DNA from: Bacteroidales bacterium
Lineage (GTDB): Bacteria; Bacteroidota; Bacteroidia; Bacteroidales; UBA4181
Length of the DNA: 64,000 nucleotides
Direction: 5' to 3'
Assembly (NCBI GenBank): GCA_031275285.1
Contig: JAISOY010000089.1
Span: 1-64,000, forward strand
In this document: positions 1 through 64,000 of the stretch, one piece after another
Numbering within the stretch: the first letter of the stretch is position 1
How the letters are laid out: each line of letters starts with the position of its first letter
The notes under the pieces: generated by a model
Told to the model about the DNA's origin: nothing
The model's database searches: none
Seen by the model: the letters and a program-made list of their open reading frames with translations, nothing else
Position numbers and translations under genes: made by a program

Positions 1-3000
1 GTATCGGCGATAAAATGCGGCTGGGAATCAACTATAATACCCAGGCTTCTTTCGACTTTGAAAATGAGACCAAGTTGGCGTATGAAGGAAAAGAAGATGA
101 GATCATCCAGAAAATAGAAGCCGGGAATGTGTCGTTGCCCTTACCGGGTTCTTTGATTACCGGAAGCCAGAGCTTGTTCGGTTTGAAGACGGATCTGAAA
201 TTCGGCAATTTATCCGTCACGGCTGTGGTCTCACAACAAAAAGGACAGACTTCCACCATCGAGATCAAGGGCGGATCACAAATCAATGATTTTGAACTGG
301 CTGCCGATGAATACGACGCCAACAAGCATTTTTTCCTGTCGCATTATTTCCGCGATCATTACGAACAGGCTTTGAGAAATATACCCACCATTACTTCAGG
401 AGTCACGATCACACGTGTCGAAGTATGGGTGACCAACCGTACCAATTCCACCGAAAACAGACGTAACATGGTGGCTTTTATGGACTTAGGCGAATCCACA
501 CATATATACAATAATCGATTTTGTGTCGGGGGAAATTGCAGTACGGAACAACTTCCGCAAAACGATACGGCAAAGATTTTTAATACATTATATACAGATG
601 TAAGGGATATTGTCCGCAACTTCAACTCGGATATAAACGGGGAATTAGAAAGGTTAGGGAAAGGTCTAGCTTCAGGTGTTCATTTTGAAAAACTACAGGG
701 AGCACGGATGCTTACCGAACGTGAATTTACTTTTCATCCTACATTGGGTTATCTCTCACTGAATACGGCCCTTAACGCCGATGAGGTGCTGGGGGTGTCG
801 TATGAATATACCTATCGGGGAAAAACATACAGGGTCGGAGAAATTTCCAGTTCAGGCATTGCAGGAGAGAGAGGACTGGTTGTTAAATTATTGAAGGGTA
901 CCACCCTTGTTCCTAAATACCCGACATGGAAGCTGATGATGAAGAATATTTACTCGATCACAGCATACAACCTGGAACAGAATGATTTTCAAATGAATGT
1001 ACTGTATGCTGACGATCGATCGGGAAATGATATCAATTATATTCCGGAAGATGCTGTGAGTAAAGATATTTTGTTGCGCATTATGGGACTCGACCGGTTG
1101 AATTCCCAATTGGATGCCTATCCGGACGGAGCATTTGACTTTGTGGAAGGAGTGACCATCAATTCCGGCAATGGAAAAATTATTTTCCCTGTATTGGAAC
1201 CATTTGGAAGTACGCTTCGGAATCATCTCAAGCAAAAAGGTCTCCCGGACTCAAAGATAGATAAGTATGTGTACCAGGAACTATACGATTCAACATTGAC
1301 CAAAGCACGTGAAATAGCGGAACTGAATAAATTCCTGTTGCGGGGAAGATATAGCTCGGAAGGTGGTTCGGAGGTGATCCTGAATGCCATGAATATCCCG
1401 GAAGGGTCTGTAGTGGTCACCGCAGCCGGAACACGGTTGGTGGAAAATGTGGATTATACGGTTGACTATAACATGGGGCGTGTAAAAATACTAAATACAG
1501 GTCTGCTGGAATCAGGAACCCCCATCAGGGTGAGTGTAGAAAGCAATGCCCTGTTTGCGATGCAACAGAAAACCCTGTTAGGTACCCATCTGAATTACCG
1601 TTTTTCAGACAATTTCAATATTGGGGCTACGGTACTTCGTTTGACCGAAAGGCCATTGACACAAAAGGTAAATATGGGAGACGAACCCTTGTCCAATACC
1701 ATGCTGGGACTCAACTGGAATTATAATACGGAACTTCCTTTCCTTACTTCCTGGGTGGATAAGCTTCCGCTAATACAGACCAAGGCCCCTTCAAGCCTCG
1801 ACTTCACTGGTGAATTTGCACAGTTGCTTCCCGGAAAATCCAAAGGCGTCATGAACCGGGGTTCCGCTTACATCGATGACTTTGAAAGTAGTCAGACGCC
1901 CTATGATCTAAGGGCTTTTGCCGCCTGGCACCTGTCCAGTATCCCCCAAGGGGACAATAATATAAGGGGGGGGACAATGTTCCATGAGTCTACACTCAAT
2001 AATGACCTGGAAATAGGGAAAAACCGGGCGCGTCTGGCATGGTATACCATTGACCCGCTGTTCGTAGCAGAAGGTTATATGAACTCTTCCACTACCCCTG
2101 ATTATATCCGTCAGAATCCGGGAAAATATATTTCCAGCAACTTTGTAAGGGCGATCTATGAAGAAGACATTTTCAAAAAGAGGGAGCATATTGTAGGGAA
2201 ACCTACCAATATAGCAGTCCTGAACGTGGCTTATTATCCCCGTGAACGCGGTCCTTATAATTACGATTTCCAAAATGTGAATCCGGATGGAACATTAAGG
2301 GATCCTAAAAATCGCTGGGGTGGGATGACACGGGAAGTGCAACCCAGTGATTTCGAATCGAACAACATACAGTATATCGAGTTCTGGATGATGGATCCTT
2401 TCGTGGAGGATCCGCAGAAGCAGCTGAGTGGGGCCGACCTATATTTTAACCTGGGAAATATTTCGGAAGACATATTGAAGGATGCCCGTAAATCGGCAGA
2501 ACAGGGTTTACCGGTCAATGGAGATTTAAGTATGGTAGATTCCACCAACTGGGGATACGTACCTAAAATACAACCGATTGTCCACTCGTTTGATAACGAG
2601 AACCGCACCTATCAGGATGTAGGTTTGGACGGGATGGGAGATGCACGGGAACGCCGCTTTTTTTATCCTTTTGTTGATGGATTAGAAAGAATCCTCGACC
2701 CGGAACCATTTCAGACCGTATGGAGAGACCCATCGAGCGATAATTTCCGTTATCCGAGAGGAGGAGAGTGGGACCAGGCCCAGGCGGATATCCTCACCCG
2801 TTACAAATATTACAACGGATTGGAAGGGAACTCATCCAACAATGATTTCTCCAATTCCAGCCTGCCGAATGAGGAAGATATCAACCGCGACAATACCATG
2901 AGCGAAACGGAAAGTTATTTTCAATATAAGGTACAGATACGTCGTGAGCAGCTGGAAGTAGGAAAAAACTTTATCGTGGATAAGGTGACGAATGATTCTA

Positions 3001-6000
3001 CCATCATCGGAGGAGTAAGAGTACCTTCTGCAACATGGTACCAGTTCCGGGTTCCCCTGAGTGAGTATGAGAAAGCTGTCGGAGGGATACAGGAATTTAA
3101 AACCATCCGTTTCATGCGTATGTTCCTGACCAATTGCGAGGATTCCATTATCCTTCGTTTTGCACGGCTGGAACTGGTACGCGGAGAATGGCGGCAATAC
3201 AATCAATCCTTCCAGCCTGCTACTCCTGGGACATCGACTCCCCAGTCTCCCACGGCCACATTTGAAGTAGCTTCGGTCAATATCGAAGAAAATGCATACC
3301 GGCAACCTATTCCTTATATGGTACCTCCGGGATTTGACCGGGCTGTAGACCAGACGACCCGTGAAATGCAACAATTGAATGAACAATCGATGGTATTGCG
3401 GGTAAAAGAACTGACCAATGGCGATGCCAGAGCGGTTTACCGGAATGTATCCTATGATATGCGCCGGTACAAAAGTATAGAGATGGAAGTGCATGCGGAA
3501 GCCATCAGGGACTATCCGTCATTGCAGGACAATGATATGAGTGTATTTGTGAGGATCGGGACAGATTACCGCAACAATTTCTATGAATACGAAATACCCT
3601 TAAAATTAACACCCCTGGATATGGCCGGATATACGGACAGGGATGTCTGGCCGGAAGAAAACCACATGGGTATTGACCTGACATTTTTACCGGATCTGAA
3701 GCAGATGCGTAATGATGCCATGCGAAGGTCCGGCTCCTCGGTAACGATCAACACGGTATACCCTTATGACGCCGGGGATGGTAAAAAGTACTATGTATGT
3801 GGTAATCCTAACCTGGCGAACGTAAAAGTAGTAATGATCGGATTGCGGTATTCATCTGATTCCAAACAAACGGGAGAAACCCGTTCTGCGGAAGTATGGG
3901 TGAACGAATTCCGGTTATCCAATGTAGACCAGAAAGGAGGATGGGCAGCTAATGCCCGTTTGGCTGTCCGTGTGGCAGACCTGGCTACCATCGCTATCTC
4001 AGGTGAGACCATCCAGCCCGGTTTCGGCGGGATCGATTCGAAAATTAATGATCGTTCCCATGAAGAACGCAATCAATACGATGTATCGGCCAATATCGAG
4101 TTGGGGAAATTGTTTCCTGAAAGGTTAAATGTGCAGATACCTTTATATGTGGGATATGCGGAAAGCTTCGTTACCCCTGAATATGATCCAACCAACCCGG
4201 ATGTGAAGATGAAGGACGCCCTGGCCGTCCTTTCCAGAAGCGAACAGGATTCACTGAAAAAACTGGCACAGGATTATACCGAACGGAAAAGTTTTAACCT
4301 GACCAATGTAAGGGTAAATACCATACATGAAAAGCCCAGATTCTGGAATTTCTCTAACTTTACGTTCAATTACGCCTATTATGAAACATTCAGGCGAAAT
4401 GTCACCACTGAGAAAGGCCTGGAAAAAAATTATTCGGGAGGAATCATTTATGATTACTCAACAGTACCCTTTACCGTTGCCCCATTTGAAAAGGTAACAT
4501 TTTTAAGTAATCCGATATTCCGTATTATCCGTGACTTTAATTTCAACCTGAAACCCAATCGTATTTCTCTGGGTACAGGTATGAAACGTACTTATGTGGA
4601 AGAGCGGAGCCGTAATATTGACAATCCCGGATTAATCATGGATCCGATGGTTGACAAAAACTGGTTGTGGGATCGTAACTTCATGCTGCAATGGGATTTA
4701 TCCAGATCCCTTAAATTCGATTTTTCTGCCGCCAATATGGCGCGGATCGACGAGCCTGTAGGAGTGGTTGACCGTCATATGAAAGATGAATACGAGTTGT
4801 GGAAAGATTCGGTCTGGCACAATATACGCAGAGGGGGACGAATTACCGATTATAACCATACCCTCTCCGCAAGCTATATCATCCCCATCAATAAACTGCC
4901 CCTTCTCGACTGGGTCAGCTCAACAGCCAGTTACACAGGCGAGTATATGTGGGGCGTTGCGCCTATTTCTGCCGATACCTCATTTAATCCCGGCAATACG
5001 ATCAGCAACAGGAATGCCATCTCACTCAGCGGAACTTTGAATTTTTCCACATTGTATAATAAAGTCCCTTATTTCAGGACGATCACCCAACCGCAAAGAA
5101 ATCGGCAGGCGTCACAGGAACCCAAACAATACAAAACCGTTACTTATGAACGGAATAGTCTGAACCTGAAAGGAAGCGAATACAGGAGTATTCAGCACAA
5201 CCTTAATACCAAAGATGTTGAGGTAAAAATAACAGATGCGGAGGGAAAAACCGTCTCAGCAGATATTCAGGTGGTCAGTGAAAACAGGGTAGCTGTTATG
5301 GTACCATCCGACATGAGGGGAGTATCCCTGGTAGTAACGGGAAGTGTGGAGAAAAAAGGCGGCGATCCAGTGGATTTTATCACCCAGAATTTTGTGCGGA
5401 TCTTGCTGGGAGTGAAAAATCTGAGTATTACATACACACAAAATGGAAATACATTGTTACCGGGATACGACATGTCGAGCAATATGTTTGGCGTAAGCGG
5501 CTCTGCTCCGGGATTTCCGTTTCTTTTAGGATGGCAGGACAAACATTTCCCGGAAAAAGCGGCAGCCAATAACTGGCTGGTCCGGGAGGAAGCTTTAAAT
5601 GAGCCTGTAATAATGAACCAGACCAATAGCTGGAGTATAAGGAGTGTTTTTGAGCCCTTCCAGGGCATACGCATCACCCTGACCGGACTGAGAAGTTATA
5701 CTGAGAACCGGTCGGCTTACTACATCTGGGAATCAGGAGGTTATCCCGACGAATTGCGCTCTCCGCTTACGACAGGAAATTACAGCATCACGATCGTTGC
5801 GATGGGTACCTCTTTTGAAAAATCAGACAAGAAAAACGGATACCGGTCGGCTATATTTGAAAAGTTCAAAGAACACAGGAACATTATCGCTCAACGGAGA
5901 GCTACGGAATTGAAAGAAAAAGACCCGTCTTATTCAGCTAATGCAGACGGAACGGGTGGTTATGATGGATACAACCTTACTTCCCAGCAAGTCCTGATCC

Positions 6001-6815
6001 CGGCCTTCTATGCCGCGTATACAGGGCGTGATCCTGAAAAAGTATCCATGACTGATTTTCCGTCTTTCTGGAAAATACGCCCTAACTGGGACCTCAATTT
6101 TGACGGATTAAGTAACCTGGAATTCATTAAAAAGTATTTTCGTTCGGTCAATATACGGCATGGATACAGGGCAATATATAAGATACAGAGTTATACGTCC
6201 AATTCGGAATACAATGGCGATATAGCATCTGCAACTTCTTATGCCAGGGACCTGCAGAATAATTTTATCCCCAGGAACGACGTGGCTTCTGTAAATATTG
6301 AAGAGATATATAGTCCTTTGGTAGGTGTTGACCTTACCTTCCAGAACAGCTTGTCAACACGTTTTGAAATGCGCAGGAGCCGGAATATTTCCCTGGGATT
6401 GGCCAATCTGCAACTCACAGAAAACAAGATGGCCGAATACATCATAGGGCTGGGGTATATTTTCAATCAGGTTGCCTTTAATATCAGGACATTCGGTGGA
6501 GACCAGAAACGTTTGCAGAGTGACCTGAAACTCAACGCTGACTTTTCTATCAGGGATAGCAAAACATTGATCAGGCGTTTAAGTGATTCGGTTGATGAGG
6601 ATGGTGGAATAATTACAGATTCAAACCTCCCGGTACAGGTATCTGCCGGACAGAAGGTGGCATCTATTAAATTCTCTGCAGACTACCGCATCAGCAGTAA
6701 TTTTACACTGACACTTTTCTTCGACCGGATAGTCAATACCCCGTTCGTTTCTACATCATACAAAAATTACAATACCAACTTCGGGTTCAGTATGCGGTTT
6801 ACGTTGATACAGTAA
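1..6815 (+). CDS. sprA: Cell-surface protein SprA (T9SS/gliding), C-terminal part, 5' truncated by window edge
   Basis: SprA is the very large outer-membrane barrel that forms the translocon of the type IX secretion system and is needed for gliding in Flavobacteria. The reading frame is open to the left edge (codons before the ATG at 15 are in frame), so the N-terminus is missing; at least 2266 residues are present against roughly 2400-2500 for complete family members. The segment GSLITGSQSLFGLKTDL near residue 45 is a hallmark of the family. The rest shows long alternating beta-strand stretches, aromatic-rich repeats and a terminal strand ending in aromatic and hydrophobic residues (FGFSMRFTLIQ), typical of outer-membrane barrels. 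It ends 15 bp before the convergent acyl-CoA synthetase gene. No frameshift was seen. Confidence 0.93.
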   Translation, partial: IGDKMRLGINYNTQASFDFENETKLAYEGKEDEIIQKIEAGNVSLPLPGSLITGSQSLFGLKTDLKFGNLSVTAVVSQQKGQTSTIEIKGGSQINDFELAADEYDANKHFFLSHYFRDHYEQALRNIPTITSGVTITRVEVWVTNRTNSTENRRNMVAFMDLGESTHIYNNRFCVGGNCSTEQLPQNDTAKIFNTLYTDVRDIVRNFNSDINGELERLGKGLASGVHFEKLQGARMLTEREFTFHPTLGYLSLNTALNADEVLGVSYEYTYRGKTYRVGEISSSGIAGERGLVVKLLKGTTLVPKYPTWKLMMKNIYSITAYNLEQNDFQMNVLYADDRSGNDINYIPEDAVSKDILLRIMGLDRLNSQLDAYPDGAFDFVEGVTINSGNGKIIFPVLEPFGSTLRNHLKQKGLPDSKIDKYVYQELYDSTLTKAREIAELNKFLLRGRYSSEGGSEVILNAMNIPEGSVVVTAAGTRLVENVDYTVDYNMGRVKILNTGLLESGTPIRVSVESNALFAMQQKTLLGTHLNYRFSDNFNIGATVLRLTERPLTQKVNMGDEPLSNTMLGLNWNYNTELPFLTSWVDKLPLIQTKAPSSLDFTGEFAQLLPGKSKGVMNRGSAYIDDFESSQTPYDLRAFAAWHLSSIPQGDNNIRGGTMFHESTLNNDLEIGKNRARLAWYTIDPLFVAEGYMNSSTTPDYIRQNPGKYISSNFVRAIYEEDIFKKREHIVGKPTNIAVLNVAYYPRERGPYNYDFQNVNPDGTLRDPKNRWGGMTREVQPSDFESNNIQYIEFWMMDPFVEDPQKQLSGADLYFNLGNISEDILKDARKSAEQGLPVNGDLSMVDSTNWGYVPKIQPIVHSFDNENRTYQDVGLDGMGDARERRFFYPFVDGLERILDPEPFQTVWRDPSSDNFRYPRGGEWDQAQADILTRYKYYNGLEGNSSNNDFSNSSLPNEEDINRDNTMSETESYFQYKVQIRREQLEVGKNFIVDKVTNDSTIIGGVRVPSATWYQFRVPLSEYEKAVGGIQEFKTIRFMRMFLTNCEDSIILRFARLELVRGEWRQYNQSFQPATPGTSTPQSPTATFEVASVNIEENAYRQPIPYMVPPGFDRAVDQTTREMQQLNEQSMVLRVKELTNGDARAVYRNVSYDMRRYKSIEMEVHAEAIRDYPSLQDNDMSVFVRIGTDYRNNFYEYEIPLKLTPLDMAGYTDRDVWPEENHMGIDLTFLPDLKQMRNDAMRRSGSSVTINTVYPYDAGDGKKYYVCGNPNLANVKVVMIGLRYSSDSKQTGETRSAEVWVNEFRLSNVDQKGGWAANARLAVRVADLATIAISGETIQPGFGGIDSKINDRSHEERNQYDVSANIELGKLFPERLNVQIPLYVGYAESFVTPEYDPTNPDVKMKDALAVLSRSEQDSLKKLAQDYTERKSFNLTNVRVNTIHEKPRFWNFSNFTFNYAYYETFRRNVTTEKGLEKNYSGGIIYDYSTVPFTVAPFEKVTFLSNPIFRIIRDFNFNLKPNRISLGTGMKRTYVEERSRNIDNPGLIMDPMVDKNWLWDRNFMLQWDLSRSLKFDFSAANMARIDEPVGVVDRHMKDEYELWKDSVWHNIRRGGRITDYNHTLSASYIIPINKLPLLDWVSSTASYTGEYMWGVAPISADTSFNPGNTISNRNAISLSGTLNFSTLYNKVPYFRTITQPQRNRQASQEPKQYKTVTYERNSLNLKGSEYRSIQHNLNTKDVEVKITDAEGKTVSADIQVVSENRVAVMVPSDMRGVSLVVTGSVEKKGGDPVDFITQNFVRILLGVKNLSITYTQNGNTLLPGYDMSSNMFGVSGSAPGFPFLLGWQDKHFPEKAAANNWLVREEALNEPVIMNQTNSWSIRSVFEPFQGIRITLTGLRSYTENRSAYYIWESGGYPDELRSPLTTGNYSITIVAMGTSFEKSDKKNGYRSAIFEKFKEHRNIIAQRRATELKEKDPSYSANADGTGGYDGYNLTSQQVLIPAFYAAYTGRDPEKVSMTDFPSFWKIRPNWDLNFDGLSNLEFIKKYFRSVNIRHGYRAIYKIQSYTSNSEYNGDIASATSYARDLQNNFIPRNDVASVNIEEIYSPLVGVDLTFQNSLSTRFEMRRSRNISLGLANLQLTENKMAEYIIGLGYIFNQVAFNIRTFGGDQKRLQSDLKLNADFSIRDSKTLIRRLSDSVDEDGGIITDSNLPVQVSAGQKVASIKFSADYRISSNFTLTLFFDRIVNTPFVSTSYKNYNTNFGFSMRFTLIQ

Positions 6816-6830
6816 ACGGATAAGGCATGG

Positions 6831-8888
6831 TTATTTTTTAATCCTGATCCGGGCATCCACCACTGTAATATCGTGGTCTGTCGCCATCAATGGATTCAGG
6901 TCCAGTTCTTTAATTTCCGTAGCAAAGCGAACTAAGGAAGACAAACGGACTATAGTCTCTGTAAACTTTTGTTCATCAATTCCTTTACGGCCTCTTGTGC
7001 CTTGTATGATTTTATATGCCCTCAGGGATTTTATCATGGAACGGGCTTCACGATAGGTAAGTGGTGCCAGGCCGGATGCAACATCGCCTAGTACTTCGAC
7101 AAAAATACCACCCAACCCGCACAAAATAACGTGTCCGAACCGTTCTTCATACTTAGCACCTACAAACAGTTCGGTACCGGAAAGCATGGGTTGTACCATT
7201 ACTGCTGTCACATCCGGCAACTGCATCATCCTGTCAAATTCAAAAACCAGATGTCCTTCGGTTTTGATATCCAATACGACTCCTCCTATATCTGACTTAT
7301 GTACCGGACCGACGACCTTCATGACCACAGGAAATCCTGTTTTCCGGACATGTCCGACTAACTGCTCCTTATCGGCGGTCACGTAACCGGGAACAACCCG
7401 GATACCTGCAGCTGTGAGAAGCTGCTGGACATTATCCGGAGAAGCAAATCCCGAAGGTATTGCATCTATGGTCCTGCGAATCCGGGCTACGTCTATACCT
7501 TGCAGTACTGGACCCGATAAATCGGGCCTGGGGGTATTGAGCACTTTTACGACAGCTGTACCCAAGGTTACTTCGTCGGAAAAAGAAACGTGTCCCTTAT
7601 CCGTAAAAAATTTGACTTCTTCTCCTGCACTGATGACAGATGGCAATATCGGAAATATAGGTTTGTTACATGCATTGATCTTTTGATCCAATACTTCATA
7701 AGCATCAAAAATCTTGACTAATCCGGGAGTACCAAAAATTACCATCATAGCATCTATCCCATCAAAACGCGATTCGCAATAATCTATAGCCAATGCCAAA
7801 TGATGGGCCGTCCCGGTGGCAAGGAGATCGATCGGGTTGGATACGGAAGAACCGGGCATTAGTTGTTTCTTTAGTTCATCAGCCACAGGTCCATCGAGAT
7901 CTGGAATGCTGATCCCTCCCCGCTCCAAAGCATCTGTCAGCATAACGGCAGGTCCGCCCGCATGGGTAATAATGGCAAACCGTTTTCCCTTCAGTTCTTT
8001 CAAGGTAAAAATGGCAGCAACAATCGTCAGCTCCTCTCTCCCATTACACCGCACAATACCAGCTTTTCTGAATAAAGCTTCCACTGCCGAATCAGAAGAT
8101 GCCAATGCCCCCGTATGCGACAGGGCTGCCCTGCTTCCGGCCTCAGATGTTCCGGCTTTGATGGCAGCAATATGACATCCTTTATGAATAAGTGATGTCG
8201 CATGGAACAGGAATAAATCCGGATCTTTGATACTCTCCATGTAGATCAGCTTGATTCGGGAACTCTTTTCAGGATCAAAACTCTCATCTAAATACCTGAG
8301 GACATCTTCCACTCCGGTTTGGGCCGAATTGCCTACTGAGAAGACGGACGCAAACCGCAGTCCTTTTGCCATTCCGGATTCAAGGATAAACACAGCGGTT
8401 GCTCCCGAACCGGAAATAAGGTCACATCCATAGGGATCCAAAGGAGGTACGGGAAGTGTAAATATACTGGAATGATGCAGGGTGATCACCCCTGTACAAT
8501 TCGGACCAATCAAACAGCCATTTACATCATTGACAATATCGACCATTTGTTGTTCGAGCAAGGCTCCTTCGTTACCTGTTTCACTGAATCCAGCAGAAAT
8601 AACAATAAACGCCCTAGTTTTCTTTTCATATGCCAGTGTTTTGATGGACGCTACGCAGGCATCGGCAGGAATGGCCAATACAGCCAGATCCGTTTCAGGA
8701 AGGGATGCTACGGAGTGATAACTCTTTATCCCCTGCACCTCATCTTCCCGGGTATTAACGACATATAAACTTCCTTTATATCCGCCATCAAGGATATTCT
8801 TTAGTAAACGTCCTCCTACTTTCCCGATATGGTTGGATCCGCCCACAACGGCTATACTTCTGGGATTGATCAAATATTCATTGATCAT
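6831..8888 (-). CDS. Acetate/acyl-CoA ligase (ADP-forming), fused alpha-beta subunits
   Basis: This 685-residue protein matches the NDP-forming acyl-CoA synthetase family, which interconverts acyl-CoA + ADP + Pi with acid + CoA + ATP and makes ATP at the end of amino-acid or sugar fermentation. The N-terminal CoA-binding Rossmann domain begins INPRSIAVVGGSNHIGKVGG. A succinyl-CoA-ligase-like middle follows, containing the phosphohistidine site (AALSHTGALASSD, about residue 258). The C-terminal ATP-grasp domain contains GFPVVMKVVGPVHKSDIGGV and ELDLNPLM. Alpha and beta parts are thus in one chain. The gene starts 11 bp after recR stops, so the two are probably cotranscribed. The exact acyl substrate (acetate, propionate, branched or aryl acids) cannot be told from sequence. 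Confidence 0.9.
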   Translation of the reverse strand: MINEYLINPRSIAVVGGSNHIGKVGGRLLKNILDGGYKGSLYVVNTREDEVQGIKSYHSVASLPETDLAVLAIPADACVASIKTLAYEKKTRAFIVISAGFSETGNEGALLEQQMVDIVNDVNGCLIGPNCTGVITLHHSSIFTLPVPPLDPYGCDLISGSGATAVFILESGMAKGLRFASVFSVGNSAQTGVEDVLRYLDESFDPEKSSRIKLIYMESIKDPDLFLFHATSLIHKGCHIAAIKAGTSEAGSRAALSHTGALASSDSAVEALFRKAGIVRCNGREELTIVAAIFTLKELKGKRFAIITHAGGPAVMLTDALERGGISIPDLDGPVADELKKQLMPGSSVSNPIDLLATGTAHHLALAIDYCESRFDGIDAMMVIFGTPGLVKIFDAYEVLDQKINACNKPIFPILPSVISAGEEVKFFTDKGHVSFSDEVTLGTAVVKVLNTPRPDLSGPVLQGIDVARIRRTIDAIPSGFASPDNVQQLLTAAGIRVVPGYVTADKEQLVGHVRKTGFPVVMKVVGPVHKSDIGGVVLDIKTEGHLVFEFDRMMQLPDVTAVMVQPMLSGTELFVGAKYEERFGHVILCGLGGIFVEVLGDVASGLAPLTYREARSMIKSLRAYKIIQGTRGRKGIDEQKFTETIVRLSSLVRFATEIKELDLNPLMATDHDITVVDARIRIKK

Positions 8889-8899
8889 ATGCTGATAGT

Positions 8900-9532
8900 T
8901 TAGGTGTTTCTGTTGAACATATCTTCAAAAGGCTGGCGATTGATAATGGACCGTCCTAAAGTTACCTGATCGGCATATTCCAGTTCATCTCCGATGGATA
9001 CGCCTCTTGCCAGGGTTGAAATTTTAACAGGAAAGTCTTTCAGTTTACGGTAGATATAAAAATTAGTCGTATCGCCTTCCATGGTTGTACTGAGTGCCAG
9101 GATGATTTCGGATATTTCATTCTCTTTGACCTTATTTTCCAGTGAATCAATGGTCAGATCGGAAGGTCCTATTCCGTCCATTGGAGAAATCACACCTCCC
9201 AGGACATGATAAACTCCCTGATACTGCATGGTATTTTCAATAGACATTACATCACGGATACTTTCCACCACACAAACCATAGAATGGTCACGGCGAGGAT
9301 TGGAACAAATATCGCAAACATCGGAATCTGAAAGATTAAGACAGTGTTTGCAATAGGTGATCTCGCTACGCAATTGTATCACTGCCTCCCCGAACTGTCT
9401 GACCGATTCCGTTTCCTGCTTCAAAAGATACAGTGCCATCCGTAACGCGGTCTTTTTACCTATTCCCGGCAACCTGGAGAATTCGTTGACTACATTCTCA
9501 AGTAATTTAGACGAATATAATTGTTGATTCAT
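8900..9532 (-). CDS. recR: Recombination mediator protein RecR
   Basis: RecR acts with RecO (and RecF) to load RecA on SSB-coated DNA during gap repair. The protein is 210 residues from the ATG at 9532; a longer frame back to 9592 exists, but its extra 20 residues do not resemble RecR, whose N-terminus is normally close to a helix-hairpin-helix. That motif is visible here ([20 protein letters not shown]). It is followed by the four-cysteine zinc motif (CKHC...CDIC) and a Toprim domain ([14 protein letters not shown], then [12 protein letters not shown]). A TAnnTTTG box lies only 4 bp upstream of this ATG, so the mRNA may be nearly leaderless. The acyl-CoA ligase follows directly downstream. 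Confidence 0.95.
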
Positions 9533-9536
9533 GATA

Positions 9537-9544
9537 CAAAAATA
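9537..9544 (-). promoter_or_regulatory. Candidate -7 box (TATTTTTG) for recR
   Basis: The reverse strand reads TATTTTTG, a full match to the Bacteroidetes -7 consensus TAnnTTTG. It ends 4 bp before the recR ATG, so transcription would begin at or next to the start codon. No clear -33 TTG element is present at the usual distance, which lowers confidence. Confidence 0.4.
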
Positions 9545-9705
9545 ACATTTTACTTTATTGAATTTACCGAAAGAATTTATCCTCCGGGACAAATATCCTA
9601 AACCACTGAATGAATAAAGGATACACGAAGCATATTGAAATTCTTAAATTTTCCATTAAATTTACCACCAAATTTGAAACGTATTTTTTATAATAATAAA
9701 CACAA

Positions 9706-10452
9706 ATGAAATTGTTAGAAGGAAAAACAGCGATTGTTACGGGAGCAGCGCGCGGCATAGGTAAGTCCATTGCCATGAAACTTGCTTCTGAAGGGGCCAA
9801 CGTGGCTATCACAGATTTGGTATACGACGATAATGCTAAAGCTGTAGAGTCAGAACTGAAAGCAATGGGGATTAAAGCCAAAGCTTATGCATCTAACGCT
9901 GCTAATTTTGAGGAAACACAAAAAATAGTTGCAGAGATTGCAAATGATTTCGGAAGAATTGATATTCTTGTCAACAATGCCGGAATTACAAAAGACGGAG
10001 CCCTGAAACGTATGACTGAGGAACAGTGGGATATGGTTATAGCCGTCAATCTGAAATCGGTATTCAATTTTACAAAAGCCGTGCAGCCGGTTATGTGGAA
10101 ACAGGGTTCAGGAAGTATCATTAATATGAGTTCTGTTGTAGGTGTTTCTGGTAATGCCAATCAGGCTAATTATTCTGCATCCAAAGCAGGCATCATAGGT
10201 TTTACCAAATCTATTGCAAAAGAATTTGGTACCCGTGGAATTCGTAGCAATGCTATTGCTCCGGGTTTCATTGAAACTGAGATGACAGGCGTTCTTCCGG
10301 AAGAGGTCCGTAAAGGCTGGTATGACAAGATCCCGCTTCATCGTGGCGGAACACCCGAAGATGTGGCCAATGTGACTTTATTCCTTGCATCTGAACTTTC
10401 AGCATATGTCACAGGACAAGTGATCAATGTTTGTGGAGGAATGAATACCTGA
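9706..10452 (+). CDS. fabG: 3-oxoacyl-[acyl-carrier-protein] reductase FabG
   Basis: This is the NADPH-dependent short-chain dehydrogenase of fatty-acid elongation, reducing beta-ketoacyl-ACP to beta-hydroxyacyl-ACP. The 248-residue length is standard. Visible features are the cofactor loop TGAARGIGKSIA (about residues 12-23), the NNAG motif (ILVNNAGITKDG), the catalytic Ser of NMSSVVG and the YSASKAG motif with catalytic Tyr and Lys. The C-terminal GQVINVCGGMNT is the classic FabG ending, which favours FabG over other SDR enzymes. It is monocistronic in appearance, with a strong hairpin terminator just downstream. Confidence 0.93.
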   Translation: MKLLEGKTAIVTGAARGIGKSIAMKLASEGANVAITDLVYDDNAKAVESELKAMGIKAKAYASNAANFEETQKIVAEIANDFGRIDILVNNAGITKDGALKRMTEEQWDMVIAVNLKSVFNFTKAVQPVMWKQGSGSIINMSSVVGVSGNANQANYSASKAGIIGFTKSIAKEFGTRGIRSNAIAPGFIETEMTGVLPEEVRKGWYDKIPLHRGGTPEDVANVTLFLASELSAYVTGQVINVCGGMNT

Positions 10453-10466
10453 GAATGATATATCAT

Positions 10467-10504
10467 AAAAGGCAACTATTTCAAAATGTGAAAAGTTGCC
10501 TTTT
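10467..10504 (+). terminator. Intrinsic terminator after fabG
   Basis: An 11-bp perfect stem (AAAAGGCAACT / AGTTGCCTTTT) with a 16-nt loop starts 14 bp after the fabG stop codon and ends in a T run. This is a typical Rho-independent terminator. Confidence 0.85.
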
Positions 10505-10617
10505 ATAAATAATTCTTTGTTTTACAACAGCATAAGAAAAGCTTTTTTTGATAAATTACTCAAAACTACGCTTAAAGTTTATTACAGGATATAGTTTTTG
10601 ATGATTAATTGATACTG

Positions 10618-11022
10618 ATGGAGGTTAAAATAGAAAGTAAAATAGGGCAATTAAAAAATAACGAAGAACATATTTATTCTTTTATATCCAATTGCGACAA
10701 TTTCCGGGAACTGGCCAGTAATGAAAAAGTGAAAAACTGGCAGTCGGACGCTGATTCCTGCGGTTTTACCATAGATGGAATCGGAGATTTGAAATTTCTG
10801 ATTGTTGAAAAAAATCCTTTTAATCTGGTAAAATTTTCCATAGAGAATCCACAGACAGAGAACATATTTTTATGGGTTCAGTTGAAGGCGGCATCTGCCG
10901 GAGATACCAGGGTTAAATTAACCACCAAATTAAATGTGAACCCTATGATGCAAATGTTTATCTCAAAGCCTTTGAAACAAGCTTTGGATAAGATTGTTGA
11001 AACACTTGAAAAAATGTATTAG
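10618..11022 (+). CDS. SRPBCC/START-like small protein
   Basis: A 134-residue protein from the ATG at 10618 (a TTG nine bases upstream is the only in-frame alternative). The sequence looks like the Bacteroidetes branch of the SRPBCC (polyketide cyclase / START-like) superfamily. It opens with a beta strand (VKIESKIGQL), then a helix-forming stretch (EEHIYSFISNCDNFRELA), several amphipathic strands, and a long C-terminal helix (SKPLKQALDKIVETLEKMY) that would close the hydrophobic cavity. There is no signal peptide, so it is probably cytosolic. Ligand and role are unknown. It stands alone between the fabG terminator and a lipoprotein gene. Confidence 0.7.
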   Translation: MEVKIESKIGQLKNNEEHIYSFISNCDNFRELASNEKVKNWQSDADSCGFTIDGIGDLKFLIVEKNPFNLVKFSIENPQTENIFLWVQLKAASAGDTRVKLTTKLNVNPMMQMFISKPLKQALDKIVETLEKMY

Positions 11023-11127
11023 TCATCAAAAATAAACTGTTCGTCAAAAAAACAGACGATAAGCGTTAAAAACAAAACAATTATATTTGCCGATCGTTGT
11101 TTATATAATAATGTATAATTATCAAAT

Positions 11128-13350
11128 ATGAAAAGGTTTAGTTGGATTTTAATTATCCTGTTGGGTACTTGGATTTCAGGTTGCAACAAAGATAATGACG
11201 ACTCGGGTAAAAAAGACGATGCCACTTTTATCCTGAAGAATGGTAGCATTATTGTCAATAATGACCCGGATATGAAATTTGTTTCGGCAAATGAATTTCC
11301 GGAAGGAATGTCTACAGAATCTGATTTCTCATCAGACAGGAAAAGGTCTTCATTGAAATCGGATCCGGAAAGCGAAACAGACGGATTAAGAGGGTTTGAT
11401 TACCGGCTAAAACTGGTTGGGAAGGCAGCGACTTTGGTCGTGAACGGCAAGACCACACAAGCCACCCATGTAAAAATTACGGATGATGCGCAATATGCAT
11501 TTGTATCATACAATACAGCAAAAGGTCTTTATGGCGGCGGGGTGGTGGTTTATAAGATCACGCTTTCTATGGCTCAATCGCTGGATGATATCAAAGCTGA
11601 CGTTTCTGCCGTATCAATTGTAGAAATGCCCAATGCCGATATTTCCGCTGTTGATTATTTCCAGGGGAAATTATTCATAACAGGTTCGACAATCGATCCT
11701 GAATTCGGATATAAGGGAGATGATAATCCGGCTTTTTATGCGGTGATGGAATTAGATGCTGCATATAAATTTAAAAATCAGGACCCTTTAACCATTACTC
11801 AACTGACATCTTTTGACGGTACATCTATACGTGTATCTAATGACAGGGTATACATTACTACAGGTGATGGTACGGAAGGAACAAACGGAGGTCTTTATAT
11901 TTTTAGTGCAACTGATAATTCCCTGATTAAATTCATTGAAAACAAGGATCATGCACGTTCAGTGGACGCAACAGGCACCCATGTTTTCCTGATGCAGGCT
12001 GAACCAGCACGCGTCACCATGTATGATCCGGATGGAAACAATGAAACCCAGATATACAGAATGGATACTGAAGCGCAACAGAAATATGCCAAATCGGAAA
12101 TCCTGGCGTGGAATGGTTATCTTTTTGCAGCAGAAAATGAAAGTGGCGTAAGAATGTTGGATGAGAACGGAGCCGTTATTGACAGGTTATCCTGTCCCGG
12201 ACAGGAAGATCTGGAGAAGCATGTTACCAACAGCGTTGCCATGAACAGCGATAAAAAGAAAAACCTACAGGGATCGGAAGTTTCTTCCGACATGTTGTTG
12301 GTGGCCAATGGAGAAAAAGGCATTTGCTGGTACGATATCATGAAAGTAGAAGGTAAGGACCGGATCGTGCTGTGCAACAACAATAATGTTTTGGCAGAAG
12401 AAGGAATATCCGCCAATTTCATTGCTTCAAAAGGAAACATCGTTTTTGTCGCTAACGGTGAAGGTGGATTAAAAGTATTGTATATCGGATTTAATGAAGG
12501 GACTCCTCCTCCCCCGCCGTTTGATGCATGTACGGATGTGAAACAGTATTTCAATAATGTCCAGTCATTTTTCCCTGAAGGAAAAAGCGTTTTCAGCAGT
12601 AATATTGACGCTGTAAATAAACTTTTTTCCAACCCGGATGATATTCCTAATGAGGTGGAAGTTCTTGAAGACACAAAATTGTTTATCAGTTTTATATGGT
12701 CCGGAGCCGGTTATAAAAACGCACTCGGATTCTTTGTAGTTCCATCCGTGGATGGAAACGGGACACTTAATCCTATGAGTAATAAAGATTATTATGACAA
12801 TTATATCAACAAAGAAGGTGAATTGTATACAACATCCGTTACGGTAAAAGTATTTAACAGGGATAAATACGGATTATTTGACAATATCACATCCGGAGTC
12901 GTTCCACAAGGCACATGGCAAATTCAAAACTATAACACATCCGACGGTAAATTCAAAAAAGGAGACCGTGTAGTATTTTTCCTGGTCCAGAACGGATGGG
13001 TATCTCAGAATAACAGGGTTGAAATAAGTTCGAGTGCATGGGCGCAGCCAATATTCATGGATCATGATATCAATAAAAGCAACCCGGGTCTGTGGAATTA
13101 TGCCCAGATTGGTAATGCTGCTCCCGACAATTTTAAAGCGATCCAACATAATACGTTTTATTCCGAAGCATGTAAAAGCGTTGTCCTGTTTTTTGAAGAC
13201 AAGTATACCGGAACAGACCTTGATTACAATGATATCATTTTCTCGATATCTGATGATATCATTGAAAATTCGGAACAGGGTGATGTTTTGAAAATCAAAA
13301 AGCCAAAATATACGGTTGATGAAAACGGAGACATAGGATTGACCCAATAA
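11128..13350 (+). CDS. Large lipoprotein with LVIVD-like repeats and C-terminal DUF4114
   Basis: A 740-residue exported lipoprotein. The N-terminus MKRFSWILIILLGTWISGCNKD is a lipoprotein signal peptide with lipobox ISGC, followed by an acidic stretch. Residues about 80-460 contain repeated short motifs (TDDAQYAFVSYNT, NDRVYITTGDGTEGT, WNGYLFAAENESGVRM, NIVFVANGEGGLKVLYI) resembling LVIVD/beta-propeller blades. The C-terminal part from about residue 470 contains FFEDKYTGTDLDYNDIIFSISDD, the acidic signature of DUF4114, which probably binds calcium. A proline run (PPPPP) separates the two halves. The function is unknown, with surface binding or adhesion plausible. A copy of the dispersed repeat lies directly after it. 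Confidence 0.8.
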   Translation: MKRFSWILIILLGTWISGCNKDNDDSGKKDDATFILKNGSIIVNNDPDMKFVSANEFPEGMSTESDFSSDRKRSSLKSDPESETDGLRGFDYRLKLVGKAATLVVNGKTTQATHVKITDDAQYAFVSYNTAKGLYGGGVVVYKITLSMAQSLDDIKADVSAVSIVEMPNADISAVDYFQGKLFITGSTIDPEFGYKGDDNPAFYAVMELDAAYKFKNQDPLTITQLTSFDGTSIRVSNDRVYITTGDGTEGTNGGLYIFSATDNSLIKFIENKDHARSVDATGTHVFLMQAEPARVTMYDPDGNNETQIYRMDTEAQQKYAKSEILAWNGYLFAAENESGVRMLDENGAVIDRLSCPGQEDLEKHVTNSVAMNSDKKKNLQGSEVSSDMLLVANGEKGICWYDIMKVEGKDRIVLCNNNNVLAEEGISANFIASKGNIVFVANGEGGLKVLYIGFNEGTPPPPPFDACTDVKQYFNNVQSFFPEGKSVFSSNIDAVNKLFSNPDDIPNEVEVLEDTKLFISFIWSGAGYKNALGFFVVPSVDGNGTLNPMSNKDYYDNYINKEGELYTTSVTVKVFNRDKYGLFDNITSGVVPQGTWQIQNYNTSDGKFKKGDRVVFFLVQNGWVSQNNRVEISSSAWAQPIFMDHDINKSNPGLWNYAQIGNAAPDNFKAIQHNTFYSEACKSVVLFFEDKYTGTDLDYNDIIFSISDDIIENSEQGDVLKIKKPKYTVDENGDIGLTQ

Positions 13351-13375
13351 TATAGAAGAAAAAGTTAATTAAAAA

Positions 13376-13457
13376 ACAATTAATGTTATACTTTCTGAAC
13401 GCAATTAACTTGATCAATGCGACTTAAGAAAACAATAAATAGCAATGAGTGCTTAAT
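13376..13457 (+). repeat. Dispersed intergenic repeat, copy R1
   Basis: About 82 bp, beginning ACAATTAATG and ending GAGTGCTTAATT. It shares with the four other copies the core GACTTAAG followed by an A-rich AATAAATA tract and TGAGTGCTTA. It fills most of the gap between the lipoprotein gene and the convergent engB, and its last bases overlap the engB stop codon (13453-13455). Confidence 0.85.
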
Positions 13458-14049
13458 TTACTGAATTTGTATGCTCAATAAATGATAAAATTTCTTCTCT
13501 CCCGTTTTTGTTTACAGAAGATGTTTCAAAAAAGACGGGCAGTTCATCCCATGTCTTTAACATTTCTGCTTTGAAACTTTTGGTATTTTCACTCAATTGC
13601 TTCTGACTGATCTTATCTGTTTTTGTGAATACTATCGAGAAAGGTATTCCAAATTCTCCCAGCCGGTTGATAAATTCCAGGTCATTAGCCTGGGGAGGAA
13701 TGCGCGAATCTATCAATACAAAGACACAATACAGGTTTTCCCTTTTGGTCAGGTAATTAAATAATGTTTTGTCAAATTCCTTCCGCATGCTTTTGGAAAC
13801 TTTTGCATATCCATAACCGGGAAGATCGACCAGATACCAGCTTTCGTTGATCAAAAAGTGATTGATCAGACGAGTTTTTCCGGGAGTGCCTGATGTCTTA
13901 GCCAAACTTCCATGCATACAGAGCATATTGATCAGTGAAGACTTACCGACATTGGATCTTCCGATAAAGGCATATTCAGGGATATCCGATTTCGGACACT
14001 CTTTTAGAGCAGAACTACTTTTTACAAATTCAGCTTTACGAATAATCAT
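13453..14049 (-). CDS. engB: Ribosome-biogenesis GTPase EngB (YihA/YsxC)
   Basis: EngB is a small essential Era-like GTPase for assembly of the large ribosomal subunit. The 198-residue length is normal. G1 is seen in AFIGRSNVGKSSLIN (about residues 27-41), G2/switch I in the KTSGTPGKTR segment, G3 in LVDLPGYGYA, G4 in FTKTDK and a G5-like ETSSVNKNG. The start codon overlaps the stop of the upstream phospholipase-like gene by 4 bp (ATGA), so translation is probably coupled. The 3' end overlaps repeat R1. Confidence 0.95.
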   Translation of the reverse strand: MIIRKAEFVKSSSALKECPKSDIPEYAFIGRSNVGKSSLINMLCMHGSLAKTSGTPGKTRLINHFLINESWYLVDLPGYGYAKVSKSMRKEFDKTLFNYLTKRENLYCVFVLIDSRIPPQANDLEFINRLGEFGIPFSIVFTKTDKISQKQLSENTKSFKAEMLKTWDELPVFFETSSVNKNGREEILSFIEHTNSVN

Positions 14050-14873
14050 CGCTGTACAAATTGTTTTTCAGATAAATCATTCCGACTTCGCACTGATTGG
14101 CTCATTTGTTCTTGACTATTATTTAAAAATTCCGCCAATTCGTTTATTTTGTCCGTGTTGATGAAATCTACTTTTAATTTCATCAGCATACGCCATGCCT
14201 CGGGATGATCCTCGGCAGCCCAAAAACGTATTTTTTTTCCTGACTTATGTACCGTAAAGATCATATTTTCGATCTTTTTCTGATCATCAGTTGTCATCGC
14301 TTTCCCTTTAGCTACACTCCATGGCATGCTGTATAAAGCCACTCTTTCCAGTTGTTCGGGGGTATAGGTTTGGTTTAAAAGACCATCAAACCAAATGAAT
14401 GACGGATACTTGTCAAAATCGGCAGGTTTGGGGGAATTACCGGTTATTACTATCCGAACGGCATTCGAATTAACTGATGGATCAAATATTTCCGGAAATT
14501 TATTCAGCTTATCAACCAAAATGTCAAGAGTCGGTATACAAGGAGTTTTCAAATCAATCATCAATTGGAGCTTTCCATCAGAATTCGGCCATGCTTTATT
14601 TTTATTTTGCTTGTAACAAAGTTTCAACGGTTCAATATAAAGAGCATCTAAAGTACGTTCCGGTTTGATTTCGTGCCTGCTATGAGCTACAAATAATTCC
14701 CCATCAACCGCATAAATGTCTGCCTCAATAGAACCAAAACATGCGTTATATGCTGTCCAAAAGGGGATTTCATTTTCGTAATCGTTATGTGAATGCGCAT
14801 TTAATGTCGTATACTGCGCTCCGACCCGAATGCAGAATACCAGGAAAATCAAGGTAAAAATATATTTTTTCAT
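14046..14873 (-). CDS. Secreted PI-PLC/GDPD-like phosphodiesterase (AIM6-like)
   Basis: A 275-residue exported protein with signal peptide MKKYIFTLIFLVFCIRVGAQ. The mature part begins with LNAHSHNDYENEIPF and continues with GSIEADIYAVDGELFVAHS, which is the layout of the PLC-like phosphodiesterase TIM-barrel superfamily: an HxHNDYE-type motif, then ExD metal ligands and a later HS. Other members are glycerophosphodiester phosphodiesterases and the AIM6-like group common in Bacteroidetes. A phosphodiester or phospholipid headgroup substrate in the periplasm is inferred, not shown. The C-terminal 20 residues are polar and extend past the likely domain. It lies 34 bp after the pfkB gene and overlaps engB. 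Confidence 0.75.
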   Translation of the reverse strand: MKKYIFTLIFLVFCIRVGAQYTTLNAHSHNDYENEIPFWTAYNACFGSIEADIYAVDGELFVAHSRHEIKPERTLDALYIEPLKLCYKQNKNKAWPNSDGKLQLMIDLKTPCIPTLDILVDKLNKFPEIFDPSVNSNAVRIVITGNSPKPADFDKYPSFIWFDGLLNQTYTPEQLERVALYSMPWSVAKGKAMTTDDQKKIENMIFTVHKSGKKIRFWAAEDHPEAWRMLMKLKVDFINTDKINELAEFLNNSQEQMSQSVRSRNDLSEKQFVQR

Positions 14874-14907
14874 ATTGATAACCGTAAAAAGGAGTCGTAT
14901 GAAAATC

Positions 14908-15903
14908 TCACAATTGCTTATAAGTTACTTCCTTGATCCGTTCTTTTAATCCGGGCCATTCGGCATCCGGTATCTTAGCCCCCATCACCTCGATTACCTT
15001 CCCGGCAAGGATGGTACCTATTTCTCCGCACAAAGATAATTTCATATTATTAAACAGCCCGTAAAGAAAACCGGAAGCATACAGGTCTCCGGCGCCTGTT
15101 GTATCAATACAGTTTACTTTTTCGGCAGGAACATGATATACATTTTTCCCGTTTTGTATGATAGAGCCCTTATCTCCTCTTTTTACGACAGCGATCCAAC
15201 AATCCTGGGCAATTGCATTCAATGCTTTTTCAGGATCCTTCAGGCCGGTAAAGGCCTTAGCTTCCTCGGTGTTGGCAAATACAATATCCGCATATTCTTT
15301 CACAAGAAAATGTAAAAAGTCAAGATTGTCTTCCACCACATTAAAACTGGCCAGATCCAGAACCACATCCAATCCGCTTTCTTTCGCCAATTCAACTGCT
15401 TTTCGGATCAGCTCATGATGTTGCACCAGATATCCTTCAATGTAGAAATGACTATAATTTTGGAATAAATCAGCATTAAGATCAATCGGTTCCATTTCTA
15501 CAGCAGCACCCAGATAAGTAGCAAAAGTCCGTTCGCCGTTCCGGCTGACCAGCGTCAATGCTACACCTGTTTCAGTTGTACCGAATTGCATGAGTGGTTT
15601 AACGCCATAATGCCTTAAATCGTTCTGAAATACCTCTCCTAAACGGTCATTTCCTACTTTCCCGATAAAAGCTGTTTCAAAACCTAAAGATCCCAATCCG
15701 CAAATAGTATTTGCCGCAGAGCCTCCCGATTTTTCGGTACGCTCAAGGTGTTGTACCTGAGATAACGCATTTTCTGAAAATAACCTGTCGACCAGTTGCA
15801 TGCTCCCTTTTCGTAATGCAAGATCCGTCAATAACTTATCGTTGGGTAATTCCGTCACTATATCGATCAACGCATTCCCCATACCAAGAACATTAATGTT
15901 CAT
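14908..15903 (-). CDS. PfkB-family sugar/nucleoside kinase (adenosine kinase-like)
   Basis: A 331-residue ribokinase-family protein. The N-terminal half has the first PfkB signature region (SGGSAANTICGLGSLGFETAF). The C-terminal signature is DTTGAGDLYASGFLYGL, with catalytic Asp in the GAGD anion hole. Overall it resembles the adenosine kinase-like proteins widespread in Bacteroidetes, but ribokinase or 5-keto-gluconate kinase relatives are possible and the substrate cannot be fixed by eye. It is first in a three-gene minus-strand operon with the PLC-like protein and engB. A candidate promoter within a perfect palindrome lies about 75 bp upstream. Confidence 0.82.
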   Translation of the reverse strand: MNINVLGMGNALIDIVTELPNDKLLTDLALRKGSMQLVDRLFSENALSQVQHLERTEKSGGSAANTICGLGSLGFETAFIGKVGNDRLGEVFQNDLRHYGVKPLMQFGTTETGVALTLVSRNGERTFATYLGAAVEMEPIDLNADLFQNYSHFYIEGYLVQHHELIRKAVELAKESGLDVVLDLASFNVVEDNLDFLHFLVKEYADIVFANTEEAKAFTGLKDPEKALNAIAQDCWIAVVKRGDKGSIIQNGKNVYHVPAEKVNCIDTTGAGDLYASGFLYGLFNNMKLSLCGEIGTILAGKVIEVMGAKIPDAEWPGLKERIKEVTYKQL

Positions 15904-15967
15904 AATTTTTTATGATTGATTATTAAAAGATAATGTGTTAAGGTTAAGATCAAGGTTTATATTATTA

Positions 15968-15989
15968 TTTTACCTTTACAAAGGTAAAA
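15968..15989. promoter_or_regulatory. 22-bp palindrome containing a -7 box upstream of the pfkB-like gene
   Basis: The arms TTTTACCTTT and AAAGGTAAAA are perfect complements separated by 2 bp. On the minus strand the palindrome contains TACCTTTG (15979-15986), a full TAnnTTTG match, pointed at the pfkB-like gene. It could be an operator overlapping a promoter or simply a symmetric promoter. No T run follows, so a terminator is less likely. Confidence 0.45.
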
Positions 15990-16009
15990 CATTAATATGA
16001 ATCGGAACT

Positions 16010-17152
16010 CTATTTTTTCCTGCTGTTCCAATATGCCCGTAAAGCAATGGCCATAGTTAACGGAATCATTGCTGAATTAAGCTTTTGTGGTAAAAATACC
16101 CAACCAGCCAATAAAAGAACGGCGATCATTGCTGTAGCCAGGAAATATTTTTGTACAAAAATACCTGGTTTTTTGGTGAGAAGAAAAAATGCCATGATCA
16201 AATGGGTCGGTAATGCCCATATAATATTCAGATTATTAATGGTATTAGTATGGTCGGTAAAAAACCATAAGAAAACGACCAATAATCCAATAAGACCTAC
16301 CACGAAAAAAAGTGAGAAGTCGAACAGTCTTGCTCCTTTTTTTATAAAACAAAATAAAACGGACAATCCTAAAATCAGACAACAAACCAGCATAGGCGTG
16401 AAAAATCCGGGTGGTTGTACGGCTGGCCTGTCAGGAATAAATATATCCTGAGTAGTTTTAACAATAGGCTTTCCATTATATTTTGCTTCGGCAAATGCAT
16501 CAAATAAATAATCCGGTAAAAACATTTGCTCATACATATTTGTCTTCTGATCAGTCGGTAATCCTAATGCGATATCAATCCCGAACCGTCCCCAGGGGTG
16601 GTTTCCCAGATAGAGGTAAATTAATTCCCGGTAAGTGAAATTGGCTTTTTCTTCAGGAAAGACAAGGCCATCATATGTCAGGATCATTAAGTCGCGGATG
16701 CGTGTAGCGCAATTATCCAGAAAAAAATGATACAGATAATACCTGTTCTCCGGTTGTACATTATTTATCAGGAAATTGATGACAAATTGTTTCTGTACAG
16801 AGTCAAGTTCAAAGACCTGTTCCTTTATTTTCCGGTTTTCATAAGCATATGATGCAAGAAACGAATCAAAATCATAGGCCCCCAAATAATAATTTAATCT
16901 TCCTTGTGCAAAATTACTATAGAAGTTAGGTGCATGAAAATCAAACATACCATAATTGAATACTGCATCGTATCCGGAAACCGCATCTCTTACGCGTATA
17001 GCACTATGCCCCCATGATGTAAACAATTCTTTCCCTGGATCTGCGGTTAATAGACTGATTTCAAAATTTTTATAATCCTGACCTTGGAGTATCAGGTTTC
17101 CCTGAATGAAGATCCCATATAAAAGAACACCTATAAAAACTATATTTTTCAT
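16010..17152 (-). CDS. DUF4105 / Lnb-like periplasmic domain membrane protein
   Basis: A 380-residue protein with an N-terminal signal or anchor segment (MKNIVFIGVLLYGIFIQGN). A periplasmic domain follows with the DUF4105 signatures LFTSWGHSAIRVRD (about residue 44) and HFFLDNCATRIRD (about residue 143). Their conserved His, Asn and Cys suggest a papain-like or NlpC-like fold. The C-terminal third (from about residue 245) has four hydrophobic helices. The same domain occurs at the N-terminus of Lnb, a lipoprotein N-acyltransferase described in Gram-positives, but function here is not established. Length and topology are usual for Bacteroidetes members. The gcvH terminator separates it from the upstream gene. 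Confidence 0.78.
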   Translation of the reverse strand: MKNIVFIGVLLYGIFIQGNLILQGQDYKNFEISLLTADPGKELFTSWGHSAIRVRDAVSGYDAVFNYGMFDFHAPNFYSNFAQGRLNYYLGAYDFDSFLASYAYENRKIKEQVFELDSVQKQFVINFLINNVQPENRYYLYHFFLDNCATRIRDLMILTYDGLVFPEEKANFTYRELIYLYLGNHPWGRFGIDIALGLPTDQKTNMYEQMFLPDYLFDAFAEAKYNGKPIVKTTQDIFIPDRPAVQPPGFFTPMLVCCLILGLSVLFCFIKKGARLFDFSLFFVVGLIGLLVVFLWFFTDHTNTINNLNIIWALPTHLIMAFFLLTKKPGIFVQKYFLATAMIAVLLLAGWVFLPQKLNSAMIPLTMAIALRAYWNSRKK

Positions 17153-17205
17153 CCGCTTAACAAATACTTTTATTCAAAGTAAAGTATATTTTATTTATAT
17201 AACAA

Positions 17206-17232
17206 AAACCCGGCAAGTTTTATGCCGGGTTT
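17206..17232 (-). terminator. Intrinsic terminator after gcvH
   Basis: A 10-bp perfect stem (AAACCCGGCA / TGCCGGGTTT) with a 7-nt loop. On the minus strand it is followed by TTGTT, and it lies 20 bp beyond the gcvH stop codon. Confidence 0.85.
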
Positions 17233-17252
17233 GTTTGTTTTATCCAAAAAGA

Positions 17253-17633
17253 TCAGGACTCGATGTGTGCCTGATAATCTTCCGGAGTAAGAAGGTTATC
17301 CAGGTCCCCAGGCTGGGATATTTTAATACGAATCATCCAACCATCGTTATAAGGTGACTTATTTACAGTTTCAGGAGTCCCTTCCAGCTCAGCATTGACG
17401 GCAAGAATAGTTCCGGCAACAGGCATATATAAGTCTGAGACAGTCTTTACAGCTTCTACCGTTCCGAATTTTTCACCTACAGACAGCGTTTCTCCTTCGG
17501 TATCGATGTCTACAAAAACAATATCGCCTAATTCTTTCTGTGCGTAATCAGTAATGCCTATAACAGCTTCATCACCTTCTATACGTATCCATTCATGCTC
17601 ACGGGTGTACTTCAAATTGTCAGGAAAATTCAT
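17253..17633 (-). CDS. gcvH: Glycine cleavage system H protein
   Basis: GcvH carries the lipoyl-bound aminomethyl group between the P, T and L proteins of glycine cleavage. The start at 17633 gives MNFPDNLKYTREHEWIRI, the usual N-terminus, and 126 residues; the open frame extends 21 codons further upstream with hydrophobic residues unlike GcvH. The lipoylation site is the Lys in VEAVKTVSDLYMP, and the C-terminal DNLLTPEDYQAHI fits the family. The other gcv genes are not in this window. prmA lies 108 bp upstream on the same strand. Confidence 0.96.
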   Translation of the reverse strand: MNFPDNLKYTREHEWIRIEGDEAVIGITDYAQKELGDIVFVDIDTEGETLSVGEKFGTVEAVKTVSDLYMPVAGTILAVNAELEGTPETVNKSPYNDGWMIRIKISQPGDLDNLLTPEDYQAHIES

Positions 17634-17741
17634 GATAATCGTTATTTGTTTGATTAGATTGATGGGTAAAAGTAAATAAATAGCTGATATAATCAACTGA
17701 TTTTTGTCAATTTTGTTTTAAAATATAAATATGGAACTTGT

Positions 17742-18578
17742 TTATTTTATGAACTGTGCCGCTACCCAGTCTTTTTTTGTTACATGCCTTACATATTTCA
17801 AGCCATTTCTTTTTGCTTCATCGATAATATCCGGTAAATCAGCCGTATAAAATCCGCTGACCTGTAACATCCCCTTATCTTGTATGCATCCCGCATAGAT
17901 ATGAATGTCGTTCATCAAAATATTTCGGTTGATATTTGCCAAGATAAGATCAAAGGAATTTCCGGATAAAATCCCGGAATCGCCTAGCTCTATTTTAATA
18001 TTCGTAATGGCATTACGTTCACAATTTTCAATGGCATTTTTATAAGCCCACTCGTCGATATCAACAGCCATTATCTGCCCGGCTTCTTTCATTGATGCTA
18101 AAATGGCCAGAATTCCTGTCCCGCTACCCATATCCAGCACTTTTTTCCCTTTCACATCCATATCCAGCATTAACTCAATCATCAATGACGTCGTTTCATG
18201 ATGTCCTGTCCCGAAAGACATTTGGGGAAGAATGTTTATTTTATATTCCAGATCGGGGACATTTGTATGAAACGGGGCAAATACGACACACCGGTCACGG
18301 ATGACAGTCATAGGGAAATTACTTTCCCAGACCAGATTCCAGTTTTCCTGTTTGATCTGGTTGATATCAACAGAATCGATCAGCATTCGATGTTCTTCGA
18401 GCCATTCTGAAAAGAGAGCCTTGTCAAAAGATATTTCCCTGATATATGCCTTGACTTCTTCTCCGGAAGTTTCAAAACTCTCAAAACCGAATTCGGAAAG
18501 TAAGGCTACAACAATATCCGCCGATGTTTCCGATCGATGTTCTTCCGTCAACGAACAAATTACTTCAATATAACTCAT
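17742..18578 (-). CDS. prmA: Ribosomal protein L11 methyltransferase
   Basis: PrmA trimethylates L11 using S-adenosylmethionine. The 278-residue protein has an N-terminal substrate-binding region (residues 1-90) and a class I methyltransferase domain with SAM motif I KVLDMGSGTGILAILA (about residue 145). The NINRNIL segment corresponds to the NPPY-like or NIL motif of PrmA, and FGTGHHETT precedes motif I as usual. Its start codon overlaps the stop of the Lrp/AsnC regulator by 4 bp, so the two are translationally coupled. Confidence 0.92.
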   Translation of the reverse strand: MSYIEVICSLTEEHRSETSADIVVALLSEFGFESFETSGEEVKAYIREISFDKALFSEWLEEHRMLIDSVDINQIKQENWNLVWESNFPMTVIRDRCVVFAPFHTNVPDLEYKINILPQMSFGTGHHETTSLMIELMLDMDVKGKKVLDMGSGTGILAILASMKEAGQIMAVDIDEWAYKNAIENCERNAITNIKIELGDSGILSGNSFDLILANINRNILMNDIHIYAGCIQDKGMLQVSGFYTADLPDIIDEAKRNGLKYVRHVTKKDWVAAQFIK

Positions 18579-19048
18579 TCTGAAGGATATACGGGAATTT
18601 GCCGTATAAAGCTTTGTTCCAACGAGATTAAAGTTTCAGTACGTGAAATTCCCTGGATAGCCTGAAGCTTATCTACCAGAATATATTTCAGGTGCTCGTT
18701 ATCATGAGCATATACCTTGATAAAAATAGAGTAATTCCCGGTAGTATAATGACATTCTGTTATTTCAGGAATTACGTTCAACTGTTCAACAACAGACTTG
18801 AACATACTTGCTTTTTCAAGATATATTCCCATAAAAGCACAGGTATGGTATCCCATGATCTTGGGATCAAGAATAAATTCTGATCCTTTGACAATGCCAA
18901 GCCTTGTCAGACGTTGCATCCGTTGATGTACCGCAGCACCTGAGATTCCACATTCACGGGCAACTTCAAGAAAAGGAACACGTGCATTCACACAAATCAT
19001 GGATAATATCTTCCGGTCTAAACTATCAATTTGAAACTTTTCAGCCAT
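18575..19048 (-). CDS. Lrp/AsnC-family transcriptional regulator
   Basis: A 157-residue feast/famine regulator. The N-terminal winged helix-turn-helix is visible in SLDRKILSMICVNARVPFLEVARECGISGAAVHQRMQRL. The C-terminal RAM/AsnC effector domain starts near residue 70 (CAFMGIYLEKASMF) and contains the conserved TGNYSIFIKVYA segment. It is divergent from asnA across a 194-bp AT-rich gap. In E. coli AsnC activates the neighbouring asnA, so an asparagine-responsive role is a reasonable inference. It overlaps prmA downstream, which would place prmA under the same promoter. Confidence 0.88.
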   Translation of the reverse strand: MAEKFQIDSLDRKILSMICVNARVPFLEVARECGISGAAVHQRMQRLTRLGIVKGSEFILDPKIMGYHTCAFMGIYLEKASMFKSVVEQLNVIPEITECHYTTGNYSIFIKVYAHDNEHLKYILVDKLQAIQGISRTETLISLEQSFIRQIPVYPSE

Positions 19049-19242
19049 TTTTCGTTAATTGAGATAAAAAAAACATTTTTTTTACGCTATTTAAATAATT
19101 ATTTATAGGCAAAAACCATTTATCTTAAAGTAAAATTAAAAAAGTCATTGGTTTTAAACTAATAAATCATCATTTTTGCAAACATAAAAAATTTATTTTT
19201 TATTTTATAACTTTCTGTTTAGTTTTTGTTTGAAATTATCAC
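19049..19242. other. Divergent regulator/asnA intergenic region
   Basis: A 194-bp, strongly AT-rich gap between the Lrp/AsnC regulator (-) and asnA (+), with A and T tracts near 19069-19085 and 19190-19206. It must hold both promoters and any AsnC sites. I found no full TAnnTTTG match or clear palindrome in it. Confidence 0.5.
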
Positions 19243-20280
19243 ATGTCGAAATTATTCTTACCGAAATCATATATTCCCATCCTTAATTTAAGGCAAACGG
19301 AAAAAGCCATTAAGTTATTGAAAGATTTTGTTGAATCGAATTTATCATCCGAATTGCAGTTAAGGAGGGTTACGGCTCCACTTTTCGTTCTAAAGGGAAC
19401 TGGCCTGAATGATGATCTGAACGGAACGGAGCGGGCGGTTACATTTCCGATAAAAGATATGGGGGATGCCAGGGCAGAAGTCGTACATTCTTTAGCTAAA
19501 TGGAAAAGGATGATGCTGGCTGAATACGAGATAAAGACCGGATATGGCTTATATACGGATATGAATGCCATCCGTTCTGATGAAGAGCTGGATAACCTTC
19601 ATTCCCTTTATGTTGATCAATGGGATTGGGAACTTGCTATTAATGAAAAAAACAGGTCGTTAGATTTTTTGAAGCATACCGTATCGAAAATATTCAATGT
19701 ATTAAAACGGACTGAATTCTACATTTATGAGAATTATCCGGAATTAACACCACGTTTGCCGGAACAGATCACCTTCATACACTCTGAGGAATTACTGGAT
19801 ATGTATCCGGATAAAACACCCAAGGAACGGGAACATTTGATTACTCAAAAGTACGGTGCCGTGTTTATCATCGGTATTGGCGGAAATCTCGCCAACGGAA
19901 AACCTCATGACGGAAGGGCTCCTGATTATGATGACTGGACTACGGAAAACCAGAATGGGTATAAAGGCCTGAACGGAGACATTTTACTTTGGGATTCTTT
20001 GCTGGAGTGTTCGATCGAAATATCTTCAATGGGTATACGGGTAGATGCCAACACCTTAGCAAAACAACTAAAAATCAATGATTCGGAAAACCGTAAGGAA
20101 CTAATGTTCCATAAAAAATTATTGAACGGTGAATTACCTCTTTCTATTGGAGGTGGAATAGGTCAGTCGCGTTTGTGTATGTTCTTTTTGCGAAAAGCGC
20201 ATATTGGCGAAACCCAATCCAGCATATGGCCTCAGGAGATGATTGAAGTATGCCGGAAACACAATATTATACTGGTCTAA
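19243..20280 (+). CDS. asnA: Aspartate--ammonia ligase (asparagine synthetase A)
   Basis: AsnA makes asparagine from aspartate, ammonia and ATP through an aspartyl-adenylate and is built on the class II tRNA-synthetase fold. The 345-residue length fits. Family features include LRQTEKAIKLLKDFVE at the N-terminus, RRVTAPLFVLKGTGLNDDL, and the C-terminal motif-3-like GGGIGQSRLCMFFLRKAHIGE. The start ATG at 19243 gives the expected MSKLFLPKSY. It is followed 26 bp later by gph and probably forms an operon with it. Confidence 0.95.
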   Translation: MSKLFLPKSYIPILNLRQTEKAIKLLKDFVESNLSSELQLRRVTAPLFVLKGTGLNDDLNGTERAVTFPIKDMGDARAEVVHSLAKWKRMMLAEYEIKTGYGLYTDMNAIRSDEELDNLHSLYVDQWDWELAINEKNRSLDFLKHTVSKIFNVLKRTEFYIYENYPELTPRLPEQITFIHSEELLDMYPDKTPKEREHLITQKYGAVFIIGIGGNLANGKPHDGRAPDYDDWTTENQNGYKGLNGDILLWDSLLECSIEISSMGIRVDANTLAKQLKINDSENRKELMFHKKLLNGELPLSIGGGIGQSRLCMFFLRKAHIGETQSSIWPQEMIEVCRKHNIILV

Positions 20281-20306
20281 GTCTTTTCACACTTTTATTT
20301 CTTTTA

Positions 20307-20957
20307 ATGAATTTTCGTGCCGTAATTTTTGATCTGGACGGAACACTGGCAGATACGCTTGAAGATATTGCAGACGCAATGAATAGGGTATTATCCTCTT
20401 TGGGATATCCTGCCCATAAATATGATGAGTACCGGTTTTTAGTAGGTAACGGGATAAAGAACCTGGTAAAAAAAAGCCTTCCCGAATCTGCACAGACGGA
20501 AGAGAACATTGAAACATGCTTTAGGTATATGATGGATGATTATGAGAATAATTATCTCAATAAGACAAGTTTATATACCGGCATTCCGGATCTATTGGAT
20601 AAGCTATCTTCCGACCATGTTAAGCTGGCAGTGTTATCCAATAAAGCAGACTCCATCACACAGAAAATATGTGACGTTCTGTTAAAAAACTGGCCGTTTA
20701 CATTAATCATGGGGGCAAATAATCGTTTTCCACGCAAACCGGACCCACAATCAGCTTTATATATTGCAGAATATATGGAGTTAAAACCCCGTGATATTTG
20801 CTATCTGGGAGATAGTGACGTGGATATGCAAACTGCCAATGCGGCCGGATTCTTTTCCATTGGAGCAGGCTGGGGTTTCCGGCCTAAAAAAGAATTGATC
20901 GATAGCGGAGCAAAGAAGGTAATTGACTTTCCTACGGAAATGTTGTCCCTGTTTTAA
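20307..20957 (+). CDS. gph: HAD-family hydrolase, phosphoglycolate phosphatase-like
   Basis: A 216-residue haloacid-dehalogenase phosphatase. Motif I is VIFDLDGTLADT with nucleophile Asp, the Asn/Ser motif II is AVLSNKAD, the Lys is in RKPDPQ and motif IV is YLGDSDVDMQTA. The C1 cap falls between motifs I and II. The open frame extends upstream into asnA, but the ATG at 20307 places motif I directly at the N-terminus as in Gph/PGP proteins. Phosphoglycolate is the likely substrate by family resemblance; related pyrophosphatases cannot be excluded. Confidence 0.83.
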   Translation: MNFRAVIFDLDGTLADTLEDIADAMNRVLSSLGYPAHKYDEYRFLVGNGIKNLVKKSLPESAQTEENIETCFRYMMDDYENNYLNKTSLYTGIPDLLDKLSSDHVKLAVLSNKADSITQKICDVLLKNWPFTLIMGANNRFPRKPDPQSALYIAEYMELKPRDICYLGDSDVDMQTANAAGFFSIGAGWGFRPKKELIDSGAKKVIDFPTEMLSLF

Positions 20958-21034
20958 TCATTTGGTCATCCAAAAACTGTATCTTTGGGCAATTGGTATC
21001 TTCATGCCGGAACAGGGCTTACCAATAAAAACAA

Positions 21035-21280
21035 TACGTATGTCCCAATGTTTACCTGTAAAGTCCGCGAAGCGGGCAAATATAAATAACCGCGGGTGTA
21101 ACCCGTGGCAGGAATATAGTAACGTCCTCGCGTCCCCGAAAGGGGGCGAATATCGCATTTACGCCATTCGCCCCCTTTCGGGGACGCGATTGCCGGCTGT
21201 TGCCTTTTTCCGTGAGTTACACTCACGGTTATTCTTATTCAGTCCCTTCGGGACATTGGGCAAATATCGGGACATGCGTA
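21035..21280. repeat. Hairpin island I bounded by 12-bp inverted repeats
   Basis: This stretch between gph and the GT4 gene holds no convincing gene but is dense in inverted repeats. The ends are TACGTATGTCCC (21035-21046) and GGGACATGCGTA (21269-21280), inverted with one mismatch. Inside are a short-loop hairpin at 21065-21075, another at 21090-21108, a perfect 23-bp inverted repeat (21129-21151 with 21166-21188, 14-bp loop), a perfect 8-bp stem with loop TAC (21210-21228) and a 5-bp stem with loop TTC (21242-21254). It abuts dispersed repeat copy R2. It resembles REP/MITE-type palindromic elements. Confidence 0.75.
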
Positions 21281-21282
21281 AA

Positions 21283-21365
21283 ACAATTAATGTTGTACTT
21301 TCCGAACGTAATCCATTTTATCAATGCGACTTAAGGAAACAATAAATATCACTGAGTGCTTAATT
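21283..21365 (+). repeat. Dispersed intergenic repeat, copy R2
   Basis: About 83 bp, beginning ACAATTAATG and ending GAGTGCTTAATT, closely similar to R1 throughout. It lies immediately after hairpin island I and ends about 22 bp before the start codon of the GT4 glycosyltransferase. Confidence 0.85.
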
Positions 21366-21387
21366 GATGGATGATAAATATTATTTC

Positions 21388-22449
21388 ATGAAGATTTGTT
21401 TTTTCAATTGTGCAAAGGTATGGGGAGGTGGTGAGAAATGGCATATGGAACATGCCCTGGCTCTTTTACAGGAAGGGCATCAGGTAGTGGTTGTCTCCAA
21501 CAAAAACAGCGAACTATTGAAACGGGCTTCAGCCCGTCAAATAAAGACAAAGTCTTTTTCATTGGGTAATCTGAGTTTTTTGAATCCCGCTAAGCTATTC
21601 TCAGTATATCGTTTTTTTAAAAAGGAAAAATTTGATGTAATCATCATGAATTTTTCTAAAGACCTGAAAGTAGCTGCCCCAATGGCCAGACTGGCAAAAA
21701 TTCCGAAAATTGTTTATAGAAGAGGGAGCGCCATTCCAATAAAAAACAGCCTGTCAAACAGATTTCTCTTTCGAAGGCTGACTCACATCATCGCAAATTC
21801 TGAAGCGACTAAAACCACCATACTGCAAAATAATCCGAATTTATTTCCTGAAGAGAGAATAAAGGTAATCTATAATGGGATAAATATCCCGGATCCTGAA
21901 ACCAAAAAACAAAACGACATCCCGGTTGTTGGTACTCTGGGAAGATTAGTATATCAGAAAGGATTGGATATTTTACTGGACATTGCTGCTATTTTAAAGA
22001 ACAGGCAGGTTGTCTGTAAAATCAGGATTGGCGGAGACGGAGTATTGAAAGATGAGTTGAATAAGCAGGCCCGGGAAAATGATTTATCCGATTATGTTGA
22101 GTTTACAGGATTTGTCGATCATCCCAATGAGTTTATGAACCATATCGACATCTTTGTCCTGACTTCCAGATGGGAAGGCTTCGGATATGTACTGACCGAA
22201 GCCATGTGTGCAAAGAATCCTATCGTGGCTTTTGATATCAGTAGTAACCCTGAACTTGTTTTTAATGAAGAAAATGGTTTTCTGATACCGTTTGAAGACA
22301 AAGAGGCTTTTGCCAATTCGATTCAATTACTTGTAACACAACCGTCGATAAGAGAAAAAATGGGGAATACAGGTTATGAAATAGTTAAGAGAAAATTTGA
22401 CTTTGAACAAAATAAAAAGAAACTACTGGACTTTTTAGCTACCGATTAA
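21388..22449 (+). CDS. GT4-family glycosyltransferase
   Basis: A 353-residue GT-B fold glycosyltransferase (glycosyl transferases group 1). The start ATG at 21388 gives MKICFFNCAKVWGGGEKW, with the acceptor-side GGGE motif at the N-terminus as expected; upstream starts (TTG 21364, ATG 21367) add residues encoded next to repeat R2. The C-terminal donor domain shows PVVGTLGRLVYQKGLDILLD and the EX7E-type motif SRWEGFGYVLTEAMCAKNPI. It probably acts in lipopolysaccharide or surface glycan assembly at the inner membrane. Donor and acceptor are unknown. Confidence 0.88.
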   Translation: MKICFFNCAKVWGGGEKWHMEHALALLQEGHQVVVVSNKNSELLKRASARQIKTKSFSLGNLSFLNPAKLFSVYRFFKKEKFDVIIMNFSKDLKVAAPMARLAKIPKIVYRRGSAIPIKNSLSNRFLFRRLTHIIANSEATKTTILQNNPNLFPEERIKVIYNGINIPDPETKKQNDIPVVGTLGRLVYQKGLDILLDIAAILKNRQVVCKIRIGGDGVLKDELNKQARENDLSDYVEFTGFVDHPNEFMNHIDIFVLTSRWEGFGYVLTEAMCAKNPIVAFDISSNPELVFNEENGFLIPFEDKEAFANSIQLLVTQPSIREKMGNTGYEIVKRKFDFEQNKKKLLDFLATD

Positions 22450-22549
22450 GTATCCGGCTTTTATATCTGTAACGCCAATAGAAGAATCGAACTACTTGCG
22501 ATGAAACGGAACTTTATCATTTACCCTTGTCATTTTCATTCAATTGTCG

Positions 22550-22557
22550 TATTTTTG
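22550..22557 (+). promoter_or_regulatory. Candidate promoter for efp
   Basis: TATTTTTG matches TAnnTTTG exactly and is preceded by TTG at 22527-22529 with a 20-bp spacer, giving a complete Bacteroidetes-type promoter about 43 bp upstream of the efp start codon. Confidence 0.65.
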
Positions 22558-22599
22558 CGGCACTTTAAAATTGATTGTAAATTAAATAATAAAATTTAG

Positions 22600-23169
22600 A
22601 TGGCTTCTACAGCAGATTTTAGAAACGGAATGTGTATCCTGTACAATGAAAAACCTTGCTCCATTATTTGGTTTCAACATGTGAAACCCGGAAAAGGAGG
22701 TGCTTTTGTAAAGACCAAACTCCGTAATTTAGAGAATGGCAAAATCTTGGAAAATACCTTTAATGCGGGTGAAAAAGTAACAGAAATACGCGTTGAACGT
22801 CGTCCTTACCAATTCTTGTATAAAGATGATCTCGGATTCCATTTCATGCATAATGAAACTTATGATCAGATTGATCTTCAACCTGATATGGTAGACAATG
22901 CCGACCTGATGAAGGAAGGACAATATGTGGAAATGATGTTTCTTGCCGAAGAAGAAAGGGTATTGAGCTGTGAGCTGCCCCCGTTTGTTGAATTGGAAAT
23001 CACCTATACTGAACCCGGAGTACGTGGCGATACAGCATCTACCTCATCATTGAAACAAGCTACGATGGAGACAGGAGCCGTAATCGGGGTTCCTTTGTTT
23101 ATTGAGCAGGGTGAAAAGATTAAAGTAGATACCCGTACCCGTGAATACTCTGAGAGAGTCAAATCATAA
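22600..23169 (+). CDS. efp: Elongation factor P
   Basis: EF-P relieves ribosome stalling at polyproline. The 189-residue length fits three beta-barrel domains. The tip loop in domain I reads HVKPGKGGAF, with Lys32 as the residue equivalent to the modified one in other bacteria. The C-terminal domain contains the EPGVRGDTASTSSLKQATMETG stretch (conserved GD..S..K.A..ETG) and ends in GEKIKVDTRTREYSERV. It is followed 18 bp later by tyrS. No modifying enzyme (EpmA or EarP) is seen here. Confidence 0.96.
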   Translation: MASTADFRNGMCILYNEKPCSIIWFQHVKPGKGGAFVKTKLRNLENGKILENTFNAGEKVTEIRVERRPYQFLYKDDLGFHFMHNETYDQIDLQPDMVDNADLMKEGQYVEMMFLAEEERVLSCELPPFVELEITYTEPGVRGDTASTSSLKQATMETGAVIGVPLFIEQGEKIKVDTRTREYSERVKS

Positions 23170-23187
23170 TCAATCATAAATCATACG

Positions 23188-24483
23188 ATGAATTTTGTAG
23201 AAGAATTGCGTTGGCGTGGCATGATCCAGGAGATTATGCCCGGTACTGAAGAATTATTGCAAAAAGAAATCGCCTCAGGTTATGTAGGTATCGATCCTAC
23301 TGCCGATTCATTACACATCGGACATCTGGTGAGTGTAATGATACTCAAGCATTTTCAACGTGCCGGACACCGTCCTATCGCTTTGGTCGGGGGCGCAACT
23401 GGCATGATAGGCGATCCTTCACTGAAGTCGCAGGAACGCAATCTGCTTGATGAAGCAACGCTTCGCCATAACCAGGAATCCATTAAAAAGCAATTGGCCA
23501 AGTTTCTGGATTTCGATTCCAATCAGCCGAATGCCGCTACATTGGTCAATAACTACGACTGGATGAAAGATTTTTCATTTCTTAATTTCATCCGCGACAT
23601 AGGCAAACACCTTACAGTCAACTATATGATGGCTAAAGATTCGGTAAAAAAACGTCTTAGCGGGGAATCATCCGAAGGAATGTCGTTTACCGAATTCTCC
23701 TATCAGTTAATACAAGGATATGATTACCTGTATTTATACGAAAACTACGGTTGCCGTATCCAGATGGGTGGTTCGGACCAATGGGGAAATATCACTACCG
23801 GAGCCGAACTAATCAGGCGTAAACTAGGAAAGGAAGCTTTTGCCCTGGTCTGCCCGCTGATCACCAAAGCAGACGGTGGAAAATTCGGAAAGACCGAATC
23901 CGGGAATGTCTGGCTAGACAGACGCTATACTTCCCCTTACAAATTTTATCAGTTCTGGCTGAATGTCAGTGATGCCGATGCCGAAAAATACATCAAAATC
24001 TTTACCGCTCTAAGTAAGGAAGAAATCGATGCATTGGTGGAGGAACAAAAAGCAGCCCCTCATCTGCGTCCGTTGCAAAAACGCCTGGCAAAGGAAGTGA
24101 CTGTGATGGTACATTCAGAAGAAGATTATCTTAAAGCGGTGGATGCCTCGAACATCCTTTTCGGCAGCTCAACAGCCGATTCGTTGAAAAACCTGGATGA
24201 AGAAACTTTTCTGCAGGTATTTGAAGGTGTACCCACTTTTGAGGTTTCCAAAACAGAATTATCTTCCGGCATCAAAGCTGTAGATTTGTTAGCAGAAAAA
24301 ACATCTGTTTTTCCGTCAAAAGGAGAAATGAGAAAAACCGTACAATCGGGTGGCGTACAAATCAACAAGGAACGTATCTCTGAATTTGATATGCTGATCA
24401 ACGAACAATTCCTGATCAACGGAAAATATATCCTGATACAAAGAGGCAAAAAAAACTATTATGTAGTTATTGTCAGGAGCTAA
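23188..24483 (+). CDS. tyrS: Tyrosyl-tRNA synthetase
   Basis: TyrS charges tRNA-Tyr. The 431-residue class I synthetase shows the HIGH motif in [12 protein letters not shown] (about residue 43), the tyrosine-pocket segment [20 protein letters not shown], and a KMSKS-equivalent [15 protein letters not shown]. An S4-like RNA-binding domain forms the C-terminal 90 residues ([18 protein letters not shown]). Length and motifs are normal. Confidence 0.97.
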
Positions 24484-24537
24484 ATCCGGAATTCAGCGTT
24501 TCCTGATCATTGCTTTTCAACAGATAATTCTGAATAA

Positions 24538-25788
24538 TTGCGCAAAGGTATTCCCATATATGTTGTGTTTTTGCTCTTCATTTTTAATGTGGTAGCAGCA
24601 TCAGGATATAAGGCCATAATACCGTATAAAGCGTCTGATTTTATTCATTCTATTGGAGTAAACACCCATTTCGGTTATTATGATACCCAGTATGGGTTGT
24701 ATGAAGATGTTCTTAAGCCCAGGCTTATAGAGTCCGGCATCAAACACATACGGGACGGCACTTATAACGAAGATGTATTACAGAAATATCGTGATGTAGG
24801 ACAATATGGTATCAGGCTACTATTGATTACCCGTCCTTCCCGGGCAATTCACCAGGCAAAGTCAATTGGCCCGATGCTTTGGGGTATGGAAGCGATCAAT
24901 GAACCGGATGTAAGAAAAGAACCCGGGACCTGGGAGGAATTTGCCCGGAACGAACAACAGCAATTATTTGAAACAATTAAAAATGATGAAGCAACGAAAC
25001 ATATTCCAGTAGTTGGTCTTTCGTTGGCCAATATACGGGATAATCCCGCCCGGCTGGGTGATATATCCCAATGGATGGATTACGGGGGAATGCATCCTTA
25101 TGCTGCCGGACAACATCCATCCAATCATTGGGGATGGGGACTTTCGATGGAGAAAGCCATTTCAACCGCCCGGTTAGTAAGCGGCGAAAAACCTTTACTG
25201 GCAACGGAATGTGGTTATCATAATAAAACTGATAATCCTCATCACCCGGGAGTATCTGAAAAAGCAGCGGCAATATACCATATCCACCTGCCATTTGTCT
25301 ATTTCAATGAGGGAATTACCCGTTCGTACAAATATGAATTTCTGGATTTAAAACCAGATCCGAAGATGACTGACATGGAATGCCATTTTGGTTTGATTCG
25401 ATCCGACGGAACACCCAAACCCTCGTTCTATGCATTAAAAAATTTATTGGAAATTCTTGAGGACGAAGAAATAAATTTTACCGTTGCCCCATTGATGCTC
25501 CATATAAATACTTTCGGAGATGAAAAAGTAGAGTATACATTATTGCAAAAATCCGATGGCAGTTATTGGCTGGCCTTGTTCAGGAATGTGACCGTATTTG
25601 AGCTGGACAGGAAAGAAGATATTGATCCGGTATCTATTCCCGTCCAACTACGATTTAAAAAAGCTCCCAGGAAAATAAGCCTTTATATGCCGAATGTTTC
25701 AGATCAATTTTTGTTATCATTGCAAAAGCAAAAACAGCTGGATTTATCCCTGGGATCTGAATTATTATTGATTGAAATTGAAAAATAA
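24538..25788 (+). CDS. Secreted TIM-barrel glycoside hydrolase-like protein, TTG start
   Basis: A 416-residue exported protein. The frame opens directly after a TAA at 24535-24537. The first usable codon is TTG at 24538, giving a good signal peptide (MRKGIPIYVVFLLFIFNVVAASG), and no in-frame ATG precedes the mature domain. The barrel resembles clan GH-A enzymes. LWGMEAINEPDV (about residue 118) carries the NEP acid/base motif, and KPLLATECGYHN (about residue 221) looks like the nucleophile strand. A beta-rich tail follows from about residue 320. Family (GH5, GH39 or related) and substrate are not resolvable by eye. Confidence 0.65.
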   Translation: MRKGIPIYVVFLLFIFNVVAASGYKAIIPYKASDFIHSIGVNTHFGYYDTQYGLYEDVLKPRLIESGIKHIRDGTYNEDVLQKYRDVGQYGIRLLLITRPSRAIHQAKSIGPMLWGMEAINEPDVRKEPGTWEEFARNEQQQLFETIKNDEATKHIPVVGLSLANIRDNPARLGDISQWMDYGGMHPYAAGQHPSNHWGWGLSMEKAISTARLVSGEKPLLATECGYHNKTDNPHHPGVSEKAAAIYHIHLPFVYFNEGITRSYKYEFLDLKPDPKMTDMECHFGLIRSDGTPKPSFYALKNLLEILEDEEINFTVAPLMLHINTFGDEKVEYTLLQKSDGSYWLALFRNVTVFELDRKEDIDPVSIPVQLRFKKAPRKISLYMPNVSDQFLLSLQKQKQLDLSLGSELLLIEIEK

Positions 25789-25836
25789 TTTGTTAACCAT
25801 AAGGATTGACAAGTAATATTATAATACGAAAAAAAA

Positions 25837-26688
25837 ATGTTAAGAATTGCCGTTCAGGCCAAAGGCCGTCTTTATGAAGAAACCATGAATCTGCTTACTG
25901 AAGCGGGAATCCGCCTGGAATCAGGGAAGCGGACATTATTGGTACCTGCCAAAGGATTTCCTGTAGAAATCCTCTTTTTGCGCGATGATGATATTCCGCA
26001 GGCCGTTGCCGATGGAGTGGCAGATGTAGGTATAGTAGGTGAAAACGAATATGCCGAACGCAAAAAAAACGTTCAGATCATCAAACGTCTTGGTTTCAGC
26101 AAATGCCGTTTATCCCTGGCGATTCCCAAAGACGAGGAATACAATGGATTGGATTGGTTCAAAGGAAAAGTCATTGCCACCTCTTATCCTGTTATCTTAG
26201 AGAATTTTCTTTCAGAAAACAACATCAAAGCCGATACACATGTGATCTCAGGTTCAGTCGAGATTGCTCCCGGTATCGGTCTGGCCGATGCTATCTTTGA
26301 TATTGTAAGTTCCGGTAGCACTCTGGTAAGTAACCGGTTGAAGGAAGTTGGGGTAGTGATGAAGTCGGAAGCCTTGCTGATAGGAAATCCCGGATTATCT
26401 GATGAAAAGAAAAAAATACTCGATGAGGTTATTTTCAGGATCAATTCCGTACAAACCGCAGAAGGGAAAAAGTATATTCTGCTGAATGCCCCTAATGATA
26501 AAATTAATGAAATTATTGAGGTATTGCCAGGAATGAGAAGTCCCTCCGTACTCCCGTTGGCAAAAGAAGGGTGGAGTTCTTTACATTCGGTAATTGAAGA
26601 AAATCGTTTCTGGGAAATTATCGGAAGGCTGAAAATGTTGGGAGCCGAAGGTATTCTTGTCATACCGATTGAAAAGATGATCCTATAA
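25837..26688 (+). CDS. hisG: ATP phosphoribosyltransferase, long form
   Basis: HisG catalyses the first, feedback-controlled step of histidine synthesis, joining ATP and PRPP. At 283 residues it is the long (HisGL) form. The catalytic region has LRIAVQAKGRLYEETMNLL at the N-terminus, DVGIVGENEY, and the PRPP loop ADAIFDIVSSGSTLVSN. A C-terminal ACT-like regulatory domain begins near residue 210 and ends with EGILVIPIEKMIL. In Bacteroidales hisG is commonly followed by hisD, hisC and hisB. Here it is followed by a hairpin island and convergent genes, so it stands alone in this window. Confidence 0.95.
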   Translation: MLRIAVQAKGRLYEETMNLLTEAGIRLESGKRTLLVPAKGFPVEILFLRDDDIPQAVADGVADVGIVGENEYAERKKNVQIIKRLGFSKCRLSLAIPKDEEYNGLDWFKGKVIATSYPVILENFLSENNIKADTHVISGSVEIAPGIGLADAIFDIVSSGSTLVSNRLKEVGVVMKSEALLIGNPGLSDEKKKILDEVIFRINSVQTAEGKKYILLNAPNDKINEIIEVLPGMRSPSVLPLAKEGWSSLHSVIEENRFWEIIGRLKMLGAEGILVIPIEKMIL

Positions 26689-26716
26689 GCCACTACGAAG
26701 TTTTTTTAATAATTAC

Positions 26717-27044
26717 CTGATGTTACGCAGAGATTAGGTTTTTATTCAAAAAATAAGCGTTTCGCCATGAAATGGCAGATTATTTTAACCCAATGGCTTC
26801 AGCCTTGGGAAATGAAAACGAATTCGGACAAAGCGGGCTGCAAGCCCAGGTTAATTAGCTAACCTGGGCTTGCAGCCCGAAGAATCAAAAATGATCAAAA
26901 TCCCGAGGCGTTGCCGTCGGGCTAAATTAAAACGGACTTACAGTCCTTGATATATTGATGTTTGAAAGCAATATTATCAAAATCACTCCTATGCGTAATG
27001 TTCTTGCTGATAAATAACCCAAACGGATTATTACGTAACATCAG
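26717..27044. repeat. Hairpin island II bounded by 11-bp perfect inverted repeats
   Basis: The 476-bp gap between hisG and the MltF-like gene has no convincing gene. CTGATGTTACG (26717-26727) and its exact complement (27034-27044) frame a row of hairpins. These are GCCAT-GAA-ATGGC at 26764-26776, an imperfect CCCAA...TTGGG stem around 26789-26809, a perfect 20-bp inverted repeat (arms 26834-26853 and 26860-26879, 6-bp centre), an imperfect CCCGA...TCGGG stem around 26902-26921, and GGACT-TAC-AGTCC around 26933-26945. The design matches island I. Confidence 0.75.
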
Positions 27045-27080
27045 TTATTACTTATTTACATAAGTAATCAGAATCATATT

Positions 27081-27128
27081 AAAACAAATCCCTTCTTCAA
27101 AAATAGCGTTGAAGAAGGGATTTGTTTT
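27081..27128. terminator. Strong bidirectional hairpin terminator
   Basis: A 20-bp perfect stem (27081-27100 with 27109-27128) and 8-nt loop, with AAAA on the left and T-rich sequence on the right, so it can serve either strand. It would stop read-through from the hisG side and back up the terminator of the MltF-like gene. Confidence 0.85.
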
Positions 27129-27153
27129 TTCCCGGAACGTCTTCCGGGAAAAA
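27126..27153 (-). terminator. Intrinsic terminator after the MltF-like gene
   Basis: A 12-bp perfect stem (TTTTTCCCGGAA / TTCCGGGAAAAA) with a 4-nt loop, 12 bp beyond the minus-strand stop codon. On the minus strand it continues directly into the T-rich flank, and it touches the larger hairpin beside it. Confidence 0.85.
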
Positions 27154-27164
27154 TAAACCTATAT

Positions 27165-28583
27165 TTATCTATCTATGTTTTTATAGTGTTCGTAACGCTT
27201 CATTATTTGTACAACAAAGGCGTACGTTTCCTTTCCTTTGCATCGCCCGTGACGAACTTCAGGATCTTTATAATATTTCGGATCAGCTTTATTCAACAAA
27301 CAAGAATCAACATTATTGTCCCATACAGTAGCATCCTTACCGTATTTTTCAGCCAATCGCTGGGCATCCATCACATGGCCGGGACCGATGTTGTATGAAG
27401 CCAGAACGAATTTGATCCGTTCTTCTGTATCTGAAATCGTTTCAGACAACATCTTATCTAAATACTTGATATATTTCACGCCTGCTGCAATGTGTTTTTC
27501 AGGGGATGCAGTAGTGTCGATACCAAAAAATTCCAATGTTGACGGCATCATCTGCATTAATCCGTATGCTCCTTTCCTGGAACGCGCCTCAGGCTTGAAT
27601 TTGGATTCCTGACATACCAAAGATGCTAGTAAACGCCAGTCCCATCCGATTTCAACACTGTACTTCTTGAATAGATCGTCATATTCGGAAATGACTCCGG
27701 TACGGCTGGCAAAATATTTCGTATTGACATTGAACAAAAGGGTCCTGCTTTCATGGTATTTTTTATACAAAACGGCATATTTATTGGTCTTCCTGAAATT
27801 ATCCAACCATTGATTTATCTCACCCAATAGCTCTGATGATGTAGGTCTCACTACCCAACCGATAGGTAATTCGCCCAGTTGGGTCTGCATATCCAGGTTA
27901 GGATAACGCTCCATGATCAAACGGGCAATAGAATATTTGCATGCTGCGTAATCCAGTTCCCCTTCTTCAACCAGATTGATCAACGCTTCCGGTTCGATCT
28001 CCCTAAGCGTTACAAACTTAATATGCCGTCCGTCAATAAAATCTGCGTTGTTCTCTAACGGTGACCAACCGGATGTATACACCATTTTTCCGTTCAGATC
28101 TTCAGGATCACGGACCAGAACCTGTTCAACCTGTTCAGTTGTCATTTTACGCCATGACTCGGGTTTACGCTGAATCAGCACTTTTTGATCCTGATAAAGC
28201 ATTTCACTATTTGCAGCTTTTGAACTGTCAATGTTTGCTATCAAACCTGAAACAATCATATCGCAACGGCCTTCCGATAGGCTCTGCAGGTTATCTGCAT
28301 AACTTTTCCCGATCTGGATATCCACCTTCAGTCCAAGATGTTTCCCTAATTCGGAGAGTATTTCATACTGAAATCCCATTGGCTCACCTTTGTAAATGAA
28401 ATAATCTACTGAATTATGATCAATAGATACAATCAAGCTATTCCTGTCACGGATTTCTGATAAGTCGATTACCTCCTGTGTTATTTCTTCCTGTGTTTGT
28501 TGTGTGCAAGCACTCAACCATAATAACATAATTCCTAAAACATTTTTTATTACTTTTTTCTTTTTTTGATTTTCACAAATCAT
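27165..28583 (-). CDS. mltF: MltF-like membrane-bound lytic murein transglycosylase
   Basis: A 472-residue exported lipoprotein (VLGIMLLWLSACTQQ) with two domains. Residues about 45-275 form a type-3 extracellular solute-binding domain (SLIVSIDHNSVDYFIYKGEPMGF at its start). Residues about 295-450 form a family-1 SLT domain with catalytic Glu in LASLVCQESKFKPEARS, then KGAYGLMQMMPSTLEFFGI and LASYNIGPGHVMDAQRLA. This is the MltF layout; it cleaves the MurNAc-GlcNAc bond of peptidoglycan with 1,6-anhydro ring formation. It lies 35 bp after the putative porin gene and ends at a double terminator. Confidence 0.9.
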   Translation of the reverse strand: MICENQKKKKVIKNVLGIMLLWLSACTQQTQEEITQEVIDLSEIRDRNSLIVSIDHNSVDYFIYKGEPMGFQYEILSELGKHLGLKVDIQIGKSYADNLQSLSEGRCDMIVSGLIANIDSSKAANSEMLYQDQKVLIQRKPESWRKMTTEQVEQVLVRDPEDLNGKMVYTSGWSPLENNADFIDGRHIKFVTLREIEPEALINLVEEGELDYAACKYSIARLIMERYPNLDMQTQLGELPIGWVVRPTSSELLGEINQWLDNFRKTNKYAVLYKKYHESRTLLFNVNTKYFASRTGVISEYDDLFKKYSVEIGWDWRLLASLVCQESKFKPEARSRKGAYGLMQMMPSTLEFFGIDTTASPEKHIAAGVKYIKYLDKMLSETISDTEERIKFVLASYNIGPGHVMDAQRLAEKYGKDATVWDNNVDSCLLNKADPKYYKDPEVRHGRCKGKETYAFVVQIMKRYEHYKNIDR

Positions 28584-28618
28584 GATGAATTTATTTGGTT
28601 AATACTAAGGTGTAAGGG

Positions 28619-30820
28619 TCAATCATAGAAAGCCCACGAAACGCCGAATTTCACCCTGAGTGTATTCAGGGGATAGCGGTACACCATAAAATAATCTCTT
28701 CCTAAAGGTTCCAGCATAGCACTAAGTCCTTCCGTTTTAACAAACAGACGGGCTTTTTTTATCTGGAAATTTAAAAAAACGTCAAAAAACGGATAGTTTC
28801 CTATTTTTTGTTCTTCCTGCAGGTAAAACATTCCCGAAGAAGGCATATAGGCATATGCATAATATTTGGTATGGTAATTTATATCCCATCCCAATTGTAC
28901 TTTTAACACATCCCGTACCAACCATGCTTCAAAATAAGTAGATTGGTATCCGGCAAAAGCCGGCAACGGAATGACATTTTCGTGAGAACTATACTGTCCG
29001 TAAAGCCTGAACAAAAAACCGAATTTCCACCATTTAATATCTTTTTCAATGAACGCTGTTCCTGTAACAATCAAATCCGAATATTGTTCAGGTACAGCAT
29101 CCGAATTGATAAAAACATGATTATTCAATTGTGAGACATAAACCCCGGCTTTAAATTTACGATGGGGTATTATAAACTCACCCCTCAACCTGATTTCCTG
29201 GGATGATTTGAAATCATTGTCCCAAACCAACCAGTTGGATGCATATTTATTTAAAAAATAACTCGGCTTTGCATTTTCAATATTTCCTCCTAACAAGAGT
29301 GTATTTTTTCCCTTTTTGGTATAATAATGCAATTGTACATTTCCGTCAATATTGAAATCACCGATTTTATATCCTGTAAAATAAAGTCGTCCGCTAAAAT
29401 CCCAGTTAAGATAACGTCCGGTATGATTGAAAAAACGTCCGGTAAGTGCGGTATTGAAATATTTTTTCGTTCCCCGGTATACCACACTGGTATCGCTCCA
29501 TGTTACCGGCAGTGTTTCGCCACCCCATACATTACCCGAAGAAGATCCTCCTTCCCTTGATATAATCGTAGAATCCGGAATGATATTATTGTTGTAACGA
29601 TCCATTTCATTCAGGAGACCGACACTAAAACCTGCCGTAAATTTGCTACGTGACTGTTCTTTGAGCATTAACTCAAAATGATTGAAAATACGTCTGAAAT
29701 ATAGTGAATCATGGGTCGCTTTCGTACCGAAATTAGGTGTCGTTCCAAGATATATATCCGTATCGGTGAATTCCCGTTTATTCCATTCGTATTTGAAGGT
29801 ATGGTTCAATGTAAAACGCGATACATTGATAGAGTCGGTCGGAACACCTTTGTTAAAAAGATCCAGTTTCTTAAAAGAATAAGCATGCTGCACATACAAA
29901 CTCCTGTTAAGGAAAATGGTTTTTCCCGAAAGGGAACGAACGGTATAATTTTGCGGACGCAGCCGCGGTTCATTATGATGTTGTTCGAAATTGGCAATTC
30001 CACCATTTTCCCTCATACGGATGTTGTTCCAGTTAAAATTAGCATACATGGAATACTGGCTGCCCCGAAATGCCGAAAATAAGGAAAATGCATTATCAGA
30101 TGAGTTCTGGTTTGGATATTGCCCGACAGAAGCCAGAATATCATAATTCAACCCGACATTCCATCTCTTATTAACATTCTGCGTATGGACAATACTCAAA
30201 ATGGATTCGTTTTCAGCCTTTGATCCTGCCGAAGAATAACAAACATTCGTATATGGGGTCTGGGTATGATAATATACCGTTTCTTCGGGATTATGCATGT
30301 AAACGGACAAATGATCCGTAAAAAGAAAATCCGAAGGACGCTTTCGTGCTTCAAATCCGATCGGGTAGTAAGAAAGTCCGGTATTTCCCAAAGAGGGACC
30401 GATATAATACTTTTTCATCACCGGATTGTTGATCTCAAAACGGGAAAGGGTAGTATCTATATCAACCTGTATCCGCGCAAATGAATTTTTATCCAATACG
30501 TTAAATGCATATATCCTGTTAGATAAAGTATCCAAAGGATCTGCCAGTCCAATAATGACAATTTTAGGAACAGAATCCTTTAAAGAAACAATGGTATCAT
30601 TCACCGATTGATGTAAGGCATTGCCGATAGAATCGGAGGAAAACGATAATGAATCCTCAGGTATGATCCGAATAGTATCTTCCAGCGGCACCATTACAGG
30701 CAATTGGGAAATAGACACAGAATCCTTTTCCTGTCCGAAAATGAAACCAGAAGAATTTGCTAAAAGCATCCAGATACTGATGCATAAGCACTTTATGAAA
30801 AATAAAAAATAATTTTTCAT
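28619..30820 (-). CDS. Putative outer-membrane porin (Porin_10-like)
   Basis: A 733-residue exported protein with signal peptide MKNYFLFFIKCLCISIWMLL... cleaved near IFGQ. After an acidic, Ser-rich linker (about residues 30-110), the remainder shows many amphipathic strands with aromatic girdles (NVGLNYDILASVGQYPNQ, LLGGNIENAKPSYFLNKYAS) and ends WAFYD. It fits the Bacteroidetes 'putative porin' family. Substrate is unknown. A perfect TAnnTTTG box sits 5 bp before the start codon. The MltF-like gene follows 35 bp downstream and is probably cotranscribed. Confidence 0.8.
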   Translation of the reverse strand: MKNYFLFFIKCLCISIWMLLANSSGFIFGQEKDSVSISQLPVMVPLEDTIRIIPEDSLSFSSDSIGNALHQSVNDTIVSLKDSVPKIVIIGLADPLDTLSNRIYAFNVLDKNSFARIQVDIDTTLSRFEINNPVMKKYYIGPSLGNTGLSYYPIGFEARKRPSDFLFTDHLSVYMHNPEETVYYHTQTPYTNVCYSSAGSKAENESILSIVHTQNVNKRWNVGLNYDILASVGQYPNQNSSDNAFSLFSAFRGSQYSMYANFNWNNIRMRENGGIANFEQHHNEPRLRPQNYTVRSLSGKTIFLNRSLYVQHAYSFKKLDLFNKGVPTDSINVSRFTLNHTFKYEWNKREFTDTDIYLGTTPNFGTKATHDSLYFRRIFNHFELMLKEQSRSKFTAGFSVGLLNEMDRYNNNIIPDSTIISREGGSSSGNVWGGETLPVTWSDTSVVYRGTKKYFNTALTGRFFNHTGRYLNWDFSGRLYFTGYKIGDFNIDGNVQLHYYTKKGKNTLLLGGNIENAKPSYFLNKYASNWLVWDNDFKSSQEIRLRGEFIIPHRKFKAGVYVSQLNNHVFINSDAVPEQYSDLIVTGTAFIEKDIKWWKFGFLFRLYGQYSSHENVIPLPAFAGYQSTYFEAWLVRDVLKVQLGWDINYHTKYYAYAYMPSSGMFYLQEEQKIGNYPFFDVFLNFQIKKARLFVKTEGLSAMLEPLGRDYFMVYRYPLNTLRVKFGVSWAFYD

Positions 30821-30825
30821 GGCGG

Positions 30826-30833
30826 CAAAGATA
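30826..30833 (-). promoter_or_regulatory. Candidate -7 box (TATCTTTG) for the putative porin
   Basis: A full TAnnTTTG match on the minus strand, ending 5 bp before the ATG at 30820. If used, the transcript would start at or next to the start codon, leaving almost no leader. No good -33 TTG is present at the standard distance. Confidence 0.4.
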
Positions 30834-30919
30834 CAGCTAAAAACGAAAAAGAAATAGATGCAGCCTACTTTTTTGCCAACATGTCATCCCATATCATTTT
30901 ATGCCTGTGTTTATCGCCG

Positions 30920-30938
30920 CAAAAATAGATTATTTTTG
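30920..30938. promoter_or_regulatory. Symmetric pair of opposed TATTTTTG boxes
   Basis: CAAAAATA and TATTTTTG are perfect inverted copies separated by GAT. Each strand therefore carries a full TAnnTTTG box pointing outward. This may be a promoter for the porin operon (about 100 bp leader), a divergent pair, or a chance AT-rich palindrome. Confidence 0.35.
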
Positions 30939-30993
30939 GGACTATTCCTTATGATCCGTAGTTTCATAAAGCCATATCCTATCCGGAAAACCA

Positions 30994-31788
30994 TTACTTC
31001 ATTCTTTTCTCAACTGTCGGATCATTTAACCTTACCCAATAGATCGCTATCGGCTCGTCCTTTTCAGGAATACCGTTATTATTGGCATCATGCCTGGTGT
31101 ATATGTACATGATATCATTCTTATAATCATAAGTCGACCTTAAAGCAGAATAACCCGACGGGATCAGTTATGTTTTCTTATGGTTGAACTGGTCGATATG
31201 GTAAAATTTCCTCATGTCTTTGGTGTTGATCAGAGAATCCTGATTGGTATCCTCATCATAAACTGAAACCAGAAAATAATCCCTTGAAACCGGTTGATGT
31301 CTCAAAGAATCTCTTTTTAGTCCGGGAAAATACAAAGTCCTGATGAGTACCGGATTTTCAAAAAAGTAAGATAATTTTTCGGTTTCAATATCATAATGTC
31401 CGATATTGATCAGGTTATAACCGTACACAATATCAATTCCCGGCATAAAATACTTGTAGTAATCTTCTTCATCCTTATCCCAATAACTAAAATATGTCAT
31501 ACCGAGGCCATATTGAACATCCTTATCCGTTTTCGGATTGATCTTGTAAATGGGGATTAGCCTGATCCTGTCTATTCCGGTTAAAAGTACCGAATTGGAC
31601 GAACTTGTCAGTTGCCCATAGGTCGGATTATCTTTGGTTGCAATTCCGGTGGGCATATTCTGCTGAAATTCATTGTATGTAAGTTGCTCTATTTTCTTCT
31701 CTGTTTTTTTACCACAGGATACCATCAAAAAAACGATCAGGAATAACCATATTTTACTGCCTTGTTTTTGGAGGTTTTTCATTTTCAT
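30994..31788 (-). pseudogene. EF-hand-like lipoprotein gene interrupted by an in-frame stop
   Basis: The first open part encodes 206 residues with a lipoprotein signal (IWLFLIVFLMVSCGKK). It ends at TAA (31168-31170) inside a conserved-looking region. The same frame then continues without a frameshift for 57 more codons to a second stop at 30994-30996. It encodes SALRSTYDYKNDIMYIYTRH and then DANNNGIPEKDEPI, which pairs with the DEDTNQDSLINTKD motif before the stop as two EF-hand-like acidic loops. The combined length of about 264 codons is probably the original gene. A nonsense mutation is the simplest reading; stop-codon readthrough is possible but unsupported. Function is unknown. Confidence 0.72.
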
Positions 31789-31936
31789 TTAATTACAGAC
31801 AATTTATATTTATCTTACAACACGTGCAATATACAAATTATTTATCAACACCTTAATCTCTAAACATCTCATTGAATTTCAGTACTCTTATATGTAAAAT
31901 CAATACCTTGAACAAAGAAAGTATAAACGATATAAG

Positions 31937-31964
31937 TTGGAAAAGAATAAGTATTGTACCTTTG
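31937..31964 (+). promoter_or_regulatory. Promoter for the DEAD-box helicase gene
   Basis: TTG at 31937-31939 and TACCTTTG at 31957-31964 are separated by 17 bp, a good Bacteroidetes -33/-7 pair. The helicase start codon is 46 bp downstream, leaving a short AT-rich leader. The rest of the 222-bp gap shows nothing else. Confidence 0.7.
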
Positions 31965-32010
31965 CGCGCCATACAATGTTCATATTGTATGATATATAAT
32001 TATTCCATCC

Positions 32011-33750
32011 ATGATTACATTTGAAGATCTAGACATCTCACCGCTTATCACCAAAGCTTTATATGAATTGGGATTTGAATACCCAATGCCCGTACAGGAA
32101 AAAGTGATTCCCCTGCTATTAAAAAATGAAACGGATATAGTTGCCCTGGCGCAAACCGGAACAGGAAAAACAGCTGCTTTCGGTATTCCGGTAATTCAGG
32201 GAATTGACCCTGACAAAAATTATCCACAGGCCCTGATCCTGGCTCCGACACGGGAATTATGCGTTCAGATTGCTGATGACCTGCAGGATTATTCCAAATA
32301 TATCGACGACGTTCGTATCCTTGCTGTATATGGCGGTTCAAGTATTGAAATGCAAATCAATGCCCTGAAAAAGGGTGTCCATATCATCGTAGCTACTCCG
32401 GGACGTTTATGCGACCTGATCCAGCGTAAAAAAGTGATCCTGAAGCATGTGAAAAAGGTGATCCTGGATGAGGCGGACGAGATGCTTCATATGGGATTTA
32501 TAGACAGCATTAATGAGATACTGGCCCAGGTGCCCAAAGAAAGGAATACCCTGTTGTTTTCAGCTACCATGCCTAAAGAAGTAGCAGGAATCGCAAAGGA
32601 CTATATGACCGATCCGGAAGAAATCACCATCGGTAAGAAGAATTCCGGGGCTGAACATGTTAAACATATCTGTTATACGGTACATGCCCGTGACAAATAT
32701 CAGACCCTGAAGCGTATCGCCGATTATCATCCGAATATATATGGTATCGTATTTTGCCGCACCCGAAAAGAAACGCAGGATATTGCCGACAGCCTGATTC
32801 AGGACGGCTACAATGCAGATGCCCTGCATGGGGATCTCTCGCAATCACAACGTGACTATGTGATGCAAAAATTCCGTAATAAGAACCTGCAATTGCTGGT
32901 AGCCACCGATGTCGCCGCCCGCGGACTGGATGTCGATAACCTGACGCATGTGATCAATTACAATCTTCCTGATGATCCCGAGGTATATACACATCGTAGC
33001 GGACGAACCGGAAGAGCAGGAAAACCTGGAGTTTCAATAGCCATTGTAAATTTAAAGGAAAAGCACCTGATACGCCGGATCGAAAAAATGATCAACAAGT
33101 CTTTTGAAATGGCTGAAGTTCCTACAGGACGGGAAATCTGTGAAAAACAACTGTTCCACCTGATTGATAAAGTGGAAAAAGTTGAGGTAGATCATGCCCA
33201 AATAGAATCCTATCTGCCTGCCATTTATCGGAAATTAGAATGGTTTGACAAACAGGATCTTATTCAGAGATTTGTTTCTCTTGAATTCAATCGTTTCCTC
33301 AGTTATTACCGTGATGCTGCCGATATTATCAGTGAGTCGGAGTTCAAAGGAAAAAAACAGGAACGATCCAAAAGATTGGCAGATACGGATTATACCCGCT
33401 TATACATCAATCTGGGACGAAAAGACAGGATTGCCCCACCTAGCCTGATCGAAATGGTAAATGAGGTGGTACCCGGCGCTTATGTCCCGATCGGGAGAAT
33501 CGATATTTATGATACCTATTCTTATTTTGAAGTAGCCACACCATATGCTGCACAAATAATGAACGAATTGAAACAGATGGCTTATCGTAACCGTCCGCTC
33601 AATCTGAATTATGCTTCTGAAGATAACAAAAGTGCACATAAGAAAAAGCCGGGGAACAAAAATGAGAAAACATGGAACAACGATAAAAGAAAAGACAGTA
33701 AGCGCAAAAACCCTAAAAATGAAAATCAGACAAGCCATCGCAGAAGATAA
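32011..33750 (+). CDS. DEAD-box ATP-dependent RNA helicase with DbpA-type RNA-binding domain
   Basis: A 579-residue RNA helicase of the DeaD/CshA type, acting in ribosome assembly or RNA decay. The motifs are in order: the Q motif region (YPMPVQEKVIPLLL), I AQTGTGKTAAF, Ia PTRELCVQ, II VILDEADEMLHMGF, III FSATMP, IV-V LLVATDVAARGLDVD and VI HRSGRTGRAGKPG. A DbpA RNA-binding fold occupies about residues 455-530 (YTRLYINLGRKDRIAPPSLI), followed by a Lys/Asn-rich tail. The last 32 bp overlap the GNAT gene in another frame. Confidence 0.94.
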   Translation: MITFEDLDISPLITKALYELGFEYPMPVQEKVIPLLLKNETDIVALAQTGTGKTAAFGIPVIQGIDPDKNYPQALILAPTRELCVQIADDLQDYSKYIDDVRILAVYGGSSIEMQINALKKGVHIIVATPGRLCDLIQRKKVILKHVKKVILDEADEMLHMGFIDSINEILAQVPKERNTLLFSATMPKEVAGIAKDYMTDPEEITIGKKNSGAEHVKHICYTVHARDKYQTLKRIADYHPNIYGIVFCRTRKETQDIADSLIQDGYNADALHGDLSQSQRDYVMQKFRNKNLQLLVATDVAARGLDVDNLTHVINYNLPDDPEVYTHRSGRTGRAGKPGVSIAIVNLKEKHLIRRIEKMINKSFEMAEVPTGREICEKQLFHLIDKVEKVEVDHAQIESYLPAIYRKLEWFDKQDLIQRFVSLEFNRFLSYYRDAADIISESEFKGKKQERSKRLADTDYTRLYINLGRKDRIAPPSLIEMVNEVVPGAYVPIGRIDIYDTYSYFEVATPYAAQIMNELKQMAYRNRPLNLNYASEDNKSAHKKKPGNKNEKTWNNDKRKDSKRKNPKNENQTSHRRR

Positions 33751-34219
33751 CGGACTGATACATGATCTGGCTGTACCCGCATGGGAAGTAGCATATGCTG
33801 ACATTCTAACTAAAGAGCAGTTTGCATACATGATAGAAAAAATGTATTCAGATGAGGCGTTGAAGCAGCAAATGAAAGACGGGCATACTTTTTTCATCGT
33901 TTCACTTGATGACGGAAAACCGATTGGCTTCGTATCCATTAATCCCAAGTCTGAGAGCCTGTATATCCTGGAAAAATTATATGTCTTACCGGAAGCGCAC
34001 GGATCCGGAGCCGGGCGTTTTCTTGTGGAACACGTCGAAAAGCATATTTGCGAACTTCATCCCGGAAAAAAAATCACCCTTGAACTGAATGTAAACCGCA
34101 ATAACAAAGCGGTAAATTTTTACCAGCATATTGGCTATCATGCGGATCGTAAAGTTGATGAATATATCGGCAATGGGTTTTACAAGAATGATTACATCAT
34201 GCAGAAAATCTTAGGGTAA
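33719..34219 (+). CDS. GNAT-family N-acetyltransferase
   Basis: A 166-residue GCN5-related acetyltransferase. The ATG at 33719 gives MKIRQAIAEDNGLIHDLAVP, a typical GNAT N-terminus (I-R-x-A-x-x-x-D), and overlaps the helicase 3' end by 32 bp; the open frame extends further upstream, but those residues are lysine-rich by-products of the helicase tail. The acetyl-CoA loop region is LYVLPEAHGSGAGRFLVEHVE (about residue 87), followed by LELNVNRNNKAVNFYQHIGY. Substrate unknown; small molecules, peptides or protein N-termini are possible. Confidence 0.85.
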   Translation: MKIRQAIAEDNGLIHDLAVPAWEVAYADILTKEQFAYMIEKMYSDEALKQQMKDGHTFFIVSLDDGKPIGFVSINPKSESLYILEKLYVLPEAHGSGAGRFLVEHVEKHICELHPGKKITLELNVNRNNKAVNFYQHIGYHADRKVDEYIGNGFYKNDYIMQKILG

Positions 34220-34299
34220 TTTCTTCTAAAAAAATCATTCTCAAAAAATCGAACTTTCACATTATTTACCCGTCATATGACTATTAAATTGGTCATGGA

Positions 34300-37245
34300 T
34301 TAATTTGGAGGACCGCCACCCGGCCTGAACCCTCCGCCACCTTCTCCTTCAAACCGACGGGGCATCCCCTCTCCTCCGGGCATCCCGTCCCGGGATCTGC
34401 CGGATTGATTAATATTCCCGCCAAATGAAGTGAACCTATACGAAAAGCTGAACATCACAAAACGACCTATCGTGTTGGTATGCGTATCTTCTATATAATT
34501 ATCGGTGGTGGTACGCCTGTAATTCTTATTTTGCTTTAAAATATCATATACGCTCAATTTCAGGGTTCCTCTCTTATTCTTGAATATCAGTTTGGATATA
34601 TCCGCATTCCACATAGTCATATCACGGTTGAAATCATCATCATAGCCTCTGTAAAAGTTATAATTTACATTGCTGGAAAGTATAAAACTCCAGGGAAGAT
34701 TGATCAACAAATCTCCGGATAAGGTATGATTATAATAATTCGTGGTGGCTTTGTTTTCAAGCGAATAACGGGCCTGATTATACCCCAGCCGATAAGTCCC
34801 CATCAGTTCCAGCCAGTCATTACGGAAGGTCATCCGGAATGTTTCGCTAAGCCCTGTATTCTTTGTATAATTCTTTACACTTTCCGTACTATCTATGCTG
34901 GAATAATTGACGCTGTTTCCATAATTTCCCGATAAGGTATTGCTCATGGATAATTTGGTATTGGGTATGGGCATATTTACCATAATCCTTGCATTAAGGT
35001 TATATACCCCATTGACATTGACCGGTTTGGTGAATTGTTTACCTGTTCCATCATATCTGGTAAAATTTACAATGCTGTTGTTGGTGGTATTGAATGATAG
35101 TGAAGTCAGGAAAGTCCGTAGGTTCGATGCGTTGAAGTTATTATATGTCACGCTCAGGTTGTGACGGAAGGACGGTTTCAGATCCGGGTTTCCTTCCCGT
35201 TCATACAATGGATTGGTATTGTCGGCAACCGGTTGCAACTGTTGTATGGTTGGTTGTTGTGTTGACCCGCGGTAATCGAACCTGAGTTGGTTCTGGCGTG
35301 AATTTCCATAGGTCAGATTCGCCGAAGGAGAAAAATTCACCACATCTTGCGTCAGCCGGTCCCTGTCAGGCCAGGTAATACTGGTCAATGACGACGGCTG
35401 CAAGCCAACGCCCAGTGTATAACTATATTTTTCACGCCTAGTGTTGAACCGGATATCAAACTGCTGATTTACATAAGTATTTTCATATTTACTGGAATAG
35501 GCAGAATCCAACAGATCGTAATTATTGGTCAGTTCATTAAAATCATAAGTACGTCTTTCTGATATGGTATTATTTTTATTGTAGGAATAAGAAAATTCCA
35601 GAAACCGGTTGTTTCCGAAAGGTTCAGTATAAGACGCGCGTATTCCGTAGTTATAACCGTTATTATTATTGGTATATGTCTGGTCTACCGTATCTGTTTC
35701 AAACAGGTTATTTTGGCTATTCCATGTAATATTGTCCTGGAAATTGGTCCCGTCGGATTGATTGTCAGAAACCCCATACGAAAGATTTACCGACAATGTA
35801 CGACCTGCTTTGTTGAACTTATGCCGCCACAACAAGCTCCCGGAGGTCGATAAGGAATTGTTGCTCGAACCGGAAAGTGTATTACCCTCATTCAACATCA
35901 TGCCGGCACGCGTCTCCGTCAGATAATTATATATACCATCGCTTTCTCCTTTTCCTATATTCAGGTTTGGCCGGAACAATATGGAATTGTTATCATTGAT
36001 GGTATAATCCAGTTCCAGGTTGATCCGGTGGTTTTGGGAATTCCTGTTTTGCGACTGGTTTTGCGTGTAATAGAAAACACTGTCAGGAAGGATATTTTCA
36101 CGGATACTTTGCTGATCCATTTTGCTGTCTACAACATTGAAAAAATAATTACCGCCAAGCTTCAATTTTTCTCCGAACCGGTAATTAATATTGGCACCTC
36201 CGGATGTCGTAGTATTAATTCCTCCACCTCCCGAGCTGATGCTGAACCCTCCTAAATTGTAGTTTCCACCGCCGCCGCCACGATTTCCACCGCCGCCACC
36301 GCCACGGTTTCCGCCACCACCACCCGATCTACGGCCACCGCCACCCGTACTGCTCATTGCATCCCCCATAAAATCTGTAAATCCGATATTATTGGTATTG
36401 TTAGTAGACAATAGGGCAGCCAGTTGTGTCTCCCCCTGGAAATAACTGATCATGCCATTTCCATTGTACCGGTCATCAGTACCATACCCAACGGAAGCCC
36501 TTCCAAAAAGTCCGTTACGGTTACCCGGACGCAGGGTAAGGTTGATCACTTTTTCAGTATTATCATCTTCTATTCCGGTAAACTGCGCCTGATCGGATTT
36601 TCTATCTACTACCTGTACTTTGTCAATGATATTGGCAGGTAAGTTTTTCATAGCGACTTTAGGGTCATCGCCAAAAAATTGTTTCCCTTCTACATATACT
36701 TTGGTAATTTGCTGTCCACCAGCGGTAACGGAGCCATCAGATTCAACTTCCACACCAGGTAGTTTTTTCAATAGATCTTCCACAACGTCACTTTCCTGTG
36801 TTTTATAAGCAGATGTATTGAATTCGATGGTGTCCCTTTTTACAATAATAGGATTAAATTTAGCAGCTACCACTACCTCTTCAAGTTCCAGATCCTGTTT
36901 ATGGATATATATTCTTCCCAGGTTGATGTTCCGGGAACTTCCCGATAAATTTAACGGACGGAACAATGTCTTATACCCCAAATAGCTGACCACTAATTGA
37001 TATCGCCCGGAAGGAATATTTTTCAATTCGAACTTTCCCGAAGCATCGCTCATTCCTCCGGATACAAATATCGAATCTTTTTCTTTAACAATCATGACAT
37101 TAGTCGCATCCAGTGCTTGTAAGGCAACACTGTCAATCACAAATCCCGCAATAGTATAGGTATTATTCTGAGCAAATAAAGGTTGTGCGAACGAGCAAAT
37201 CAATATGAACAAGGCCGGGTAAAACAGGTTGATCAGTTTATTCAT
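34300..37245 (-). CDS. TonB-linked outer-membrane beta-barrel protein with Gly-rich insert
   Basis: A 981-residue protein from the ATG at 37245 (signal peptide MNKLINLFYPALFILICSFA, cleavage near LFAQ); a longer frame to 37356 lacks a signal. It has an N-terminal carboxypeptidase-regulatory-like domain (about residues 30-115), a plug-like region (DVVEDLLKKLPGVEVESDGS, then YVEGKQFFGDDPKVAM) and a large barrel of the OMP_b-brl_3 type ending in YRFTSFGGN. A Gly/Arg/Asn tract occurs near residues 300-335 and another Gly/Pro-rich tail at the extreme C-terminus after the last strand. Substrate unknown. No SusD partner is adjacent. Confidence 0.85.
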   Translation of the reverse strand: MNKLINLFYPALFILICSFAQPLFAQNNTYTIAGFVIDSVALQALDATNVMIVKEKDSIFVSGGMSDASGKFELKNIPSGRYQLVVSYLGYKTLFRPLNLSGSSRNINLGRIYIHKQDLELEEVVVAAKFNPIIVKRDTIEFNTSAYKTQESDVVEDLLKKLPGVEVESDGSVTAGGQQITKVYVEGKQFFGDDPKVAMKNLPANIIDKVQVVDRKSDQAQFTGIEDDNTEKVINLTLRPGNRNGLFGRASVGYGTDDRYNGNGMISYFQGETQLAALLSTNNTNNIGFTDFMGDAMSSTGGGGRRSGGGGGNRGGGGGGNRGGGGGNYNLGGFSISSGGGGINTTTSGGANINYRFGEKLKLGGNYFFNVVDSKMDQQSIRENILPDSVFYYTQNQSQNRNSQNHRINLELDYTINDNNSILFRPNLNIGKGESDGIYNYLTETRAGMMLNEGNTLSGSSNNSLSTSGSLLWRHKFNKAGRTLSVNLSYGVSDNQSDGTNFQDNITWNSQNNLFETDTVDQTYTNNNNGYNYGIRASYTEPFGNNRFLEFSYSYNKNNTISERRTYDFNELTNNYDLLDSAYSSKYENTYVNQQFDIRFNTRREKYSYTLGVGLQPSSLTSITWPDRDRLTQDVVNFSPSANLTYGNSRQNQLRFDYRGSTQQPTIQQLQPVADNTNPLYEREGNPDLKPSFRHNLSVTYNNFNASNLRTFLTSLSFNTTNNSIVNFTRYDGTGKQFTKPVNVNGVYNLNARIMVNMPIPNTKLSMSNTLSGNYGNSVNYSSIDSTESVKNYTKNTGLSETFRMTFRNDWLELMGTYRLGYNQARYSLENKATTNYYNHTLSGDLLINLPWSFILSSNVNYNFYRGYDDDFNRDMTMWNADISKLIFKNKRGTLKLSVYDILKQNKNYRRTTTDNYIEDTHTNTIGRFVMFSFSYRFTSFGGNINQSGRSRDGMPGGEGMPRRFEGEGGGGFRPGGGPPN

Positions 37246-37378
37246 GATAAAAGGATGGGTTAATTGTCGTTTATTCTTTATCCTATTGACTACACAAGTA
37301 GAAAAAGGTTTATTGTACTTTCTTTTTTCTATTTGATTTCCTGATACGCATGACATAACACATGCTGACTATTTTGAT

Positions 37379-37386
37379 TACATTTG
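37379..37386 (+). promoter_or_regulatory. Candidate -7 box (TACATTTG) for ansA
   Basis: A full TAnnTTTG match 26 bp upstream of the ansA start codon. The -33 element is not clear. Confidence 0.45.
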
Positions 37387-37412
37387 CATTTACATTGATA
37401 GATGAATGAACC

Positions 37413-38453
37413 ATGATCGATAATAACGCTTCTGTTCTTTTGATTTATACCGGAGGTACTATAGGTATGATGGAGAATGAAGAAACCGGATGTCTGGAAT
37501 CTTTTGATTTTGAACATCTGAAAAATAATTTACCGGAATTCGGAAAGCTGAGATTTAAAATCGACAGTACCCAGTTCGATCCGCCTATTGACTCATCGGA
37601 TATGAACCTGAAATGTTGGCAGAAGATCGTCCGGATCATACAGGAGAATTACAATCATTATGATGGATTCGTTATCTTACATGGGACGGATACGATGGCT
37701 TATACCGCATCTGCACTTAGCTTTATGTTGGAAAACATCGACAAACCGGTCATCCTTACTGGCTCCCAGTTACCTATCGGGAAAGTGCGTACCGATGGTA
37801 AGGAAAATCTGATCACGGCATTGGAAATAGCCGTAGATAAAGATCATAACGGACATCCCTTTGTCCCTGAAGTCTGTATCTTTTTCCAGAATGACCTGAT
37901 GCGGGGAAACCGGACAAAAAAAATCAATGCCGAGAATTTCAGTGCATTCAAATCATTCAATTATCCTGTCTTGGCAAAAGCAGGGGTTCATATCAAATAC
38001 GAACATCACCTGATCATACATCCCCGTATAAGAAGACTACCCAAGTTCCATTATTTGCTCGATCCCAATGTGGTCATATTGAAGATATTTCCGAATATGT
38101 CACCCGACATGGTGGATGCTATTTTGCATATTCCTGACTTAAAGGGGGTTGTACTGGAAACTTACGGAACCGGAAATGCCCCTAATCAGAAATGGTTCCT
38201 CGACTCGATAAAAAATGCTATTGACAGAGGAGTGGTAGTAGTGAATATTACCCAGTGTATATCCGGAACGGTCGAAATGGGACGTTACCAATCCGGATCA
38301 ATTTTATGGAATATTGGTGTGGTAAGCGGATACAACAGTACCACCGAAGCTGCGGTTACAAAACTTATGTTTCTTTTGGGACATGGGATGTCCGCCGAAG
38401 AAGTAAAAAACCATATGCGGTGTTCCCTGGTAGGAGAAATAGATACCCATTAA
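37413..38453 (+). CDS. ansA: Type I (cytoplasmic) L-asparaginase
   Basis: Hydrolyses asparagine to aspartate and ammonia. The 346-residue protein has no signal peptide, which fits the cytoplasmic type. The first catalytic Thr lies in IYTGGTIGMMENEE (about residue 14), the second in VILHGTDTMAYTASALSFML, and the conserved Lys region in VRTDGKENLITALE. The C-terminal domain retains GVVLETYGTGNAP and NITQCISGTVEMGRY. Length and motifs are normal. The opposite reaction is encoded by asnA at 19.2 kb. Dispersed repeat R3 follows 50 bp after the stop. Confidence 0.93.
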   Translation: MIDNNASVLLIYTGGTIGMMENEETGCLESFDFEHLKNNLPEFGKLRFKIDSTQFDPPIDSSDMNLKCWQKIVRIIQENYNHYDGFVILHGTDTMAYTASALSFMLENIDKPVILTGSQLPIGKVRTDGKENLITALEIAVDKDHNGHPFVPEVCIFFQNDLMRGNRTKKINAENFSAFKSFNYPVLAKAGVHIKYEHHLIIHPRIRRLPKFHYLLDPNVVILKIFPNMSPDMVDAILHIPDLKGVVLETYGTGNAPNQKWFLDSIKNAIDRGVVVVNITQCISGTVEMGRYQSGSILWNIGVVSGYNSTTEAAVTKLMFLLGHGMSAEEVKNHMRCSLVGEIDTH

Positions 38454-38503
38454 CGATTTTACTATTGTTCCGACAACTTAAAGAACATTTAAGTATACAG
38501 CAC

Positions 38504-38585
38504 ACAATTTATGTCATATTTTATATACATAATCAGTTTGACCAATGTGACTTAAGAAAATAATAAATAGTACTGAGTGCTTAAT
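38504..38585 (+). repeat. Dispersed intergenic repeat, copy R3
   Basis: About 82 bp, beginning ACAATTTATG and ending GAGTGCTTAAT. The 3' half (GTGACTTAAG onward) is nearly identical to the other copies and the 5' half is more diverged. It lies between ansA and the metallophosphoesterase gene. The rest of this 230-bp gap shows only AT-rich sequence. Confidence 0.82.
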
Positions 38586-38683
38586 ATTCAGCTGTTTTTG
38601 ATTATTTTTTAATATTTTTATCAGGAAGATAGACAAATTTAAACTTACTTTGCAATAAGTTTTAAAATACAATATGTATTGGT

Positions 38684-39916
38684 ATGAGTTTCTTTTTAAC
38701 TGCTTTTGTCCTCATCATACTTGATACCATCACGGTCCGGGGAATAAAATATATTTTCCCTAATTTCTGGATACGTCACAAGTCAGGAATAAAAACATTC
38801 TTTATCCTACAGGTAATATTCTTCCTTTTCTTTCTTATGGGGGGATTCTTTTTGCAGGAACATACCCGCGATTACAGGGTATTTACCGTATATTATTACC
38901 TCTTTGGATTAATGGTCGCACTTTATTCGCCAAAAACGATATTTGCCATCTCATTGGTTTTAGATATCATCATTTCCAGAACCGGTAATAAGAAACGGCG
39001 TTCCCGGAATTTGTCCCCCAAAAATCCAAGCCATATCCTGGCAAAATGCGGAATGGTGACAGGTGTGTGTATGACGCTTATCATCGTTTGGGGAATTTTA
39101 TTTGGACGTTATAATTATGATGTTCATCATGTTCAGATCACATTTGACGATTTGCCTGTAAAATTTGACGGATTTAAAATTGCACAGATATCCGATGTAC
39201 ATGCAGGTAGTTCGGCCGGAATGATCCACCGGTTTCAAAAAGCGGTCGATCTGATCAACCAACAGGCTCCTGACATAATTGTATTTACTGGTGATATGGT
39301 CAACAACTTTGCGGAAGAAACTTATCCGTTGATCCCTGTTTTTTCGGGATTAAAAGCTTCCGGCGGGAAATATGCCGTAATGGGGAATCATGATTACGGT
39401 ATGTATTATAAGTGGAAAACACCTGCTGAAGAAAAAGCCAATATACAAAATACAGAGCAGGCAATTACCTCAATGGGGTTTGATTTATTAAACAACAGAT
39501 CTGTCGTTATTGAAAAGGATTCACTTAACCGTATTGCCGTTGTCGGTATTGAGAATTGGGGTATACGCGACCGGCATCCTAAATTGGGAGATATTGATAT
39601 AGCTACAGATTCTGTTAAAGATATTCCTTTCAAAATATTACTTTCCCATGACCCTTCATTCTGGGCCGAAAAAATAAAAGGGAAAACAGATATCCCTCTT
39701 ACACTTTCCGGTCATACCCACGGGATGCAGATTGGCGCCAGATTTGGAAAAAGACGTTTCAGTCCTGCACGGATGCAATATGAGTATTGGGCAGGTTTAT
39801 ATCAGGTAAACCGGCAATATTTATATGTAAACCGGGGATTGGGAGTCATTGCCTTTCCGGGAAGGATAGGGATGCCGCCTGAAATCACCATCCTTGAATT
39901 AAAACGAAAGGACTAA
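38684..39916 (+). CDS. Membrane-anchored metallophosphoesterase (YkuE-like)
   Basis: A 410-residue protein with about four N-terminal hydrophobic helices (residues 1-22, 37-57, 67-90, 120-138) and a C-terminal calcineurin-like phosphoesterase domain from about residue 160. The dimetal motifs are complete: QISDVHAGSS, FTGDMVNN, VMGNHDYGM, ILLSHDPS and LSGHTHGMQIG. The layout matches the YkuE/YaeI-like family, some of which act on lipid-linked phosphodiesters such as UDP-diacylglucosamine-type substrates. The real substrate is unknown. It stands alone, with a weak TTACTTTG element just upstream. Confidence 0.85.
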   Translation: MSFFLTAFVLIILDTITVRGIKYIFPNFWIRHKSGIKTFFILQVIFFLFFLMGGFFLQEHTRDYRVFTVYYYLFGLMVALYSPKTIFAISLVLDIIISRTGNKKRRSRNLSPKNPSHILAKCGMVTGVCMTLIIVWGILFGRYNYDVHHVQITFDDLPVKFDGFKIAQISDVHAGSSAGMIHRFQKAVDLINQQAPDIIVFTGDMVNNFAEETYPLIPVFSGLKASGGKYAVMGNHDYGMYYKWKTPAEEKANIQNTEQAITSMGFDLLNNRSVVIEKDSLNRIAVVGIENWGIRDRHPKLGDIDIATDSVKDIPFKILLSHDPSFWAEKIKGKTDIPLTLSGHTHGMQIGARFGKRRFSPARMQYEYWAGLYQVNRQYLYVNRGLGVIAFPGRIGMPPEITILELKRKD

Positions 39917-40052
39917 CCGGCTGATAATGCTTTCATCAAAAAAGAAGAAAACAGAAATCTCTTTGATAATTTCTTTTTTTTCCCTATCATTGTCAAGATT
40001 AGTCTTACTTATTGAGATTTAAAAAACATAAGTAGCCCTAAATTTTTGTTAT

Positions 40053-40718
40053 ATGATTACCGTTTTAAATAAGAATAATTCACTTTTTAATACGTTTCTA
40101 TCCGAAACCAGGGACGAACATATCCAAAAAGATAGCTTTCGTTTTCGAAGAAACCTGGAACGGATGGGGTCCATCATGGCTTATGAAATAAGCAAAAAGA
40201 TGGATTACAATACACATCAGGTATCCACTCCTTTAGGTATTGCCGAGGAGCAAACCATAGCTTCTCCGCCCGTTGTTATATCCGTATTGCGGGGCGGTGT
40301 TCCGATACACCAGGGCATCCTTAATTTTTTTGACAGCGCTACGGGAGGGTTTATTTCCATCCGGCGGGATCACGACAAACAAGGTAATTTACAGATAAGT
40401 ATAGAATACGTATCATGCCCTTCAATTGATGGAAAGGAAGTGATCTTATGTGATGCCATGATTGCTTCCGGAGCATCCATGTCGTTGACATACCAGACAT
40501 TATTGTCCCTGGGGACTCCCAGGCATGTTCATTTGATCTCCATAATTGCTAGCAGGGAGGGTCTTGATAATCTACGGAAGCGGATTTCACCTGAAAACAC
40601 CTCTGTCTGGCTTGGAGCAATCGATGACGAACTAACCGTGAAATCATATATAGTCCCTGGATTAGGGGATGTCGGAGATCTTGCATTCGGAGAGAACCTG
40701 GCACAACATGCAGAATAA
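40053..40718 (+). CDS. upp: Uracil phosphoribosyltransferase
   Basis: Salvages uracil to UMP using PRPP. The 221-residue protein retains the C-terminal Upp signature DDELTVKSYIVPGLGDVGD (uracil-binding loop). It also has a PRPP-binding strand-loop, but in the form LCDAMIASGASMSLT rather than the common DPMLATGGS, and RGGVPIHQG in the middle. It therefore belongs to a divergent Bacteroidetes branch. It starts an apparent four- or five-gene plus-strand cluster, with the DUF4254 gene 22 bp downstream. Confidence 0.85.
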   Translation: MITVLNKNNSLFNTFLSETRDEHIQKDSFRFRRNLERMGSIMAYEISKKMDYNTHQVSTPLGIAEEQTIASPPVVISVLRGGVPIHQGILNFFDSATGGFISIRRDHDKQGNLQISIEYVSCPSIDGKEVILCDAMIASGASMSLTYQTLLSLGTPRHVHLISIIASREGLDNLRKRISPENTSVWLGAIDDELTVKSYIVPGLGDVGDLAFGENLAQHAE

Positions 40719-40740
40719 AACCAGTTTAAATTATATATTC

Positions 40741-41352
40741 ATGAAGACATTCAGTCAATTGTCCAATCAAATTTTTAACGAAAGTATCGATCAGTATCAT
40801 ATTCATGATGATGTAGATACTGAAATACAAAATCCATATGCGCTCAAAAGCATAGAATATTATTTATTTTTAAAAAACTGGATAGATACAGTCCAATGGC
40901 ATTTAGAAGATATCATCCGCGATCCGGGAATTGATCCTGTGGAAGCCTTAAAAATCAAACGCCGCATCGACCGGTCCAACCAGGATCGAACAGATCTGGT
41001 AGAATTAATCGACAGCTATTTTCTTGATCAATATAAAGAAGTGGTTATTCTTCCTGAAGCAACCATTAATACTGAAAGTCCGGCCTGGGCCATTGACCGG
41101 CTATCTATCCTGGCCCTGAAAATATATCATATGCTACAGGAAGTGAACCGTCCTGAAGCGTCGCCTGAACATGTAGCACAATGCCAGCAAAAGCTGAATA
41201 TCCTTAATGAGCAACAGAAAGATTTGTCAACAGCCATTGATACCCTTTTGGCAGATATCAAATCCGGAAGAAAATACATGAAAGTGTATAAACAGATGAA
41301 AATGTACAACGATCCTGAACTGAATCCGGTATTGTATTCTGGTGCCAAATAA
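40741..41352 (+). CDS. DUF4254 family protein
   Basis: A 203-residue protein, from the ATG at 40741 (MKTFSQLSNQIFNESIDQYH); the frame is open further upstream but overlaps upp. It is predicted almost entirely helical, with the conserved KSIEYYLFLKNWIDTVQWHLEDIIRDPGID region and several Asp/Glu/Gln-rich helices. There is no signal peptide or membrane segment. The family is known from Bacteroidetes and relatives, and its function is not established. The neighbours are a small membrane protein and a GT9 glycosyltransferase, which suggests a link to envelope glycan synthesis. Confidence 0.78.
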   Translation: MKTFSQLSNQIFNESIDQYHIHDDVDTEIQNPYALKSIEYYLFLKNWIDTVQWHLEDIIRDPGIDPVEALKIKRRIDRSNQDRTDLVELIDSYFLDQYKEVVILPEATINTESPAWAIDRLSILALKIYHMLQEVNRPEASPEHVAQCQQKLNILNEQQKDLSTAIDTLLADIKSGRKYMKVYKQMKMYNDPELNPVLYSGAK

Positions 41353-41388
41353 ACAATAACAGGATAACAAAGCATTCAGCAGATCACG

Positions 41389-41703
41389 ATGATAGGTGCC
41401 GGGCATATGTTGGACATGATCCACAAGGTAAAGCAAAATTTATCTATGTTGCCATCCAAACGGTCCAAATTTAAAGAACATGGTAAAAAATCATTTTCCA
41501 TAGCTCCTAAAAATGCCCCTGTCTATCATAAAAACATTTCTAAAGAAGAACTGGATATTATCTTATCAGAAATACAAAATAAAGCATTAAAAGAAAAGAA
41601 GAAAAAACTATTGATATCTATTGTTTCCGGACTTTTTTCATTGCTTCTTTTTCTTCTGGTCGCATATTTTTTCCATCGGAGTTTATCATCGATACAATCT
41701 TAG
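41389..41703 (+). CDS. Small single-pass membrane protein, unknown function
   Basis: A protein of 104 residues or fewer. The basic N-terminal part (KVKQNLSMLPSKRSKFKEHG) is followed by a predicted helix (SKEELDIILSEIQNKALKEK) and one C-terminal membrane helix (LLISIVSGLFSLLLFLLVAYFF). The exact start is uncertain; ATGs at 41389, 41407 and 41416 are all in frame. Similar small proteins occur next to DUF4254 genes in Bacteroidales, as I recall, so it is probably genuine. It sits 36 bp after the DUF4254 gene. Confidence 0.65.
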   Translation: MIGAGHMLDMIHKVKQNLSMLPSKRSKFKEHGKKSFSIAPKNAPVYHKNISKEELDIILSEIQNKALKEKKKKLLISIVSGLFSLLLFLLVAYFFHRSLSSIQS

Positions 41704-41810
41704 ATTATATGGATGATAAAACATAATTACACAAATCATTAATTTAAATTGATGAATATTCAAAGTGTGATTAATTTTGAATTCGAAATTTTAAATTCGA
41801 AATTATATAA

Positions 41811-42839
41811 ATGGCCCATATCTTAATTATCCGTTTTTCAGCTATTGGTGATGTGGCAATGACGGTACCTATTGTTACGGCATTGGCCGAACAACATCCT
41901 GAAGATTGCTTTACCATGGTGTCCCAGTCTTTTCTGGCTCCACTATTTTCTTATTGCCCATCTAATGTCCGGTTTAAGGGGATCGACTTAAAGACAGGAT
42001 ATCCCGGCTTAAAAGGTATGTACAGGTTGTATAAAGAATTGTCGATAGAAAAGTATGATTCTTTTGCAGATATTCATGATGTATTGCGTACAAAATTTTT
42101 ACGCCTTTTATTTCGTCTTGGAGGCGTAAAAGTAAAACACATCAATAAAGGCCGGAAAGAAAAGCGTTTGCTTACCCGGAAAAAAAATAAGGTTTTTCTT
42201 CCGTTAAAAACATCGACAGAGCGTTATGCTGATGTGTTCCGGTCTATCGGTTTACCTGTTACAGCTGACTTTCATTCTATCTTCAAAAACTCAACAGCCG
42301 ATTTTCAGATGATCGATCACCTTACAGGAAAAAAGGAGGATAAGTGGATAGGAATCGCTCCTTTTGCAAAGCATCAGGGGAAAATATATCCAATCAACCG
42401 GACAGAAGAAATATTGGCATATTTCGCACATCAAAAGGTGAAAATATTTTTGTTCGGAGGAGGTGCTAAAGAAAAAGAAATACTGGAAAATTGGGAAAAA
42501 AAATATCCCAATACCATATCTGTTGGTGGAAAAATCGGATTAGCCCAGGAATTGATCTTAATGAATTACCTCGATGTAATGTTTTCAATGGACTCCGCCA
42601 ACATGCACCTGGCTTCGCTTACTGCTACCCAGGTAGTGTCAGTGTGGGGTGCAACACATCCATACGCAGGATTTTATGGATATGGCCAAAATCCTGAAAA
42701 CGCAGTCCAGATCGATTTATTCTGCCGGCCTTGCTCAATATATGGCAATAAGCCCTGTTACAGAAATGATTATGCCTGTCTAATGGAAATTTCACCAAAA
42801 ATGATCATTGGAAAAATATCAGCCTTATTAAATAATTAA
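41811..42839 (+). CDS. Glycosyltransferase family 9 (heptosyltransferase-like)
   Basis: A 342-residue GT9 protein. The N-terminus AHILIIRFSAIGDVAMTVPIV carries the GDV/GD-x-x-x-T acceptor motif. The donor domain shows WIGIAPFAKHQGKIYP, then the nucleotide-sugar region LMNYLDVMFSMDSANMHLAS and SVWGATHPYAGFYG. A short Cys-containing segment near the C-terminus (FCRPCSIYGNKPCYRNDYACL) is typical of heptosyltransferases. It probably adds a heptose or similar sugar to the lipopolysaccharide core at the inner membrane. The donor is inferred. Confidence 0.88.
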   Translation: MAHILIIRFSAIGDVAMTVPIVTALAEQHPEDCFTMVSQSFLAPLFSYCPSNVRFKGIDLKTGYPGLKGMYRLYKELSIEKYDSFADIHDVLRTKFLRLLFRLGGVKVKHINKGRKEKRLLTRKKNKVFLPLKTSTERYADVFRSIGLPVTADFHSIFKNSTADFQMIDHLTGKKEDKWIGIAPFAKHQGKIYPINRTEEILAYFAHQKVKIFLFGGGAKEKEILENWEKKYPNTISVGGKIGLAQELILMNYLDVMFSMDSANMHLASLTATQVVSVWGATHPYAGFYGYGQNPENAVQIDLFCRPCSIYGNKPCYRNDYACLMEISPKMIIGKISALLNN

Positions 42840-42926
42840 CGTTTGTATCACTACTAAAAATGGTTTTTATCGTCTTTTTGTTAAAAAATGATTTACTTTG
42901 CATAGTTTTTAGTTTCTTGAAAAAAT

Positions 42927-43871
42927 ATGATTAGCAGAAGATTGCTTCGCATAAAGATTTTACAAGTTTTGTATGCCCACTTCAATTCGGTTGAACCGGG
43001 GTTAGTTAAATCGGAAAAGGAGTTGGGTTTCAGTATAAAAAAAGCTTATGATCTTTATTATTATTTATTTTTATTGATCATTTCAACAAAACGGTATGCT
43101 GAATCCCGTATTGAATTAGCCAGGAATAAGCGACTCCCTACTTTTGAAGACCTACACCCGAATACCAGGTTTATAGATAATGAAGTAATCCGTCAAATTG
43201 AGGAAAGCCCGGCCTTTAATGCTTACCTGAGTGAACAAAAACTGAGTTGGGTCAATTATCCGGAACTCATTAAAAATCTATACAACAGATTGGTAGAGTC
43301 TCCGTATTATTTAAATTACATGGAGGCCGATACATGTAACTATGAAGATGATAAAAACCTATTAATAGAGTTTTATAGCAATGAAATAGAAGAACATGAA
43401 ATGTTTTTCAAAATCATGGAAGAACAGAGCATTTTCTGGAACGATGACATTGAATTTGTAGTGAGCATGGTGGTAAAAACCATTAAAGGAATGAAAGAGG
43501 ATAAAAGTATCAAGCTATTGCCCATCTACAAATCTGAAGACGATAAAGAATTTGCATTTAAATTATTACGGACTTCTATTCGAAACTATGCCGAATATGA
43601 AAAACGGATAGAAGACAGTGTGGATAATTGGGATATTGAACGTATTGCTATGATTGATAACCTGATCATGCAAATGGCCATTAATGAATTAATTGAATTT
43701 CCTTCCATTCCCATAAAAGTCACATTTGATGAATATCTGGAATTGGCAAAATATTATTCTACCCCTAAAAGTTCTATCTTCATCAATGGTCTACTGGATA
43801 AGATATCTTCCGATCTAACCAAGGAAGGAAAAATCGTCAAAATCGGTCGTGGACTGATTACTGAAAGTTAA
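42927..43871 (+). CDS. nusB: Transcription antitermination factor NusB, extended Bacteroidetes form
   Basis: NusB binds boxA RNA with NusE (S10) in rRNA antitermination. At 314 residues it is about twice the size of E. coli NusB. The first 30 residues (ISRRLLRIKILQVLYAHF) match the NusB N-terminal helix, and the C-terminal 130 residues contain the core (DNWDIERIAMIDNLIMQMAINELIEF, then IPIKVTFDEYLELAKYYSTPKSSIFINGLLD). A long helical insertion lies between them, as is usual in this phylum. It ends at a bidirectional terminator. Confidence 0.9.
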   Translation: MISRRLLRIKILQVLYAHFNSVEPGLVKSEKELGFSIKKAYDLYYYLFLLIISTKRYAESRIELARNKRLPTFEDLHPNTRFIDNEVIRQIEESPAFNAYLSEQKLSWVNYPELIKNLYNRLVESPYYLNYMEADTCNYEDDKNLLIEFYSNEIEEHEMFFKIMEEQSIFWNDDIEFVVSMVVKTIKGMKEDKSIKLLPIYKSEDDKEFAFKLLRTSIRNYAEYEKRIEDSVDNWDIERIAMIDNLIMQMAINELIEFPSIPIKVTFDEYLELAKYYSTPKSSIFINGLLDKISSDLTKEGKIVKIGRGLITES

Positions 43872-43889
43872 TCGTTATAACTATCCTAT

Positions 43890-43930
43890 AAAAAAGAAAG
43901 ACGTATGGAATCCACACGTCTTTCTTTTTT
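43890..43930. terminator. Bidirectional terminator between nusB and the PpiD-like gene
   Basis: A 15-bp perfect stem (43890-43904 with 43916-43930) and 11-nt loop, flanked by A6 on the left and T6 on the right. It serves both convergent genes. Confidence 0.9.
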
Positions 43931-43950
43931 ATAAATTATTTTGATCTATT

Positions 43951-46041
43951 TTAATAAAATTTCGATCGCATATCTTTAATATTGGCTGCTTTCCTTAATG
44001 CCTGCAAAGACTCTGAAGCAGATCTGTTCCTATAAGTGGAAAGTAATCGGTTTTTAGCTTCTCCGACCATTCCTTCCTCAGGTTCTGTTATTTGTTTTAC
44101 AGTAACAAGATATACACCATTGGCTCCTTCAACAGGTTGTGAAATATTACCTTCAGGTAAAGTGGTAGCAGCTGCAATCAACTTAGGTTCGATACCAGCA
44201 CTAGGCACAGAAAATGAAGAAAATGTAATTTCAGAAGCTGATTCAACAGGTATTCCCAGTCCTAATGCCATTTCCGAAAATGATTGTGCATTTTTAGCAG
44301 CATCTGAAAGGGTCGCAGATATTTGTTGGGCTTTCTTTTGTTTTTGTACTGTTACAGTAATTTCCGCAACTACCTGTTCAAAAGGTGCAATTCCTTCCTT
44401 CCGGATATTCTTTAATACAGCAACGACGTAAGCATCATCTAAAGTGAAGACATCGGATACTGTTCCTTTTTTCGCTTCATAAGCCCACCGGATAATCTGG
44501 CGTCCTGATGATAACCCTGGAATCTGACGGTCATTCTCTCCTAAATATGTGGCTACACGCTTGCTCAGTTGTTGGGATGCTTCATCAAATTTTGCTTCTG
44601 TTCTGTTCTCAATAGCAAACTTACTGGCCTGGGCATACAGAAGTTGCTCTGTCCTCGGACTAGGAAGAATATTGTATTGAAGTATAGCTACCTGTACTTT
44701 TTTCACCTCTTTTCCTCTTTCAGTAACCTGGGCAATGAACAATCCCTGGGGACTTTCCATTTTTGTTACTTCACCTTTTTTCATGCTGAATAATTGATCA
44801 GCCATCGACCCGGCCTGGACATCTATTTCATGGATCCAACCGATATCTCCGTTTGTTGCGCTCACAGAAGGATCTGAAGAGTATTTAAGGGCCAAAGTCG
44901 TAAAATTCGCTCCGCCTTCAATCGCGTTCTTGATACTGTCAGCCAGATTAACTGCTTCCATAGCAGCTTCCTGGGTTTGTTGCTTCGGCATAATAACAAT
45001 TTGCCGTACCTTCACAGAATCCGGCCGGTTTTCTATTTTTGCCAATCTGGCTAATTTTAATGCTTCTCCTTCCTGGTAGGGCCCGATTACTTCTTCCATG
45101 TCCGCATTAAATATGGATGTCACCTGTACCGGAAGTTGTTCCTGGGTATAGAATTTACTATCAAAAGGCACATGTGAATTCAGGTTAACAAATTGTTGCG
45201 GGTTTTCTGCCTTTTCAAAATCAGGTTTGATCTTTTCTATCCATTGATCAGCAGCTGCCCTGTCTTCATCAGATGGAACAATATTGAATACAACATATTC
45301 TATATCGCGTGATGCATCCTGCTGCCACTGCCCTTTATTCTCATCATAATATTTTTTCAGATCGGTATTATTCACTTTTACGGCACTATCCGGAACCGAA
45401 CTGTATTGTTTCACCATAAAATCAAAATCAACCTTCTTATTGACCTCAAGATTTTCGTTATTTACCATAAAACCGGGAGCATAAATCCCCCTTGAAACCA
45501 GATTATCATACTTTTGCGCATAACGGTTATTCATCAGTTCTTTTTCCAATATAACCCATTGGCGTGCAGCATCAGGATATAAATTTTTATTCTTAAGAAA
45601 TTCCATCAACCGGGAGCGGCTAAAAGCACCTGTCTGAGGATCTGTAAAATCAGGGATCTGCCGGATCATCGGATCAGGATTGGCCCCCTGTACGAGGTCG
45701 AACAACTCTTCCGGAGATACCGTTAAGCCTATTTTTTCATATTCCTGCTCAGCCACTACTCCGCTAATCATAAATTGCCAGGCCTGTTCCCGTACCATAT
45801 CCATCATACGCTCATCCAAACTGCTTTGTCCGGTACTTTGTTGATACCTGTTGGTCATCTCAGCAATTCTCTGCTCATAATCCTGATAAGTAAGTTTTTT
45901 CTTTCCAACTTCAGCCACATCAGAATTTCGTGATCCGTTCCTGGGAATAAAATCACCCAAAATAAATGCAACTAATGCTGCACCGATCACTACAGACACG
46001 ATTACACCGCCCTTGTTCCTAATAGTCTCTAATACTGCCAT
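43951..46041 (-). CDS. PpiD/SurA-like periplasmic peptidyl-prolyl isomerase
   Basis: A 696-residue membrane-anchored chaperone. One transmembrane helix lies near the N-terminus (VIVSVVIGAALVAFILGDFI, about residues 13-32), followed by a SurA_N-type helical region. A parvulin rotamase domain spans about residues 345-440 (KVRQIVIMPKQQ, LALKYSSDPSVSATNGDIGWI). A second parvulin-like or C-terminal helical part runs to residue 696. The layout matches PpiD, which helps outer-membrane proteins fold as they leave the Sec channel. Length is near the usual for Bacteroidetes homologues. Confidence 0.88.
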   Translation of the reverse strand: MAVLETIRNKGGVIVSVVIGAALVAFILGDFIPRNGSRNSDVAEVGKKKLTYQDYEQRIAEMTNRYQQSTGQSSLDERMMDMVREQAWQFMISGVVAEQEYEKIGLTVSPEELFDLVQGANPDPMIRQIPDFTDPQTGAFSRSRLMEFLKNKNLYPDAARQWVILEKELMNNRYAQKYDNLVSRGIYAPGFMVNNENLEVNKKVDFDFMVKQYSSVPDSAVKVNNTDLKKYYDENKGQWQQDASRDIEYVVFNIVPSDEDRAAADQWIEKIKPDFEKAENPQQFVNLNSHVPFDSKFYTQEQLPVQVTSIFNADMEEVIGPYQEGEALKLARLAKIENRPDSVKVRQIVIMPKQQTQEAAMEAVNLADSIKNAIEGGANFTTLALKYSSDPSVSATNGDIGWIHEIDVQAGSMADQLFSMKKGEVTKMESPQGLFIAQVTERGKEVKKVQVAILQYNILPSPRTEQLLYAQASKFAIENRTEAKFDEASQQLSKRVATYLGENDRQIPGLSSGRQIIRWAYEAKKGTVSDVFTLDDAYVVAVLKNIRKEGIAPFEQVVAEITVTVQKQKKAQQISATLSDAAKNAQSFSEMALGLGIPVESASEITFSSFSVPSAGIEPKLIAAATTLPEGNISQPVEGANGVYLVTVKQITEPEEGMVGEAKNRLLSTYRNRSASESLQALRKAANIKDMRSKFY

Positions 46042-46173
46042 ATAAATGGTTGTTTTTTAACAATAATCAAAATTTTAAAGGCACGAAGATATTAAAAATA
46101 GGGATATAAAAACAAAAAATATGCATAATATAGTACTTTTATTTCGTACATTAATGGCATTTGCATGCTTGTA

Positions 46174-46776
46174 TCACGATTCAGGACGATAAATTGAAAT
46201 CATAAATCTTGATTCTACAAACTCAATGATCTGTCCGAAAAAATCAAAAAATTCATGCCGGAAATCATCATAATGAGCTTCCATTACACTGATTGCATAT
46301 TCTGTTTCGTTAGGTAACGAAGTCCTTTTTGACATTGCGTCCAACACATCTCGGATTCCCTCAATTGTCGCATAACGTTCAATCCACCGTTCATTCATGA
46401 ATCCGGGGAGGTAATTCTGTAACCTTTCAGGCAGGATATCAAAATTATTCAACATCACATTATGCATTTTATTTACATAGTCATGTAATGAAAGATCACT
46501 GAAATCACTCCAGTTTTTTGCGAGGTAGTGATCATACAATATATCAATAATTACCCCTGAATATTTTGAATAACGGGATTGAAACCGGCTGGAACTCTGG
46601 TGTACAATAGGGTGTCGGTCTGTAAATGAATCAATATTTCGATGCAATAAAATCCCTGTCCGGATATCTTCAGAATATTTGAGGTAATCACTCCCCTTTA
46701 CCCAATCTCCTAAAAAATTCCCGATTTTAATATCATCATTATCGCCTGACAAATATGTATGCGCCAGATAATTCAT
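46174..46776 (-). CDS. Acyl-carrier-protein phosphodiesterase-like protein (AcpH family)
   Basis: A 200-residue protein of the AcpH (YajB) family, which removes the 4'-phosphopantetheine arm from ACP in E. coli. Characteristic segments are MNYLAHTYLSG, IGNFLGDWVKGSDY, GILLHRNIDSFTDRHPI and DILYDHYLAKNW. Their His and Asp residues resemble HD-domain metal ligands. It lies 13 bp downstream of pssA, so the two lipid-linked genes are probably cotranscribed. The biochemical role in Bacteroidetes is inferred. Confidence 0.85.
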   Translation of the reverse strand: MNYLAHTYLSGDNDDIKIGNFLGDWVKGSDYLKYSEDIRTGILLHRNIDSFTDRHPIVHQSSSRFQSRYSKYSGVIIDILYDHYLAKNWSDFSDLSLHDYVNKMHNVMLNNFDILPERLQNYLPGFMNERWIERYATIEGIRDVLDAMSKRTSLPNETEYAISVMEAHYDDFRHEFFDFFGQIIEFVESRFMISIYRPES

Positions 46777-46789
46777 TAACCAACCATCA

Positions 46790-47548
46790 TCATTTTATAT
46801 TTTTTATGATTTGCTTTTTATCACTGAAGATACGGACAAGAATGGATAAAAGGATATAAATCAAAATAACCAGAGCCAATCCTGCCCAATGAAAAAATAC
46901 CAGGACCAGTATGGAGAAAATTAAAAAGACATAACGGACCTGATTGGCTTTCCAGCCAAATGTTTTAAATTTGAGCGAGAACAAAGGCAATTCTGCCACC
47001 AACAAGTATGAGAAAATAACGGTTATAGCCAACAGGAAATACATGTTGCCTGTAAAAGATGCGATCCATCCGTCTCCCTGTACAGTAAATGATAAGGCAC
47101 AGATAAAAAGCGCATTGGCTGGCGTCGGCAAACCTATGAATGAATCCGTTTGCCGGGTATCAATATTAAAATTGGCTAGCCTGAGTGCGGAAAAAACAGC
47201 AATGATATATCCCAGCATTGAAATCATCCATCCACAACTAAACATGTCTGTCGAAAAACCCTGAAGAGTAACCGAAGAGATAAGTAATGCAGACATAATT
47301 GCAGCCGGGGCCACTCCAAAACTGACTACATCTGCCAATGAATCTAACTCTTTCCCTATATCGGAATACGCTTTTAACCAACGTGCGGTAAAGCCATCAA
47401 AAAAATCAAATACGGCCGCCGCAAAAATAAAATAACAAGCCATGTCCAATCTTCCGTTCAAGGCCATAACAATAGATAAACAACCCGAAAATAAATTAAG
47501 GCATGTAATTCCATTAGGAATATGTTTCAAAAAAGATTTTTCAGACAT
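46790..47548 (-). CDS. pssA: CDP-diacylglycerol--serine O-phosphatidyltransferase
   Basis: Makes phosphatidylserine from CDP-diacylglycerol and serine, the precursor of phosphatidylethanolamine. The 252-residue integral membrane protein has about eight hydrophobic helices. The CDP-alcohol phosphotransferase motif is complete: D-G-x2-A-R-x8-G-x3-D-x3-D is read in FDGFTARWLKAYSDIGKELD and the following SLAD. VVSFGVAPA after the motif is typical of the PssA subtype. A TATATTTG promoter box lies 25 bp upstream. Confidence 0.93.
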   Translation of the reverse strand: MSEKSFLKHIPNGITCLNLFSGCLSIVMALNGRLDMACYFIFAAAVFDFFDGFTARWLKAYSDIGKELDSLADVVSFGVAPAAIMSALLISSVTLQGFSTDMFSCGWMISMLGYIIAVFSALRLANFNIDTRQTDSFIGLPTPANALFICALSFTVQGDGWIASFTGNMYFLLAITVIFSYLLVAELPLFSLKFKTFGWKANQVRYVFLIFSILVLVFFHWAGLALVILIYILLSILVRIFSDKKQIIKNIK

Positions 47549-47930
47549 CTTAACTATTTATTTAGATTTTTTACAAATATAGTGAAAGGTGAGAGCAATT
47601 GTAGAAAGCTTGCTTTAGAAAAATTGCCGAACCGTATCCTATATTATGCAAATATAACAGAATTTTAGTTTTTCCGGTTAAAAGGATGATAAGATTACGT
47701 TGCAGATTAATTGAAAGGCATTTTAAATATTCCAGGTAAGCTGTAATGATTTATTATGATTTTCCTATAATGGATAATATGAAGGAAATACCTGTATTTA
47801 TTGGATGAGTACTTCCCTTACGAACTTATTCATTTCTTAAGTCACTTTTTTTTTCTAACTTTATCCCCATTTTGCGAGTATAATATCCATATTGATGCTC
47901 GGAAGGATAAGATATAAGGAATAATCATAT
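47549..47930. other. Gap between pssA and the histidine kinase gene
   Basis: A 382-bp AT-rich stretch with no convincing gene. It holds the pssA promoter box at its left end. At 47833-47845 (TTTCTTAAGTCAC) it holds a 13-bp exact reverse-strand match to the core of the dispersed repeat family, with only weak similarity continuing past it. A TAACTTTA element near 47855 may be a -7 box for the kinase gene. Confidence 0.45.
47574..47581 (-). promoter_or_regulatory. Candidate -7 box (TATATTTG) for pssA-acpH
   Basis: A full TAnnTTTG match on the minus strand, 25 bp before the pssA ATG. A TTG lies upstream at a somewhat short spacing (about 14 bp). Confidence 0.5.
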
Positions 47931-50900
47931 ATGCAAGATCATATAAAGCAGTTAGAAGAAGAAAATAAGGCTTTAAAAGAGCAATTATCCTGGTATAGGA
48001 ACGCTACTGTCGATGATAAGGAAACGCTTTCTGATCCGATGGATATTACCCATATCCGTCTAACTGATATTATTCCTTTAGATCACCTTCAATCATTGCA
48101 GGATCAGTTTTCCTTAGCTAACGGTGTAACATCCGTTATTGTTGGTATCAATGGGGATCCGATCACGAAAATGAGTAATTACAGCGATGTTTGTACATCT
48201 AAGTTATATGCCGGGGAAGATTGTTATGTGGAAGAAAGGATCGTACATGAAATAGTTCCTAAAGGACACCCATGCAGGTTGATTGACGCCAAGGCTCCTA
48301 TTTTCATCGGGGAAAAACACATTGCTGACTGGAAAATCGGGATGTGTGGATTTGGCGGATCCATAGCCCCATTCATGAAAGTTGCCGCCGGAAATGATGA
48401 AACTTATGCCGGACTTTTTCCAAAATTACAAGACGAAATTCAGGAGCATTTTAAGAATATATGCTGTATGTTGGAAATCATGGCCAACGAAATATCCAGC
48501 ATTGGCTATAATAACCTGAAATTAACGCACGAATTACTGAAAGATAAAGAGAATAAAGAAAGGATAGCAGAAAGTGAAAATACCATCAGGAGCATTTTCG
48601 ATCATTCACTTGATGGTATCATCCTAACAGATACCGATGGCATTATACGGGAATGGAGTTCGGGATTTACCTTATTGACAGGAGTGGATAAGGAAGAAGC
48701 CATCGGGCATTTACTCTGGGATATAGTTGAGTCCCTGTTGACCAATGATCATCTGGATGAAGAAATGACAAAGCTTCGAACTGAGGTAAATTCAGTCATA
48801 GATGAAATGAAATCCATCACACTGCTTCACCCCATCAAGCATAAACAAAGCGGTGAACAAAGAATGCTTCAGATATTGTATTTTCCTGTGAAAATTCCCG
48901 GAAAAAAAACAATGATGGGAGCGATAAGCCGTGATATTACTGATGAAGAAGCAGCAAAAAAACTAATTGTACAAAACGAAATAAAACTAACTGAAAATAA
49001 TGCCCTTCTGAAAAGCATTATGCAGACCATATCAGCGCCGCTATATGTGAAAGATAAAGAAGGGTATTATACTGATTGTAACAGTGCATTCTTAAATTCT
49101 TTCGGTCTATCCAGGGAACAAGTCATCGGAAAGACCGTTGAAGATGTTTTTCCAATGAATGCAGAAGAAATCAGACGTATCGATGAACAATTGATGACAG
49201 ATATCAACGAGCATCAAATTGAGACATTGATGGAGACTGGTTCCGGATTACATGATTTCCTGGCCTATCGTGGGGCTATTCGCAATAAAGACAATGAAAA
49301 GACAGGTGTTGTAGGGGCCTTAATAGATGTTACTGCATTAAAGAATGCGGAAAGTGCATTGTTGAATGAAAAAAACCGGCTGGAATCCTTATTAAGAAAC
49401 TTCCCCAATGGTTGTATGTTCAGTTTCAGCATGGATATACAAACCCAGGAAACACATATCACATACCTGGGAGATACATGGGAAAAGTTAACCAATGTAC
49501 CCAAAGAAGCTGCTATGAAAGGAAGTATTTTTGATGCATTTTCAAAAATCTATCCTGAAGATTTTTCCCGTTTTGAGGAAACAGTCAAAAGAAGCGCTGC
49601 TTCATTGGTTAATTTCGATGAGGAGGTCCGTTTCCGGTTTTCCGATGAAAAAACGATCTGGCTCCAGTTATCCTCAAGTCCTCGTAAAGATAGGGATATG
49701 ATACTATGGGATGGTTTTGCTCTGAACATCACCGAGCGAAAAGAGTCGGAAAAAGAATTGTTTATGGAAAAGGAGCGGCTCCAATCCCTTGGGAATAATT
49801 TTCCAAACGGATCCCTTTTCACACTCGCATATGAGCCCGGAACAAAGAAAATGGGTTTCCATTATTTAGGCGGAACCTGGGAAAAAATATCAGGAATAAC
49901 AGCAGAAAAAGCACAGGATGACATTTCTGTGGTATTTGACAATGTTTACCAGGAGGATCTTCCCGGGTTAATGAGCGGCATTCAGGAAAGCCTGGAAACA
50001 TTGACCAATATCGACTTATCCATTCGTTACCATCATCCTGACGGCTCTACAAAATGGATACAGATAGCATCTCACCCTCATCCGGAAGGTGAGGTTATTT
50101 TCTCCGACGGGTTTCTTTTTGATATCACCAGCCGTAAAGAAGCAGAAAAGGAATTATTAACGGAAAAAGACAGGCTTCAGTCACTGGGAGACAATTTCCC
50201 CGGAGGATGTCTATTCCGTTTTGTACTCAATAAAGCAACTCAGAAAAAAGAATTTACCTATTTGAGCGGCTCCTGGGAAGACTTGACCAATATCCCCCAG
50301 GCAGTTGCTTTCCAGGATTCTACCAATATCTTCTCTAAAATACATCCGGATGATCTGGAAATGTTCCGTCATGATTTCTACGGTGCTTTAGAAACACTGG
50401 ATTATCTCAACTTAGAGTTCCGGATTCTTTATACTGAAGAAGACATTCGCTGGATACAAATTTCCACACATCCACGTACGGAAGGAAATTATACTGTGCT
50501 GGACGGCTTTTTACTTGATATTACCAAACGGAAAACAGCTGAATTAGAATTGGCCGAATACCGTGACGAACTGGAAAGGTTGGTTAAAGAACGGACAGAA
50601 GAACTGGAAGCGTCCAATGAAGAACTATACGCTATCAATGAAGAGTTGTACGCTATCAATGAAGAATTTTCGGTAACCAATGAAGAACTTCATCAAAAAA
50701 ATGACCAGCTACAACAGGAGATCACTACCAGAAAACAAATCATGCTTCAACTGGAGGACAGTGAAAGCAAGATGAGGAACTTTATCAGCCAGTCTTTTGA
50801 AGGAATTACCATTCTTGATGAAGAAGGCCGGGTTGTTGAATGGAACAAGTCGCAGGAAAAAATCACGGGAATCACCAGAGAGGAAGCCCTAGGACAGTAT

Positions 50901-53900
50901 GAGTGGGACCTGATGTTCGCACTCAGGACAAATGACCAGAAAACTGATGAAGTCCGTAAACAGATACGTGAAAAGCGTCTTGCTTATTTTCATGGCGGAC
51001 ATAAGCAATCACGCGAAATAGAAAATGACTCGATCCTGACTCCTTCTGGAGAGGTACGTTATATACAGGTGTCATTATTCACCATTGAATTAGCCGAAAC
51101 CAATTTTTTCGGAAGGATCTTTCACGATATGACAGAAAAAAGGCTTACCGATCTGGAACTGGATAAATACCGTACCCAGCTTGAACAGATGGTTGAAGCC
51201 AAAACCCAGGAATTAGTAGCCAGCCAGGAACGCCTGATCTCATTAAGTGATAATCTTTCCGGAGGTGTCATTTTCCAGATACTGAACAATCATTTTACAT
51301 ACATCAGTGCCAACTTCTCAAGTATGTTCCATCTGCCCATTGATGAAACCAAAGAGGATGCCGGCTTATTTTTCGATATTATCCATCCGGATGACCGGAA
51401 ACAAATTGAAATGCTGTATCAATCACATCCTGAGTCAATGGTTTGTGATGCAGAATGCCGTTTCCAGCTGGATGAAACGGAAAAATGGGTACATATAAGA
51501 GCGGGCGCCCGCATCCAAAATAACGGAGACCTTACATGGGACGGCTTTATGATCGACATCACCGACCGAAAGCTTGTCGAACAGGAACTGGAAGAAATCC
51601 GTAAACGGCAGAGCATCCTGATAAAGGTATTGCAAATCGTCCAGTCTTCGGATAATATGTCGGAAGCCATCGGCGAAGCATTGAGCGAAATAGGGAAATA
51701 TGCAAATGTCAGTCGCGTATATATATTTGAAAAGAATGCAGATGGGAAAACCGTCAATAATACCTATGAATGGTGTAATGATGGAATTATGCCGGAAATA
51801 GATAATTTACAGGATGTTCCTATCGAATATATGCAAGATTGGTTTGATGCATTCAACCTTGGAAAATATATCTGCACTTCAAATATTAAGGAATTGACCC
51901 CTGTCGCCTATGAACAGTTGTCCCAACAAGGAATCAAGTCCATTTTGGTACTCCCATTAATCACTAATGGTATCAACTATGGATTTGTGGGTTTCGATGA
52001 ATGCAGACGTTACAAAACATGGGAAAAAGGCGAAGTGGATCTGATCATCAGCCTTTCTCAAATCATATCCTCCACCACGCGCCGGTTCAGGGCGGAAAAC
52101 TCCATTCTTTTGTCCCAGCAGACCATGCGTACTGTACTGGATAACATCAATGCCAGTATATATGTTGTCGATCTGGAATCATCAAAAATCCTTTTTGCCA
52201 ACAAAAAGATCAAAGAAGATATCGGACATGAAGTAGAAGGGGAAGTATGCTGGAACGTATTACAAAATCAAACCGGCACATGCGATTTTTGTCCCAGGCC
52301 ACATTTACTGGATGACAATAAAAAATCAACCGGCCTGTATAACTGGGAGCATAAGAATTTAGTCACCAAACGTTGGTATGAATGTACCGATGCGGCCATC
52401 GAATGGGTTGACGGACGATTGGTCCACATGGAATATGCAACTGATATCACAGACCGGAAAATGGCAGAAGAATCTTTACGGAAATCCGAGGAAATGTACC
52501 GCCAATTGACGGTTGCTTCTCCCGATGCCATCGTCGTCTGTAACTCAGAAGGACGTGTAATATACCTGTCCCCGAAAGCCCGGGAAATGTTCCTTATTGA
52601 TGAACAGGCGGATACATCAGACTTCCGTATGTTTCATTATGTGCATCCGCATGACCTGAAAAAGGCTTCGGATATGTTCCAGTTATTTGTCAAGGATAAT
52701 GTGGCATTTCTCCCTCAATTATTGTTAAGACGCAAAGACGGAACAGAATTTTTCGGTGAAATATCATCCGCATCTGTAAAAGAAAGCAATGGAAATACAT
52801 CATCGGTGATCATGGTCATACGTGATATTACCGAACGAAAGATGAGTGAAATGGAACTCATCAGGGCTAAAGAAAAAGCGGAGGAATCAGACAAATTGAA
52901 ATCGGCTTTTCTGGCAAATATGTCTCACGAGATACGTACCCCAATCAACGGGATTATTGGCTTCTTAAATTTTCTCGCTGACGACCATCTGTCGCCAAAA
53001 CGCCGGAGTGAATATATATCCATTGTGAACAACAGCAGTGAACAATTGGTAAAATTAATCGATGATATCATTGACGTTGCCAAGATCGAAGCGAAACAAA
53101 TGAGTATTCGTCCAATTCCTTTCCGGATCAATGAGTTCATGAACGAATTACAGGTGTTTTTTGAAACATATTTACGGGCCAACAATAAAGAACGGATCGC
53201 CCTGATCCTTGATGACAGTGAGTTTATCGAAAATAGCCTTATATATGTCGATCCGATGCGTCTCAGGCAGATACTCACCAATTTGATCGGGAATGCCATC
53301 AAGTTTACGGAAAAAGGATTCATTCGTTTCGGATATAAGAAGTTAACCTCGAATATATTAGAATTTGTAGTCGAAGACTCCGGAATAGGCCTGGCTCCCG
53401 ACCAGCTGGAAGTGATCTTCGAACGCTTCAGGCAGGCCGAACTGAATAATAGCCGGAGATACGGCGGTACAGGATTGGGATTGACCATATCCCGCAGTCT
53501 GGCCCAAATGATGGGAGGCGATATCCGGGTAGAATCAGAAGAAGGGGAAGGATCCTGCTTCCACTTCACCATATCTTACCTTCCGGTAAGCCCACAGGAT
53601 GAACACTTATTTGAAACTACCGAAGAAGAAGGAGAAGAAGCAACTGATCCATCTCTTAAAAATTCGTCCATTTTGATTGTAGAGCCGGAAATAATGAAAT
53701 CCGACTACCTGGAAAGATTATTATCACATACAGGGGCCAACCTGATACTGGTCCAAACCGCCAAACAGTGGATAGATGCTATCAGCCAGCGAAAACATAT
53801 AGATGTGGTGTTGGCAGATGCCGATGTTTTCAAGAATGAGAATGATGAAACAATCAGGCATATTAAATCCATCAGGTCCGGATTACCTTTAGTGTTGATC

Positions 53901-54029
53901 GTTTCGGAAGATAATGAGTATTATCAGCATCTGATATACGAGAGTCAGGCCAATAATGTATTGTTTCCTCCGATACATTTTGATAATATGTATCAGGCAT
54001 TGAAAAAGTATACTCATCCTGGAAAATAA
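47931..54029 (+). CDS. Giant multi-PAS hybrid histidine kinase with degenerate receiver
   Basis: A 2032-residue cytosolic sensor kinase without transmembrane segments. In order: a short coiled coil (1-22); a PocR-like ligand-binding domain (about 30-205); PAS domains near 218-340 and 355-470; three consecutive similar PAS units (about 477-600, 610-735, 741-865), each opening with an ExDRLQSLxxNFPxG-type motif; a coiled coil with heptad repeats (about 873-935); PAS (948-1070); PAS (1101-1225); GAF (1225-1390); PAS with a CDFCP cysteine pair (1398-1515); PAS (1523-1650); HisKA with His1666 in NMSHEIRTPINGI; HATPase (about 1770-1885; VEDSGIGLAPDQ, GGTGLGLTIS). A receiver-like C-terminus keeps Asp1963 but has lost the acidic pocket and the Lys. 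Its ligand is unknown. Confidence 0.92.
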   Translation: MQDHIKQLEEENKALKEQLSWYRNATVDDKETLSDPMDITHIRLTDIIPLDHLQSLQDQFSLANGVTSVIVGINGDPITKMSNYSDVCTSKLYAGEDCYVEERIVHEIVPKGHPCRLIDAKAPIFIGEKHIADWKIGMCGFGGSIAPFMKVAAGNDETYAGLFPKLQDEIQEHFKNICCMLEIMANEISSIGYNNLKLTHELLKDKENKERIAESENTIRSIFDHSLDGIILTDTDGIIREWSSGFTLLTGVDKEEAIGHLLWDIVESLLTNDHLDEEMTKLRTEVNSVIDEMKSITLLHPIKHKQSGEQRMLQILYFPVKIPGKKTMMGAISRDITDEEAAKKLIVQNEIKLTENNALLKSIMQTISAPLYVKDKEGYYTDCNSAFLNSFGLSREQVIGKTVEDVFPMNAEEIRRIDEQLMTDINEHQIETLMETGSGLHDFLAYRGAIRNKDNEKTGVVGALIDVTALKNAESALLNEKNRLESLLRNFPNGCMFSFSMDIQTQETHITYLGDTWEKLTNVPKEAAMKGSIFDAFSKIYPEDFSRFEETVKRSAASLVNFDEEVRFRFSDEKTIWLQLSSSPRKDRDMILWDGFALNITERKESEKELFMEKERLQSLGNNFPNGSLFTLAYEPGTKKMGFHYLGGTWEKISGITAEKAQDDISVVFDNVYQEDLPGLMSGIQESLETLTNIDLSIRYHHPDGSTKWIQIASHPHPEGEVIFSDGFLFDITSRKEAEKELLTEKDRLQSLGDNFPGGCLFRFVLNKATQKKEFTYLSGSWEDLTNIPQAVAFQDSTNIFSKIHPDDLEMFRHDFYGALETLDYLNLEFRILYTEEDIRWIQISTHPRTEGNYTVLDGFLLDITKRKTAELELAEYRDELERLVKERTEELEASNEELYAINEELYAINEEFSVTNEELHQKNDQLQQEITTRKQIMLQLEDSESKMRNFISQSFEGITILDEEGRVVEWNKSQEKITGITREEALGQYEWDLMFALRTNDQKTDEVRKQIREKRLAYFHGGHKQSREIENDSILTPSGEVRYIQVSLFTIELAETNFFGRIFHDMTEKRLTDLELDKYRTQLEQMVEAKTQELVASQERLISLSDNLSGGVIFQILNNHFTYISANFSSMFHLPIDETKEDAGLFFDIIHPDDRKQIEMLYQSHPESMVCDAECRFQLDETEKWVHIRAGARIQNNGDLTWDGFMIDITDRKLVEQELEEIRKRQSILIKVLQIVQSSDNMSEAIGEALSEIGKYANVSRVYIFEKNADGKTVNNTYEWCNDGIMPEIDNLQDVPIEYMQDWFDAFNLGKYICTSNIKELTPVAYEQLSQQGIKSILVLPLITNGINYGFVGFDECRRYKTWEKGEVDLIISLSQIISSTTRRFRAENSILLSQQTMRTVLDNINASIYVVDLESSKILFANKKIKEDIGHEVEGEVCWNVLQNQTGTCDFCPRPHLLDDNKKSTGLYNWEHKNLVTKRWYECTDAAIEWVDGRLVHMEYATDITDRKMAEESLRKSEEMYRQLTVASPDAIVVCNSEGRVIYLSPKAREMFLIDEQADTSDFRMFHYVHPHDLKKASDMFQLFVKDNVAFLPQLLLRRKDGTEFFGEISSASVKESNGNTSSVIMVIRDITERKMSEMELIRAKEKAEESDKLKSAFLANMSHEIRTPINGIIGFLNFLADDHLSPKRRSEYISIVNNSSEQLVKLIDDIIDVAKIEAKQMSIRPIPFRINEFMNELQVFFETYLRANNKERIALILDDSEFIENSLIYVDPMRLRQILTNLIGNAIKFTEKGFIRFGYKKLTSNILEFVVEDSGIGLAPDQLEVIFERFRQAELNNSRRYGGTGLGLTISRSLAQMMGGDIRVESEEGEGSCFHFTISYLPVSPQDEHLFETTEEEGEEATDPSLKNSSILIVEPEIMKSDYLERLLSHTGANLILVQTAKQWIDAISQRKHIDVVLADADVFKNENDETIRHIKSIRSGLPLVLIVSEDNEYYQHLIYESQANNVLFPPIHFDNMYQALKKYTHPGK
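50598..50702 (+). repeat. Five tandem 21-bp units encoding heptads in the kinase coiled coil
   Basis: Five in-phase 21-bp units encode EELEASN, EELYAIN, EELYAIN, EEFSVTN and EELHQKN. The second and third differ at only a few silent positions, suggesting recent duplication. The repeat sits in a predicted coiled coil that links two sensor blocks. Confidence 0.85.
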
Positions 54030-54039
54030 GTAATACCAA

Positions 54040-54112
54040 TCATTTAATGCTATATTTAATGAACGTAATCAATGTGACTTAAGAAAATAATAAATAGCAC
54101 TGAGTGCTTAAT
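54040..54112 (+). repeat. Dispersed intergenic repeat, copy R4
   Basis: About 73 bp, the shortest copy. It keeps the 3' half (AATGTGACTTAAG to GAGTGCTTAAT) intact but has lost about 9 bp in the middle compared with R1-R3. It lies between the histidine kinase gene and the DUF1080 lipoprotein gene. Confidence 0.8.
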
Positions 54113-54142
54113 GTTGAATCCTAATTAAATATTTTACCAACA

Positions 54143-55012
54143 ATGAAAAAACCAATATTCTATGTTCTTTCGCTTTTTGTGATCCTTTTGGTAGCTTCCT
54201 GCGGTTCTAAAGAAGCAAAATTTGAATCTATTTTTAACGGAACCAATTTTGACGGATGGGAGACATATCTGGGCGTTCCTGATCCTTCTGTGGATGTTCC
54301 GGGAATGGAAAGGAACGAGGAAGGAGTATACACCCAACCGATAGGCCTGAATAAAGATCCGTTAAAAGTCTTTTCTATCAAAAATGTAGACGGAGAACCG
54401 GCGCTGTACGTTACAGGACAAGTATACGGTTCTTTTGCCACTGTAAAAGAATACGAAAATTATCATTTAAGATTGGAAGTGAAATGGGGAAATAAAAAAT
54501 GGGCTCCCCGTGAAGACAAACCAATGAATGCAGGTGTTCTCTACCACAGTATTGGAGAATTCGGTGCAGGACTGGGTGTCTGGAAAATGTCACACGAATG
54601 CCAGGTAATGGAGACCATGTTTGGTGATTCATACAGGATGTCTAACACATATTGTGACGTAACAGCTTCCCGCACATCTGAAAACGAACGCTATACTTTT
54701 GATAAAAAAGCGTCAAAAGTATCTTTCGGCCATGACCTGCCTGCCGGTCCCATTTGTTCCAAAAACCCTATGAATGAGAAAGACCACGGCGAATGGAATG
54801 TCATAGAAGTTCTATGTTATGAAGGAACCAGTGTACATGTGATCAACGGAAAAGTGAACATGATCAATACCGATTCCCATATCAAAGTAGACGGCAAAAA
54901 AGTTCCTTTGACAAAAGGTGCGATACAACTCCAGTCGGAAGGTGCCGAGATCTATTACCGGAAAATGGAAATACGCCCTATTACCGGAATACCCGATCAA
55001 TATCTGAAGTAA
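54143..55012 (+). CDS. DUF1080 (3-keto-disaccharide hydrolase-like) lipoprotein
   Basis: A 289-residue exported lipoprotein (signal MKKPIFYVLSLFVILLVASC, lipobox VASC). The DUF1080 domain opens with FESIFNGTNFDGWETYLG and contains YENYHLRLEVKWGNKKW, MNAGVLYHS, CQVMETMFGDSY, and the closing GAIQLQSEGAEIYYRKMEIRPI. All are characteristic of this concanavalin-like fold. Members include 3-keto-glycoside hydrolases, so a carbohydrate substrate on the cell surface or in the periplasm is likely. There is no partner gene beside it. Hairpin island III follows. Confidence 0.88.
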   Translation: MKKPIFYVLSLFVILLVASCGSKEAKFESIFNGTNFDGWETYLGVPDPSVDVPGMERNEEGVYTQPIGLNKDPLKVFSIKNVDGEPALYVTGQVYGSFATVKEYENYHLRLEVKWGNKKWAPREDKPMNAGVLYHSIGEFGAGLGVWKMSHECQVMETMFGDSYRMSNTYCDVTASRTSENERYTFDKKASKVSFGHDLPAGPICSKNPMNEKDHGEWNVIEVLCYEGTSVHVINGKVNMINTDSHIKVDGKKVPLTKGAIQLQSEGAEIYYRKMEIRPITGIPDQYLK

Positions 55013-55020
55013 AATAACGT

Positions 55021-55245
55021 TTTGATCAACCGGTTATGATCCGGTGAAATCAAACTTTAGATTATATTACAGCGTCTGTGTAATTTTTATGACATGGACG
55101 CTGTAATCGTTTAAGCTATAGCAGAGCCTGTATAAAAGGCGGGGTTCAACTTACAGCACGCGTTACAAACGCGCTCGAACTGAGCGCAATAGCCATTTTA
55201 CCTACTACCAAATTTCCCGTTATTCGTAGCAAGGACGCTACGAAT
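55021..55245. repeat. Hairpin island III
   Basis: The 266-bp gap between the DUF1080 gene and namZ has no gene but several inverted repeats. These are ACCGG/CCGGT (55029-55045), a perfect 11-bp stem (55066-55076 with 55097-55107), CGCGTT-ACA-AACGCG (55159-55173), GCGCTC/GAGCGC (55171-55187) and a perfect 9-bp stem (ATTCGTAGC at 55222-55230, complement at 55237-55245). No clear outer inverted repeat was found, unlike islands I and II. Confidence 0.65.
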
Positions 55246-55278
55246 GATTAATAATAAATAAGGTTTCCCGAAAAGAAA

Positions 55279-56460
55279 TTATTCATCATACAGAAGATAA
55301 GGCCGGCGTTGTTCTTTAAAAGAAACAACACCTTTTGCCCAGGTTGCCTTGATTTCAGCGGCTGATTTCCCTTCAATGATCATTTTCCGTACATCATCCA
55401 CTCCTATCAGTTTTTCGAAAAAAGAAGTAAAGAACCGGTCACCTAATTGAAGGTTATTGTATGCATCCAAGATGTAAGAAAGATCGATCCCTTTTTTATA
55501 GATCTCTTCATCAGGAATATTGCGGAGATCCACACCGTAACAAGTTTTATCCAGGAGAGGAGGATTCTTTGCTCCCGGAACACTGCGGGGAGTGAAACAA
55601 AAATCATAACCTTTCATATCGGGATGTCCGTATACCTGAAACGGGAAAGAAGTTCCCCTGCCCAGACTCACCGGAGTACCTTCGAAAAGACAGGTAGAGG
55701 GGTACAGATAGATGGATTTCATATTAGGCAGATTCGGAGAAGGAGGAACCGGCAACCGGTACATGGTCCGGTGGGTATAATTCCTGCATTGGATAACCGT
55801 TAGGTCACATGTTCGCCCATCCGGCAACCATTTTTCCCCATTGGCCATCCGGGCCAGTTCACCAAGCGTCATGCCATGCACAACGGGAATCGGCAACCAC
55901 CCCACACCGGATTTATGTTTCATGTCCAGTATCGGCCCGTCGACATAATGACCATTGGGATTCGGCCTGTCCAGAATGATCATTTTCTTCCCATATTCCG
56001 CACAGGCATCCATCAGGCGTACCATGGTAATATAATAAGTGTAAAAACGGAGTCCTACATCCTGTATGTCATACACCAATATATCAAACGATTGCATACT
56101 TTGCGCACTGGGTTTCCGATCTTTTCCGTCATAAAGCGAAAGGATCGGGATCCCAGTTTTTTCATCTGTCGAATTGGAAACATGCTCGCCGGCGTCGGCG
56201 TTGCCTCTGAAACCATGTTCCGGTGAAAAAATAGCCACCACATTGAACTTATTCCGGTGCAACAGATCAACAAGGTGTTCATTACCCACCATTCCCGTGT
56301 GGTTGGACAAAACAGCCACCCGTTTGTTTTTCAGTAGCGGAAAATATTCCCCTGTCGATTCGGCTCCCACCATCACCTGCTGTTCCGATCCCCGGCAAGA
56401 TATAACACAACATACAAATAAACAGGCAAAAGCCGTTATTATAGAATAAGAAGTCTTCAT
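55279..56460 (-). CDS. namZ: Exo-beta-N-acetylmuramidase NamZ-like lipoprotein (DUF1343)
   Basis: A 393-residue exported lipoprotein (signal with VISCRGSEQQ). The DUF1343 domain contains KRVAVLSNHTGMVGNEHLVD, FSPEHGFRGNADAGEHVSN, LVYDIQDVGLRFYTYI-like and ILDRPNPNGHYVDGP. These match NamZ, which releases MurNAc from the non-reducing end of peptidoglycan fragments. Its start codon overlaps the murQ stop by 4 bp, so it is translationally coupled to the enzyme that handles MurNAc 6-phosphate. This context strongly supports a MurNAc salvage role. Confidence 0.9.
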   Translation of the reverse strand: MKTSYSIITAFACLFVCCVISCRGSEQQVMVGAESTGEYFPLLKNKRVAVLSNHTGMVGNEHLVDLLHRNKFNVVAIFSPEHGFRGNADAGEHVSNSTDEKTGIPILSLYDGKDRKPSAQSMQSFDILVYDIQDVGLRFYTYYITMVRLMDACAEYGKKMIILDRPNPNGHYVDGPILDMKHKSGVGWLPIPVVHGMTLGELARMANGEKWLPDGRTCDLTVIQCRNYTHRTMYRLPVPPSPNLPNMKSIYLYPSTCLFEGTPVSLGRGTSFPFQVYGHPDMKGYDFCFTPRSVPGAKNPPLLDKTCYGVDLRNIPDEEIYKKGIDLSYILDAYNNLQLGDRFFTSFFEKLIGVDDVRKMIIEGKSAAEIKATWAKGVVSFKEQRRPYLLYDE

Positions 56461-57278
56461 GGCAAGTCTTTTTTTCTTTCGATTTCCAATACTTTTTTTA
56501 CAGAACCATTTTTCAATAGTAATTCACGGGCTTTTTCATCGGGAATACCCAATTCTTCGACAATCATACGTGTGCCCCTTTCCACGAGTTTCCGGTTGGC
56601 CAGTTGCATATTGACCATTTTATTCCCTTTTACCCTCCCCATTTTGATCATTAAAGTGGTGGATATCATATTCAGTACCATTTTCTGGGCGGTTCCGGAC
56701 TTCATCCGGGTGCTTCCGGTGACAAATTCAGGACCGACAACTACTTCAATAGGGTATTCGACAGCTGCTGCCAAAGGAGAACCCGGATTACATGTGATAC
56801 ACCCGGTAAGCAATCCTTTTTCCCGCGCTTTTTCCACCCCTCCGATCACATATGGGGTGGTACCCGATGCAGCGATGCCGATCACCGTATCCAAAGCCCC
56901 AATACCCATTCCCTGTAACTCATCCCAGGCCTTTTCCCGATCATCTTCAGCCCCTTCTATGGATTTCCTGAGTGCCGTATCACCGCCTGCAATCAAACCT
57001 ATGACAACATTAGATACCCCATAAGTGGGTGGTATTTCAGAAGCATCAAGTACACCCAGCCTGCCACTGGTTCCCGCACCGATGTAAAATACCCGTCCGC
57101 CTTCCGGTAAACGGTCCATGATCCGTTCGATCAATGCTTCTATCTGCGGGATCGCTTCACCTACCGCCAGAGGAACCTTACTGTCTTCACGGTTCATCCC
57201 GGCCAGTAGATCATGGACGTTCATCTGGTCCAGATCCTGAAATGGGGACGATGACTCTGTTATGCTGGTTTTCTTCAT
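56457..57278 (-). CDS. murQ: N-acetylmuramic acid 6-phosphate etherase
   Basis: MurQ cleaves the lactyl ether of MurNAc 6-phosphate to GlcNAc 6-phosphate and D-lactate. The 273-residue protein contains a SIS domain with YIGAGTSGRLGVLDASE (about residue 66), the catalytic-region IEGAEDDREKAWDE, IAASGTTPYVIG, and GSTRMKSGTAQKMVLNMIST. The length is slightly shorter than the common 298-304 residues, mainly at the ends. It lies 34 bp after ligA and overlaps namZ. No MurNAc kinase or transporter is visible here. Confidence 0.93.
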   Translation of the reverse strand: MKKTSITESSSPFQDLDQMNVHDLLAGMNREDSKVPLAVGEAIPQIEALIERIMDRLPEGGRVFYIGAGTSGRLGVLDASEIPPTYGVSNVVIGLIAGGDTALRKSIEGAEDDREKAWDELQGMGIGALDTVIGIAASGTTPYVIGGVEKAREKGLLTGCITCNPGSPLAAAVEYPIEVVVGPEFVTGSTRMKSGTAQKMVLNMISTTLMIKMGRVKGNKMVNMQLANRKLVERGTRMIVEELGIPDEKARELLLKNGSVKKVLEIERKKDLP

Positions 57279-57312
57279 TTAAAAATAACTTACTGTTTGC
57301 TGACAGATATAT

Positions 57313-59373
<2,061 letters not shown>

Positions 59374-59390
59374 TTACTTTTCAATGACTG

Positions 59391-59398
59391 CAAAGTTA
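59391..59398 (-). promoter_or_regulatory. Candidate -7 box (TAACTTTG) for ligA
   Basis: A full TAnnTTTG match on the minus strand, 17 bp before the ligA start codon. No clear -33 element. The remainder of the 327-bp ligA-uvrA gap is AT-rich with nothing further recognised except the uvrA box. Confidence 0.45.
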
Positions 59399-59632
59399 AA
59401 AATTTATTGTTTGGCACATTTTGATATGCACTGATAAGATCATATATTTGTCATAATAATTGGGAGAAAGTATCGTTCAGCTTCAATAAATATAACACAG
59501 ATAATTTTTATAGGAAAAATAGTCGTCCGGTCACCAAATTCACCCGGGAAAACCGGATAATTATTGTTTCGTATGAACGATATTTTAACAACGGAAAAAT
59601 CAGAAGGTGGAAGAACCTGTCATAATTATCCG

Positions 59633-59640
59633 TATCTTTG
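59633..59640 (+). promoter_or_regulatory. Candidate -7 box (TATCTTTG) for uvrA
   Basis: A full TAnnTTTG match 60 bp upstream of the uvrA start codon. No clear TTG at the -33 position, and no LexA-like palindrome was recognised. Confidence 0.45.
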
Positions 59641-59700
59641 CCAGCCCAAAAATTCTGCACGAGCAGTATCTCATAACTTTTAAAGAAGAGGATTATCAGG

Positions 59701-62523
59701 ATGTCGGATTCCGGCCAAACCATAGAGGTGTATGGTGCACGTGAGCACAACCTAAAAAACATAGATGTTTGTATTCCCCGTGATACATTGACAGTCATTA
59801 CCGGTTTGAGTGGTAGTGGAAAGTCATCATTGGCTTTTGATACCATTTATGCCGAAGGCCAACGGCGTTATATTGAGACGCTATCAGCTTATGCCCGGCA
59901 GTTCCTGGGAAATATGGAACGCCCCGATGTGGACAAGATCACAGGACTGAGCCCGGTTATTGCCATCGAGCAAAAGACGGTCAGCAAAAATCCGCGCAGT
60001 ACGGTGGGAACCATTACAGAAATCTATGATTTCCTGCGTTTGCTTTTTGCCCGCGCTGCAGATGCATATTCCATGAATACCGGAGAACTGATGGTAAAAT
60101 ATACGGACGACCAGATCATCGATCTGATCATCGAGCGTTTTTCCGGCAGGCCTATTTATATACTGGCTCCCATGGTTAAGGGACGTAAGGGGCATTACAA
60201 GGAGTTATTCGAACAGATCCGTAAACGGGGCTTTTTATATGCCCGGATAGATGGTGAAGTCCGGGAACTGAAACAAGGACTGAAAGTAGACAGGTACAAA
60301 CTGCATTATATCGAAACGGTAGTAGACAAACTGGTGGTAGATACCAATGACCGGAAACGGTTGAAGGCTTCAGTACAAACAGCCATGAAAGCAGGAAAAG
60401 GGGTCATCCTGGTCATGGATAAAGATACCGGAGAGAACCGTTATTACAGCCGACAACTGATGTGTCCGACAACAGGCTTATCATATAATGAGCCGGCACC
60501 ACATACCTTTTCTTTTAATTCGCCTCAGGGAGCCTGCCCCCGCTGTAACGGTCTGGGAGAAATTACTGAAGTGGATATGAGTAAGATCATTCCCGATCCC
60601 CGTGAAAATATAAGGAAGGGAGGTATTATTCCTTTAGGACCGGCTAAGGCTTCGGTGATCTTCAATCAGGTAGAAGCCATTGCTTCCAAATTCGGTTGTA
60701 CCCTGAATACTCCGCTCGGAGAATTTCCCGATGAAGCCCTGCAGGCTATTTTGTATGGCACGGAAGGAACTTTTAAGGTGAAAAGTCCTCACGGCGGATT
60801 TGAATACCAGATCAATTTTGAAGGGGTAGTGAATTATGTGACACAGGAACATGCCGAAAATCCGTCCAAAAAAGCCCAGAACTGGGCAGGACAGTTTGTC
60901 CGCCGGATTGTCTGTCCTGAATGTAACGGAGCCCGCCTGAAACAGGAATCGCTTCATTTCCGTATCCATGATAAAAATATTGCCGAATTGGCAGCAATGG
61001 ACATCATCACCCTGAGCAAATGGTTCGAAACGATCGAAGACCAGCTGTCTGAGAAACAGAAGCGCATCGCCCATGAGATCATCAAGGAGATACGTACCCG
61101 CATCAGTTTCCTGCTGGATGTGGGATTATATTATCTTTCCCTTAACCTCAATTCCCGTAGCCTGTCCGGAGGGGAAAGCCAGCGCATCAGGCTTGCCACC
61201 CAGATAGGTTCACAGTTGGTGAATGTATTGTATATTCTGGACGAACCGAGCATCGGACTGCACCAACGGGATAACCGCAGGTTGATACAGGCACTGCAAC
61301 GGTTACGCGATATGGGTAATTCGGTGATCGTAGTAGAACATGACCGGGAAATGATCCTTTCCGCTGATTATGTCGTAGATATGGGGCCGCTGGCAGGACG
61401 AAAAGGCGGAGAAATAGTAGCCGCAGGGACACCGGATAAGATCATGAAGAGTGACTCGCTGACAGCACAATACCTTGATGGCCGCAAATCGATCGAAATA
61501 CCCAAAGTCCGCCGGGAAGGTAACGGTAAGATACTCCGTATAAAAGGAGCCAAAGGGAATAACCTGAAGAATATCACCGTTGACTTTCCATTAGGAAAAT
61601 TCATTTGCGTTACCGGAGTCTCCGGAAGCGGAAAATCGACATTGATCAATGATACGCTACAACCGATACTCAGTAAGCATTTCTACCGGTCGTTACAGGA
61701 ACCCTTGCCATATGACAGCATCGAAGGATTGCCGAATGTCGATAAGGTAATACAGGTAGACCAGTCTCCATTGGGGCGTACACCCCGTTCCAATCCGGCC
61801 ACTTATACCGGCCTTTTCTCGGATATCCGGGAATTGTTTTCAAAGACGCCGGAAGCCATGATCCGGGGATACAAGCCGGGACGTTTTTCCTTCAATGTCA
61901 AGGGAGGAAGATGTGAAACCTGTGGCGGAGCCGGAGTACAGACCATAGAAATGAATTTTCTACCCAATGTATACGTACCGTGTAACATCTGTAACGGAAA
62001 ACGTTACAACCGGGAAACCCTTGAAGTGAAATACAACGGAAAGAACATCAGTGATGTACTGGATATGACCATCAACATGGCGGTCGAATTTTTCCAGAAC
62101 CACGCCTCCATATTGCCGCATTTACTTGCCCTGCAACAGGTGGGACTTGGGTACATCAAACTGGGACAACCCTCCACCACTTTGTCCGGTGGAGAAAGCC
62201 AAAGGGTGAAACTGGCCACCGAGCTGGCCAAAAAAGATACGGGCAATACTTTTTATATCCTTGATGAGCCTACTACCGGCCTTCATTTTGACGATGTCCG
62301 GGCATTGCTTGATGTTCTGAACAGATTAGCGGACCGGGGCAACACAGTAGTCGTGATAGAACATAATCTCGATGTGATCAAGGTAGCCGACCATATCATC
62401 GATATCGGTCCTGAAGGTGGTTCGGGAGGAGGAAAACTGATCTGTACCGGAACACCTGAAGAGGTAGCCAGACACAAGAAAAGCTATACGGCAAAATTCC
62501 TGAGAGAGGAAGGTATCGGATAG
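59701..62523 (+). CDS. uvrA: Excinuclease ABC subunit A
   Basis: UvrA is the damage-sensing ATPase of nucleotide excision repair. The 940-residue length is typical. Two ABC modules are seen: Walker [21 protein letters not shown] (about residue 31) and [17 protein letters not shown], with signatures [20 protein letters not shown] and [19 protein letters not shown] and Walker B motifs [15 protein letters not shown] and [15 protein letters not shown]. Zinc modules are CPTTG...CPRCNG, CPECNG and CETCGGAG...CNICNG. No truncation. Dispersed repeat R5 lies in the following gap. Confidence 0.98.
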
Positions 62524-62668
62524 GATCTTTCGAAAAAAGCAACAATCATAAAGATTTATCTTTATTTGTAGAATATAGGATGCGCCTTGGACAAAATTTC
62601 AAGCAAGCTTGATTTTGCCTCTTGGCTTTTACTATATTTACAGAAAATAGATCAGATAAGTAATATAA

Positions 62669-62745
62669 ACAATTAATGTCATATTTTCTGAAAACCATTT
62701 GATCAATGTCACTTAAGAAAACAATAAATAGCACTGAGTGCTTAT
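62669..62745 (+). repeat. Dispersed intergenic repeat, copy R5
   Basis: About 77 bp, beginning ACAATTAATG and ending GAGTGCTTAT, with a 4-bp deletion in the middle relative to R1. The 3' half is nearly identical to the other copies. It sits between uvrA and a convergent glycosyltransferase gene. Confidence 0.83.
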
Positions 62746-62838
62746 CTGCACCATCACCTGTTCCTTGTTAAATATCATCCCAGGTTTGGTCCATAACTTT
62801 TCTGCCGGTTCTTCTCTCAATTTATCATCTACAATCAT
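62713..62838 (-). other. Possible 41-codon gene remnant ending inside repeat R5
   Basis: A short minus-strand frame starts at an ATG (62836-62838) in the same frame as the upstream glycosyltransferase. It encodes a protein-like stretch (DKLREEPAEKLWTKPGMIF) and then runs into R5, where its last residues and stop are supplied by the repeat. It may be the remains of a gene cut by the repeat, or chance coding. No family was recognised. Confidence 0.25.
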
Positions 62839-62865
62839 CTTTTTTAGTCCGTAACAGATAATCAA

Positions 62866-64000
62866 TTAATCCGATGAATTCAATGATGCCAGATCTTCAT
62901 ATAAATTGAAAGTAAGATCACACATTATCCCCGTGAACTTTTGATGATATAACCGCCGGAGATTGTTGCTCATTTTTTTTCTTAACTCTTTGTTTTCTAT
63001 CATTTCAACTATATTTTTAACAAAAATATTTTTGTCGGCATGGAGTCCGGTATCCGGATCAAATACAAGTTGATTAAAGAGCGCTGTTTTCCTGTCTTCA
63101 AACATCTCCGATAGTGCATCTACATCCGAAACAATCATGGGTAAGCCAAAAGCAGCCATTTCAATACCTACATAGCTGCACTGCTCATGCAGCGAGGGGA
63201 TGACTCCAAATGTTGCACTAGCATACAACTTTTTCAGGCTTCCAAGATCGACCTCATTAAAAAACGCTATATCCAGGTGGTGATATTTTGATAGAATAGT
63301 CTGTTTTGTAATATGGCAATAGCCGGCAAATTTTATCTTGGGAAAATAACCTGTAGTGCGGACAACTTCACTAACAGCATCTAACAGATCGAATATCCCC
63401 TTGTCTTTCGTGATCCTGCCTGCGTAAAGAATGGTCAATTCATCCCTTTTCTTCCGGAAAGGGATGATGTCTATCCCATTGTATATTTTCGTTATTTTCG
63501 AAGGATCAGCCTGATGGATCTTTTCCAGAAAACATCTTGCAGATTCCGACATACAAATAATTTTATCCGGCTTGTTGTAGTCAAATCCTGAATTCTCTTC
63601 CTTTCTGAATTCATCAAACTGTTCATTCCGGTAAAGCAGTTCCAGCTTTTTATATCTTTCAGGATTATTAGAAACCGAGTATTTCCATGGAATACAGTGT
63701 AAAGCAAGCAAATATTTTCCTCCCAGCTTATCTTGTAGGGCCTGTACGACTCCCGGCAAGTCTAAGTGGTTCATGTGCCATACAATATTCTGCCGGGATG
63801 ATATCCATGGCGACAACAAATGAACAATCAAATCAAGATATAACGGTTTGTACCGCTTGACATTTGCAATATGCCTGGGCAGGTAAAAAAAGGCCGTAAA
63901 ACAATCGTCTTTGATAATGACTTCCGGCAGGGCCTTATACGTTTGGAAAATCAGGTGATGCACCCTGATATTGTGACGGCTTTTCGATTTAAGCACTTCG
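62866..64000 (-). CDS. Glycosyltransferase (GT4-like), possibly truncated at the window edge
   Basis: A GT-B fold glycosyltransferase of at least 376 residues. The donor-domain signature is clear: ITKIYNGIDIIPFRKK, then LTILYAGRITKDKGIFDLLD, the EX7E region FGVIPSLHEQCSYVGIEMAAFGLPMIVSDV, and a C-terminal helix-rich end. The first in-frame start is a GTG at 63996, but the frame remains open to the window edge, so the true start may lie outside. It probably builds surface polysaccharide or lipopolysaccharide. Sugar specificity is unknown. Confidence 0.85.
   Translation of the reverse strand, partial: EVLKSKSRHNIRVHHLIFQTYKALPEVIIKDDCFTAFFYLPRHIANVKRYKPLYLDLIVHLLSPWISSRQNIVWHMNHLDLPGVVQALQDKLGGKYLLALHCIPWKYSVSNNPERYKKLELLYRNEQFDEFRKEENSGFDYNKPDKIICMSESARCFLEKIHQADPSKITKIYNGIDIIPFRKKRDELTILYAGRITKDKGIFDLLDAVSEVVRTTGYFPKIKFAGYCHITKQTILSKYHHLDIAFFNEVDLGSLKKLYASATFGVIPSLHEQCSYVGIEMAAFGLPMIVSDVDALSEMFEDRKTALFNQLVFDPDTGLHADKNIFVKNIVEMIENKELRKKMSNNLRRLYHQKFTGIMCDLTFNLYEDLASLNSSD

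Follow-up and report, generated by a model that had tools for sequence, protein, structure and literature searches.

What is the hairpin-rich DNA that separates hisG from mltF in this Bacteroidales genome, and how did it come to lie there? In the window, i.e. the whole stretch of 64,000 nt analysed here, an earlier note had delimited a 328-bp element at positions 26717-27044 by perfect 11-bp inverted ends. These boundaries hold: exact matches to CTGATGTTACG are confined in the window to 26717-26727 and, as the complement, to 27034-27044, matches with two mismatches occur there at the level expected by chance, and further copies in the genome break off at the same positions. Taken over 13 bp, the terminal inverted repeats (TIRs) read CTGATGTTACGCA on the plus strand (26717-26729) and CTGATGTTACGTA on the minus strand (27032-27044). 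The short-loop hairpins and the perfect 20-bp inverted repeat described previously were found as well. The inverted repeat (26834-26879) has its arms at 26834-26853 and 26860-26879 around a 6-nt loop, and four further short-loop hairpins accompany it on the plus strand: GCCAT-GAA-ATGGC (26764-26776), CCCAATGGC-TTCA-GCCTTGGG (26789-26809), CCCGAGGC-GTT-GCCGTCGGG (26902-26921) and GGACT-TAC-AGTCC (26934-26946). The element is without coding capacity, in agreement with the claim that no open reading frame fits; the longest one touching it encodes 39 amino acids. It is flanked by TAATTAC (26710-26716) and TTATTAC (27045-27051), two heptanucleotides that are identical at six of seven positions and represent the target-site duplication. 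Just beyond the element, between the convergent genes hisG and mltF, another perfect 20-bp inverted repeat followed by a T run (27081-27128) is likely a bidirectional terminator.

A search of the whole assembly yielded five copies including the one in the window, the other four being ~92-94% identical to it. They are located at C211:5398-5725 (C211a), C211:17111-17438 (C211b), C63:14671-15003 and, truncated at the 3' end, C69:27330-27604. Similarity among the copies stops at the TIRs and the flanking sequences differ. Exact 7-bp direct repeats border the C63 copy (ATAATTA) and the C211b copy (ATACTAA) on both sides, and the flanks of C211a, ATACAAA and ATACTGA, agree at five of seven positions. 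Because the two C211 copies are both contained in one duplicated segment of ~650 bp, they represent a single insertion event; hence there are four independent loci, with perfect duplications at two of them. The sharp ends and the target-site duplications bear out the view that this is a discrete element. The duplicated segment on contig C211 (L089 5171-5813 and 16881-17525) has other repeats around it. Joining the flanks of the C211 copies and searching them in the same genome returned no empty copy, and searches of 41 and of 393 related genomes recovered the hairpin module but not the whole element. Among seven relatives in the genus with a hisG match, mltF was recognisable downstream of hisG in none. 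A second TIR-like pair, on contig C165, was dropped, as it resembles ordinary gene sequence.

Folded as single-stranded DNA, the element is far more stable than shuffled versions of itself (z = -8.7). Together with its position between hisG and the terminator-like repeat, this strong fold could speak for a structured RNA or a 3' regulatory element of hisG that is maintained by the host and merely present in several places. In the long palindrome, two base pairs are changed on both sides among the copies, i.e. compensated, and one is broken; with five copies only, such compensation is suggestive at best, and selection accounts for it no better than template-switch repair. In the short hairpins, five of the six varying pairs are broken in one copy. 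Moreover, the other copies lie in unrelated flanking sequence, one of them is truncated, and an Rfam scan of the window returned nothing at the gathering score. We therefore hold a host-maintained hisG element to be highly improbable.

The hairpins themselves have counterparts elsewhere. The hairpin CCCGAGGCGTTGCCGTCGGG and its neighbour adjoin a gene for a Y1 transposase at C219:16547-16891, one of several Y1 transposases in this genome, and in two genomes from another family (G287 and G099) similar modules adjoin proteins 68-74% identical to this transposase, a RAYT. The hairpin at 26902-26921 is a REP module common to such RAYT flanks, and modules similar to the hairpin at 26789-26809 occur in the multi-hairpin REP clusters of two further genomes (G061 and G015). 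Since the modules match those beside Y1/RAYT genes both here and in distant genera, the interior of the element is REP-type DNA carried inside a miniature inverted-repeat transposable element (MITE).

This kinship invites another account, namely that a RAYT (Y1) transposase directly spread a cluster of the REP/BIME type and that the framing inverted repeat is incidental. The adjacency to RAYT genes in this and other genera and the presence of several Y1 transposases in the genome are in its favour. However, the copies end at the TIRs and not at the hairpins, these ends enclose unrelated interiors in many phyla (see below), and 7-bp target duplications are present. Y1 transposases are not known to produce target duplications. 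Direct spread by a RAYT is thus largely refuted by the duplications, and we consider it very unlikely.

An enzyme that would recognise the ends of such a MITE was suggested by a query combining target-site variants with the TIR, which matched one plasmid record, pCHL69-1 of Cyanobacterium sp. HL-69. There, the TIR is situated ~45 bp ahead of a gene annotated as 'group ISAba11 transposase'. The HL-69 element measures 1,108 bp and has perfect 13-bp ends, CTGATGTTACGCA...TGCGTAACATCAG, which are identical to the ends of the element at hisG; its own duplication is imperfect (TTATTAA/TTACTCA). Its transposase belongs to NCBIfam NF049921 of the IS701 family (344 bits; cut-off 250). Among relatives at 40-49% identity, a related insertion sequence (IS) of Moraxella osloensis has the ends CTGAAGTTACGCA and the exact duplication TTACTAA, one of Piscirickettsia has the ends CTCACCTTACGCA and the exact duplication TTATTAA, and one of Piscirickettsia MR5 has the ends CTCATGTTACGCA. 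The more distant ISAba11 ends in TAGGACTTACGCA, and its duplications are 5 bp long (PMC7885321). In the transposase alignment D69, D165 and E274 are invariant, consistent with a predicted DDE triad. Identical ends in the HL-69 IS, and nearly identical ends with matching duplications in its relatives, make the NF049921-type subgroup of IS701 (ISAba11 group) the likely mobiliser. The IS701 transposase gene is absent from the non-coding 328 bp, and the element is a derivative of such a transposon and not a member of the group. In its own genome, ends allowing up to one mismatch each were nowhere found paired at a spacing of ~1.1 kb, nor was a transposase-bearing copy with these ends found at the loci taken from two MITE-rich Bacteroidota genomes.

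The mobiliser might instead have come from a different IS family that selects similar targets, e.g. the ISPepr1 subgroup of IS4, for which 7-8-bp repeats, CT ends and AT-rich targets have been described (PMC2266710). The complete Y-R-E-K spacing present in the HL-69, Moraxella and Piscirickettsia transposases would fit such an assignment. Yet ISPepr1 is 1.5-1.6 kb long with ends YT-AA-YTT---A (PMC2266710), a consensus from which the ends considered here deviate by two mismatches, and the identical-ended element is 1.1 kb long and scores as IS701. An ISPepr1-like mobiliser is therefore unlikely.

We then asked how widely the frame occurs, scanning ~85,000 species genomes (one genome per species) with the pattern CTGATGTTRYGCA-N(289-319)-CGTAACATCAG, which imposes the length range of the elements recovered. 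The scan returned 76 framed stretches, compared with ~0.1 expected by chance according to our own calculation. The hosts include Methylobacter and other Methylococcales, Beggiatoaceae, Acinetobacter, Saprospiraceae, Pontibacter, a Prevotella bin, Calditrichaceae, Chloroflexi and others. Exact duplications flank 46 of the 76 elements (34 of 7 bp and 12 of 8 bp) with the consensus TTA-N-TAA or TTA-NN-TAA; when left and right flanks from different elements were paired as a control, the rate was 1.5%. In 18 of the genomes with such elements, 1-139 exact TIRs were counted per genome (0-1 for the reversed control), and the spacing of TIR pairs in the sampled genomes ranges from ~92 to 962 bp. Matches to TAA plus the TIR in viral contigs were mostly due to chance and were set aside. 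The TAACTGA repeats of Beggiatoaceae (PMC4679880) have the same junction letters, but no link to them was found, and a literature search for the TIR sequence gave no match.

Within this frame, the sequences of the interiors are for the most part unrelated. Clustering them gave 30 groups of up to 39 members each, and the element in the window stands alone in its own. The median z-score of the fold is -6.8 for the elements and -0.3 for 300-nt pieces from the same loci, and values below -3 were obtained for 65 of 77 elements versus 5 of 76 control pieces; as the control pieces are mostly coding, this contrast may partly reflect intergenic DNA in general. In the Prevotella bin (G406 contigs; L254, L258-L260), same-ended elements are mosaics of recurrent hairpin blocks in varied order. 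The earlier note had taken the locus to exemplify a class of elements built from hairpin modules and not a single repeated sequence. The shared frame with differing, hairpin-rich interiors in 76 elements largely supports such a class, and the interiors are indeed mostly unrelated across phyla; within its own genome, however, the element is a repeated sequence with five copies. A correction concerns the parts themselves: the frame has the ends of an IS701-family insertion sequence, and the hairpins are REP modules of a RAYT.

Taken together, we consider the element, with a probability of roughly 0.87, a non-autonomous DNA transposon (MITE) that carries a REP-hairpin cluster and was mobilised in trans by an IS701-family DDE transposase (ISAba11-like, NF049921). 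The ends, copies, duplications, end identity with a transposase-bearing IS and hairpin modules common to RAYT flanks are observed; the actual enzyme that moved it and the manner in which the REP cargo was captured are inferred. An NF049921-type transposase would act in trans on CTGATGTTACGCA ends, target TTA-N(1-2)-TAA and duplicate 7-8 bp upon insertion. At the locus studied here, its target would have been TTATTAC-like DNA lying past the hisG stop codon and ahead of the terminator-like repeat. REP hairpins originally belonging to a Y1 (RAYT) transposase would then now travel as cargo inside a DDE transposon and not be spread by the RAYT.

Comparison with known systems places the element among MITEs, an ordinary kind, yet one put together in an unusual way: it combines IS701-type ends with RAYT-type cargo, and its relatives across phyla are equally hairpin-rich but unrelated in their interiors. 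The ends of the HL-69 member of the ISAba11-group IS701 elements are identical to its own, and relatives have near-identical ends with 7-bp TTA-N-TAA duplications, but the element lacks a transposase gene and has 328 bp compared with 1.1 kb; ISAba11 itself differs in its TAGGACTTACGCA ends and 5-bp duplications (PMC7885321). Like MITEAba12 (PMC6382973) and QMITE2 (PMC10969869), it is short and non-coding, with terminal repeats, target duplications and mobilisation in trans, and QMITE2 also contains REP and has 7-9-bp repeats. Unlike these two, its interior is a multi-hairpin REP cluster, its parent family is IS701-like and its ends frame many unrelated interiors across phyla. With REP/RAYT (REPtron) clusters (PMC2817692, PMC3733652) it has in common the hairpin modules that flank a Y1 transposase gene, whereas its signals of mobility are DDE-type terminal repeats and duplications instead of REP hairpins.

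In the literature searched, no description of MITEs of the IS701/ISAba11 kind was found. One frame with unrelated, hairpin-rich interiors across phyla suggests a common route by which DDE transposons acquire and spread REP repeats. It is possible, at odds somewhat below even, that CTGATGTTACGCA-ended MITEs form a cross-phylum class which has only the 13-bp ends in common and systematically fills with palindromic DNA (REP hairpins, fold-back copies). Either the transposase or excision would favour hairpin cargo, or hairpin arrays would be captured between two ends; a DDE system would thereby disperse RAYT repeats. Intergenic hairpin islands of this type may be explained as mobile cargo, and CTGATGTTACGCA together with TTA-N-TAA offers a simple end signature for annotation. 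As to function, the data support self-spread alone.

The class proposed earlier had also embraced a first hairpin island upstream in the window (21036-21279). The two islands are alike in construction. They are not one family, because the first has its own imperfect 21-bp inverted ends ACGYATGTCCCRATRTTTRCC, matching at 17 of 21 positions, and is bordered on either side by an exact 8-bp direct repeat, AAAACAAT. The hairpins around a RAYT gene at C140:6076-6417 are similar to those of this first island, which is probably a second element with different ends. An intergenic repeat of ~95 bp, TAAGTAATATAAAACAATTAATG...GCACTGAGTGCTTAA, with a small palindrome at its end, is dispersed over ~35-40 places in the genome; in the window, it is found at 21280-21362 and 13373-13423.
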